Source: Candidatus Cloacimonadota bacterium (GTDB lineage Bacteria; Cloacimonadota; Cloacimonadia; Cloacimonadales; TCS61). Taken from it: a stretch of DNA of 41,787 nt. Positions 1-41,787 of the stretch are shown here, piece after piece. The stretch lies in contig JAFGRJ010000008.1 of the NCBI GenBank assembly GCA_016935235.1, positions 1 to 41,787 on the forward strand. Direction: 5' to 3'. The translations under genes were made by a program, and so were the position numbers. Below the pieces are notes generated by a model. The model was given only the letters and a program-made list of their open reading frames with translations. It ran no database searches and had not been told where the DNA came from. The first letter of the stretch is position 1, and every line of letters starts with the position of its first letter.

Positions 1-1742
1 GGCTGGCTGATTATGTCCCTGACAATATCGTGGAATACGGGAACGGCTGAAGAGGAGGCAAAATGGAATTTGAAGTTTGGTTCATCGATTACTACCACCA
101 GAACATACTGCGGTTCGTCCACAGGGAAAAAACCTGCAAAGATCGAAGTGAATTTTTCCCGAGAATAGGAACTTTCACCACAGATGATTTTCTCGGCAGT
201 TCCAGTCTTGCCGGCTATATCCAGATCATCGAATTTAGCTCCTGAAGCAGTTCCATAATCGATTACGCTTTTCAGATATGTTTTCAATGTATCCAGTGAT
301 CTGCGGTTGGACACTTTTCTGAGGACTTCCGGTCTGAATTGCTGGATAATTTCTCTTTTATCATTGATCATGGCTTTGACGATGAAGGGCTGCATAACAT
401 TGCCACCATTGGCGAAAGTACAGTATATGTTGGCAAGTTGTAAGGCAGTAAGAGCTATTTCCTGTCCAAAGGAGATCGAATGCAGGGAGAATCCCTGCCA
501 ATCCTTTAATTTGCGCAGGATACCGCTGGCTTCTCCAGCCAGTTCAGAACCGGTCTTATGTCCTAAGCCCAGCTCGATCATCCTTTCATATAAAACCTTA
601 CTGCCAATTTTCTCTACTGTTCTGCTTATGCCCACGTTACTGGAATAAGCCAGAATGTCCCTGAGGTTCAGTTGGTTGAATTCGTGAGCATCTTTTATTA
701 TTCTGGTCTCATTATTGAATTTGATTTTGTAGTCCCGGCAATCAATTTTTTCACCGGATTTGTAGACTTTATTTTCCAAAGCCAGCAAGGCAGTGACGGG
801 CTTGAGAGTGGACCCCGGTTCGAACATGAAGGAGACAGGCAGATTGCTCTTTGCCAGTAAGCCTGATATTCCCTGTTTATCATAATCGTCCTCCATGCCA
901 CTCATGGCGAGTATTTCACCGGTCCAGGGATCCATTATTATTCCCAGAGCCTTGGCGGATTTAAAATTTTTCAAGCCTTTATGAAGGTTTATTTCCAGTA
1001 TTTCCTGCAGATCGTTATCCAGGGTTAGAATCAGGGATAATCCATTCTGGGCAGATTTATCTTTCAGATACATGAGGGGTATTCTGTCATTCTTGGCGTC
1101 AAGGATAGTTTCCTGCCAGCCGAAAGTACCGGTCAATTCTTCGTCAAAGGAAGCCTCGATACCACAGACACCGTGAATATTATATATCCCTTCCTGATCC
1201 CCCCTTTCCTTTACCAAGCCCAGAAGACTGGCTGCCAGATTTCCCTGAGGATATGTCCTGCGTAATTTACTGAAGGTGACTATCAACCCCGGGATCTTAT
1301 TTTTTGTGAATTCTCGTTTGATATTTATCATGGCAGTTTCGTTAATGCTTTCTGATATGTAGACTCCGGGATATTGCTGCCTATCACCTAATTTTTCCCT
1401 GAGATATCTAGTACTCAAGCCAGTATACTGGTTTAATATCCCGATAATCAGATTGTATAATTCTTCCCTGCTCTCCTTTCCCCTTTTTTCGATTTCAGCT
1501 TCCAGGGAACTCTTATCCAGATCTATCTGGTAATATTTTTCTGAACTGACCAGAATTTCCAGATTACGATCGAATATCTCCCCTCTTAAGGGTGTGATTA
1601 ATTTCTTGCTTGGATTCCTGCGTAGATTGACAATTCCGCTAAAATCGTGAGGGTCGAGAAGCTGTACCCTAAAAAGGTACATTACCCATACTATGAACAA
1701 CAACGCATTCAGGAACAGAAATATCTTTATGCGGTTATCCAC
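1..1742 (-). CDS. ftsI: Penicillin-binding protein, FtsI-type peptidoglycan transpeptidase (3' end cut by window)
   Basis: Septal D,D-transpeptidase that cross-links peptidoglycan during division, anchored in the inner membrane with its catalytic domain in the periplasm. About 580 residues are visible and the frame is still open at base 1, so only a short C-terminal piece is missing. One N-terminal membrane helix (about residues 6-24) is followed by a PBP-dimer region and then the transpeptidase domain. All three catalytic motifs are present: SxxK as STLK at about 311-314, SxN as SSN at about 367-369, and KTG at about 512-514 (AGKTGTAEK). The chosen start is GTG at 1742, five bases after an AGGGG ribosome binding site and just after the ftsL stop. 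Position directly downstream of mraZ-rsmH-ftsL is the classic dcw order, which favours FtsI over a generic class B PBP. Confidence 0.93.
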   Translation of the reverse strand, partial: MDNRIKIFLFLNALLFIVWVMYLFRVQLLDPHDFSGIVNLRRNPSKKLITPLRGEIFDRNLEILVSSEKYYQIDLDKSSLEAEIEKRGKESREELYNLIIGILNQYTGLSTRYLREKLGDRQQYPGVYISESINETAMINIKREFTKNKIPGLIVTFSKLRRTYPQGNLAASLLGLVKERGDQEGIYNIHGVCGIEASFDEELTGTFGWQETILDAKNDRIPLMYLKDKSAQNGLSLILTLDNDLQEILEINLHKGLKNFKSAKALGIIMDPWTGEILAMSGMEDDYDKQGISGLLAKSNLPVSFMFEPGSTLKPVTALLALENKVYKSGEKIDCRDYKIKFNNETRIIKDAHEFNQLNLRDILAYSSNVGISRTVEKIGSKVLYERMIELGLGHKTGSELAGEASGILRKLKDWQGFSLHSISFGQEIALTALQLANIYCTFANGGNVMQPFIVKAMINDKREIIQQFRPEVLRKVSNRRSLDTLKTYLKSVIDYGTASGAKFDDLDIAGKTGTAEKIICGESSYSREKFTSIFAGFFPVDEPQYVLVVVIDEPNFKFHFASSSAVPVFHDIVRDIISQ

Positions 1743-1750
1743 TGATACCC

Positions 1751-2083
1751 CTACTTGCTGGTAAGGGCTTCTACAGGTGGTATGATGTAATCTATCAGAC
1801 AGAAATTCTGTTTCTTACTGTCAAAACTGATGAGATGCAGAGAAGAATTATCCAGGGGAAAAAACATTCCCAGCTTTTCTGTCGCGAGTTGTTCGATACG
1901 GATCCTGCTGCCTAACCGGTAGTTTGTTGCCAGGTAACAGGAATTCATTGCCTTCAGGTAATCACGGGCTTCCACCAGTTGTTCATATTGACGCTCATAC
2001 AGGATAGTCCTGTGTTTATTGTAATAATGAGAAAAAAGAAGAAAAATAAGGAGAATCATGAGTAACAGCCATTTTATCTTCAT
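1751..2083 (-). CDS. ftsL: Cell division protein FtsL-like
   Basis: Small bitopic division protein of 110 residues. It has a short cytoplasmic N-terminus, one strong membrane helix (about residues 4-18), and a periplasmic segment likely to form a coiled coil. The C-terminal stretch RIRIEQLATEKLGM matches the usual FtsL ending (arginine-rich, then a xxA-x-EKLGM pattern). Known FtsL proteins form the FtsQLB subcomplex that activates FtsW-FtsI. The start codon shares one base with the rsmH stop (TGATG), so the two are probably translationally coupled; ftsI follows after 8 bases. FtsL sequences are poorly conserved, so the call rests on motif, topology and position together. Confidence 0.85.
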   Translation of the reverse strand: MKIKWLLLMILLIFLLFSHYYNKHRTILYERQYEQLVEARDYLKAMNSCYLATNYRLGSRIRIEQLATEKLGMFFPLDNSSLHLISFDSKKQNFCLIDYIIPPVEALTSK

Positions 2084-3009
2084 CAGACCTCCTTTTTTTC
2101 AGCTGCCCGTAACCTGGCACTACGGGCACGAGGATTGCGCAAATACTCATTCTCATCCGGATATACTGGCTTACGGGTTAGTACTTTCAGGATTGATTTC
2201 TTGTCGCATATGCATCTGGGAAAGGAGGAAGGGCAAATACAATCCTTTTCCTGGAAATTAAAGAAGTTTTTTACTATCCTATCTTCCAGGCTGTGATAGG
2301 AAATAACCACTATTCTGCCCCCAGGACTCATAATATTCACACTGTCCTGCAGGGAAATCTCCAGATTTTCCAGTTCGGCGTTCACATATATACGTAAAGC
2401 CTGAAAAATCCTCGCTTTTGCTTTTATTTTCTGCTGGGTGCGCAGGGCATTATCGATAATTTCAGCAAGCTGGTGGGTTGTCCGTAATGGATTTTTCTCT
2501 CTGATCCTGACAATCTCGCCAGCAATGCGCAGGGATTCTTTTTCCTCTCCGTATTTCCTGAAAATTTCTGCCAGCTCAGTTTTTGCATACCTGTTTACGA
2601 TATCAGCAGCGGTTAACTTCAGGTCAGGGCTCATTCTCATGTCAAGGGCGCCATCCTGGCTGAAACTGAATCCCCGGGAAGCGGTATCGATCTGGTGGGA
2701 TGAAATACCCAGATCATAGATTATTCCATTGATCTTGCGGATACGTTCCAGAGCTAAACGACTGCGAAGATTTCTGAAATTGTCCTGGATAACTGTAAGC
2801 TGGTGATATCTGCCCAGATGGCGGGAACAGTGGGCGACAGCATCGGGATCCTGATCAAATGCTATTATCCTTGTTTCCGGACAGGCGTGCAGAATTGCTT
2901 CTGTGTGCCCTCCTCCTCCCATAGTCGCATCAACATAAATTCCCCCCGATTCTACCTTGAGAAGCTCAAGAGATTCCTTTAATAAGACAGGTTCATGATA
3001 ATCTTTCAT
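2083..3009 (-). CDS. rsmH: 16S rRNA (cytosine1402-N4)-methyltransferase RsmH (MraW)
   Basis: SAM-dependent methyltransferase that N4-methylates C1402 in the 16S rRNA decoding centre. The 308-residue length is normal for the family. The N-terminus EPVLLKESLELL is followed by the SAM-binding signature DATMGGGGHTEAIL (about residues 27-40) and by DLGISSHQID near residue 99. The C-terminal region contains the conserved VVISYHSLEDRIVKNFF. A cysteine cluster near residues 253-269 is within the usual variation. The start overlaps the mraZ stop as ATGA and the stop overlaps the ftsL start, as is typical of this cluster. Confidence 0.97.
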   Translation of the reverse strand: MKDYHEPVLLKESLELLKVESGGIYVDATMGGGGHTEAILHACPETRIIAFDQDPDAVAHCSRHLGRYHQLTVIQDNFRNLRSRLALERIRKINGIIYDLGISSHQIDTASRGFSFSQDGALDMRMSPDLKLTAADIVNRYAKTELAEIFRKYGEEKESLRIAGEIVRIREKNPLRTTHQLAEIIDNALRTQQKIKAKARIFQALRIYVNAELENLEISLQDSVNIMSPGGRIVVISYHSLEDRIVKNFFNFQEKDCICPSSFPRCICDKKSILKVLTRKPVYPDENEYLRNPRARSARLRAAEKKEV

Positions 3010-3449
3010 TTCTGATAATCTAATGAGTCGAACAACTGACGGTGTTCCTGGAGCATCTCAGCCCTGGATTTCTCGTAGAGCTCGGGTTTCCAGATCGAGA
3101 TGAAATTACCTTCCCCTTTGATGATTACCCTGTCATCTATATGCATGATTTTGATCAGCTCATCGCTTATTTTAACACGACCATTGGCTTCCAGTTTCTG
3201 TTCACCACCGGCAAAGGAGCGGAGATGCACCAGGAGTTTGATGTCTTTTTCACTGCCGGTTTTCAGACGACTGATTTTATCATGCCAGACATCGAGCGGG
3301 AAAATGGCTATGGTGTCTTTGGGTCCCAGGGTTATTATAACAGTCTGTCTGGTATCAGGACTGAACTTCTTTTTCAAGGCTGCGGGTAAGGTGATCCATT
3401 TTCCCTTATTAACGGCAATCTGATAAGTTCCCAGGAATTCACCTGACAT
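3006..3449 (-). CDS. mraZ: Transcriptional regulator MraZ
   Basis: MraZ is a DNA-binding protein with AbrB-like (SpoVT/MraZ) folds that controls its own dcw operon. This copy has 147 residues, the usual length, and begins MSGEFLGTYQIAVNKGKW. Its second half has the family RVKISDELIKIM and DRVIIKGEG elements. The start at 3449 was chosen because a GAGGTGG ribosome binding site lies 6 bases upstream; a longer reading frame from 3521 would place the protein across the promoter and the repeat array. The gene overlaps rsmH by four bases (ATGA). Regulation: four TGAG repeats at 10-bp period sit immediately upstream, see the separate entry. Confidence 0.95.
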   Translation of the reverse strand: MSGEFLGTYQIAVNKGKWITLPAALKKKFSPDTRQTVIITLGPKDTIAIFPLDVWHDKISRLKTGSEKDIKLLVHLRSFAGGEQKLEANGRVKISDELIKIMHIDDRVIIKGEGNFISIWKPELYEKSRAEMLQEHRQLFDSLDYQK

Positions 3450-3463
3450 TATCCACCTCTTCA

Positions 3464-3497
3464 TGAGAATATATGAGCAAATTTGAGAATATCTGAG
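3464..3497. promoter_or_regulatory. Candidate MraZ operator: four TGAG repeats with exact 10-bp period
   Basis: On the plus strand TGAG occurs at 3464, 3474, 3484 and 3494, each exactly 10 bases apart, with AT-rich spacers (AATATA, CAAATT, AATATC). On the coding strand of mraZ this reads as repeated CTCA. MraZ proteins are known to bind short direct repeats with about one helical turn between them in front of their own gene (TGGG-type repeats in E. coli). The array lies between the mraZ ribosome binding site and its likely promoter, so binding would cover the transcription start. The repeat is directly seen; the link to MraZ is inferred. Confidence 0.7.
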
Positions 3498-3498
3498 A

Positions 3499-3528
3499 CA
3501 AATATGTGATTGAAAAATCAACAGTCAA
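3499..3528 (-). promoter_or_regulatory. Candidate promoter of the mraZ-rsmH-ftsL-ftsI operon
   Basis: On the minus strand a TTGACT -35 box (3528-3523) is followed 18 bases later by TATTTG (3504-3499). Transcription would then start near 3492, inside the TGAG repeat array, which fits a repressor arrangement. The -10 match is only fair. Confidence 0.4.
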
Positions 3529-3569
3529 GTATTTTTTTAGATTTAAAGGCATTGATAACAAAAAATTAG

Positions 3570-3610
3570 GAGTTTTTCCCTGAATTCTGCCGAAATCCGG
3601 GAAAAATCTC
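3570..3610. repeat. Imperfect inverted repeat in the mraZ/response-regulator intergenic region
   Basis: The arms TTTTTCCC (3573-3580) and GGGAAAAA (3599-3606) are complementary, and GAG/CTC extends the stem with one bulged base. The loop is about 18 bases. It lies in the 340-base gap between mraZ and the divergent regulator gene, outside both predicted transcripts. The rest of the gap holds no convincing gene; a lone TTGACA at 3714-3719 may be the -35 box for the downstream regulators, but no good -10 follows at the right distance. Confidence 0.3.
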
Positions 3611-3789
3611 ATAACAGGAAGAAAGATAACAGAATTTTTCACAAGATAGTCCGGCATACTATTCTGGATATGGTTCAGTGATGATATCATATAATTAATT
3701 ATTTACAAAGTATTTGACAAGTTAAGGATAAATTGCTGCTTTATTAAATCAGGGTAAATCTGGGATTAGCACCAGAGTGGAGGTAAAGG

Positions 3790-5205
3790 ATTTTTCCGAA
3801 AAGCATACTTATAGTTGAAGATGTTTCTGATATTGCTGAGGATATCAAGAAATCCCTCATTATCTTTGGTTATAACGTCCTTGGCACCATTTCCTTTGGT
3901 GAAGATGCGGTGGAATTTGTGGAGACAACCCGTCCTGATCTTATTCTGATGGATATTGACCTGGCAGGTGAGATGGATGGGATAGAAGCTGCGGACCGGA
4001 TATTTTCCAAATATGCTGTTCCGATAGTTTTCATTACTGCCAACGACAGTGAACATATAGTTAGGCGTGCTTCTTCGACGGAACCTTTTGGTTATATATT
4101 GAAACCTTTTACCGAGAGAGAACTGCGGGTATCAATAGAAATGGCATTTCACAAGGAAAAGAATCTAAAGATTCAGCAGGAATTTACCACCAAAATTGAG
4201 CGACTTCATCATCTGGCGCTGGAGATGAGTGCCCAGGAAAGAGAGGAAAAAATTTGTGAACTGACAGTTTTAAGTGCTGTTAAGCTGCTGGATTTTCAGT
4301 ATCTTGGATTCTATTTGAAGTATCGCAATGAATTGGTGGATATATCTGACAAAATGAATGCATTCAGTGAAAAAGCCATATCCAATGATTTTATCATGTC
4401 TCTGGCCAGGAAAACCTTTGCTCTCAAGAAGAAAATCATTTTTCGCTCGCTGGCGGACCTGACAGGATTCTTTGTAAGCCGTTCCGGTGATATCAAATCC
4501 GGCATCAGCCTGCCCATTGGAGAATTTGGAGTTTTTCAAGTTTTTTCAATTTTTGAGAATTTTTTCGGGAAGAATGAATTCAGTCTTCTGGAATTATTGA
4601 TCAATCATACAGCTGAATCCCTGAAGAGGATCCAGCTGCAGCGGGAACTGATGGTACAGGCTATGCACGATCCTCTGACCAAAGTTTACAACCGTTTCTA
4701 CCTCTTTCAGGAACTGGAGAGGTTTTACTCCTATACGCGTCGTTACAAACGTCCGGTGGCTTTTCTCATGATCGATGTCAATGATCTCAAACATATTAAC
4801 GATCATTACGGGCACCAGGTGGGGGATGAGGTCCTGAAAACAGTGGCTAATCTGCTCCGCGAAGGCGCCCGGGATGTGGACACTATAGTAAGATACGGTG
4901 GTGATGAATTCCTGATCATGCTTCCTGAAACCGGTCCTCAGGTTGAAATTGTGAAGAAGAGAATACTTAAGAGGGCTGAGGAATGGAATCAGTCGGATAA
5001 TGCCTTCAAGTTTCCCGTAACCTTTGCAATTGGAACAGCCTTCTGGGATACCAATGGCAAGGAGACACTGGAAGAAATCCTCACCAGGGCTGATGTTGCC
5101 ATGTATAAAAATAAAAGAGAATTAAAGCGGAAAAGTGCCAGGAACTATTTCCTGAGCAGGAAGAGAAGACATTCCGGTGAAAAAGCAGACAATTCTAATA
5201 GTTGA
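3790..5205 (+). CDS. Response regulator with REC, GAF-like and GGDEF (diguanylate cyclase) domains; ATT start
   Basis: Predicted phosphorylation-controlled diguanylate cyclase making c-di-GMP, 471 residues. The REC domain (about 1-118) has acidic residues in ILIVEDV, phospho-acceptor D55 in LILMDID, the T of VFITAND and the K of YILKPF. A central GAF-like stretch (about 160-285) follows a short helical linker. The C-terminal GGDEF domain (about 300-455) has an intact active site, RYGGDEF, and an upstream RDVD that fits the RxxD product-inhibition site. The REC fold needs sequence up to base 3790, but the only upstream codons are non-standard: the stop TAA at 3784 is followed by ATT at 3790, six bases after a GGAGG site. 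ATT is therefore the best start; the next standard start (GTG 3910) would delete a third of the REC domain. The gene overlaps the next one by 29 bases. Confidence 0.85.
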   Translation: MFPKSILIVEDVSDIAEDIKKSLIIFGYNVLGTISFGEDAVEFVETTRPDLILMDIDLAGEMDGIEAADRIFSKYAVPIVFITANDSEHIVRRASSTEPFGYILKPFTERELRVSIEMAFHKEKNLKIQQEFTTKIERLHHLALEMSAQEREEKICELTVLSAVKLLDFQYLGFYLKYRNELVDISDKMNAFSEKAISNDFIMSLARKTFALKKKIIFRSLADLTGFFVSRSGDIKSGISLPIGEFGVFQVFSIFENFFGKNEFSLLELLINHTAESLKRIQLQRELMVQAMHDPLTKVYNRFYLFQELERFYSYTRRYKRPVAFLMIDVNDLKHINDHYGHQVGDEVLKTVANLLREGARDVDTIVRYGGDEFLIMLPETGPQVEIVKKRILKRAEEWNQSDNAFKFPVTFAIGTAFWDTNGKETLEEILTRADVAMYKNKRELKRKSARNYFLSRKRRHSGEKADNSNS

Positions 5206-6574
5206 AGACGAGTTCATTGTTGGTACAAGTATCAAAAGAATACTGACAGCCCTGGATTACAGGGTGGAGAAAATAATCGGATCAGGTGAGGAGGCAATAG
5301 CTTTCTGCCGCAGGAAAAAACCTGATCTGGTTATCATGGACATAACCCTTAATGGCAAAATGGATGGTATCCAGGCTGCCAATATTATACATCGAGAACT
5401 GGATATTCCGATAATATTCCTTACTGCTCACAGTGGTGAAAATATTTTCAATGAAGTAACCGCTTCCGATCCTTTCGGTTATATCATTAAACCTTTCAAT
5501 GATTATGAATTGAAAGTCTCGGTAAAAATGGCGCTCTATAAGTATCAGATGGAAAAAGAATTGAAAGCCAGCCGGGAATTCCTGCGTTTGATCGTGGATT
5601 CTAATCCCAACCTGATCTTCGTGAAAGATAAGCTCAACAGATACCGTCTGGTGAATAAATCTCTGGCTGAATACTGGGGTTTAAAACCTGAAGAGGTGAT
5701 TGGGAAGAACGAGAAGGTGATAATAGATAAGTTACCGCGTGAATTGAGGAGCAGTTGGCATCAGATGACAGGAGGTCTTGGTTCAGGTGGTTCAGCCAGG
5801 GGTTTCAGCACTTCCGGTGAGAGAAAAATCCTCTCAGATGGTAAAGGGCGTTGGTATCAGTTAAACAGGAAACCTATCACCTCAGCTCTGATGAGAGGCG
5901 GAGTATTACATATACTGACAGATATGACCGAAAGGAAAAAGGCTGAGGATGAACTCAAGGTAAGTTATGAGAAACTGAAGGAAATATTGCGAGCCACGGT
6001 CAAGGGTCTTGTCTCAGCGGTGGAAATAAGGGATCCCTATACTGCTGGTCATCAACGCAAAGTCTCTCAACTGGTGATTGCTTTGGCAACTGAACTGGGT
6101 TTTTCCCAGCATATAATTGACGGACTGGGGCTGTCGGCACTAGTTCACGATATCGGCAAGATTTTCGTCCCAATTGAGATCCTCACCAAGCCCGGTGCCA
6201 TTTCTACCGCTGAATTCACACTGATCAAGTACCATCCTCAGGCAGCTTATGATATTCTGAAAACTATCGATTTCACCTGGCCGGTTGCTGACACAGTCCT
6301 GCAGCATCATGAACGTTTGGATGGATCCGGATATCCTACCAGGTTGAAGGGTGATGCCATTCGGCTGGAAGCTCGAATTCTGGCCGTGGCGGATGTTGTT
6401 GAAGCCATGGCTTCTCACAGGCCCTACCGCCCTTCCCTGGGCATTGAGGCTGCTCTGACTGAAATAGACAAGTATGCCGGTATCCGTTATGATGTGGATA
6501 TCGTAAAGGCTTGTCTGAAGCTCTTTTCAGATGGGAAATTCAACTTCCTGGAAGAACCTGAATTGACATTATGA
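5177..6574 (+). CDS. Response regulator with REC, PAS and HD-GYP (c-di-GMP phosphodiesterase) domains
   Basis: Predicted c-di-GMP hydrolase under phosphorelay control, 465 residues. REC (about 1-118) shows ILIVEDE, LVIMDITL and YIIKPF. A PAS domain (about 130-250) begins at the FLRLIVDSNPNLIFVKD element and may sense a ligand or redox state. The HD-GYP domain (about 275-450) has RDPYTAGHQRKV, the catalytic HDIGK and HHERLDGSGYP, so metal ligands and the GYP signature are intact. The GTG start lies inside the end of the diguanylate cyclase gene, so the two are probably translationally coupled. The REC domains of the two proteins resemble each other closely, suggesting duplication. No histidine kinase is seen in the window. 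Confidence 0.93.
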   Translation: MKKQTILIVEDEFIVGTSIKRILTALDYRVEKIIGSGEEAIAFCRRKKPDLVIMDITLNGKMDGIQAANIIHRELDIPIIFLTAHSGENIFNEVTASDPFGYIIKPFNDYELKVSVKMALYKYQMEKELKASREFLRLIVDSNPNLIFVKDKLNRYRLVNKSLAEYWGLKPEEVIGKNEKVIIDKLPRELRSSWHQMTGGLGSGGSARGFSTSGERKILSDGKGRWYQLNRKPITSALMRGGVLHILTDMTERKKAEDELKVSYEKLKEILRATVKGLVSAVEIRDPYTAGHQRKVSQLVIALATELGFSQHIIDGLGLSALVHDIGKIFVPIEILTKPGAISTAEFTLIKYHPQAAYDILKTIDFTWPVADTVLQHHERLDGSGYPTRLKGDAIRLEARILAVADVVEAMASHRPYRPSLGIEAALTEIDKYAGIRYDVDIVKACLKLFSDGKFNFLEEPELTL

Positions 6575-6624
6575 TGAAGGAAATAGACAGCTCTAACAGG
6601 ATATAAAATTTAACAGAGAAAAAC

Positions 6625-6654
6625 TTGACACCAGATACTGTTGTTGAGTGCATA
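6625..6654 (+). promoter_or_regulatory. Candidate promoter of the gcvH-gmk-rpoZ-dnaB run
   Basis: A perfect TTGACA (6625-6630) is followed after 18 bases by TGCATA (6649-6654). It sits about 27 bases upstream of the gcvH start, in the 106-base gap after the HD-GYP gene. The -35 is strong and the -10 weak. Confidence 0.4.
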
Positions 6655-6680
6655 TCACCAAAATAATTCTCGGAGGTTTT

Positions 6681-7058
6681 ATGGTATTGAAAGATTTGTA
6701 TTATACTGAAACCCATGAATGGGTCAAAGTTGATGGTAATCAGGCTTATATCGGAATTACCGATTATGCGCAGCATGAATTGGGGGATATTGTTTACATC
6801 GAATTACCTGATGAAGGGGACGAGGTTATGGCTGGGGAGGCGTTCGGCTCGATTGAAGCTGTAAAAGCGGTGGAAGACCTGGTGGCTCCAATCAGCGGTG
6901 AAGTTCTCGAAGTCAACACTGATCTGGTTGATACTCCGGAATTGATCAATAAATCACCTTATGAAGATGGCTGGTTAATTAAAATCAAAATAGCGGATAA
7001 AAGCGAGCTTGATCAACTGCTGGACTTCGAAGCCTACGAAGAAATCATCAAAGATTGA
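6681..7058 (+). CDS. gcvH: Glycine cleavage system H protein (lipoyl carrier)
   Basis: Small lipoylated protein of 125 residues that shuttles the aminomethyl group between the P and T proteins of glycine cleavage. The N-terminus has THEWVKVDGNQAYIGITDYA, followed by LGDIVYIELPDEGDEV. The lipoyl lysine is the K of SIEAVKAVEDL at about residue 64, and ISGEVLEVN follows. The start at 6681 is preceded by GGAGG four bases away; upstream codons are not needed. No P, T or L protein gene is nearby, so partners must be encoded elsewhere or the protein may act as a lipoate carrier for other enzymes. It overlaps gmk by four bases. Confidence 0.96.
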   Translation: MVLKDLYYTETHEWVKVDGNQAYIGITDYAQHELGDIVYIELPDEGDEVMAGEAFGSIEAVKAVEDLVAPISGEVLEVNTDLVDTPELINKSPYEDGWLIKIKIADKSELDQLLDFEAYEEIIKD

Positions 7059-7681
7059 TAAAGTTGCTGCACTATACAACCGACCGGTTTCTTGTTATTC
7101 TGATATCTCCTTCGGCAGGAGGAAAGTCGTCTATAGCCAGAAAACTTCTGGCAGATTCTGAAAAATACAGTTATTCGGTGTCCTATACCACCCGACCTGT
7201 CAGAAAGGATGAGAAAAATGGAATTCATTACCATTTTGTTGATAAATCCACCTTTTCCCGGCTCGCCAGTACGGGTGAGTTTCTGGAACAGGCACAGGTG
7301 CATGGACACCAGTATGCCACCTCGCGGCAGGTAGTGTGTGAAGCTTTGCAGAAAGGCAGGCATGTGGTACTGGATATTGATGTCCAGGGCGCACTTCAGA
7401 TAATGTCTCAGGATATTGATGCTGTTACCATTTTCATATTGCCGCCTTCCATGCAGATTCTCCGGGAACGCTTGCAGGATCGTGGTTCCGACGACCAGGA
7501 TGTGATCCGTATCAGAATGAAAACAGCCCAAAGAGAATTGGAGCTGATTGAAAAGTTCCAGTATCTGGTGATAAATGATGATCTGGAACAGGCAGTACTG
7601 GATGTAAAAAAAATCATCAGTGCCGAAGAAATGAAAATATCAAGATTTAAAAATATCAAAGATAATTTTCTGGAGGTTTAA
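7055..7681 (+). CDS. gmk: Guanylate kinase
   Basis: ATP-dependent GMP to GDP kinase, 208 residues, the usual size. The P-loop is SPSAGGKSS (about residues 18-26); the first residue is Ser in place of the Gly of the textbook Walker A, comparable to the Ala in some guanylate kinases. The GMP-binding region YSVSYTTRPVRKDEKNG is intact, as are FLEQAQVHGHQYAT and VVLDIDVQGA. The likely start is TTG at 7055, overlapping the gcvH stop (ATTGATA); a second TTG at 7064 is also possible. The stop overlaps the rpoZ start as TAATG, and gmk-rpoZ adjacency is common in bacteria. Confidence 0.96.
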   Translation: MIKLLHYTTDRFLVILISPSAGGKSSIARKLLADSEKYSYSVSYTTRPVRKDEKNGIHYHFVDKSTFSRLASTGEFLEQAQVHGHQYATSRQVVCEALQKGRHVVLDIDVQGALQIMSQDIDAVTIFILPPSMQILRERLQDRGSDDQDVIRIRMKTAQRELELIEKFQYLVINDDLEQAVLDVKKIISAEEMKISRFKNIKDNFLEV

Positions 7682-7920
7682 TGAAGAAAACTGTAATCGA
7701 TGAAATACCTGCAATCGAGAATTTCCTGGAATCAAACAACATGAACTTCCTGTTTCTGCTTCTGGCTAATCTGGAAGTAGAACGACTGAGCAATTTACCT
7801 TTCAGTGTCAGGAAGAGTTTTAGGCAGAACCTTGCCAAAGTAGCTCTGGAACATATCGCAATGAATGAAATACCTGACTATATCATTGAGAGAGAACCAG
7901 AGGAAGAAATTGAATCGTGA
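7681..7920 (+). CDS. rpoZ: Probable RNA polymerase omega subunit
   Basis: Small acidic protein of 79 residues. The C-terminal half, NLAKVALEHIAMNEI, resembles the omega signature in which a Lys and a run of alternating Ala/Leu lead into an EIA-x-x-x-I ending, and the preceding FLFLLLANLEVERLSNLP fits the helical core. Omega stabilises the beta-prime subunit of RNA polymerase. Position immediately after gmk is the standard place for rpoZ. Sequence similarity alone is modest, so position carries much of the weight. The ATG overlaps the gmk stop by one base. Confidence 0.7.
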   Translation: MKKTVIDEIPAIENFLESNNMNFLFLLLANLEVERLSNLPFSVRKSFRQNLAKVALEHIAMNEIPDYIIEREPEEEIES

Positions 7921-8554
7921 GCTGGATTGCTTTCGACAGTATCTGGAATATCTTAAGTTATCAGGTATCAACGAAGTATTTATCAGTAAGGATAGCAGTG
8001 AACTACCGGTATTATCCGAGTTACAGAGCCGATATCAGAACTGCAGGAATTGCGTGCTGAACGAAAACAGAATCAAATTTGTCTATGGAGAGGGTAGTGA
8101 ACGGGCAAAACTTGTTTTGATTGGAGAAGGTCCTGGCCATGATGAGAATGTCACGGGTAGACCTTTCGTGGGCAGGGCTGGTCAACTCCTGACAAAAATG
8201 CTGCAGGCGATTCAGATCCGTCGGGAGGATGTTTATATAACCAACGTTGTCAAATGTCGTCCTCCCAATAATCGCAATCCCTTCCCCGACGAGATTAAAG
8301 CCTGTTTACCTTATCTTGATGAACAGCTGGCAATAATCAAGCCCGACTTTCTTCTTCTTCTGGGTAAAGTGGCAGCTTCCGCGCTGCTGAATATGAAACT
8401 GACCCTGGCCGAATTCCGGGAGAACACCCACCAGTATAAGGGTATCAAGACCTATGTCACCTATCATCCTTCGGCGCTGCTGAGAAATCCGGGCTGGAAA
8501 AAATTTGCCTGGATCGATCTGCAGAAATTAAGAGATGATTATAATAGTATTTAG
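7910..8554 (+). CDS. Uracil-DNA glycosylase, family 4 (Fe-S type)
   Basis: Excises uracil from DNA. The family marks are clear: cysteines in QNCRNCVL and later in VVKCRPP and IKACLPYL supply four likely ligands for a 4Fe-4S cluster. The active-site motif GEGPGHDENVTGRPFVGRAG is followed by the C-terminal YHPSALLRNP. The start is uncertain. TTG at 7910 has a GAGGAAG ribosome binding site and overlaps rpoZ by 11 bases, giving 214 residues; an in-frame ATG at 7865 would add 15 residues deep inside rpoZ and has no clear binding site. Neighbours include dnaB, so a shared DNA-maintenance transcript is plausible. Confidence 0.93.
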   Translation: MNRELDCFRQYLEYLKLSGINEVFISKDSSELPVLSELQSRYQNCRNCVLNENRIKFVYGEGSERAKLVLIGEGPGHDENVTGRPFVGRAGQLLTKMLQAIQIRREDVYITNVVKCRPPNNRNPFPDEIKACLPYLDEQLAIIKPDFLLLLGKVAASALLNMKLTLAEFRENTHQYKGIKTYVTYHPSALLRNPGWKKFAWIDLQKLRDDYNSI

Positions 8555-8562
8555 GATCGGGA

Positions 8563-9960
8563 ATGGCTGAAAACATAATAAAACAAATGCCTTGCGATCT
8601 TAATGCCGAAGCCGCTGTACTGTCAGCCATGATGATTGACAACTATGTCCTGGCCCGGGCTGTGGAAAAACTGGACGAAGAACATTTCTATCGGGAATCG
8701 CATAAAATAATTTTTCGCACTATCAAGGAGCTTTTTGATGAAAACATCGAAATCGACCTTATTACTCTCATTGACCGCCTGAAGCAGAAAAAAGTGCTTG
8801 AAAGGGTGGGGGGAGAGGTCTTTATCCAAGAATTATCGGATATGGTGCTCAGCGGTGCCAATATAGATTATCATGCTAATATCGTTCTGGGTAAAGCTTT
8901 ATTGCGGCAGCTGATCATGTCTTCCAATAAAATAATCGAGGAATGCTACAGTTTTTCTCAGGATGAACATGAATTCAGCAAACAGGATTCCTTCCTTACC
9001 GTGGAAAACATTGTCGACAATGCAGAGCAGGAAATATTCAAGATAGCAGAGAGACCTGGGGCCAAGACATTTGTCAGAGTCAATGAGATTCTGCCCAAAA
9101 CCTTAAAGAACATCGAAGATATTGCAACTTCCAAAAAAAGTATTGTTGGAATTCCGAGCGGATTCACTGATCTGGACAAGATTCTGGGTGGCTTTCGCCC
9201 TGGTCAGTTCGTTGTCGTGGCAGCTCGTCCCTCCATGGGGAAAAGTTCTTTTGCCCTGAATGTAGCATTGAATGCAGCTTGGGATCATGATAAAAAAGTG
9301 GGCATCTTTACAATGGAAATGGAAAATGAAGAATGCCTGATGCGTATTTTAAGCTCAGCAACCCGCAAACTGGGTTTTGATAAAGCTGTTAGCATGGATA
9401 CAATGCTGAAAGGTCACGGGATGGATGAGAAAAAGATTCTGACCCTGACGGAACTGGCGGAAAGATTATCAGAAAAGAGTATTTACATAGATGATTCGGG
9501 AGCTAACACCATGCTTGACATCAGAGCTAAGACCAGAAGGTTGAAAGCCCAGATTCATGGTTTGGATCTGGTTATCATAGATTACATTCAGCTGATGACG
9601 TCAAAGGGCAGAAAAGAGAACAGACAGCAGGAAATCGCCGATATCTCACGATCCCTGAAGGTGCTCTCCAAAGAGCTTGATATTCCCATCATGGCTCTGT
9701 CCCAGTTGAATAGAGCCGTAGAGGGCAGGAATCCCCCCATACCAATGCTGGCTGACCTGCGTGAATCCGGAGCCATTGAACAGGATGCCGATATTGTAAT
9801 CTTCATCTACCGGGATGAAATATATAATAAGGACACCGAGGAGAAAGATCTTGCCCGGATAATTATCAGCAAGAACAGACACGGTCCCCTGGGCGATATT
9901 AAACTGAAATTCTTCAAAGAAACCACCACCTTTGATAATTATGCTGATTTTGAGATCTGA
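8563..9960 (+). CDS. dnaB: Replicative DNA helicase DnaB
   Basis: Hexameric 5'-3' helicase of the replication fork, 465 residues. The N-terminal DnaB domain (about 8-110) begins with MPCDLNAEAAVLSAMMID. The RecA-like motor has a Walker A ARPSMGKSSF at about 221-230 and a Walker B region LDLVIIDYIQLM. IMALSQLNRAVEGR and DLRESGAIEQDADIV are the usual downstream motifs. No intein is present. The 3' end overlaps the mlaE start by 20 bases. Confidence 0.97.
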   Translation: MAENIIKQMPCDLNAEAAVLSAMMIDNYVLARAVEKLDEEHFYRESHKIIFRTIKELFDENIEIDLITLIDRLKQKKVLERVGGEVFIQELSDMVLSGANIDYHANIVLGKALLRQLIMSSNKIIEECYSFSQDEHEFSKQDSFLTVENIVDNAEQEIFKIAERPGAKTFVRVNEILPKTLKNIEDIATSKKSIVGIPSGFTDLDKILGGFRPGQFVVVAARPSMGKSSFALNVALNAAWDHDKKVGIFTMEMENEECLMRILSSATRKLGFDKAVSMDTMLKGHGMDEKKILTLTELAERLSEKSIYIDDSGANTMLDIRAKTRRLKAQIHGLDLVIIDYIQLMTSKGRKENRQQEIADISRSLKVLSKELDIPIMALSQLNRAVEGRNPPIPMLADLRESGAIEQDADIVIFIYRDEIYNKDTEEKDLARIIISKNRHGPLGDIKLKFFKETTTFDNYADFEI

Positions 9961-10720
9961 TAAAAACTTTCTGACAAGGATTCTGGGCACAATAGGCGAA
10001 TTTATCATATTCAATTATGCAATTTTTACTCATCTTACCCGCATCAAAAAAAGATCTACGGAAATCCTGAGGCAAATGAAGCGTATCGGTTACGACTCTT
10101 TACTGCTGATTTCTGTTACTTCGGCATTTACCGGGCTGGTAACATCCGTTCAGGCTTCCTATCAAACCTCAGGGTATATTCCTAAAAGCCTTATTGGAGT
10201 ACTGGTGGGCAAATCCACCATGATTGAACTGGCACCGGTTTTAACAGCCCTGGTGCTATCAGGAAAAGTCGGAGCCTCCATTGCAGCTGAGATAGGAACG
10301 ATGAAGGTGAGTGAACAACTGGATGCCCTGGAAACCATGGCTATCGATCCTTACGATTATATCTACCTGCCACGTCTGTTGGCTGGCTTGCTGATGGTTC
10401 CGCTGTTGACGGTGTATTCCAATTTCATCGGTATATTTTCAGCCTTTTTCCTTTCTGTTTTCAAATACGGGATTAATGCTTACAGCTTCTTTACCAATAT
10501 GCGGGAACATTTCCTGGCTTCCGATCTCTGGGGAGGCTTGGTTAAGGCTTTATTTTTTGGTTTGATTATCACTTCCGTGGGTTGTTTTGCCGGCAGCAAG
10601 ACCAGGGGAGGGGCAGAAGGCGTAGGGAAGGTTGCAACCCTTACAGTGGTCTATTCTTCCATTCTTATCCTGATAACCGATTTCCTGGTGGCAGCTCTGC
10701 TTTTCGGAGAGATCAAATGA
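9941..10720 (+). CDS. mlaE: MlaE-family ABC transporter permease (lipid transport)
   Basis: Inner-membrane permease of the MlaE/TrgD family, which moves phospholipids between the membranes of didermic bacteria together with an MlaF ATPase and an MlaD substrate protein. The 259-residue protein has about five membrane helices and the conserved stretches MKRIGYDSLLL, ELAPVLTALVLSGKVGASIAAE and SEQLDALETMAIDP. The ATG at 9941 is preferred; a TTG at 9932 is also in frame. No ATPase or MCE-domain gene is present here, although mla genes usually sit together, so partners must be elsewhere. The stop overlaps the next start as ATGA. Confidence 0.92.
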   Translation: MLILRSDKNFLTRILGTIGEFIIFNYAIFTHLTRIKKRSTEILRQMKRIGYDSLLLISVTSAFTGLVTSVQASYQTSGYIPKSLIGVLVGKSTMIELAPVLTALVLSGKVGASIAAEIGTMKVSEQLDALETMAIDPYDYIYLPRLLAGLLMVPLLTVYSNFIGIFSAFFLSVFKYGINAYSFFTNMREHFLASDLWGGLVKALFFGLIITSVGCFAGSKTRGGAEGVGKVATLTVVYSSILILITDFLVAALLFGEIK

Positions 10721-11742
10721 AATTTTTATCGATAGTGATGGTCTCTTTTTTCCTTTTTTCCTGTGCAAGAAAAGAACATCGGGTTCAAGTCTCCCAACAG
10801 AATAAACTTCTAATCTATGCCACGAACAACTGCTTATGTGAAGATGACTGGCAGAAGCAGCTCCAGCAGTATGCAATTGACCATAACTTCGTATTGGACT
10901 TCCGTTTCTTTTCCAGTGGTAGCCAGATGCTGGATTATTATCTTAATGAAAGGGATTCCCTGGAAATTGTCGATATACTACTAGGTCTTGATAACACCAA
11001 CCTTTCCGATATTCAGAGTGCAAACATTCTCAGGAGCTATAAACCTTTTTCCTACTCGGCATTGCATAAGAGCATATTGATAGATAAGAACAATCATTTT
11101 CTACCGCTGGCTTACAGCTATCTGGCTTTTCTATACGACAGTAACGAACTTGTCAATCCTCCCGTTACTTTCGGAGAAATGCAGGATGGCATCTGGAAAA
11201 AGAAAATCATCATTCTCGATCCGACTACTTCCGGACTTGGCAGATCCATGTTGTACTGGTCGCTGGCAGCCTTTGGCGAGAATGGTTATGGTCACTTCTG
11301 GCGGAGTATCAAGGAAAATGTGTTTGCTATCTGTAATAATTTTGATGAGGCTTATTCCATGTTCCTGGCCCATGAAGCTCCCCTGGTAATCGCCTGGTCT
11401 ACAACGCCTGTGTATCATCAGCGGATAAAGGGTTCTGATAAAATAAAGGCTATTATCCCCCGCGAAGGTGGTTATATGTATATCCAGGGTATGGGTATCT
11501 GTTGTGATTCCCCCAATCCGGAGTTGGCAGAAAGATTGATAGATTTTCTCGTTTCCAGGGATTTTCAGGTTCATATTCCCTTTAATAAGTGGATGTATCC
11601 GGCTAATACCCAGGTTAAATTGCCACCTGAATTTGAATCGGCAGTTCAACCCATTAAAGATCTCACCGAAGAACTTACCCCCAAGATAATTCAGCGGAGG
11701 CACAAACACTGGCTTGAAAGATGGCTGCAGATAATGCACTGA
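10717..11742 (+). CDS. thiB: ThiB-like thiamine/thiamine-phosphate-binding lipoprotein
   Basis: Substrate-binding component of a thiamine-type ABC importer, 341 residues. The N-terminus is a lipoprotein signal, MKFLSIVMVSFFLFSC, with Cys16 as the likely lipidation site. Many ThiB landmarks are present: LLGLDNTNLSD, LAYSYLAFLYDSNELVNPP, LDPTTSGLG, WSTTPVYH and the C-terminal FNKWMYPANTQVKLPPEFE. The start at 10717 overlaps the mlaE stop as ATGA and puts the signal peptide at the N-terminus; an upstream frame from 10582 lies inside mlaE and is not used. No ThiP or ThiQ gene follows. Ligand identity (thiamine, thiamine phosphate or a precursor) cannot be told from sequence. Confidence 0.85.
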   Translation: MKFLSIVMVSFFLFSCARKEHRVQVSQQNKLLIYATNNCLCEDDWQKQLQQYAIDHNFVLDFRFFSSGSQMLDYYLNERDSLEIVDILLGLDNTNLSDIQSANILRSYKPFSYSALHKSILIDKNNHFLPLAYSYLAFLYDSNELVNPPVTFGEMQDGIWKKKIIILDPTTSGLGRSMLYWSLAAFGENGYGHFWRSIKENVFAICNNFDEAYSMFLAHEAPLVIAWSTTPVYHQRIKGSDKIKAIIPREGGYMYIQGMGICCDSPNPELAERLIDFLVSRDFQVHIPFNKWMYPANTQVKLPPEFESAVQPIKDLTEELTPKIIQRRHKHWLERWLQIMH

Positions 11743-12221
11743 TTAATCTTGGCGTGGCTCTCTACCAGCCGGAAATACCAGCGAATACGGGAAATATCGG
11801 CAGATTGTGTCTGGGTGTTGGTTCCGAATTGCACATCATCAAGCCAATGCGTTTTCTCTGTAACGACAAATACCTGAAAAGAGCTGGACTTGATTACTGG
11901 AGTAAAATGAATGTCATCTACCATGATGGCCTGAATTCTTTTCTGGAAAAGGTAAAGGACAGAAATGTCTATTTCTATTCAACCAGAGGGACGCGATTGT
12001 ACAGTGATGTTAGATACCTGCAGGGGGATTTAATGGTTTTCGGTCCTGAAAGCCGGGGATTACCCCGTGAGATTATTGAGGATTATTCTGATAGAGTTCT
12101 TTGTATTCCCATGAGATCCGAAGTCAGGTCTATCAATCTTGCTAACAGTGTGGCTATTGTTCTATATGAAGCCTGGCGCCAGTTGAATTTTTACAATGAT
12201 AAAAGGAGAAGTCATGCTTAA
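11721..12221 (+). CDS. trmL: tRNA (cytidine(34)-2'-O)-methyltransferase TrmL-like (SPOUT family)
   Basis: Methylates the 2'-hydroxyl of the wobble nucleotide in leucine tRNAs. The 166-residue length and motifs fit a minimal SPOUT enzyme with no extra domain: NLGVALYQPEIPANTGNIGR at the N-terminus, LMVFGPESRGLP in the knot, and SINLANSVAIVLYEA at the C-terminus. The start overlaps the end of the ThiB-like gene by 22 bases and its end overlaps dapA by 8 bases, so translation is probably coupled. Confidence 0.93.
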   Translation: MAADNALINLGVALYQPEIPANTGNIGRLCLGVGSELHIIKPMRFLCNDKYLKRAGLDYWSKMNVIYHDGLNSFLEKVKDRNVYFYSTRGTRLYSDVRYLQGDLMVFGPESRGLPREIIEDYSDRVLCIPMRSEVRSINLANSVAIVLYEAWRQLNFYNDKRRSHA

Positions 12222-13089
12222 AGGTTCCTATGTTGCCTTGGTTACTCCGTTCAATAATGGCGAAATAGATTATAATGCCTTTGAAATCCTGATGGATTTT
12301 CATCTGCAGAATAATACCGATGGCGTTCTTTTATGCGGGACCACAGGAGAAGCACCAGCACTTGCCAGTGATGAAAAGGAAAGATTCATCAGATACGGCA
12401 TGCAAAAATGCCGGGGTAAAGTTCCCGTCATGATGGGAACAGGGACAAACAACCTCTCTACAACAGTTTCACAGACCATTAAGGCTCAGGAGTGGGGTGT
12501 TGATTATGCTCTCGTTGTCACGCCCTATTATAATAAACCTACTCAGAAAGGTCTCCTGGAATATTATAAAGCCATTGCTGATCGGACCGATATTCCTCTG
12601 GTGATTTACAATGTTCCGGGAAGAACTGGTGTTAATATTAACAGCGAAACAGTATTGGAACTGGCTCATGGTTCCCGGAAAATTGTGGGTATTAAAGATG
12701 CAGGCGGTAACCTGATGCAAATTTCCCGCATCGTTAAGGAGGCTCCCTCTGATTTTGCCGTAATGTCCGGTGAGGATGCTCTTAATTTGCCCATCATGAG
12801 CTGTGGGGGTAAAGGAGCGATTTCAGTTACGGCTAATATCGTCCCGCAATTGATGCACAATCTTATTCAGAAATGCCTGGAAGGATCCTACAGTGAATCT
12901 CTGCATATTCATCTGCAACTACTGGATCTCAACGAAGCCATGTTCTACGAAACCAATCCCATCCCGGTTAAAGAAGCTTTACATATGATGAACTTGATAA
13001 AACTCGAGTTCCGTTCTCCCCTGTGCCCCTTGCTGGAACGGAACAGGAAGTTGCTGAAACAGGTTTTACAGAAATATGAATTAATCTAG
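12214..13089 (+). CDS. dapA: 4-hydroxy-tetrahydrodipicolinate synthase
   Basis: Condenses pyruvate with aspartate semialdehyde, the first committed step to diaminopimelate and lysine. The protein has 291 residues, forming a TIM barrel. Key elements are LCGTTGEAPAL (substrate phosphate/backbone loop), YNVPGRTGVNI with the proton-relay Tyr, and VGIKDAGGNL with the Schiff-base Lys. The start at 12214 is preceded by AAGGAGA. A longer frame from 12196 is inside trmL and is not needed. Diaminopimelate supply fits with the division and cell-wall genes elsewhere in the window. Confidence 0.97.
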   Translation: MLKGSYVALVTPFNNGEIDYNAFEILMDFHLQNNTDGVLLCGTTGEAPALASDEKERFIRYGMQKCRGKVPVMMGTGTNNLSTTVSQTIKAQEWGVDYALVVTPYYNKPTQKGLLEYYKAIADRTDIPLVIYNVPGRTGVNINSETVLELAHGSRKIVGIKDAGGNLMQISRIVKEAPSDFAVMSGEDALNLPIMSCGGKGAISVTANIVPQLMHNLIQKCLEGSYSESLHIHLQLLDLNEAMFYETNPIPVKEALHMMNLIKLEFRSPLCPLLERNRKLLKQVLQKYELI

Positions 13090-13096
13090 GTCTACC

Positions 13097-13471
13097 TTGA
13101 ACGTTAAAAGAGAAAACCAGCACCTTATTATTTGTCCCGATACCAAGCAGTTCACCGATCTGGTGGTCTGTGCAGCGAATTGTGGGCATAAGTGTTCCAA
13201 GTATAGGAGTTTCATTACCTACGAAATGCTGCTGGATTACGTTGAAAAACACCCTGAATATATGATTATAGGAGAAATTATGCCAACTCAAAAAACCAGT
13301 CCGAAGGATGTAAACAAATACTGGATAGTCAGCAAGGATAATACTCTTCAGGAAGTCAGTGAAGATGAGATCATGAAGAATCCTCAGAATTATCTCGATA
13401 AACAGATCTGGCAGAAACCACCTTACAGGTTCGAGATTATAGTTACCCTGAGAAGAATAAAAGCTGACTGA
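13097..13471 (+). CDS. Hypothetical protein with a Cys cluster
   Basis: Not recognised. The 124-residue product is charged and soluble, with no signal peptide or membrane helix. A cysteine group near the N-terminus (CPDTKQFTDLVVCAANCGHKC) is spaced C-x10-C-x3-C-x3-C and could bind zinc or an Fe-S cluster. The start is TTG at 13097, with a weak AGG site upstream. It follows dapA by 7 bases and is the last gene of the run; its stop is 4 bases from the end of the convergent VanZ-like gene, and no terminator hairpin is visible between them. Confidence 0.7.
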   Translation: MNVKRENQHLIICPDTKQFTDLVVCAANCGHKCSKYRSFITYEMLLDYVEKHPEYMIIGEIMPTQKTSPKDVNKYWIVSKDNTLQEVSEDEIMKNPQNYLDKQIWQKPPYRFEIIVTLRRIKAD

Positions 13472-13475
13472 TGCC

Positions 13476-13862
13476 TTATCCTTCCCGGGGCAGATGCTGT
13501 TTTTGCAGTAACTCTTTCCGGAAGAGGATGATAGCAGCAAAAAAACCGATAACATCTGCTATTACATCAAGCAAGGAAAATGATCGTCCCGGGATAGGAA
13601 TTTGATGAAGCTCGTCCAGAAAAGGTAAAATCAAAAGTAGAATAATCAGGACACGCAAGGTTCCTCTTCCCTGTTTATCCTTATTCATCCTGATATACAG
13701 GACAGTAAATACAAAATACAGTATTATATGATACAATTTATCTATATTCAATAACCGATCTGGCGCAGTATTTAATTCAGGGATAGAGGTCATTGTAAAC
13801 ATAATGGCTGTCCAGATTACAAAAAGAATCCGGTATGTCTTTGTCTGAATCCTAATCTTCAT
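13476..13862 (-). CDS. VanZ-like family membrane protein
   Basis: Small integral membrane protein of 128 residues with about four helices. The VanZ-like signature is present: DKLYHIILYFVF in the first half and DELHQIPIPGRSFSLLDVIA in the second. VanZ itself raises resistance to teicoplanin, but most family members have unknown envelope functions. It overlaps the upstream DUF3108-like gene by 11 bases and is the last gene in the pgpH-ybeY-CNNM transcript. The exact role is not known. Confidence 0.85.
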   Translation of the reverse strand: MKIRIQTKTYRILFVIWTAIMFTMTSIPELNTAPDRLLNIDKLYHIILYFVFTVLYIRMNKDKQGRGTLRVLIILLLILPFLDELHQIPIPGRSFSLLDVIADVIGFFAAIILFRKELLQKQHLPREG

Positions 13863-14586
13863 GACTCTCGAGAACCCATGTGACAGGGAAGGGCTTCATA
13901 TAAAACTTGGCTTTGAGCGGTAGCCTCCGCTCATCGCTAGTAAACCAGAAATGCAGGGATATTTCTTCATCTACCAGATTGTTGGTCAGCATATCAGTGC
14001 GTTCGGACTCTTTATTGTCTATCCTGCGGAAGTCTATTTTTATTCTGTCGCAGGATATCTTCCCCAGGGGAGATCTTATATATTCTGTTCCGATCCTTGA
14101 GAAACTGCATTTCCAGATGACATTATTGGCATCTATCCATATCTTGCCGGAATCACTGCTGGCCTGGAAACGGAGATAATAGAGGGCACTGAAAAAATCT
14201 CTTGTTTCCGGCTGGAGATGGTAAGAAGTATTTATTCTCCTGTCCAGATTACTGATAAGGAATGCCAGTCCATTTTCCTGATCGTAAATCGTTACCCTGT
14301 CTTCCTGATAATCTTTTTGGTCTATCTTCTTCATATATTCGAGAGGTATGTAGTTATCAGCATAACGGATCCGGTAGAAGTTATTCATCTTGGCAGCCAG
14401 ACTGGCCAGAGAGGTCGATTTTGCTCTGATGGACAGAATATTATCCTGATTTGTCATCTCTACCAACACCACCTTTATCCCGAGATAGCGGATGGAAAGC
14501 TGCAGTGTTTCGGCAGAGAGATTAAAGATTAATAAAAAAAATATGTATAGAGGAGATAATCTAATCAGTTTCAGAAGGTTTTTCAA
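13852..14586 (-). CDS. Exported DUF3108-like protein
   Basis: Predicted periplasmic or surface protein of about 244 residues. A signal peptide is visible near the N-terminus (LSPLYIFFLLIFNLSAE, likely cut after LSA). The body is beta-rich, and its end FWFTSDERRLPLKAKFYMK resembles the DUF3108 family, whose members are exported proteins of unknown function in Gram-negative bacteria. The start is uncertain: TTG at 14586 fits the signal peptide and lies just inside the 3' end of the CNNM gene; an in-frame ATG at 14625 would add 13 residues that do not look like a signal. Family assignment is from memory of the pattern. Confidence 0.65.
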   Translation of the reverse strand: MKNLLKLIRLSPLYIFFLLIFNLSAETLQLSIRYLGIKVVLVEMTNQDNILSIRAKSTSLASLAAKMNNFYRIRYADNYIPLEYMKKIDQKDYQEDRVTIYDQENGLAFLISNLDRRINTSYHLQPETRDFFSALYYLRFQASSDSGKIWIDANNVIWKCSFSRIGTEYIRSPLGKISCDRIKIDFRRIDNKESERTDMLTNNLVDEEISLHFWFTSDERRLPLKAKFYMKPFPVTWVLESHED

Positions 14587-15832
14587 GTAGACGGACCTTA
14601 ACGTAGTTGATTCTCTGACCATCAATGTTGGTTACAGTGAATTCAATCCTGTTCTCGAAAGTGTATTTGTCATTCATCACCGGGACTCTATTCAGTTTAT
14701 CATAAAGGAACTCAGCCAGATTGTCGTACTGTTCAGCATCCAATTTCAATTTGAATTCTCGGTTAAGTTCCGGAATGGTAAGCATGCCACTCACCAGAAA
14801 TTCACGATCTGATAAAGCAGATAACATCGGTTTTTCCGTATCGTACTCATCCTGAATTTCACCGACAAGCTCTTCCAGGATATCTTCCAGGGTTATCAGC
14901 CCGGATGTGCCTCCATACTCATCTACCACGACAGCTATCTGAATCTTCTTGGTCTTGAATTGGTTGAGCAGATTCTGGATCTTGACATTTTCCGTGACAA
15001 ACAGACATGGTCGCAGCAATGAGTTGATGGTCTTTTTTTCAGGTTGCAGGATAACATCTTTTGCATAGACAATACCGATTATATTGTCGATATTTTTCTT
15101 GTATATCGGTATCTTGGAATGGCCGGACTCAATGATGATCTTGATTAACTTTTTCAATCCTTCTGAATTCTCTAGGGCTACAATATCCACTCGCGGAATC
15201 ATTATATCTTTTGCCAGGATGGAGGAAAACCTGAAAATACTGGCAATGATTCTCTTTTCAGTTTCCTCCAGCGATGTCTCTGTAGCCTTGGAATTAATCA
15301 GGTTCTTGAAATCTTCGGAAGTAAGGTTGGAATTCGAACTGCTCTGGCTGGCAGGTGAAAATAGAGAACTGATGAAATCGAGTATCTTAATTAATGGCCA
15401 GAGTAAAATATTTATCAGAACCAGAAAAAAACTGGAAAAGTGAGCTACTTTCTCCGGTGAGGAATAGGCAAAAAGCTTTGGCGTTATCTCACCGAAAATC
15501 AGCAGGATGATCGTCATCAGGATAATCTCCATGAACATTACCAGCGGTGTTGCCTTTGCTTGCCAGATATTCTCCGTAAGTTTGATGACGATTATGGCTG
15601 CCATGGAAGATGCTGCCACATTGACCAGCGTATTTCCCAGTAATATTATTATGAGCAGTTCGCGGGGTTTCCGCAGCAGTCGGAAAATTCGTCGGGAGCT
15701 CCTTGAATTAAGCTTCTCGAGTTTCTTTAACTGAATCTTGTTCAGAGAAAAGAAAGCAGTCTCCGAACTTGAAAAGAAGGCTGATAAAATAAGAAATCCA
15801 ATAATCGAGAGTAATAAAAAACTAAGGGCCAT
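14561..15832 (-). CDS. CNNM/CorC-type transporter with DUF21, CBS pair and CorC_HlyC domains
   Basis: Membrane protein of 423 residues, family linked to Mg2+/Co2+ or Na+-coupled Mg2+ efflux. The N-terminal DUF21 (CNNM) domain (about 1-190) has membrane helices and starts with SAFFSSSETAFFSL, the conserved family signature. Two CBS domains (about 205-325) contain MIPRVDIVAL and VVVDEYGGTSGLITLEDILEELVGEI. The last third is the CorC_HlyC transporter-associated domain. It overlaps ybeY by 11 bases; ybeY next to corC-type genes is widely conserved. Confidence 0.94.
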   Translation of the reverse strand: MALSFLLLSIIGFLILSAFFSSSETAFFSLNKIQLKKLEKLNSRSSRRIFRLLRKPRELLIIILLGNTLVNVAASSMAAIIVIKLTENIWQAKATPLVMFMEIILMTIILLIFGEITPKLFAYSSPEKVAHFSSFFLVLINILLWPLIKILDFISSLFSPASQSSSNSNLTSEDFKNLINSKATETSLEETEKRIIASIFRFSSILAKDIMIPRVDIVALENSEGLKKLIKIIIESGHSKIPIYKKNIDNIIGIVYAKDVILQPEKKTINSLLRPCLFVTENVKIQNLLNQFKTKKIQIAVVVDEYGGTSGLITLEDILEELVGEIQDEYDTEKPMLSALSDREFLVSGMLTIPELNREFKLKLDAEQYDNLAEFLYDKLNRVPVMNDKYTFENRIEFTVTNIDGQRINYVKVRLLEKPSETD

Positions 15833-16274
15833 TATTGATCCTGTGTTCCTTGATACCGTTTAGATAAAGTGTCTGTTTTGTATACATCTCTTTTTCTCTT
15901 GTTTCTGAGAAATGATCATACCCGAGGAGATGCAGAAGACCGTGCAGAAACAACAACTGCAATTCTTCTTCCAGGCTGTTTTTCCCCATTTGTTCAGCAG
16001 CTCTATCAACGGCTATTATTATATCCCCCAGAAAGGGAAGAACATCCTGATCCGCTGGAAATGCGATAACATCAGTTTCGCTGTCTCTACCCAGATATTT
16101 TCTGTTCAAATTTCTTATCGTGTTCCCTTCTGTCAATTTTAAACTGACCCAGGCAGAATCATTCAGGTTTTCTTTCTCCTGTACTGCAGTCCAGACCTGG
16201 AGAAAAATGCCGGGATCTATTTGATAATTGCTGTCATTGGTCAGGTCGATGGGATTATTTTTCCGGGTATTCAA
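15822..16274 (-). CDS. ybeY: Endoribonuclease YbeY (rRNA maturation factor)
   Basis: Zinc-dependent endoribonuclease acting in 16S rRNA 3' processing and ribosome quality control. The 150-residue product carries the signature HGLLHLLGYDH with its three metal-binding histidines near the C-terminus, and SETDVIAFPAD in the middle. The start lies 20 bases inside the 3' end of pgpH, and the stop overlaps the CNNM gene, so this is a coupled three-gene cassette. Confidence 0.96.
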   Translation of the reverse strand: MNTRKNNPIDLTNDSNYQIDPGIFLQVWTAVQEKENLNDSAWVSLKLTEGNTIRNLNRKYLGRDSETDVIAFPADQDVLPFLGDIIIAVDRAAEQMGKNSLEEELQLLFLHGLLHLLGYDHFSETREKEMYTKQTLYLNGIKEHRINNGP

Positions 16275-18372
16275 GTCTCTTCCTGTATACTCCCATGATA
16301 ATAGGCAGCATATAGAGCTTGATCTTCTCCAGTTCCTTCATGGTTATGGGAGTATCCTGCAGCTGCCCTTCGTTTATAAGATGCATTATGGTATCGTTGA
16401 GGATTTTCTTGATACTTTCTTCATTAAATTCTTCCATCGATTTGGTGGTTGATTCCACGATGTCGGCAATCATTACTATGGCTGCTTCCTTGGAACGAGG
16501 TTTAGGACCGTCATAATAGAAATCATGATCTTCTATTTCCAGTTCGGTTTTCATGGCTTTGTTGAAAAAGTAACGGATTTGACCATCACCGTGGTGCTGC
16601 TGAATTATTTCTATCACAGCAGGTGGGAGTTTATGCTTACGGGCTAGTTCGATACCATCCTGGATGTGTTTCTTTATCAACAGGGCACTTTCATTGGCTA
16701 GCATCTGATCATGAAGATCGCTGGAATGGGGATTATTTTCAATGAATAATTTTGGATTGATTGTTTTTCCGATATCATGATAATAACTGCCCACCCGGGC
16801 AAGTAGATGATTGGCTCCGATGGCTTCGGCAGCACTCTCGGCCAGGTTTCCCACTATAAGTGCATGGTGATAGGTCCCGGGTGCCACCAGCGACATCTTT
16901 TTCAACAGCGGATTCTCAAAGTCCAGCAGTTCCAGCAGGATTCGCTTTGTGGCCAGATTCAGTTTCCTTTCCACCAGGGGAACGAGTAGAATAAGTCCAA
17001 TGATGGAAATAACAATTCCGATGGTCCCGTATAGAAGCTGATTGATGTAAGGTGTTAAAGACTGAAACCGAATCATGGAAATCGCTGTATGCACAATCAG
17101 GAAAGAAAGAAATAGATATATGGTCAGAGGGTAGAATTCTTGTTTCTTCTTCATTCTTTTCAGAGCTACTATACTTCCCCCTGTTGCCAGGAACAGAGTA
17201 AGTGGACTTATGAAACTCCAATTGAGGTATTGGGTTACTATCACCAGATTTATGAAATTGAAAATCATACCGGTATTGGGATTGAAAATAAGTGCTATCA
17301 TTAACACCGCAAAACTATATGGTATCAGCAGGGAAGGTACTTTCAGAATATGGTTGCATAATATGGTTAAAATGGCTGATGCCAGAATGCAGCATAAAAT
17401 TATCATGGTACGTGGAGTACTGGTAAATTCCTCATTGACGAACAGCTTGAGAATATTATCGAAAAGCAGAATCAAAAAAAGGCTTATGATAAAAACACCC
17501 AGCGCCGAAAGGAAATACTCATATTTCTCCTTGGTTACATTCTGCTCCTTTTGAGCCCTCAGCATGGAAGATAATTTAAGCAGCTCAATGGCAGTGATCT
17601 TCTGGTTTTTACTGACGATTTTCTCATTCTTCAATACCTTCCCCAGAGTAAGAGGAACACTTTCCCGGGCTTTCTGTTTCTCCAGCTTGGTCATTTCCGT
17701 ATCAATGACGATATTTTCAATCAGGATTATATCAGATATTTCCTGACAGGTTTTCCTCATGTTGGCATCAGTAACTTTCTCCAGTATTCTTTGTTTGGCT
17801 TCATCAAGTGAGTACAGACGGGAAAGAGAATATTCAATGATGCGATTTCCCCGTACAATTTTAATGTCCTGAGCATCGTAACGACTGGGATATATGCCAA
17901 TGTTGAATATTCTGTCGTATTCTTCAGTGAGCAGGTTGTAGATCTGCTCCCGGATACTGGTCTGCTTCAATAGAGATATGGTTTTCTCGCTCAATCCAAA
18001 ACCATGTTGCTGTAAGGAACGGGAAAGGCTTATAACCGATGCTGTGTCACCCCGTGATGCAAAGAATTGCATAATGAAGTCCAGATTCTTCTGGGCATTG
18101 AATTTGAGATTTTCCGATACTGTGTAAACAGGCTTTATTTTAGCTGCTTCAGTCTCCTGTTCTGCCTCCAGTGTTTCCTTGCTCTTGAAAATATAGAATT
18201 CAAAGGGAGCGATAATATCCTTTTCTGCAATCTGACCCAGAGTAAGATCGTAATCATAGAGAATGATCCGGTAGGGTGAGTATATCAGATGCAAAACAGC
18301 CAGCAGGAGGCAGGTAAAGAATATCAGGTATAATTTGAATTGTTTCAACGCAGCTAAGCTTATATTAAACAA
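16255..18372 (-). CDS. pgpH: PgpH-like membrane HD phosphodiesterase (7TMR-HDED)
   Basis: Likely cyclic di-AMP phosphodiesterase, 705 residues. An N-terminal helix is followed by an extracytoplasmic 7TMR-HDED region (about 40-290) starting at QIAEKDIIAPFEFY. Seven membrane helices follow (about 290-475), then a cytoplasmic HD domain with YHHALIVGNLAESAAE, YYHDIGKT and IIQQHHGDG. PgpH next to ybeY is a common arrangement. The apparent start is TTG at 18372, but it sits at the edge of a strong hairpin (18371-18400) that also holds the purine-rich AAAGGGGGG ribosome binding site. TTG at 18348 is a possible alternative. A c-di-AMP synthase is not seen in the window. Confidence 0.9.
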   Translation of the reverse strand: MFNISLAALKQFKLYLIFFTCLLLAVLHLIYSPYRIILYDYDLTLGQIAEKDIIAPFEFYIFKSKETLEAEQETEAAKIKPVYTVSENLKFNAQKNLDFIMQFFASRGDTASVISLSRSLQQHGFGLSEKTISLLKQTSIREQIYNLLTEEYDRIFNIGIYPSRYDAQDIKIVRGNRIIEYSLSRLYSLDEAKQRILEKVTDANMRKTCQEISDIILIENIVIDTEMTKLEKQKARESVPLTLGKVLKNEKIVSKNQKITAIELLKLSSMLRAQKEQNVTKEKYEYFLSALGVFIISLFLILLFDNILKLFVNEEFTSTPRTMIILCCILASAILTILCNHILKVPSLLIPYSFAVLMIALIFNPNTGMIFNFINLVIVTQYLNWSFISPLTLFLATGGSIVALKRMKKKQEFYPLTIYLFLSFLIVHTAISMIRFQSLTPYINQLLYGTIGIVISIIGLILLVPLVERKLNLATKRILLELLDFENPLLKKMSLVAPGTYHHALIVGNLAESAAEAIGANHLLARVGSYYHDIGKTINPKLFIENNPHSSDLHDQMLANESALLIKKHIQDGIELARKHKLPPAVIEIIQQHHGDGQIRYFFNKAMKTELEIEDHDFYYDGPKPRSKEAAIVMIADIVESTTKSMEEFNEESIKKILNDTIMHLINEGQLQDTPITMKELEKIKLYMLPIIMGVYRKRLEYPEK

Positions 18373-18400
18373 AGCCCCCCTTTATACAAAGGGAGGCTTT
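18371..18400 (-). terminator. Strong hairpin between the LysM gene and pgpH (terminator or attenuator)
   Basis: The arms AAAGCCTCCCTTT and AAAGGGGGGCTTT (minus strand) form a 13-bp stem with one G-U pair and a 4-base loop GTAT, followed by GTTTAAT. The tail has few T residues, so termination may be partial. The 3' arm contains the pgpH ribosome binding site and ends at its TTG start, so the structure may also limit pgpH translation. Confidence 0.65.
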
Positions 18401-18415
18401 GTCCATAATCTCTTT

Positions 18416-19303
18416 TTAATCTCTTGGGATATCGAATATCTGATCCGGATAGATAAGATCTGGATCCTTGATCTGATCCTTATTGGCTCTGTAGATTGCC
18501 GGCCACTTGGCTGCGTTGTTGTAAACTTCGGGATAGGAGGCGATTCTCCAGAGACATTCCCCCCTGTAGACTTTCCAGGTATTAGGCAGACCACGCGGTA
18601 TCTTTAAGATCTGATTCGGATAGATCAGATTCGGATCTTTAATCTGGTCACGGTTAGCTCGGTAGATAATAGGCCATTTTTTCCAGTCATTGTAGATAAA
18701 AGTATAACCGGCGATCTTAGACAGATAATCTCCTCTGACAACGGTGTAGGAATCTTCATAATATTTGGGCTTTGCTGCCTGCAGATTCATTTCTAGATTG
18801 GATATCTTGTTGTCCAGATCTGAGAATTGTTCCTGAAAGTCAGGCACTTTTGCATAATTGGTCTGACGGTATTCGTTATATTCTGCTATCAATTCCTGAA
18901 CCGATTTCTTGGCTTTCCATAGATCTTTGTCCGAAAGTTGATTCCAGTTGTCTATCTTCTCATTGAAATAATCGATTTTTGATTGAATACCAGCAAAATC
19001 ATCGACCGAGACCCCCAGATAATCAAGAATTTCCTGGTGGAGAACATCATAATCATTGTTCAGATCAGCAAGCTCCTGATTCAATTCCTCAATGCGGGTG
19101 GAATATTTTTCCTGGTTAGCCAGAGCATTGGCTTTTCTTTCCTGATTGGCTGCCAGTTCATTTTCCAGGGTCTCCCAGTAATGTAGCCTTTCTTTCTTGC
19201 TGAGCTTTTTGTATTCTTCTTCACTCAGGTATTCCACTTTCGCCATCAATAAAACGGGTAACAATAATCCAATTGCTAAGCCTATCAAAATTATCTTTTT
19301 CAT
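18416..19303 (-). CDS. Exported coiled-coil protein with two C-terminal LysM domains
   Basis: 295-residue envelope protein. A signal peptide (about 1-21, ending LLMAKV) is followed by a long charged coiled coil (about 25-175) and two LysM peptidoglycan-binding domains of about 50 residues. They begin at YTVVRGDYLSKIAGY and WKVYRGECLWRIASY, and each ends with a DQIKDP-x-LIYP-x-QI pattern. The two LysM units are near copies at protein and DNA level, showing an internal duplication. It probably lies in the periplasm bound to peptidoglycan, working with the lipoprotein encoded just upstream. Partner and precise role are unknown. Confidence 0.9.
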   Translation of the reverse strand: MKKIILIGLAIGLLLPVLLMAKVEYLSEEEYKKLSKKERLHYWETLENELAANQERKANALANQEKYSTRIEELNQELADLNNDYDVLHQEILDYLGVSVDDFAGIQSKIDYFNEKIDNWNQLSDKDLWKAKKSVQELIAEYNEYRQTNYAKVPDFQEQFSDLDNKISNLEMNLQAAKPKYYEDSYTVVRGDYLSKIAGYTFIYNDWKKWPIIYRANRDQIKDPNLIYPNQILKIPRGLPNTWKVYRGECLWRIASYPEVYNNAAKWPAIYRANKDQIKDPDLIYPDQIFDIPRD

Positions 19304-19313
19304 ACCGATCCCC

Positions 19314-19562
19314 CTATTCTTCCATCAATTGCTGTTTATACCGTTCCAGACTTTCCAGCTCAGCTTTCTTGATCGATACCTCGGTTTCCAGTGATTTCAT
19401 CTCTGTTTCCAGTTCTTTCGCTCTTCCTTCAGCTTCTATGGCTTCTGTATCGGATGTGTCCAGCTGATCCTTGGAAACCGGTGGCGGAGGAGGAGCACAG
19501 GCTGAAAGAAAGAGTGAGAGCATGATTGCCATTAAAAGCATAAATTTCCAAATTTTTTTCAT
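19314..19562 (-). CDS. Small coiled-coil lipoprotein
   Basis: 82 residues. A type II signal peptide ends in LSAC (lipidated Cys at about residue 22), followed by a proline run (PPPPP) and then a charged heptad-like helix to the end. This layout resembles short Lpp/Pal-like spacer lipoproteins that link the outer membrane to other envelope parts, but no specific family was recognised. A GGAGTTCCT purine site precedes the start. It is followed after 10 bases by the LysM coiled-coil gene, and the two helical proteins may pair. Confidence 0.8.
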   Translation of the reverse strand: MKKIWKFMLLMAIMLSLFLSACAPPPPPVSKDQLDTSDTEAIEAEGRAKELETEMKSLETEVSIKKAELESLERYKQQLMEE

Positions 19563-19610
19563 AGGAACTCCTTATTGAAATTTGATTCCCTTAATAAACC
19601 TTACTTTCTT

Positions 19611-19630
19611 TTGATAAATATATTTGTCAA
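19611..19630. promoter_or_regulatory. 20-bp near-perfect palindrome upstream of the lipoprotein-LysM genes
   Basis: The sequence TTGATAAATATATTTGTCAA matches its own reverse complement at 18 of 20 positions. On the minus strand it includes a TTGACA that could be a -35 box for the lipoprotein gene starting at 19562, although no good -10 is placed correctly. It sits in the 97-base gap after the MBX operon. It is a candidate operator; the binding protein is unknown. Confidence 0.45.
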
Positions 19631-19659
19631 GTATAAAGCTCTGTGCTCTTTCTAATATT

Positions 19660-21468
19660 TTATTCTATTTGTAGCTGTATTATCTTTTTTTTTCCAGGAT
19701 GGAAAATAAACCTGTCAATACCTTTTGCAGCACGGAATCCATCAGCTATGGCACTGATTGCATCAGCAGTATCATTCACAATATCACCTCCGGCGAAAAC
19801 CTTGGGATCGGTTGTCTGACCGTATTCATTGACTTTTAGCCTGAATTTACTGAATTCTATCCTGTCCAGATACTCTTTTGGCAGGAAAGAAAAATCAGGA
19901 CCTTGACCAATAGCCGTAATGATATTATCAATAACCATATCATGCAATTCACCTTCGATTGGTGCTGGTCTGGGTCTCTTATTGCCCTTTTCTTCGATCA
20001 TCTCGGCCTTGTTCCAGATGAAACGGAGCTGGCCATTTTTGGTTATTCCGATCTGCACCGGAATCGCTTTAGTGATGAATTTGATACCTTCTTTTCTGGC
20101 ATCGCTGATTTCCTCTTTATCTGCCGGCATGTCTTCCTCCCGGCGCCGGTACAGAATCGTTACTTCGGCACCCAGGCGTCGTATAGTCCGGGCTGCATCC
20201 ATGGCTGTATTGCCACCCCCTATTACTGCTACCTGTGACCCCATTTTTGGTCTTTCCCCCCGTGACACTGCCTCCAGAAGCTGAAGTCCGGGAATTATAC
20301 CCGGCAGTTCCTCTCCCGGGATTTCCAGCTTATAGGGGATATTCAGTCCAGTAGAAAAGAATATCGCATCGTAATCTCTGTAGAGATTGTTAAAAGAAAC
20401 ATCTTGTCCCACCCGGGTGCTGTAATGGATCAGGACTCCCAGTGAAAGAATATAATTGATATCTTTATCAAGCTGTGCGGGAGGTACGCGGTAATCGGGG
20501 ACTCCCCACCGTATCATTCCACCAGCCTTATCACTGGCTTCGAAAATTGTAACCTGGTATCCCATCGTTACCAGATAATAGGCAGCGCTTAAACCACCAG
20601 GTCCTGCTCCAATAATGGCAACTTTTTTTCCATTGGCAATGATCTCTTTCATCAGGATATGATAAAAATCCCCGGGGTCAATCTGGTCGATGATATATCT
20701 TTTCAGCCAGCGGATCGCAATAGGCTCTCCCGTTACTCCCAGAGCACAGACATCCTCGCATTTATGGGTACAGATTCTTCCACAAACTCCCGATAGAGGG
20801 TTTGTCCGGTAAAGCAACTGCAAAGCTTCTGTTAAATCATTCTCACGGACGGCTCTGATATAATCCGGTATATCCATATGAGCCGGGCAGGAAGCAACAC
20901 ATAAACCACATTCTACACAACGCATTGCTTCTTCCTTGGCCTGTTCTCGGGAGTAACCCTTCACTATCTCCACAAATGATTGCCTCCCTTCTCCCGCTGA
21001 CAGACTTTCCATCCTGAGTCTTTCAAGGTGTAGTAAACCGTAATCCTGGCTGCGATGGTAACCTTTCGCTTCGTCATTCCACGGCTTATCGTCCCATCCA
21101 GGAATAAAGCGGAATGTATCACCATCCTCATCGATCCAGATATAATGGTTGGACATGGTGAGTGATTGAGAAGGACATATATCAACGCAGAGAGCACACC
21201 AGCAGCAACGTCCGTAGTCTATCTGTGGTCTCAACCCGCTGTTTTCCATAGTTGTTTTGATGCCTGCAACGGGAACCATATCAATGGCTGCATTTTGACA
21301 AATTGATTCGCAGGTGCCACAGCCAATGCATTTTTTGAGATCATTTCTGTGGAATCCACGATATCTTGAAGTTCCAGGACGGTCCCGCAGTGGTTCTTTT
21401 GTCGTATAAGGTTTTTCAAATGCTCTTTTCCAGACATAGAAGGGTGACAGATTGTCTTTCAGGCTCAT
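19660..21468 (-). CDS. MBX-type complex: NuoI-like ferredoxin fused to GltD/SudA-like FAD-NAD(P)H oxidoreductase
   Basis: 602-residue fusion. The N-terminal third is a NuoI/MbxN-like ferredoxin with two 4Fe-4S motifs, CIGCGTCESIC near residues 47-57 and CCWCALCVDICP. The remainder is a GltD-family domain with further Cys groups (CVECGLCVASCP, and CGRICTHKCEDVC). It has an FAD motif IIGAGPGGLSAAYYL and an NAD(P) motif VIGGGNTAMDAARTIRRL followed by YRRREEDMPAD, typical of NADPH-linked members. The C-terminal FAD-closing element is VFAGGDIVNDTADAISAI. As the last gene of the MBX operon it probably links the ferredoxin chain of the membrane arm to NAD(P)H. The start is ATG at 21468 after a GAGAGG site. 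Confidence 0.93.
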   Translation of the reverse strand: MSLKDNLSPFYVWKRAFEKPYTTKEPLRDRPGTSRYRGFHRNDLKKCIGCGTCESICQNAAIDMVPVAGIKTTMENSGLRPQIDYGRCCWCALCVDICPSQSLTMSNHYIWIDEDGDTFRFIPGWDDKPWNDEAKGYHRSQDYGLLHLERLRMESLSAGEGRQSFVEIVKGYSREQAKEEAMRCVECGLCVASCPAHMDIPDYIRAVRENDLTEALQLLYRTNPLSGVCGRICTHKCEDVCALGVTGEPIAIRWLKRYIIDQIDPGDFYHILMKEIIANGKKVAIIGAGPGGLSAAYYLVTMGYQVTIFEASDKAGGMIRWGVPDYRVPPAQLDKDINYILSLGVLIHYSTRVGQDVSFNNLYRDYDAIFFSTGLNIPYKLEIPGEELPGIIPGLQLLEAVSRGERPKMGSQVAVIGGGNTAMDAARTIRRLGAEVTILYRRREEDMPADKEEISDARKEGIKFITKAIPVQIGITKNGQLRFIWNKAEMIEEKGNKRPRPAPIEGELHDMVIDNIITAIGQGPDFSFLPKEYLDRIEFSKFRLKVNEYGQTTDPKVFAGGDIVNDTADAISAIADGFRAAKGIDRFIFHPGKKKIIQLQIE

Positions 21469-21471
21469 CAA

Positions 21472-22641
21472 TTACCTCTCAATTTCAGGGGGATAAGTAT
21501 GCAGGGATATCATCAAACCGTGAATGTCAGCTATGTTGGTATTAATTGCCAGTTTTTCCAGAACTTTTACCGCATGAGTATAGCTGGGACCACGCACATA
21601 AATGCGGCGTGGGCATTCAGTGCCATCGGTAACGATGTAATAGCCATATTCACCCCGTGTGGATTCAGCTTTCACATAAGTTTCACCCGGGGGTATCTTC
21701 CAGTGGAGTACATTGGGGAGAGGCTGGTGATAATCTTTCGCAGCAGGCATACGGGAGATGATCTGACGGATCAGGTCAATTGACTGCTTCATCTCCTTCC
21801 ACCTCAACCGGGCGCGGTCGTATACATCTGAGTCATTACCTGTTATAATATCAAAATCGAGTTGATCATAAATAAGATATGGAGAATCCTTTCTTATATC
21901 CCTTTTGAATCCGGCTGCTCTGGCATTGGGTCCGACAATGCCATATTTATCAACCATGTCGGGTGTTATTATACCCAGTCCCTTGCTTCTCATTTTGAAT
22001 ACGGCATTATTGAAAAGTACTATATCGATCTCTCTTAACAACTTTTCTGTGTCATGCAGGGTTTTTTCCAGGCGTCTGCTGAAACCAGCAGGCAGATCAT
22101 CTCTCACTCCTCCTGGTATGATGTATAAATGATAAATTCTGCCGCCGCTGATCTCTTCGAAAAGATCCAGTATGAAATCTCGGTGGGCAAGGGACCATTG
22201 TCCCACTGTACCCATTCCAAAAGCAGCTGCCTGACCTCCGATCCACATCAGAAAACTTGTCAGGCGGGACATTTCCAGGGTCAATGTCCGCAACCATTTT
22301 GCCCTTTCCGGAACTTCAATTCCAGCCAGTTCTTCAATACCAGCCGCGTAAAGGTATTCATTGGTATCTGGTTCCGGTACGCAGATGCGACAGACGATGG
22401 TAAAACCCTGAATATATTTGCGCCTCTCCAGCAGTTTCTCAAAACCACGGTGCAGATATCCGACGTGGGTTTTAAGATCTACAACCTCATCCCCGCTTAA
22501 AATGATTTCCAGAGACATGTTTCCAGTTACACCTGGGTGCTGCGGTCCTTGCCAGATTTTTACAAATTTCTGGGAATCCAGGTCAATGATAGGTTTCCCG
22601 TTTCTGATTTCAGGATATTTACCCCTGTCTGCTTTTAACAT
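21472..22641 (-). CDS. mbxL: MBX-type complex large subunit, NuoD/MbxL-like
   Basis: 389-residue member of the complex I 49-kDa/[NiFe]-hydrogenase large-subunit family. Family features include QGPQHPGVTGNMSLEI near residue 31 and CRIC at about 84-87. True [NiFe] hydrogenases have two CxxC pairs, RxCGxC near the start and DPCxxCxxH at the end. Here the N-terminal motif reads RICVPE, so one ligand is Glu, and the C-terminus (MISLHTYPPEIER) has no Cys. A NiFe centre is therefore not expected and the protein is not a hydrogenase. This matches MBX/MBS and complex I subunits. It is placed between the DUF302 gene and the NuoI-GltD fusion. Confidence 0.93.
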   Translation of the reverse strand: MLKADRGKYPEIRNGKPIIDLDSQKFVKIWQGPQHPGVTGNMSLEIILSGDEVVDLKTHVGYLHRGFEKLLERRKYIQGFTIVCRICVPEPDTNEYLYAAGIEELAGIEVPERAKWLRTLTLEMSRLTSFLMWIGGQAAAFGMGTVGQWSLAHRDFILDLFEEISGGRIYHLYIIPGGVRDDLPAGFSRRLEKTLHDTEKLLREIDIVLFNNAVFKMRSKGLGIITPDMVDKYGIVGPNARAAGFKRDIRKDSPYLIYDQLDFDIITGNDSDVYDRARLRWKEMKQSIDLIRQIISRMPAAKDYHQPLPNVLHWKIPPGETYVKAESTRGEYGYYIVTDGTECPRRIYVRGPSYTHAVKVLEKLAINTNIADIHGLMISLHTYPPEIER

Positions 22642-22657
22642 GTGCTACCTCAGAATA

Positions 22658-23143
22658 TTATTCTTTACTGAGATCTTTGAGGATCTTTTCATCATCGGCT
22701 GCTACCAGTTTGAGAATTTTGCCGATGTCCCCACTGAACATCTTGCTGAATAAACCAATATTCATGCGACTCAGGAAAACATTGCCCTCATTGTCTTCAA
22801 AAATCGCAATGCGGCAGGGCATTATGGCTGAAATTTTACGGTTATGATGATCCTGAAGAATACTGTAGGTATATTCTGGCTGACAGAAGGAAATAACATT
22901 CACCCGCAGAAACATCCCTTCATAACCCATATTGTATAGGTCCTCACCAATTTCGTAAATATGCCGTACTTCCCAGTTGTTGCTGTAAATCTGCTGTTGC
23001 AGTCGCGAGAGTGTCTCCTCAAAATCATAACGGCTTTCTACAACTTTCAGCATTAATCCGGGCATTGTCTTCCATGTAATAATTCCGGTTACAGCTATAC
23101 CCAGGATAAAGCCTGAAACTAAAAACAGGACTACCTTTTTCAT
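22658..23143 (-). CDS. Membrane-anchored DUF302 protein inside the MBX operon
   Basis: 161 residues: an N-terminal membrane anchor (about residues 4-24), then a DUF302 domain. Family-like stretches are SRYDFEETLSRLQQQI, FCQPEYTYSILQDH and MPCRIAIFEDNEGNVFLSRMN. DUF302 function is not established; domains of this kind are often found near sulfur or redox proteins. Two cysteines (in SFCQPE and MPCRI) could be relevant. It overlaps the NuoC-like gene as ATGA and precedes the NuoD-like gene by 16 bases, so it is co-translated with the complex. It is not part of the standard MBX set and may be an assembly factor or extra subunit; that is inference. Confidence 0.82.
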   Translation of the reverse strand: MKKVVLFLVSGFILGIAVTGIITWKTMPGLMLKVVESRYDFEETLSRLQQQIYSNNWEVRHIYEIGEDLYNMGYEGMFLRVNVISFCQPEYTYSILQDHHNRKISAIMPCRIAIFEDNEGNVFLSRMNIGLFSKMFSGDIGKILKLVAADDEKILKDLSKE

Positions 23144-23679
23144 CTTTCTTCCCCTTGCTCAGGATATATTTTACTTTTCATGAATTTTCTGGGATCATGG
23201 CTCTTTCTGCCTGTCCGTGGAAAATAAGTTCTTTCCGAATATTTCAGGGTATCAAAATCACGCCGCAGAGGTGGTATATCCTCCCAACCTTCGAGAATGA
23301 AGTTCTGGTCAATTTCCGGGCTACCAGGAAAATCTATGCCGAACATCTCTTTCAATTCCCTCTGATAAGTGGACGCATGTTCCCAGAGATGATGAATGGA
23401 AGTCATCACCGGTTTCTGTCTGTTGATCATGACTCTGATACCAAGGCTGAAATTGAACCCGTGGTTGTGCAACATGTAATTCAGTTGAAACTTGTTCTCT
23501 TCAATCCAGTCCACTGCTGTAAGAAAAACAAGATGACTGAAATTTTCCTGATTGCGTAAATAGGTAATAAGGGATACTGCCTGTTTTTCAGGAACAGTCA
23601 GGAAGATCAGATCTGCTCTCTGCATGGTAACATTTTTAATTCTGAAATTCGCTTTTAATCTGTCTATCAGTTTCGTCAT
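23140..23679 (-). CDS. mbxK: MBX-type complex NuoC/MbxK-like subunit
   Basis: 179 residues, complex I 30-kDa subunit family, part of the hydrophilic module that docks NuoD-like and NuoB-like proteins. The signature QRELKEMFGIDFPGSPE, at about residues 108-124, is the classic ERE-x-x-x-x-FG-x-x-F of NuoC. The following LEGWEDIPPLRRDF matches the usual ending. It lies 8 bases from the NuoB-like gene and overlaps the DUF302 gene. Confidence 0.92.
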   Translation of the reverse strand: MTKLIDRLKANFRIKNVTMQRADLIFLTVPEKQAVSLITYLRNQENFSHLVFLTAVDWIEENKFQLNYMLHNHGFNFSLGIRVMINRQKPVMTSIHHLWEHASTYQRELKEMFGIDFPGSPEIDQNFILEGWEDIPPLRRDFDTLKYSERTYFPRTGRKSHDPRKFMKSKIYPEQGEER

Positions 23680-23687
23680 TATTTGAC

Positions 23688-24320
23688 CTACCAGTTATAA
23701 TCCGGCATATTCCAGTCTTTTATAATCTTTTTCTGGTTTGCCTTATACCAGTCGAAATTTTCAGCATAAAGATTAGCTCCTTCAGCCTTCCCGGATTTAA
23801 TGAGTTGCTTCAGTTTTTTAAAACCGGCGATAATTGCTTCCGGTCGCGGCATGCAACCCGCAATATAAATATCAACAGGTATATATGCATCTATGCGGTT
23901 AATTGTATTATAGCTGTCCCAGTACATTCCTCCGTTGATGGTACAACTGCCCAGAGCTAAGACGAATTTGGGATTCTGCATCTGTTCATAACTGCGGATA
24001 ATTCTTTTCAGAGTCTTCACCGAACAGTATCCGCCGATGATAATTACCGAAGACTGCCTGGGTGTCGGACGGGGAGCTATCCCGTACCGGAACACATCAT
24101 AACGAGCGGTCATTAAAGGTCGGAGTTCAATGGCTCCGCATCCGGTTCCATAAGCCAACATCCATATGGAATTGGCACGAGCCCAGTTGAGAAATTTTTC
24201 CCAGAAACCTTTAAAAGGATGTCTTATTCGGGGTCTGGCATCACAGAAAAGATATTTTTCATGCTCGGGAAGACCTGCATTGGCAAGTTTCTGCGGTTGA
24301 TTCTCCTGATTCTTCAACAT
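23688..24320 (-). CDS. mbxJ: MBX-type complex NuoB/MbxJ-like subunit
   Basis: 210 residues, the subunit carrying the 4Fe-4S cluster closest to the active site. Likely ligands are C61 (YGTGCGAIEL), C99 (GGYCSVK), C126 (LGSCTINGG) and C156 (AGCMPRPE). The first position is a single Cys-Gly and not the Cys-Cys pair of complex I, as in related hydrogenase-like small subunits. The N-terminal 50 residues are an extension rich in charge. It sits between the NuoH-like and NuoC-like genes. Confidence 0.93.
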   Translation of the reverse strand: MLKNQENQPQKLANAGLPEHEKYLFCDARPRIRHPFKGFWEKFLNWARANSIWMLAYGTGCGAIELRPLMTARYDVFRYGIAPRPTPRQSSVIIIGGYCSVKTLKRIIRSYEQMQNPKFVLALGSCTINGGMYWDSYNTINRIDAYIPVDIYIAGCMPRPEAIIAGFKKLKQLIKSGKAEGANLYAENFDWYKANQKKIIKDWNMPDYNW

Positions 24321-24335
24321 CTTGTCTCTCCACTA

Positions 24336-25256
24336 TCAGAGTTTCTGGAAAATAACAGCAAGGATACCCAATATGGTCGGTATTCCCAGAAAAAATCTGA
24401 TTGATTGTTCAGTCCGGAATCGGGGGAAAGAAACCCCGACAATTACTGATAACATGTAAATAGAAAATGTTTTGATAATGAGGATGAGTATGTTAGTGGC
24501 ACCACCAAAATACAGATTCATGAAAAGCACCAGTTTTGCCAGGTTGAAAATAGCCCGGTTTGTTTGCAGTAATCCAAGATAGGCACTGTGAAACTCGGTT
24601 GGTGGACCAATGGGTATCTCCTGGGGAGCAAGCACTATATCAAATGGTGAATGCATATTCATGCCTAACAGGGCTATCAGTGCTGCCACTGTGGCCAGAG
24701 GATTGGTAAACACAGTCCAGTGCAGGATACCGCCCTGCTGGGCAGACACAATACCTGTTATGGATAATGTCTGGTATTGTATCGCCAGGGAGATGACAGA
24801 AAGAGCAAAGGGAACTTCGAAAGCAGTCATCTGGGCTAATCCCCGGCTTACAGCTATGGCACTGTAGGGGTGACCACTTTCTCCCGCTCCCAGTGCCATT
24901 CCCAGCTGACCAAAAAAGAAAAAATACATTACCAGCAGCAGGTCACCACTGAAACTGAAATTGGCAAATACCTCAGATCCGTGGATAGCTGGAATGAAAA
25001 GGTAGGTACCAATTCCTCCAGCTATGCGGAAAACCGGTCCCAGAAAGAACATTGTCCCATGGTAGATCATGGTTCTCTTGGCATTGTTCTTAATAATATC
25101 TATAAAGGGCTGCCATAGGGGAGGACCGAACCTGCCATGAACTCTAGCAACGATTTTCATGACCAGACCGTTCAAAGTTAAACCATAAATTGTTATAACC
25201 AGGAGGGATATGAAAGCGTATGCGATGATCGTTACAGTCTCTTGCAACATTATCAA
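24336..25256 (-). CDS. mbxM: MBX-type complex NuoH/MbxM-like membrane subunit
   Basis: 306 residues with about eight membrane helices, family of NuoH/HyfC/MbhM that connects the peripheral arm to the membrane arm. Recognisable stretches are KIVARVHGRFGPPLWQPFID near residue 36, ESGHPYSAIAVSRGLAQMTAFEVPF and LAPQEIPIGPPTEFHS. The start overlaps the antiporter gene as ATGA. Its position before the J, K and L subunits matches the MBX gene order, where M precedes J; in MBH hydrogenases M comes after L. Confidence 0.94.
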   Translation of the reverse strand: MIMLQETVTIIAYAFISLLVITIYGLTLNGLVMKIVARVHGRFGPPLWQPFIDIIKNNAKRTMIYHGTMFFLGPVFRIAGGIGTYLFIPAIHGSEVFANFSFSGDLLLVMYFFFFGQLGMALGAGESGHPYSAIAVSRGLAQMTAFEVPFALSVISLAIQYQTLSITGIVSAQQGGILHWTVFTNPLATVAALIALLGMNMHSPFDIVLAPQEIPIGPPTEFHSAYLGLLQTNRAIFNLAKLVLFMNLYFGGATNILILIIKTFSIYMLSVIVGVSFPRFRTEQSIRFFLGIPTILGILAVIFQKL

Positions 25257-28200
25257 ACTCCCGCCAGTATATAGATCAAAACAACCATAAACACTATGTG
25301 CAGGGCATAAGTCTGACCATTACCTGTATAAATATTCCGTAGCACTCCCGCTATAGTATGACACCATTCACTCACCGCAGCCCAGAATTTGCTGACAAGT
25401 GGAGTGACCAGGAATCCCAGTGCTTTCTGATAATGAGGGAAAAAGTTATGGGCAACATGGGTCGTTTCCGGTTTGTCAGGACGCTCCGCTGCGTATACTA
25501 TATTGAACTGCTTGACCTTTTGCATAGATCGGACGCGCAGCAACAGCCCAATCAGAGGTATCATGAAAACCCCCATGGTAATTATCATAATTACGTTGCC
25601 ATTCCAGTAACCCAGTGAACTCATCAGGGTGTTGCCTTCCCAGCTGAGGGTTGCAGGAATGAAGTCCGCCATAACCTGGGCAATTGGTTCTATGATGATA
25701 TTTGGAAACAGCGATATCAACATGATCAGGGCAATGAGAACATACTGGGGAATAAGAAACCATAGGGAGGCTTCCTTAACCTGACGGAATCTGGTTTTCT
25801 CCTGCCCCAGAAAAATAGAGTGGATGAGCCGGAAACAGTACAGAAAAGCCACTGTACTGGCAAAAAAGGCTAATGCTGCCTGCAAATACCATTCCTTTTC
25901 CAGCAGAGCATTGTATAATAACCACTTACTGCCAAACCCGGAAAGTGGAGGCACCCCCGAAAGTGCTATAATGGAGATCAAAACAGCAAGAAAACTCAGG
26001 GGCATTCTGTTGATCAGTCCTCCCATCTCATACATCTTTCTGGTTCCCAGACGTTGAATTATCCCAGCTGCTGCCAGAAAAAGAATACCCTTGAAAAAGA
26101 TATGATTGAAAGCCAGGTATAAAGCTGCTGTCCAGCCTAGATGACTATACAGGGCTAATGCCAATACTATGTAGCCGACCTGTCCCATGCTGGAATAAGC
26201 CAGCATATATTTAAGATCTTCCTGAAATATGGCGAACAAGGCCCCCAAAAATGCTGTTAGTACTCCAATCCAGCCTAGAATAGTATTCAATTCGGTGTTG
26301 GCAGCGAATGATTTGCCCATGAGCAGGAGTACCAGCAACAAACCCAATATCCCGGTTTTACTTAAAATGGCTGAAATAATGGGAGAAAAATCATCTTCAG
26401 TCTCAGCATAAGCACCAGGCAGCCATATATGTACACCCACTGCACCTGTTTTGATCAGAAATCCTCCAACTAAGAGAATGTAAATGGTTATCTGAGAATT
26501 GCTGGAACCAAGAATTCCCAGGAAAGTGCTGCCTGTAACCGCATAGCTGTAAGAAAATCCCGCCAGTATCATTAACGCACCTGCCAGTGAGAATACCAGG
26601 TACAGCAGAGCTGTATCAAAGCGTTTAACACCTCTCAAAATAATAAGATAAGTGGCAACGGTTATCACCTCCCAGGAATAGAAGAACTGCAAACTGGTGT
26701 GGGAAGTAAGTAAATTACCCAGAGAAAGAACGATCAGAATGAGTAATTCAAAATAACCGTTTCTATATCCCGGTTTATTCATGGCAGCAATCATGAATAG
26801 CGCTGATAGCGGAAAGAATATGATAGCAAATAATCTATATAAGCCACTTAATTCAGGTAACAGAAAATAGAAATAGAACATGATAATAAAAATGGTCATG
26901 AGAGCTTTTAATTTACCCGGGATCAGCTTCAGCGCAAAAATCAGAGTAGCGATCAGAATCGGTAATAACATGTTGAAATTGAATCCACTCAACAAATTCA
27001 TCATGGTGAGACTGATAAAGAACATCAGGAAAGTACCAGTGAAAATAGGCAGTAAGCTACTTATTCTAACCCGAATTCCAGTAGTCAGTTCTGATTTCAT
27101 AATCAAGCCAAACCAGCGGAAGAAATAAACTGCTTCCAGAAGTGTCCCCAGCATTATGAAACCCAACCATAGAAACTGCTTATGTTGAGCAAGTTGCATA
27201 GCAATATTCCACTTGACCCAGAAACCGGGAAAAGGTGGTAAACCAGCCAGTGCCATCAGCAAACAGGCAAATATGAACAGCAGTGAAGGATATTTCCTGA
27301 GAACGGACCAACTGGACAAAGATTCTCCTTTTATCAAACCTGATATCCAGAAAAGTCCTGCTTTCGCTAACAGGTGATTGATTAGTAATCCTCCCAAGAT
27401 TATCCAGATCGTTGTAAGCCCTGTCACCGGTGTGCTATGCAGTAATAATGCACTTAAACCAACCAGCAAACCTATCTGCGCAATAGAAGAATATCCCAGT
27501 AAGCGATTGGCCTTTACCTGTTTCAAACCCATCAGGTTCATTAATACGTATGTCATTATACCAATTCCGGCAATAATTGAAGATAGAGAAGGAGACCAGA
27601 GCGGTAAAAGCTTATAGGCGGCAAAAAACATGGCAGATGAACTTCCGCCAGCAATTATGGCTGCAATACCTGGATCAGAAGCTGTGTAAATGTCCAATGC
27701 CCAGCCATTGACAGGAAATTGTTTCAATTCAACGATAATTGCTGAAAGAAGCATTATCAATGCAATACTGCCGGCAGGACCAACAATCTTATATCCGCTG
27801 GCAATCATTACATCAATATTGAGTGTGCCAGTTAAATAATATAAATAAATTGTACCAATCAGGAATAATATCGATGCTATTCCACTGGCAATAATATACT
27901 TGAATCCTGCAGTTAAATTTTCACTGCTTCCGGATAACGTGATCAGGCTGTAAAGTGAAATTGAAGTTATCTCCATAAATACAAAGAGGTTGAAAAGGTC
28001 CCTGGTCATAATTATTCCATTCAGACCCATAATGAAGACTAAATATAAGATCGGACCATAGACCGTACCTCTGAAATGGTGTAACAGGTAAAAAGCCCCC
28101 ATTATACCTAATAAATTGATGATAGTCATCAGAAAAGCTTCTTCGATGCCTATCTGCAGATTGATGGAGATAGGAGGGAGAAAACCGGCAGTGAATACCT

Positions 28201-28375
28201 GAGCGGTAGAACCTCCCTTTAATAGATGAATGAGCCATGGTATGGGAAGATAAAAGGAGAATAGCAGCACAGTGAAGAAAATGAAAACCTGCCACCTGTT
28301 TAGGTGCTGATGTAGTGAACCCATCAAGAAAGCTGCAACAGGAAGGATAATGAACAAATATATGGGTTCTACCAT
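25253..28375 (-). CDS. Double antiporter-like subunit (fused MbxH and MbxH', MrpD/NuoN-M-L type)
   Basis: 1040-residue membrane protein with two Proton_antipo_M modules in one chain. The first (about 1-500) has GIIMTRDLFNLFVFMEITS and ELKQFPVNGWALDIYTASDPG. The second (about 510-940) has FLIKTGAVGVHIWLPGAYAE and PIISAILSKTGILGL, with the expected Lys and Glu in channel helices. A C-terminal tail (about 950-1040, VLRNIYTGNGQTYAL) resembles that of HyfB/NuoL-like subunits. MBX/MBS complexes of Thermococcales have two separate H subunits; here they are joined. No internal stop or start site divides the frame. The start overlaps the MnhC gene by 7 bases and the stop overlaps the NuoH gene. Predicted to move H+ or Na+. 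Confidence 0.93.
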   Translation of the reverse strand: MVEPIYLFIILPVAAFLMGSLHQHLNRWQVFIFFTVLLFSFYLPIPWLIHLLKGGSTAQVFTAGFLPPISINLQIGIEEAFLMTIINLLGIMGAFYLLHHFRGTVYGPILYLVFIMGLNGIIMTRDLFNLFVFMEITSISLYSLITLSGSSENLTAGFKYIIASGIASILFLIGTIYLYYLTGTLNIDVMIASGYKIVGPAGSIALIMLLSAIIVELKQFPVNGWALDIYTASDPGIAAIIAGGSSSAMFFAAYKLLPLWSPSLSSIIAGIGIMTYVLMNLMGLKQVKANRLLGYSSIAQIGLLVGLSALLLHSTPVTGLTTIWIILGGLLINHLLAKAGLFWISGLIKGESLSSWSVLRKYPSLLFIFACLLMALAGLPPFPGFWVKWNIAMQLAQHKQFLWLGFIMLGTLLEAVYFFRWFGLIMKSELTTGIRVRISSLLPIFTGTFLMFFISLTMMNLLSGFNFNMLLPILIATLIFALKLIPGKLKALMTIFIIMFYFYFLLPELSGLYRLFAIIFFPLSALFMIAAMNKPGYRNGYFELLILIVLSLGNLLTSHTSLQFFYSWEVITVATYLIILRGVKRFDTALLYLVFSLAGALMILAGFSYSYAVTGSTFLGILGSSNSQITIYILLVGGFLIKTGAVGVHIWLPGAYAETEDDFSPIISAILSKTGILGLLLVLLLMGKSFAANTELNTILGWIGVLTAFLGALFAIFQEDLKYMLAYSSMGQVGYIVLALALYSHLGWTAALYLAFNHIFFKGILFLAAAGIIQRLGTRKMYEMGGLINRMPLSFLAVLISIIALSGVPPLSGFGSKWLLYNALLEKEWYLQAALAFFASTVAFLYCFRLIHSIFLGQEKTRFRQVKEASLWFLIPQYVLIALIMLISLFPNIIIEPIAQVMADFIPATLSWEGNTLMSSLGYWNGNVIMIITMGVFMIPLIGLLLRVRSMQKVKQFNIVYAAERPDKPETTHVAHNFFPHYQKALGFLVTPLVSKFWAAVSEWCHTIAGVLRNIYTGNGQTYALHIVFMVVLIYILAGV

Positions 28376-28722
28376 TTCAGTTCCCTGTATTTATCAATAT
28401 TAAGTGTTCTTTTTCTTTCATAAATTCGTACCGCATATACCAGCATCAAAGCAGTAACAGCCAGACCGATAACTATAGCCGTTAATACCAATGCAGAAGG
28501 TATGGGATCAACAAAGTGTTTGGATAAGTCACCGACACGCATGCCTTTTTCCAGAATGGGAGCGGTTCTGCCTGGTAAATACCCAAGATTGACTATTATT
28601 AAATGAATTCCGGAATCAATAATTGTAAAACCGATGATAATTCTGAGAATATTCTTGCGTGTCAGCATAGCCCAGAATCCCAGAAGTACTAGTGCAAAAC
28701 CAAGAAAAGCCATTTCTCTCAT
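28369..28722 (-). CDS. mbxG: MnhC/NuoK-like antiporter subunit (MbxG)
   Basis: 117 residues, three membrane helices. The family element IIIGFTIIDSGIHLIIVNLG resembles the NuoK/MnhC core helix, and DPIPSALVLTAIVIGLAVTAL is the typical C-terminal helix. It lies just after the MnhB-like gene, with AAAGGGG as ribosome binding site, and overlaps the double antiporter gene. It is part of the ion-translocating membrane arm. Confidence 0.93.
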   Translation of the reverse strand: MREMAFLGFALVLLGFWAMLTRKNILRIIIGFTIIDSGIHLIIVNLGYLPGRTAPILEKGMRVGDLSKHFVDPIPSALVLTAIVIGLAVTALMLVYAVRIYERKRTLNIDKYRELKW

Positions 28723-28724
28723 TC

Positions 28725-29408
28725 TCAGTCCCCTTTCAGATTATTCAGGATACCTACCAGTTCCGACCCGACCTTCAATCCGATAAATGAGTAAATCAGA
28801 GGAATGGCTCCAGCGCTGATCAATTCGCCCCATTTCCCCAGCGGCAGGAACCTGCTATCAAGAAAACCACCTGCCAGTATTAATCCTGCTAAACCTGACA
28901 GAACATAGAAAAAGCCCGAAATCGATTCGATGAAATGCAGTTTCCGGACCTTGATCCTGCTCTCGGGTCTGGCTAGAAACTGCAACAGAAATCCTGATGC
29001 TATTACCACACCGCCCTGAAAACCTCCCCCGGGAGTCAAATGACCATGAAGAAAAATATAAGTGCCTGTAAGAATAATAACCGGCAGCAATACATCCGAA
29101 CCAGTCCGGAGGATTTCCGAAGCGGGATTACTTTTGGGATATGCTTTTTGACGTTTCTGCATCAGAAATCCCACACCGGTGGCTGCCAGAAATAGAACGA
29201 TCACTTCGCCCAGTGTATCGAAACCACGGTAGGCAACCACCACCGCGGTAACAAGGTTAGCACTTCCCACTTCCCGGGGGCCTTGGTCAATATACCTGCT
29301 GGAAAGAAGGTCCAATCTGTTTCTAGGTGCAGTATTTTTTTGCAGATTCCAGAATATTAAAAAGAGGAGAATAAGGAGAATTATGATGACAAAATACTTA
29401 GCCATCAT
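28725..29408 (-). CDS. mbxF: MnhB-like antiporter subunit with N-terminal MbxE-like segment
   Basis: 227 residues. The N-terminal ~80 residues contain NLVTAVVVAYRGFDTLGEVIVLF, a MbhE-like stretch that corresponds to the C-terminal region of MnhA in classic Mrp. The rest is the MnhB domain with LPVIILTGTYIFLHGHLTPGGGFQGGVV, the family signature. In MBH hydrogenases E and F are separate genes; here they are fused. The start overlaps the MbxD gene by 11 bases; a second ATG follows directly at 29405. Confidence 0.9.
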   Translation of the reverse strand: MMAKYFVIIILLILLFLIFWNLQKNTAPRNRLDLLSSRYIDQGPREVGSANLVTAVVVAYRGFDTLGEVIVLFLAATGVGFLMQKRQKAYPKSNPASEILRTGSDVLLPVIILTGTYIFLHGHLTPGGGFQGGVVIASGFLLQFLARPESRIKVRKLHFIESISGFFYVLSGLAGLILAGGFLDSRFLPLGKWGELISAGAIPLIYSFIGLKVGSELVGILNNLKGD

Positions 29409-29652
29409 TCCTCTCCCTTATCCGCCTGATTCTGTTATATGCATAAAGAAAAACCATGGTTGTTAAACCAGAACCGATGGCTGCTTCCGTCATGGCAACA
29501 TCAGGAGCTGCCAGTAGCAGAAACAGGATACTCACCAGTAGACTGATAACACCGGTGCTTATGATCGCGGTGACAATATTTCGGGCATAGATGGCCAGAA
29601 TCGCTGCCAGTAAAATGATGATACCTAATATATAGAAAGATACCATTATCAT
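29398..29652 (-). CDS. mbxD: MbxD-like (DUF4040) antiporter subunit
   Basis: 84 residues with three hydrophobic helices. The stretch LLAAPDVAMTEAAIGSGLTTMVFLY is the conserved DUF4040/MnhA C-terminal signature (PDVA-x-TEA), containing the Glu thought to lie in the ion path. Start and stop both overlap neighbours, MnhG upstream and the MnhB fusion downstream. Confidence 0.91.
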   Translation of the reverse strand: MIMVSFYILGIIILLAAILAIYARNIVTAIISTGVISLLVSILFLLLAAPDVAMTEAAIGSGLTTMVFLYAYNRIRRIRERNDG

Positions 29653-29987
29653 TTTTGCTCTCCCTTTTTTTTGTCTGCATCGAGATCATCTCTTACAGTG
29701 GTGCTGGTTAAACGGATCCCGGCAGCGTGAGCAGCCCGGGCAAGAGCATGCGATGATATCGGATTGGTGAATATGATGAAAATCACCAGTAATATTATTT
29801 TCCCGGTACAAAGACATCCAGCATTACCTATTGCCAGCCCCAGGAGAAAAAGCATGCTGCCCAGAGTTGTTGCCTTGGTACCTGCTTGCATGCGGTTATA
29901 TACGTCAGGCATGCGGATGATACCTAAAGTACCTAGAAATAGAAAAAGTGCTCCCGTCAAAGACATGAATGCTCCTACGATATCCAT
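29649..29987 (-). CDS. mbxC: MnhG/MrpG-like antiporter subunit (MbxC)
   Basis: 112 residues, three membrane helices. The signature is GTLGIIRMPDVYNRMQAGTKATTLG near residue 19, followed by the FTNPISSHALARAAH ending typical of MrpG. A clear AGGAG ribosome binding site lies upstream. The C-terminal tail is charged (DADKKKGEQK) and overlaps the next gene by four bases. Confidence 0.93.
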   Translation of the reverse strand: MDIVGAFMSLTGALFLFLGTLGIIRMPDVYNRMQAGTKATTLGSMLFLLGLAIGNAGCLCTGKIILLVIFIIFTNPISSHALARAAHAAGIRLTSTTVRDDLDADKKKGEQK

Positions 29988-30008
29988 AATCTTTCTCCTG
30001 TAGATGGA

Positions 30009-30281
30009 TTATAATCCCTTGTCGAGAAAACGGGCAACAGCAATCACACCCAGAAAACTGATCAGTGCATATACTATTGCCACATCCAGATATACCTTCC
30101 GTTGCAGAAGCAAAGTAAGAAATGCAATCAGGGAAATGGTTACCAGGGTCATGGCGTCGAGGGCAACAGCCCGGTCGGCAATGGTTGGACCGATAATCAT
30201 TCTTAAGAAAGCTGTCACCATGGCTCCGAGAGCGATCAGGGCAGACACGTTGTAGATTATTTCTGTTAGATTGTTACCCAA
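30009..30281 (-). CDS. mbxB: MnhF/MrpF-like antiporter subunit (MbxB)
   Basis: 90 residues with three membrane helices. The conserved MIIGPTIADRAVALDAMTLV is the MrpF signature, and the C-terminal SFLGVIAVARFLDKG is also typical. It overlaps the MnhE gene by 8 bases and is followed by MnhG after 21 bases. Confidence 0.93.
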   Translation of the reverse strand: MGNNLTEIIYNVSALIALGAMVTAFLRMIIGPTIADRAVALDAMTLVTISLIAFLTLLLQRKVYLDVAIVYALISFLGVIAVARFLDKGL

Positions 30282-30762
30282 AAATCACCTCCAGGTACTT
30301 TTCAAAACGAGATACAATGGCGTCGGTGGCTTCGTTGATATCACCAGCTGTAACGTCGATCCAGTGAATATAGAAATAATCATCGCGCGTTTCTACGGTT
30401 AATGTACCCGGAGTAAGGGTGATGGAATTAGCCAATATAAGCCTGCCCAATTTGGATCTGAGCTTCGTCCTTACTTTAACTACTCCGGGATTAATGGGCA
30501 GATCGGGATTCAAAACTCGCCTGGCAACATCCAGATTGGATTTAACAAGTTCAAATAAAAAAGTGATGATGTACATTAATAAATAGAATATGGCTCTGGG
30601 GGATAATTTTACCGAGGATAACACCCTGGCTCCTCCCGGCATCAAAAGCGACAGAACCAGACATACGATTGCTCCCGCCAGAAGCTCACTTGTTTCTAAA
30701 CCGGTTAGCATCATCCAGATGATAAACAGGAAAAGGTAAAGTAATAATAAGCCTTTTATCAT
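30274..30762 (-). CDS. mbxA: MnhE/MrpE-like antiporter subunit (MbxA)
   Basis: 162 residues: two or three N-terminal membrane helices and a cytoplasmic C-terminal domain. The family block LILANSITLTPGTLTVETRDDYFYIHWIDV (quoted here only as LTPGTLTV with IHWID) is intact, as is FELVKSNLDVARRVL. The start at 30762 is preceded by AGGATGG; it lies 3 bases from the tetR stop, so the regulator and complex are on one transcript. Confidence 0.93.
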   Translation of the reverse strand: MIKGLLLLYLFLFIIWMMLTGLETSELLAGAIVCLVLSLLMPGGARVLSSVKLSPRAIFYLLMYIITFLFELVKSNLDVARRVLNPDLPINPGVVKVRTKLRSKLGRLILANSITLTPGTLTVETRDDYFYIHWIDVTAGDINEATDAIVSRFEKYLEVIFG

Positions 30763-30764
30763 GT

Positions 30765-31415
30765 TCAAACCATCCTTGTATCGCCAGCCAGAAAGGAACA
30801 TATTATATCGAACATGAATTTGATTATATGAGGGTAATCCAGTTCCTTCTCAGTTGACGTTAAATTATCATTGATAATTTGACCGGGCATTAATCCAGTA
30901 TGGTTATCCCAGATAATATGGGATATTATCATGGGATCTGCTTCCCGGCAAATGGAACCATCTCCGATGCCTTCCCGGATTATGTCTGCTATATATTGGT
31001 TGATCCTGCCGAAAAGTTCCATGCTCCTGATTGATTCATCTCCTGTCTGATCGCATTTCCAGCGGTTGAAACGAAAATTCATGATTACCTGATGATATTG
31101 AAAATGAATTCTGGCAAATTCCTCATAAGTCGTGACAAATTTCTTTAACTTATTTAACCCCATTAGCTTGTTATCTTCCCTGTTGATGATCATGTTGAGC
31201 AAGGTTTGTAATCCCCTTCCCATAATGGCAGAGCATAATTCGGTTTTGTTCTTGAAATATAGATAAAGGGTACCTTTGCTTAATTCAGATTCCTGGGCGA
31301 TAGCATCCATAGTGGCATTCTCGAAACCCTTCTGAAAAAAGAGTTTTTCTGCAGCGTCGATAATCGTCTGTCGCCGAATCTGCTTTTCTCTTGCCTTTCT
31401 TTCTCTGATACTCAT
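30765..31415 (-). CDS. TetR/AcrR-family transcriptional regulator, first gene of the MBX operon
   Basis: 216 residues. The N-terminal HTH (about residues 14-60) has TIIDAAEKLFFQKGFENATMD and ELSKGTLYLYFKNKTEL, both textbook TetR elements. The ligand-binding half is helical and not recognised further. The start was set at ATG 31415, which has a GGAG site 4 bases upstream; ATG 31427 lacks one. Two tandem palindromes overlap the promoter just upstream, so autoregulation, and with it control of the downstream MBX genes, is likely. The inducer is unknown. Confidence 0.92.
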   Translation of the reverse strand: MSIRERKAREKQIRRQTIIDAAEKLFFQKGFENATMDAIAQESELSKGTLYLYFKNKTELCSAIMGRGLQTLLNMIINREDNKLMGLNKLKKFVTTYEEFARIHFQYHQVIMNFRFNRWKCDQTGDESIRSMELFGRINQYIADIIREGIGDGSICREADPMIISHIIWDNHTGLMPGQIINDNLTSTEKELDYPHIIKFMFDIICSFLAGDTRMV

Positions 31416-31429
31416 GTCACTCCACATAA

Positions 31430-31462
31430 ATGACTTTGAGTCATCTGATGACTTTCAGTCAT
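31430..31462. promoter_or_regulatory. Tandem palindromic operator of the TetR-MBX operon
   Basis: Two 15-bp palindromes, ATGACTTTGAGTCAT (31430-31444) and ATGACTTTCAGTCAT (31448-31462), are separated by CTG and repeat with an 18-bp period; a third half copy, CTGATGTCA, follows. Such inverted repeats with TGAC half sites are typical TetR operators. They lie 15 to 47 bases upstream of the regulator start. The repeat is seen; binding by this TetR is inferred. Confidence 0.75.
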
Positions 31463-31472
31463 CTGATGTCAA
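31443..31472 (-). promoter_or_regulatory. Candidate promoter of the TetR-MBX operon
   Basis: On the minus strand TTGACA (31472-31467) is followed after 18 bases by TCAGAT (31448-31443). Both palindromes cover the spacer, -10 and predicted start region. The -35 is perfect, the -10 weak. Confidence 0.4.
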
Positions 31473-31506
31473 TTTATTTTTTTTTGCTGGAAGGAAGAAT
31501 GTAATA

Positions 31507-32157
31507 TTAAAGGTATCTTTTCAGCTTCTCAGTTAGATCTTTACTCAATATGAGCTGTAATTTATTATAAATATTTGGATAAAGCTCTTTCAGACGGTTG
31601 AGGATATTGAGATGCCAGATGATGCAGAATGTATTTTCCAGGGCAACAACATCTGCTGAAGGAACTTTGCCAGTAAGAAAGCTCATTTCAGCGATGAAAT
31701 TCCCGGTGATGAGATCAGCCACCGGTTTATTTGATTTCAACACTCGGGCTCTCCCCCTGGTAATCAATATGAGTTTATTCAAAACAAGTCCATCAGCGCA
31801 GAAAAGTTCATCTTTTTTTACCTCGCTTGTTTTACCCATATTCCACAATAATCTGAATTCTTTTTTAGTCATATCGGTAAAAACAAGCTGATAGATTCTT
31901 AGTAATTCAGGCTCCAGTTTTATCTCACGGTTTTCGTGGAGGATGCGGATAATCTGGATGGTGTTGATGACTACAAAGAGTGATATCCAGCTGATGATGA
32001 ACTTGTTGGCAGCCATAATAGCCTGCAGAATCATGCAGATGCCTGCCAGGATCATGATCACCCGTAACCAGAGAATATCCTTGACTAGGAATGCAACGGC
32101 TACACCTGCATAATAGGCATTGAGCAGGATTATCTGCAGCATTGATTCAGAAGGCAT
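31507..32157 (-). CDS. Membrane protein with Popeye-like cyclic-nucleotide-type domain
   Basis: 216 residues: about three membrane helices (about 8-75), then a cytoplasmic beta-roll resembling Popeye/CAP-family nucleotide-binding domains. The helical linker HENREIKLEPELLRIYQLVF and the segment LILITRGRARVLKSNKPVADL are typical. The phosphate-cassette equivalent reads GNFIAEMSFLTGKVPSADVV: the usual FGE is FIAE and the Arg that binds the cyclic phosphate is Ser. Cyclic nucleotide binding is therefore doubtful. The start has a GAGGTGCA site. No HTH is present, so it is not a CRP regulator. It stands alone between the TetR-MBX operon and two divergent small genes. Confidence 0.75.
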   Translation of the reverse strand: MPSESMLQIILLNAYYAGVAVAFLVKDILWLRVIMILAGICMILQAIMAANKFIISWISLFVVINTIQIIRILHENREIKLEPELLRIYQLVFTDMTKKEFRLLWNMGKTSEVKKDELFCADGLVLNKLILITRGRARVLKSNKPVADLITGNFIAEMSFLTGKVPSADVVALENTFCIIWHLNILNRLKELYPNIYNKLQLILSKDLTEKLKRYL

Positions 32158-32230
32158 TGCACCTCATCTGATTTTTTTATCAACAATTTTCCTTATTTTA
32201 TGAATGTCAATAAATAATCAACTGGCTACT

Positions 32231-32248
32231 ATTTAACGTAAGTTAAAT
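32231..32248. promoter_or_regulatory. 18-bp palindrome in the divergent intergenic region
   Basis: ATTTAACGTAAGTTAAAT has 7-bp arms around a 4-base centre (GTAA). It lies 74 bases from the Popeye-like gene start and 86 bases upstream of the first small gene. Between it and the small gene is an extended -10-like TGGTATATT (32284-32292) and a TTGACT (32275). It may be an operator for either gene. Confidence 0.4.
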
Positions 32249-32333
32249 TTTGAGCTATTATATGAAATTTTTTCTTGACTTATTGGTATATTACAGGGTT
32301 TTTTAAATAAGTTTTTGTTTTGGGGAGGAAAAA

Positions 32334-32438
32334 ATGTCACATTCCAAGGATTTACAGAAAAAAGAACAGAAAAAGAAGGCTAAACTCGGCATTAAAGAGA
32401 AAAGAAAGGCAAAAAAGGACAAAAAATCAAAAACCTGA
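32334..32438 (+). CDS. Very small Lys-rich protein, 34 residues
   Basis: Reads MSHSKDLQKKEQKKKAKLG and continues with a Lys/Arg-rich tail ending KKDKKSKT. About half the residues are Lys, with no hydrophobic core, so the protein is probably unstructured alone and might bind nucleic acid or acidic partners. A strong GGGGAGG site lies 6-7 bases before ATG. A possible extended -10 is at 32284-32292. No family was recognised. It is followed after 22 bases by a second small gene with an even better ribosome binding site. Confidence 0.65.
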   Translation: MSHSKDLQKKEQKKKAKLGIKEKRKAKKDKKSKT

Positions 32439-32460
32439 TCTATTCCTCTGGAGGTGATAT

Positions 32461-32628
32461 ATGAAAAATAAGGAAAGATATACCGTTCTTACCCAAAAAC
32501 AGAAGGTTTTAATTCATACGGATGATATCTCTGAAGCTTTACGGATCAGGGAAGAACATAAGCAGGAAGGCGCCTACATAGAGGACAGAAAAAGTAAGGA
32601 GAAACACAAGAAAGATTTCTTCCGCTGA
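32461..32628 (+). CDS. Small charged protein, 55 residues
   Basis: Product begins MKNKERYTVLTQKQKVLIHT and ends KSKEKHKKDFFR; the N-terminal half could fold (beta-like TVLTQKQKVLIHT, then helix DISEALRIREEHKQEG) and the C-terminus is basic. The ribosome binding site GGAGGTGAT (32450-32458) is close to ideal. It is paired with the preceding Lys-rich gene. No homologue was recognised. The 80-base stretch after it holds a weak inverted repeat (CAGGAT/ATCCTG, 32637-32675) but no clear terminator. Confidence 0.72.
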   Translation: MKNKERYTVLTQKQKVLIHTDDISEALRIREEHKQEGAYIEDRKSKEKHKKDFFR

Positions 32629-32710
32629 TTCATTTCGCAGGATTATCTTCTTTACCTCCGTGGGATCCTGTTATATTTACAGCTCTATTTAAAATACAAG
32701 TCTATATAAA

Positions 32711-33985
32711 TCAAGCATTTGTCGCTTTATCTGCCTTCCATCGGGATTTAATTCTCTGCAACTGGGATAGAGGTATCTCCAGAATTCTACCACAACGGGG
32801 ACAGCTGATATTGTTGACCTTAAGATCAGGTGGAATTTTTATCTTCAGACCGCAAGTACATTGAAGAAATACAAAATCGTTAAGGGTCCGGATGAGATCA
32901 TCGAGTTTTCTTCTGCTGGATTCTGCTGTGATTTCTCTTTTCCCTGGCTTAGTAAGTTCTATCTTTTTTGTATCCTGTATTCCGGAAGGTGGAATAATAC
33001 TGGTTCTGGTTTCTGTGCCTTGTTTAAGACTGGAATAAGCTCTCTGATAATCAGCATAATTAGCACCGCCGGCAATGCTTCGTAATATCTTGATTCTTTC
33101 CAGTACGGGAGGATGGGTGCTGGTTAGAGCCGTTAGCCGTTGGCCTTTTTTAATCAGGGGATTCACTATAAAGAGACCTGCAGTGGCTTTATTGGCTGAT
33201 TCCAGGTTGATATCTGATGCTGCAATTTTTTCCAGGGCGGACGCCAATCCTTCGGGATAGCGGGTGAGTCTTATTGCAGAAGCATCAGCAAGATACTCTC
33301 TTTTTCTTGAGATAGCGAAATAGAGAAGTTGAGCCATGATAGGAGCAAGAACAGCCAGTAAAATAGCAATTAACATCATTATCAGCTGTAACTGTCCGCC
33401 TCCTTTGCTCGAACTGCGTGAACTGGATCGGCGACCTCCCCCAAACCAGAGACTGCGGAGAAAAATATGCGACAGGAATACAATACTTCCCAGGATAACG
33501 GCAGAAAAAGTCATGAACAGGATGTCGCGATTTGTTATATGGGATACTTCGTGGGCAATAACTCCCTGAAGTTCATCCCGGTCCAGTTTTTCCAGTAATC
33601 CTGCAGTAACAACTACCGAGCTTGTTTCAGGATTTCTTCCCGTGGCAAAAGCATTAGGAGCGATATCCGGAATGATGTAAACCTTGGGCATTGTAGGTAA
33701 ATTGGCTGCAATTTTCATTTCTTCTACCACATTGAACAGGCGGGGATGAATTTCAGGTGTTACTCTTTTGGCATGACTCATGGCCAGGACTATGGCATCA
33801 CCCGAAAAGTAACTGACAGCAGACATTATCAACCAGATCAGGAAGGCAATACTCATTCCAGCTATCCAGCCGTCACTTCCCCAGAATGCCTCACCAATAA
33901 AAAATCCTAGCAGAAGCAGGCTTAATCCCATCCCGATAAATAAAACAATTGATCTACGTCGGTTGGTCTGAATAAGCTCCCACAT
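32711..33985 (-). CDS. htpX: HtpX-like M48 membrane metalloprotease with C-terminal zinc ribbon
   Basis: 424 residues. HtpX-type zinc protease that degrades damaged membrane proteins. Two N-terminal membrane helices precede the catalytic HEVSHITNRD (HExxH at about 145-149), with a downstream REYLADASAIRLTR supplying the third ligand. Two more helices lie between. A 130-residue C-terminal extension ends in a zinc ribbon, with Cys in QCTCG and SCPRCG. This zinc ribbon is not part of classic HtpX. The gene follows lemA by 18 bases. Confidence 0.94.
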   Translation of the reverse strand: MWELIQTNRRRSIVLFIGMGLSLLLLGFFIGEAFWGSDGWIAGMSIAFLIWLIMSAVSYFSGDAIVLAMSHAKRVTPEIHPRLFNVVEEMKIAANLPTMPKVYIIPDIAPNAFATGRNPETSSVVVTAGLLEKLDRDELQGVIAHEVSHITNRDILFMTFSAVILGSIVFLSHIFLRSLWFGGGRRSSSRSSSKGGGQLQLIMMLIAILLAVLAPIMAQLLYFAISRKREYLADASAIRLTRYPEGLASALEKIAASDINLESANKATAGLFIVNPLIKKGQRLTALTSTHPPVLERIKILRSIAGGANYADYQRAYSSLKQGTETRTSIIPPSGIQDTKKIELTKPGKREITAESSRRKLDDLIRTLNDFVFLQCTCGLKIKIPPDLKVNNISCPRCGRILEIPLSQLQRIKSRWKADKATNA

Positions 33986-34003
33986 TCTCCCTGCCTTTAT
34001 CCG

Positions 34004-34564
34004 TTATGATGTGAAATCAACTTTGGGCACTTCTCTTTCGGTCGCGCTCTCAAGTTCGAAATATTCACTGGTTTTAAAATTGAACATGGTCGCAACAATA
34101 TTGGATGGAAACATCTGGATTTTATTATTGAAGAAAAGAACCTGATCGTTATAATTCTGTCTGGCGAAAGCTATTTTATTTTCAGTTGAGGTTAATTCTT
34201 CCTGTACAGCCAGGAAGTTCTGATTTGCTTTGAGCTCTGGATAATTTTCCACCACCAGAAAGAACTTGCTCATAGCGCCATTCAGGTTACTCTCCGCTCT
34301 GGCTTTTTCTCCGACACTCTGAGCAGACATGGCTTCACTTCGCGCCTTGGTTATGGACTCGAAAGTTGTCCGCTCATGTTTCATATAACCCTTGGCAGTC
34401 TCTACCAGATTAGGTATCAGGTCATGCCTCCTTTTCAACTGCACATCGATCTGAGCCCAGGAGTTCCTGACTCGATTGCGTAACTGCACCAGTGAATTGT
34501 AAATACCTATGAAGATAAGTACAAACAAAATTATTAAACCGATTAAGATTAATAATATACCCAT
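34004..34564 (-). CDS. lemA: LemA family protein
   Basis: 186 residues: one N-terminal membrane helix (LLILIGLIILFVLIFIGIYNSLV, about 3-24), then a helical bundle. The family signature NSWAQIDVQLKRRHDLIPNLVETAKGY is clear, here cited through its central DVQLKRRHDLIPNLV. The C-terminus includes FNNKIQMFPSNIVATMF. LemA proteins often occur beside HtpX-type proteases, as here. The function is not fixed; the gene overlaps the zinc-finger gene by one base. Confidence 0.95.
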   Translation of the reverse strand: MGILLILIGLIILFVLIFIGIYNSLVQLRNRVRNSWAQIDVQLKRRHDLIPNLVETAKGYMKHERTTFESITKARSEAMSAQSVGEKARAESNLNGAMSKFFLVVENYPELKANQNFLAVQEELTSTENKIAFARQNYNDQVLFFNNKIQMFPSNIVATMFNFKTSEYFELESATEREVPKVDFTS

Positions 34565-34956
34565 TATTCCCCCTTGGCTTCTTTATTGTTGAAAATCTCT
34601 GTCAAATGTTTCTTGATAGTATTATCCGGATCAAAATCGCCCATTTCCAGAATTTTCTGCAGTTCATCATTGTCAAACCAGAGGCCATGCCCATGGCGGC
34701 ATTTATCCAGTAATACTTTTTTGACCATAACCTGGAGCATCTTCTTGTGACAGACAGGACACTTCAATGGTTTCTCCCCGGGAACACTAGTCAGCAGAAA
34801 AGATTGTAATAACTTCTCTTTTCTTTTTGCATCCCGGAGCAGTAATTCCAGCTCTCCATTATCTAACCAGATGCCATGGCAGGAAAGACAGTAATCGATT
34901 TCCACTTCCTTAATCTCCAAGGTTATCATGCTTTTTCCGCATCTGGGACAATTCAT
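34564..34956 (-). CDS. Tandem zf-TFIIB-type zinc-ribbon protein
   Basis: 130 residues with two zinc modules of the zf-TFIIB family. The first is CPRCGKSM with CLSCHGIWLDNGELELLL; the second is CPVCHKKM with CRHGHGLWFDNDELQKIL, where one Cys is replaced by His. These small proteins are common in bacteria and of unknown role, often beside membrane-stress genes. It overlaps both the TetR gene (ATGA) and lemA (one base), so it belongs to the same operon. Its zinc-ribbon theme is shared with the C-terminus of the HtpX-like protein. Confidence 0.9.
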   Translation of the reverse strand: MNCPRCGKSMITLEIKEVEIDYCLSCHGIWLDNGELELLLRDAKRKEKLLQSFLLTSVPGEKPLKCPVCHKKMLQVMVKKVLLDKCRHGHGLWFDNDELQKILEMGDFDPDNTIKKHLTEIFNNKEAKGE

Positions 34957-35588
34957 TCATCCTCCGTATTTTCTGGGGCTGGTCCTTTTTTCAATCCTCG
35001 GTATATTATATTCACAGCTTGTTCCTTGATATCTTCCAGCGATCGATTGCTGTTTCCCAGGGACCATTCAAAAAGAGCAAAGTTAAGAGTGCCAATCATT
35101 ATAATTACCAGCACCTCTGTGTCAATTGACCTGATCAGGCTTGCGTCTATGGCATCCTGGCAAAGTTTTTTCAGATAATTGATATATTCCTGCAGGGGTC
35201 TGAAAGTGGGATATTTAAGGTAAAATTCAGAACTCTGTCTTAATTCTTTGGTAACGAAGCGAGCAATATTAGGATTTTGGGTAAACATCTCTATATGGAG
35301 GCTGAAAAATTTAAGTAATCTTTCGAGTTTGTCGTCTATAGCTGCTATTATTTTTTTCAGATTCTGTAATTTTTCCTCGATGAGTTCCTCAAAAGCCGCT
35401 ATAAAAAGATCATCTTTATTGTGAAAGTATAGATAAATAGTGCCATCTGCAACCCGGGCGGATCGGGCAATGTCAATAATTTTCGTTTTATGGAATCCCT
35501 TTTCCCCGAATACATTCATCGCAGCATTTATGATTCTCAAACGCTTGTCCATTTTCTTCGCTGTCAGCTTGTTTGTTTTTCTTTTCAT
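34953..35588 (-). CDS. TetR/AcrR-family transcriptional regulator, first gene of the htpX-lemA operon
   Basis: 211 residues. The HTH region (about 17-62) reads RIINAAMNVFGEKGFHKTKI and ARVADGTIYLYFHNKDDLF. The ligand domain contains ARFVTKELRQSSEFYLKYP, which resembles fatty-acid-type (FadR/RutR-like) TetR regulators; that is suggestive only. The ATG has an AGGTGG site. A 5-5-5 inverted repeat GATTTTTGTTAAATC (35599-35613) lies just upstream and overlaps a possible -10; with TTGACA at 35637-35632 this could be an autoregulated promoter. It probably controls the operon with zf-TFIIB, lemA and htpX. Confidence 0.92.
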   Translation of the reverse strand: MKRKTNKLTAKKMDKRLRIINAAMNVFGEKGFHKTKIIDIARSARVADGTIYLYFHNKDDLFIAAFEELIEEKLQNLKKIIAAIDDKLERLLKFFSLHIEMFTQNPNIARFVTKELRQSSEFYLKYPTFRPLQEYINYLKKLCQDAIDASLIRSIDTEVLVIIMIGTLNFALFEWSLGNSNRSLEDIKEQAVNIIYRGLKKGPAPENTEDE

Positions 35589-35598
35589 TATCCACCTA

Positions 35599-35637
35599 GA
35601 TTTTTGTTAAATCAATTAAATGCTTTTTGAGTGTCAA
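35599..35637 (-). promoter_or_regulatory. Candidate promoter with overlapping inverted repeat for the TetR-htpX operon
   Basis: TTGACA (35637-35632) is followed 17 bases later by TGATTT (35614-35609) on the minus strand. The inverted repeat GATTTTTGTTAAATC at 35599-35613 overlaps the -10. It lies 11 bases upstream of the regulator start. Confidence 0.35.
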
Positions 35638-35738
35638 ATATAATCTTCAAAAACTACTCTCTGATTGTTGTCGGGGAAATAAAATAGATTTGACGGTTTT
35701 CTTTGCGTAAGTTTTTAGGTAAATTGAAGAGGAGAGGG

Positions 35739-37544
35739 ATGAGTTACAGAACACTGATAGTTGAAGACGAAAGGATTATCGCTGAAGATATCAAGAATGC
35801 GCTGATCAGTTTTGGATATGAAGTGCTGGCAATAACAGGTTCTGGGGAAGAAGCCTGGAAACTCGCTCAGGAACTTAAACCTGACATTGTCCTGATGGAT
35901 ATAGTTCTCGAAGGTGAAATAAACGGTCTGGATGCTGGCAGGAAAATTTATCACAGACTGGGGATTCCTATAATTTTTCTCACCTCTTATGCTGATGAGA
36001 AAACACTGGAAAAAGCAAAATCGGCAAATCCCTATGCCTATCTTGTCAAACCTTTCGAAGACAAGGAATTGCACGCGTCTCTAGAAATGGCTTTGTATAA
36101 AAACAGAATGGAAAAGTTACTCCATGATAGTGAGAAAAAATACCGTCATCTGGTGGAATCTATCGGAGAAGGTATTATCATTCTTAATCGGAAATGTTCC
36201 ATAACTTTTGCTAATAATGCTGCTGCCAGTATTCTGGGGCTCAGTAAGAGAGAACTGCTCGGAAAAAATCTGAAAGGATTCATTCTGAAAGCTGAATTGC
36301 ATAAATTTGAAAAGAAATTTGCCGAACTGGCTGCGGGTCATGAGGTAAGATTGGATATCTCCGTCCGTAGTCATAATACCCGGGAGAGAATCCTGGATCT
36401 GCAGATGCGTCCTCTGTATGATAAGGAAAATTTCAGTGGCATCTTTACTGTTTTTAATGATATCACTGGGAGAAAAGAACTGGAAATTAAGCTGATAAAG
36501 TCAGAAAAAGAGCTCAATCGGGAAGTTAAGGAACTGAAAAGTAAGCTGGATAGAAATAAAGATATCATGGAAAATCTGGGAGACAGCGAGCAGATTCGCA
36601 GAGTGCTCAAGCAGGTCAATCTGGTAGCGAAAACAGATATGAGTGTAATAATTGAAGGGAAAAGTGGTACCGGGAAAGAAGTTATCGCCAACATGATTCA
36701 TCGCTTGAGCAAGAGAAGAAATCAACCCCTCATAGCCATTGACTGCGGAGCAATACCTGTAACGCTTATTGAAAGTGAAATGTTCGGATATGAGAAGGGT
36801 GCTTTTACTGGTGCAGACACGCTGAAATCGGGGAAGTTTGAATTGGCCAGTAAAGGCACTTTACTGCTGGATGAAGTGACCAATCTGCCTCCTGAGGGAC
36901 AAAGAGGATTGTTAAGAGCTCTCGAGGAAAGAATTATCTACCGGGTAGGCGGGAAGAAACCGATCCCGGTCGATGTCAGAATCATCTCAACATCCAATCT
37001 TGACCTTGGTGAAGCTGTCAGATCCGGGACATTCAGGGAAGACCTTTTTCACCGTCTTAATGAGTTTCGTATCGTTCTGCCAACGTTGAAAGAACGTAAA
37101 AATGATATCGAGACACTTACCCGGACCTTCCTTAACCTGGCAAATAGAGAACTGGGGAAAAACGTGGTTGGTATTAACGTCGAAGCCTTGAAATTGTTAC
37201 ATGGCTATGACTGGCCAGGTAACATCAGAGAGTTGAAACATCTTATCAGAAGAGCTGTTCTGGTTGCTGAACACGATATCCTGACTCCAGAGGACTTACA
37301 ATTCCATTGCTCTTTACAATCGGGTGAAATTATCCCGGCATGGTCGCAAACCGATCTTGATAGAATTCTGGAAGCAAATTGTACCCTCAATGGCATGGTT
37401 ACTGATGTAATCAGAGATCTCGAGAGAAAGATCATTGTGTCAGTGCTGAAAAAAGTAAATTTTAATAAAACCAAAGCTGCTAGAATTCTGGGTATCGACC
37501 GTTCCACGCTCTATTCCAAACTAAAGCAAATGGGAATTATCTGA
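35739..37544 (+). CDS. Response regulator with REC, PAS, sigma54-interaction (AAA+) and Fis-type HTH domains
   Basis: 601 residues, NtrC-type activator of sigma54 promoters. REC (about 1-118) has LIVEDERI, IVLMDIV and AYLVKPF. A PAS domain (about 130-250) follows, with GEGIIILNRKCSITFAN. A coiled-coil linker leads to the AAA+ domain (about 285-515) with Walker A GKSGTGKE, the sigma54-contacting GAFTGA loop intact, and LLLDEVTNLP as Walker B. The C-terminal HTH has NFNKTKAARILGIDRSTLYSKLK. The start at 35739 follows a GGAGAGGG site and sits next to LIVEDE. No kinase is adjacent. Its REC resembles those of the two c-di-GMP regulators at 3790-6574. Confidence 0.95.
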   Translation: MSYRTLIVEDERIIAEDIKNALISFGYEVLAITGSGEEAWKLAQELKPDIVLMDIVLEGEINGLDAGRKIYHRLGIPIIFLTSYADEKTLEKAKSANPYAYLVKPFEDKELHASLEMALYKNRMEKLLHDSEKKYRHLVESIGEGIIILNRKCSITFANNAAASILGLSKRELLGKNLKGFILKAELHKFEKKFAELAAGHEVRLDISVRSHNTRERILDLQMRPLYDKENFSGIFTVFNDITGRKELEIKLIKSEKELNREVKELKSKLDRNKDIMENLGDSEQIRRVLKQVNLVAKTDMSVIIEGKSGTGKEVIANMIHRLSKRRNQPLIAIDCGAIPVTLIESEMFGYEKGAFTGADTLKSGKFELASKGTLLLDEVTNLPPEGQRGLLRALEERIIYRVGGKKPIPVDVRIISTSNLDLGEAVRSGTFREDLFHRLNEFRIVLPTLKERKNDIETLTRTFLNLANRELGKNVVGINVEALKLLHGYDWPGNIRELKHLIRRAVLVAEHDILTPEDLQFHCSLQSGEIIPAWSQTDLDRILEANCTLNGMVTDVIRDLERKIIVSVLKKVNFNKTKAARILGIDRSTLYSKLKQMGII

Positions 37545-37802
37545 AGTATTGATCTTAATTATTATAATTTTATTAATTAGTTCTATAAATGGTTATCCTT
37601 TATGTTTTCTGCAGAAGTTAAACGTTTCCAACCGGTAAGCCCCTTTTCATGACCTGTTAGAATATTATCCCCCCGGGTCAATCATGTATCTTCTTTTGCC
37701 ATTTGTTAAGAAAATTCCTGTAGTTCTTTTCTCCAGATGATTTTTAAAAAATTGGACATTTTTATAACTGCAGTTAAGTTATTAATTCAAAGGTACCATG
37801 TT

Positions 37803-38984
37803 ATGAAATATGATTTTGATAATTCACCCGGTCGGGGGGGCACCAATTGTTATAAATGGGATTTTCTTTTCCAGAAGTTTGGTGATGAAGACCTTTTGCC
37901 TTTATGGGTGGCAGACATGGACCTGGTTACAGCTCGCCCCATAGTTACTGCCTTGTGCCAGCGTGCTCAGCACGGCATTTATGGTTATTCTTTTCGACCT
38001 GATTCCTATTATCAGGCTATCAAGGGCTGGTATGAACGCAGACATGCCTGGGAGATATCAACGGATTGGATAGTTGATAGTCCCGGAGTGGTACCGGCTA
38101 TTAATTTTGCACTTCAGGCTTATACTTCACCAGGGGACAGGATACTGGTCCAGACTCCGGTTTATGATCCCTTCTTTGAAGCAGTTGTATCCAATAACAG
38201 AATCCTGCTGAAATCAAGTTTGATCCTCGAAAACAATCATTATCGGATCGATTTCGATGATATGAAGCAAAAGTTGTCCCAGGATGTGAAAGTATTGATT
38301 TTCTGTAGCCCCCATAATCCAGTCGGGAGGGTCTGGCGGAAGTCTGAGCTGTTACATTTGCTTGCACTTTGTGTCGAACACCAGGTACTTGTTTTATCTG
38401 ATGAGATCCATTCTGATATTATTTTTCCAGAGTTCCGGCATATCCCCCTTGCTTCTCTGGCAGGTTCCTACCAGAAAAATATAATAACCTTCAATGCCCC
38501 CAGTAAAACCTTCAACGTGGCAGGACTCATGAACTCCTATGTGTTGATACCAGATTCTGACCTCAGAGAGGGTTTCCGCAATATTCTGGTGCAGAATCAT
38601 CTTCTGGAGGGTAACATATTCGGGATGATTGCTCTGGAAGCCGCCTATACTTCGGGAGAGGAATGGCTTAACCAGTTGATCGGTTATCTGGAAAGTAATT
38701 ATGCATTTTTATGTGATTTTATCGAAACAGAAATTCCATTCCTCAGGGTTATTGAAATGGAAGGGACATATCTGGCCTGGCTGGACTTCAGGGCTCTGGG
38801 TTTTTCCGATACTGAATTAGCTGAAATAATCGTGAAAAAAGCCAGGATTGCTTTAACCAGAGGTTCACAATACGGTAAAGAAGGAGAGGGTTTCATGAGA
38901 TTGAATTTCGCCTGTCCCCGTTACTTTCTGGAAACAGTACTACTTCGTTTGAAAAAGGTCTTGCAGGAAATATCTAATCAATAA
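37803..38984 (+). CDS. MalY/PatB-type PLP-dependent C-S lyase (candidate OvoB)
   Basis: 393 residues, fold-type I aminotransferase family, MalY/PatB branch. The N-terminus KYDFDNSPGRGGTNCYKWD and LLPLWVADMD are typical of that branch. Active-site elements are SPHNPVGRVW (Asn172), LSDEIHSDI (Asp200), SKTFNVAG with PLP Lys235, and an Arg in MRLNF. MalY-type enzymes usually cleave cystathionine or cysteine conjugates. The adjacent downstream gene is an OvoA-type sulfoxide synthase, whose product needs a PLP C-S lyase (OvoB) to form 5-thiohistidine, so OvoB is the best guess. The start at 37803 has only an AAGG site; a longer frame from 37737 has no family match. The 258-base gap before it holds no clear gene. 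Confidence 0.88.
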   Translation: MKYDFDNSPGRGGTNCYKWDFLFQKFGDEDLLPLWVADMDLVTARPIVTALCQRAQHGIYGYSFRPDSYYQAIKGWYERRHAWEISTDWIVDSPGVVPAINFALQAYTSPGDRILVQTPVYDPFFEAVVSNNRILLKSSLILENNHYRIDFDDMKQKLSQDVKVLIFCSPHNPVGRVWRKSELLHLLALCVEHQVLVLSDEIHSDIIFPEFRHIPLASLAGSYQKNIITFNAPSKTFNVAGLMNSYVLIPDSDLREGFRNILVQNHLLEGNIFGMIALEAAYTSGEEWLNQLIGYLESNYAFLCDFIETEIPFLRVIEMEGTYLAWLDFRALGFSDTELAEIIVKKARIALTRGSQYGKEGEGFMRLNFACPRYFLETVLLRLKKVLQEISNQ

Positions 38985-39002
38985 GAAAGAAAGAGGTTAT
39001 CC

Positions 39003-41114
39003 GTGAATGATCTGGTGACAAGAACCATAATTTTGAATCTAGGTTCTGTGGCTGGTAAACGCAAGGAAATTCTGGAATATTTCCGAAAAACAGTCCAGAT
39101 AGAAGAAAAACTTTTTGCAACTTTCAAAGATGACAGTACCTATTATCTGCGAGCAGATCCTCTTCGTCATCCTTTGATCTTCTATTTTGGTCATACAGCT
39201 GTTTTTTATATAAATAAACTGGTCCTGGCAAAATATCTCGGTGAGAGGATTAATCCCCACTTTGAGTCCATATTTGCAGTTGGTGTGGATGAAATGAGCT
39301 GGGACGACCTGAACGAAGCGCATTACGATTGGCCTGCCGTTGCTGAAATCAGGTCATACAGAGCCCGGGTATGGGAAGTTGTGGAAGATATGATCTCCAG
39401 ATTACCTCTGAAATTACCTATTACCTGGGATGAACCATTCTGGGTGATAATGATGGGTATCGAACATCAGCGCATACATCTGGAAACATCTTCTGTTCTG
39501 ATCAGACAATTACCTCTTGCTGCCCTTAAACCAGTAGATTTCTGGAAAGTATGTCCCGAAAGGGGAGAATCCCCCGAAAACGAATTAGTGAATGTACCCG
39601 GAGGAATGGTCAAATTGGGCAAGAGTTTCGATAATCCCCTCTATGGCTGGGATAACGAGTTTGGAAGCCGTGAAATAAGAGTCAAACCCTTCAAAACAGG
39701 GAAATATCTGGTTTCCAATCAGGAGTTCCTGGAATTCATCGAAGATAAGGGCTATCATACCAGAGACTACTGGACAGAAGAGGGCTGGAATTGGAAAAGC
39801 TATGAAAAGGTGGAACACCCTCGCTTCTGGAGAAAAAAAAAGGATGGTGGATATCAGCTCAGGTTGATGCTGGAGGGAATCCCTCTACCCTGGAACTGGC
39901 CGGTAGAATTGAATTATCTGGAAGCAAAAGCTTTTTGTAACTGGAAGTCGAAAAAAACAGGGAAACCTCTCAGATTGCCGACTGAAGCCGAATGGTACAG
40001 GATATATAATACTGGCAACATACCGGATCAACCCTATTGGGATAATGCTCCGGGTAATATAAATCTGGAACACTGGGCTTCACCATGTCCAGTAGATAAA
40101 TTTGAATTTGGTAAATTCTACGATGTTATCGGCAATGTCTGGCAATGGACAGAAACCCCTATCTCTGGCTTCAATGGATTCAAGGTTCACCCTTATTATG
40201 ATGATTTTTCCACTCCTACTTTTGATAATAAACATAATCTTATCAAAGGCGGTTCCTGGATTTCAACCGGGAATGAAGCCACCCGTGATGCCCGATATGC
40301 CTTCCGACGCCATTTCTATCAGCACGCCGGATTCCGTTATGTGGAAACAGCGGAACCTGTAGTGATCGAATCAGCTGTTTATGAAGAGGACCCTGATGTG
40401 TCTCTGAGATGTGAGTTCAATTATGGCAGGGAATATGGAAATGTTCCTCTTTTTTCGGTGAAAGCAGCTGCATTCTGTATAAATGCTATGAAAGGCAGGA
40501 AGCTGTCAAAAGCACTGAACTTGGGTTGTGATGTGGGAAGAACGACCTTCGAACTGGCAAGATATTTTGATCATGTTACCGGTCTTGATTTTACTGCGCG
40601 TTATATACGCCTTGCTATACAGATGCAGGAAAAAGGCAGAATATTGTATACTCTGCCGGAAGAGGGGGAACTTGTTTCCTTCCATGAAATTAGTCTGGAG
40701 GAGCTGGGGTTAGCTGGTACCGAAAATAAAGTTGATTTCTGGCAGGCGGATGCCTCCAACCTTAAACCGCAATATACCGGTTATGACCTGATATATGTTC
40801 AGAATCTCCTGGAAAGAATCTACGATCCCGAGAAATTCCTCCAACTGGTACATGAGCGCATGAATACCAGCGGTCTGTTGATTATTTCTTCACTTTATGA
40901 CTGGAATGAGCAGTATACCGCGAAAAACCACTGGCTGGGCGGTTATAGAGAAGATGGGGAACCGGTTTGGAGCAGTGAACGCCTGACATGGATTTTGCAG
41001 CAAAAATTCTATCTGCTTGGAAATATTACCAGTATACCACTGCTCAAGAGAATCAAGAGCAGAGTATTTTTCTATGGAGAAAGCGAATTTTCTGTATGGG
41101 AACTGAGACATTAA
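39003..41114 (+). CDS. ovoA: OvoA-like 5-histidylcysteine sulfoxide synthase with C-terminal methyltransferase
   Basis: 703 residues, full OvoA layout. The N-terminal DinB-like region carries iron ligands H64 (FGHTAVFY) and HQRIHLE (H155, H159, E161). An FGE-type sulfatase-modifying-like domain (about 190-455) contains VPGGMVKLG, LPTEAEWYR, DVIGNVWQWTE and IKGGSWISTGNEATRDARYAFRRH. The C-terminal SAM methyltransferase (about 500-690) has LNLGCDVGRTTFELA. OvoA uses oxygen to join cysteine sulfur to histidine C5, then methylates the thiohistidine after lyase action. The start is GTG at 39003 with an AGAGG site, 18 bases after the lyase gene. It ends 1 base from the convergent selD. Confidence 0.93.
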   Translation: MNDLVTRTIILNLGSVAGKRKEILEYFRKTVQIEEKLFATFKDDSTYYLRADPLRHPLIFYFGHTAVFYINKLVLAKYLGERINPHFESIFAVGVDEMSWDDLNEAHYDWPAVAEIRSYRARVWEVVEDMISRLPLKLPITWDEPFWVIMMGIEHQRIHLETSSVLIRQLPLAALKPVDFWKVCPERGESPENELVNVPGGMVKLGKSFDNPLYGWDNEFGSREIRVKPFKTGKYLVSNQEFLEFIEDKGYHTRDYWTEEGWNWKSYEKVEHPRFWRKKKDGGYQLRLMLEGIPLPWNWPVELNYLEAKAFCNWKSKKTGKPLRLPTEAEWYRIYNTGNIPDQPYWDNAPGNINLEHWASPCPVDKFEFGKFYDVIGNVWQWTETPISGFNGFKVHPYYDDFSTPTFDNKHNLIKGGSWISTGNEATRDARYAFRRHFYQHAGFRYVETAEPVVIESAVYEEDPDVSLRCEFNYGREYGNVPLFSVKAAAFCINAMKGRKLSKALNLGCDVGRTTFELARYFDHVTGLDFTARYIRLAIQMQEKGRILYTLPEEGELVSFHEISLEELGLAGTENKVDFWQADASNLKPQYTGYDLIYVQNLLERIYDPEKFLQLVHERMNTSGLLIISSLYDWNEQYTAKNHWLGGYREDGEPVWSSERLTWILQQKFYLLGNITSIPLLKRIKSRVFFYGESEFSVWELRH

Positions 41115-41115
41115 G

Positions 41116-41787
41116 CTAATAAAGCAGAATCTTTTTACCTCTGCAAGGAATAACTTCTCCCACTACCGAACTGTATTCATAGCCTTGCTCTGTAAGCTGT
41201 AAAATAGTTTTCTCAGCCTTTCCGGACGGAACTGAGATCAACAGCCCCCCGCTTGTTTGTGCGTCATAAAGTATCATTAACTCATCTCTTGATAGTTTTT
41301 GATTCAATATCTCCACCTGAGGTGAGAAATAATCGTGGTTGCGGAATGAACCTCCCGGGTATAAACCTGCTTCCCCCAGATTCAATGCCCCGTCAAGAAT
41401 CGCTATCTGAGCATACTGTACAGCAATAGAACAGTTTGGATTGGTCATTTCGCTAAGGTGACCCAGAAATCCAAAACCAGTGACATCGGTCATGGCATGT
41501 GCTTGATATAAATTAGCAATTTCACTGGCTTTTTTATTCAGCATGCTCATCTGATGACAGACCTGCCTGATCTGCTCTGGTGAAGCCATTTCAGCTTTTA
41601 TGGCAGTTGTGATTACTCCTGTTCCCAGAGGTTTCGTTAGAATAATACAGTCACCCAGTCTTACCGTATTGTTGCGGATTATTCGTTCAGGATGAATGAG
41701 TCCGGTAACACATAAGCCATATTTCATTTCCAGATCTTCAATGGAATGACCCCCAACCAGCACTCCTCCGGCTTCCTCGATTTTCGA
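41116..41787 (-). CDS. selD: Selenophosphate synthetase SelD (5' part cut by window)
   Basis: 224 C-terminal residues; the frame is open to the right edge, so the N-terminal part with the catalytic Cys/Sec and Lys is outside. SelD makes selenophosphate from selenide and ATP for selenocysteine and selenouridine. Recognisable stretches are LVGGHSIEDLEMKYGLCVTG at the left of the visible part, AMTDVTGFGFLGHLSEM and DAQTSGGLLISVP. The stop converges with ovoA with one base between. The visible part does not tell whether the catalytic residue is Sec. Confidence 0.96.
   Translation of the reverse strand, partial: SKIEEAGGVLVGGHSIEDLEMKYGLCVTGLIHPERIIRNNTVRLGDCIILTKPLGTGVITTAIKAEMASPEQIRQVCHQMSMLNKKASEIANLYQAHAMTDVTGFGFLGHLSEMTNPNCSIAVQYAQIAILDGALNLGEAGLYPGGSFRNHDYFSPQVEILNQKLSRDELMILYDAQTSGGLLISVPSGKAEKTILQLTEQGYEYSSVVGEVIPCRGKKILLY

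Follow-up and report, generated by a model that had tools for sequence, protein, structure and literature searches.

A membrane-anchored DUF302 protein encoded in an MBX operon of Cloacimonadota, a candidate envelope metal/thiol protein

The MBX operon of the window and its DUF302 gene

The stretch of DNA that was analyzed, referred to here as the window, comprises 41,787 nucleotides from a Candidatus Cloacimonadota bacterium (contig JAFGRJ010000008.1) and carries the MBX operon detailed in Table 1. An earlier note on this DNA had described a membrane-anchored DUF302 gene lying between the NuoC-like and NuoD-like genes and overlapping the former. The open reading frame coordinates and the Pfam matches of the neighbors agree with this placement, and the minus-strand letters confirm the ATGA overlap, from which translational coupling of DUF302 with nuoC can be inferred. 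On the other side, the NuoD-like gene starts 16 nt 3' of the DUF302 stop.

Table 1 Features of the MBX operon and of the DUF302 protein in the window.
Feature	Position	Strand	Basis or detail
TetR-family regulator, operon head	30765..31427	-	PF00440
Two perfect palindromes ATGACTTTNAGTCAT, 18 bp apart	31430..31462	.	just before TetR gene
Mrp subunits B, B', G, F, E	28725..30801	-	ORFs labelled by sequence and operon order
NuoK/MrpC-like subunit	28369..28722	-	PF00420
Fused MrpD/NuoM-type antiporter pair	25253..28375	-	PF00361 twice; NCBIfam subunit N then M
NuoH-like subunit	24336..25256	-	PF00146
NuoB-like subunit	23688..24320	-	PF01058
NuoC-like MBX subunit (Complex1_30kDa)	23140..23679	-	PF00329, 6e-26
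ATGA overlap, nuoC-like stop / DUF302 start	23140..23143	-	sequence read
Membrane-anchored DUF302 gene	22658..23143	-	161 aa, ATG start; ORF list, Pfam
DUF302 protein parts			helix ~residues 4-25; DUF302-fold domain ~32-155; C87 and C110 (MPCR motif)
NuoD-like MBX subunit (Complex1_49kDa)	21472..22641	-	PF00346; best solved relative 6u8y_L
NuoI-type 2[4Fe-4S] and NfnL/GltD-like FAD/NAD(P) oxidoreductase fusion	19660..21471	-	PRK13984, Fer4, Fer4_20, Pyr_redox_2

The NuoD-like protein matched Pyrococcus 6u8y_L with an E-value of 7e-98, against 4e-42 for 6cfw_L of the hydrogenase MBH, and a CxxC scan found a single motif (CRIC, residue 84) and none near the C-terminus. Since NuoD is nearer to 6u8y_L and the NiFe cysteine set is incomplete, the operon was assigned to the MBX/MBS type rather than to the hydrogenases. 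The core in common with Pyrococcus MBX/MBS (6u8y) consists of the Mrp subunits and the NuoH-, B-, C-, D- and I-like subunits, while the window operon has in addition DUF302, the fused MrpD pair and the NuoI-NfnL/GltD fusion. The order of the Mrp B, B', G, F and E orthologues is kept across the phylum. The MrpD/NuoM pair forms one ORF of 1040 aa in the window and is encoded by separate genes in a divergent MBX type (L105-L110). The NuoI-NfnL/GltD fusion, the last MBX subunit, has a full-length PRK13984 match as its best NCBIfam model, and almost every MBX operon of the phylum contains it. Such a fusion suggests that the window MBX is linked to NAD(P)H.

The palindromes at the operon head are probable operators of the TetR gene. 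A probable operator, ATGACCATCGGTCAT, is also retained ahead of an orphan DUF302 gene in genome G084. The operon is adjoined by a gene for a POPDC (PF04831) membrane protein with a cyclic-nucleotide-binding domain (31507-32157, minus strand), which stays in place in relatives without MBX.

DUF302 is a widespread family for which we know of no settled function. The window protein passes the gathering cut-off of the PF03625 profile (34.1 bits against 23, E 2.5e-8) and also has the DUF302 fold: in an AlphaFold2 model built on 17 relatives (mean pLDDT 87), the top solved structures retrieved by Foldseek were 7tj1 (E 5e-10), 1q9u (E 2e-8) and 1j3m (E 7e-6), with a probability of 1.00. It differs from these solved PF03625 proteins in its N-terminal membrane anchor, a single helix with a 19-residue hydropathy peak of 2.7, against at most 0.98 elsewhere in the protein. 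Pfam, fold and the one helix together bear out the identity given in the earlier note. Residues G11 and G15 of the helix are conserved in the anchored DUF302 subfamily. Weak matches to the CrcB fluoride transporter were set aside, as these were DUF302-fold proteins bearing a CrcB label.

The two cysteines, whose conservation the earlier note had proposed to check, proved invariant: C87 and C110 are kept in 87 of the 87 relatives with residues at those positions, the count for C110 being biased because this residue is part of the search pattern that fetched many of the relatives, so that C87 is the fairer test. With the same bias for C110, the pair represents conserved candidate ligands for a soft metal. 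Both cysteines are present in the alignment of 1q9u with the window protein, whereas the aligned sequence of 7tj1 contains neither.

In 55 of 84 sequences of the anchored subfamily, the net charge preceding the helix exceeded that following it, and in 18 the reverse held. This bias favors an N-in/C-out topology, but in the window's own NuoC|NuoD clade the helix is also followed by basic residues, which weakens the argument. The DUF302 domain is likely but not certain to be extracytoplasmic, facing the periplasm, in agreement with the lipoprotein character of the HMA-domain neighbors described below. If the topology is right, the domain lies on the opposite side of the membrane from the NuoB/C/D/I arm. 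The earlier note had read the mid-operon position as a link to the electron-transfer module, and the predicted side of the domain, opposite to NuoB/C/D, speaks against that reading.

Occurrence of DUF302 within and outside MBX operons

The phylum sample comprised 125 genomes, all draft assemblies. Homologues of the window DUF302 were found in 21 of these (E ≤0.01), and orthologous MBX operons, with NuoD about 60% identical or more, in about 38. Both were present in 10 of the 125 genomes, a slight excess over expectation (Fisher p 0.024, relatedness ignored). Junctions were counted in the 36 readable MBX operons with NuoD at least 60% identical. The NuoC|NuoD junction was closed in 31 (-21 to +47 nt) and held DUF302 in five, which belong to five genera of one family. 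NuoC-NuoD spacing with the gene was 500-824 nt in the window, G079, G086 and G070; in the fifth carrier, G080, the DUF302 gene is split over two contigs, one with NuoC and the other with NuoD. No DUF302 was found in genome G066 (98% complete), and its operon is nested among those of the carriers (95% support), indicating that MBX is maintained without the gene. Absence from the MBX operons of close relatives, which the earlier note regarded as pointing to chance insertion, is therefore found at the closed junctions, including that of G066, and is not found in the five genera.

A second slot was identified between MrpB and MrpC/NuoK, or directly before NuoK, in G122, from another family, and on contig C419 of G070. 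The DUF302 genes at this slot form one clade (100% support), far from the NuoC|NuoD clade. Since G070 has a single NuoD match, and its MrpD pieces on two unjoined contigs are both nearest to family-f1 operons, its two DUF302 genes probably share a single MBX operon. By a rough, post hoc estimate (about 12 junctions, about 2,000 genes, two entries among about seven DUF302 lineages), the probability of two entries into MBX by chance is below 0.001, ignoring any general preference for redox operons. Because two slots were entered from two distant clades, the association exceeds one chance insertion and looks real. Near the second slot, in L040, a hairpin (CTCCCGAAA...TTTCGGGAG, L040:4441-4480) lies inside the operon between the DUF302 gene and nuoK, and is a possible attenuator. 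An apparent nuoK duplication beside the same gene was considered as an insertion scar and rejected as an assembly artefact, as a run of N is present there.

These occurrences are consistent with an MBX accessory subunit or assembly factor restricted to this lineage, which would sit on the periplasmic side of the membrane arm (the Mrp/NuoH part). In favor of such a role are the shared slot in five genera with its tight spacing, the ATGA overlap in both the window and G079, the second slot occupied from a distant clade, and the slight excess of co-occurrence. The 31 MBX operons without DUF302 at the junction argue against it, as does the cytoplasmic location of the NuoC/NuoD module, where the DUF302 domain is predicted not to be. 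To our knowledge, the solved archaeal MBX/MBS complex (6U8Y) is also complete without DUF302.

Further evidence against this role comes from genomes in which the gene and the complex are separated. In G085, all MBX genes are gone, and an intact DUF302 gene lies between a POPDC-like gene and lipoprotein/LysM genes, which are the flanks of the window operon. G084 retains only 31 residues of nuoD and a broken NuoI-GltD gene, beside an intact DUF302 at the same place. No NuoD match was found elsewhere in G085 or in G084, the latter only 73% complete, and no HMA domain was found in either, though DUF302 is retained. A DUF302 of the same clade lies at an unrelated place in G092 (96% complete), which has no MBX. 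Conversely, G082, G087 and G089 hold an MBX operon without DUF302 and a DUF302 gene at a separate place. The gene has moved between loci within the family of the window genome. Outside Cloacimonadota, no MBX genes were present near DUF302 within the fetched stretches of 80 DUF302 loci. The gene is neither general in MBX operons nor lost together with MBX (G084, G085). Given the closed junctions, the retention without MBX and the opposite-side topology, we think it unlikely that DUF302 is a core subunit of MBX or an obligate one; the same three observations led us to discard a contact with NuoC/NuoD deduced from gene order alone. The proposal of the earlier note, an accessory subunit or assembly factor, holds insofar as the gene is conserved in the operon of five genera and at two slots, and is weakened by the empty junctions and the MBX-less carriers; we consider it unlikely overall.

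An unrelated GxxExxY-type gene was found in the same NuoC|NuoD junction of divergent MBX operons (L106:7162-7605 and L109:8385-8870). Because this slot tolerates insertions, gene position is weak evidence, and DUF302 could be a passenger that landed in a permissive junction and has stayed only because it is harmless. Its movement between loci within the family would fit such an origin. However, the reading frames are intact and the motifs invariant across genera, and identity between carriers is 56-61% for DUF302, level with the 57-61% of NuoC. The gene was also retained while the adjoining MBX genes decayed, and a second entry occurred at another MBX slot. A passenger therefore appears improbable.

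Gene neighborhoods of the anchored two-cysteine subfamily

Neighbors were clustered for 73 DUF302 loci of the anchored two-cysteine subfamily. In 18 of the 73, the next gene downstream encodes a CopZ-like HMA lipoprotein (gap -41 to 93 nt); the HMA protein next upstream in one locus is an efflux permease, and at positions 2-4 on either side none was found in the 73 loci. Each of the 18 neighbors is a short lipoprotein bearing a lipobox and a CxxC metal motif, and their best models are CopZ and MerP/MerT; this signal is drawn mostly from two related Bacteroidales clades. DUF302 directly follows CoxB and heme O synthase genes in 10 Bacteroidales loci, and the pair of DUF302 and HMA lipoprotein lies 3' of oxidase/heme O synthase genes in L138, L139, L141, L146, L149, L151, L162, L169 and L179. 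Elsewhere the gene upstream of the pair encodes a cysteine synthase, a response regulator or an unrelated protein. As the upstream gene varies while the pair stays, DUF302 and the HMA lipoprotein constitute a stable unit. The Bacteroidales operon (coxB, heme O synthase, DUF302, HMA) resembles that of the window in placing the same subfamily in a membrane redox operon, but differs in that the cytochrome c oxidase contains copper whereas MBX is not known to.

In G082, G087 and G089, the separate DUF302 gene lies directly after that for an SO_0444 Cu/Zn efflux transporter, the C-terminus of which is a CopZ-like HMA domain. These SO_0444-linked proteins form the sister clade of the window DUF302 clade (100% support), but their genes are not part of the MBX operon that these genomes carry. 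The window genome carries a homologous permease (47% identical), likewise at a separate place. Since relatives without the complex kept the gene, and others carry it beside copper genes, DUF302 appears to work independently of MBX.

Among other relatives, those in Fermentibacteria have DUF302 after an ArsR regulator that carries a fused rhodanese domain, and in single loci DUF302 adjoins genes for thioredoxins, desulfoferrodoxin, an ACR3-like transporter or a hydrogenase maturation protease. Plasmid neighbors were uninformative, except for DsrE genes in Salinibacter. Two large neighbors examined as candidate copper ATPases were instead TonB receptor-like and NEAT/leucine-rich-repeat-like. In Bradyrhizobium, the locus number of the DUF302 gene blr5777 is next to that of ccoG/fixG (blr5778), and both genes are up in low oxygen (PMC6515984).

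DUF302 genes have also been described in sox clusters of Acidithiobacillia (PMC5037610), in a Sulfitobacter sox cluster (PMC11034169) and in the sqr operon of a Synechocystis plasmid (PMC5061849). Together with the rhodanese-fused ArsR and the invariant cysteine pair, they suggest periplasmic handling of sulfane sulfur (persulfide, thiosulfate, polysulfide), which would tie sulfur chemistry to MBX, itself related to the sulfur-reducing MBS of archaea. However, the DUF302 proteins of these three reports are not assigned to the anchored two-cysteine subfamily, copper/HMA neighbors are far commoner than sulfur genes among the relatives studied, and no sulfur gene adjoins DUF302 in the window operon. 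Copper/metal and thiol genes thus give a stronger neighborhood signal than sulfur, and although a sulfur link is possible, we regard sulfur handling as the actual function as distinctly unlikely.

Proposed role in the cell envelope

We propose that the DUF302 protein is a membrane-tethered periplasmic metal/thiol protein, the metal probably being Cu(I), which is co-expressed with membrane redox complexes and is not a core MBX subunit; we put the chances of this at about even. The proposal builds on the fold, anchor, cysteine conservation, operon position, neighbors and retention after MBX loss, as seen in the sequences, and adds to these the periplasmic side, metal/thiol binding, copper as the metal and the reason for co-expression. 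In the proposed mechanism, the one N-terminal helix would tether the protein in the cytoplasmic membrane with its domain in the periplasm, where the C87/C110 pair would probably either bind or exchange a soft metal, for which Cu(I) is the first candidate, or cycle as a thiol pair. The protein would thereby supply, sequester or protect metal/thiol sites of the cell envelope, and its relatives probably act alike where they are encoded next to CopZ-like lipoproteins, Cu/Zn efflux permeases and cytochrome oxidase genes. We favor copper as the metal, since the neighborhood is dominated by HMA/CopZ, Cu/Zn efflux and oxidase genes. Placement in the MBX operon would then reflect co-expression with a periplasm-exposed redox complex, MBX itself not being needed for retention of the gene. 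As far as we know, MBX contains no copper, which makes protection or shared expression more plausible than copper delivery.

Sco and PCuAC are periplasmic copper chaperones of oxidase assembly. Their likeness to DUF302 lies only in the proposed role, periplasmic metal/thiol handling beside a respiratory complex; no sequence or fold relation to the window protein was found, its fold being that of DUF302. As a broader and more tentative suggestion, on which we would not bet, anchored two-cysteine DUF302 proteins could be unrecognised envelope Cu(I)/thiol chaperones that are paired with CopZ-like HMA lipoproteins and recurrently recruited to operons of membrane redox complexes, including MBX, which they would shield against damage by metals or thiols.

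A position inside the operon of a respiratory complex can mislead, as DUF302 outlived MBX in relatives of the window genome. The second entry into MBX operons nevertheless suggests that the complex does benefit from the protein without depending on it, and the neighborhoods provide one DUF302 subfamily with a specific, testable hypothesis, namely metal/thiol handling in the cell envelope.
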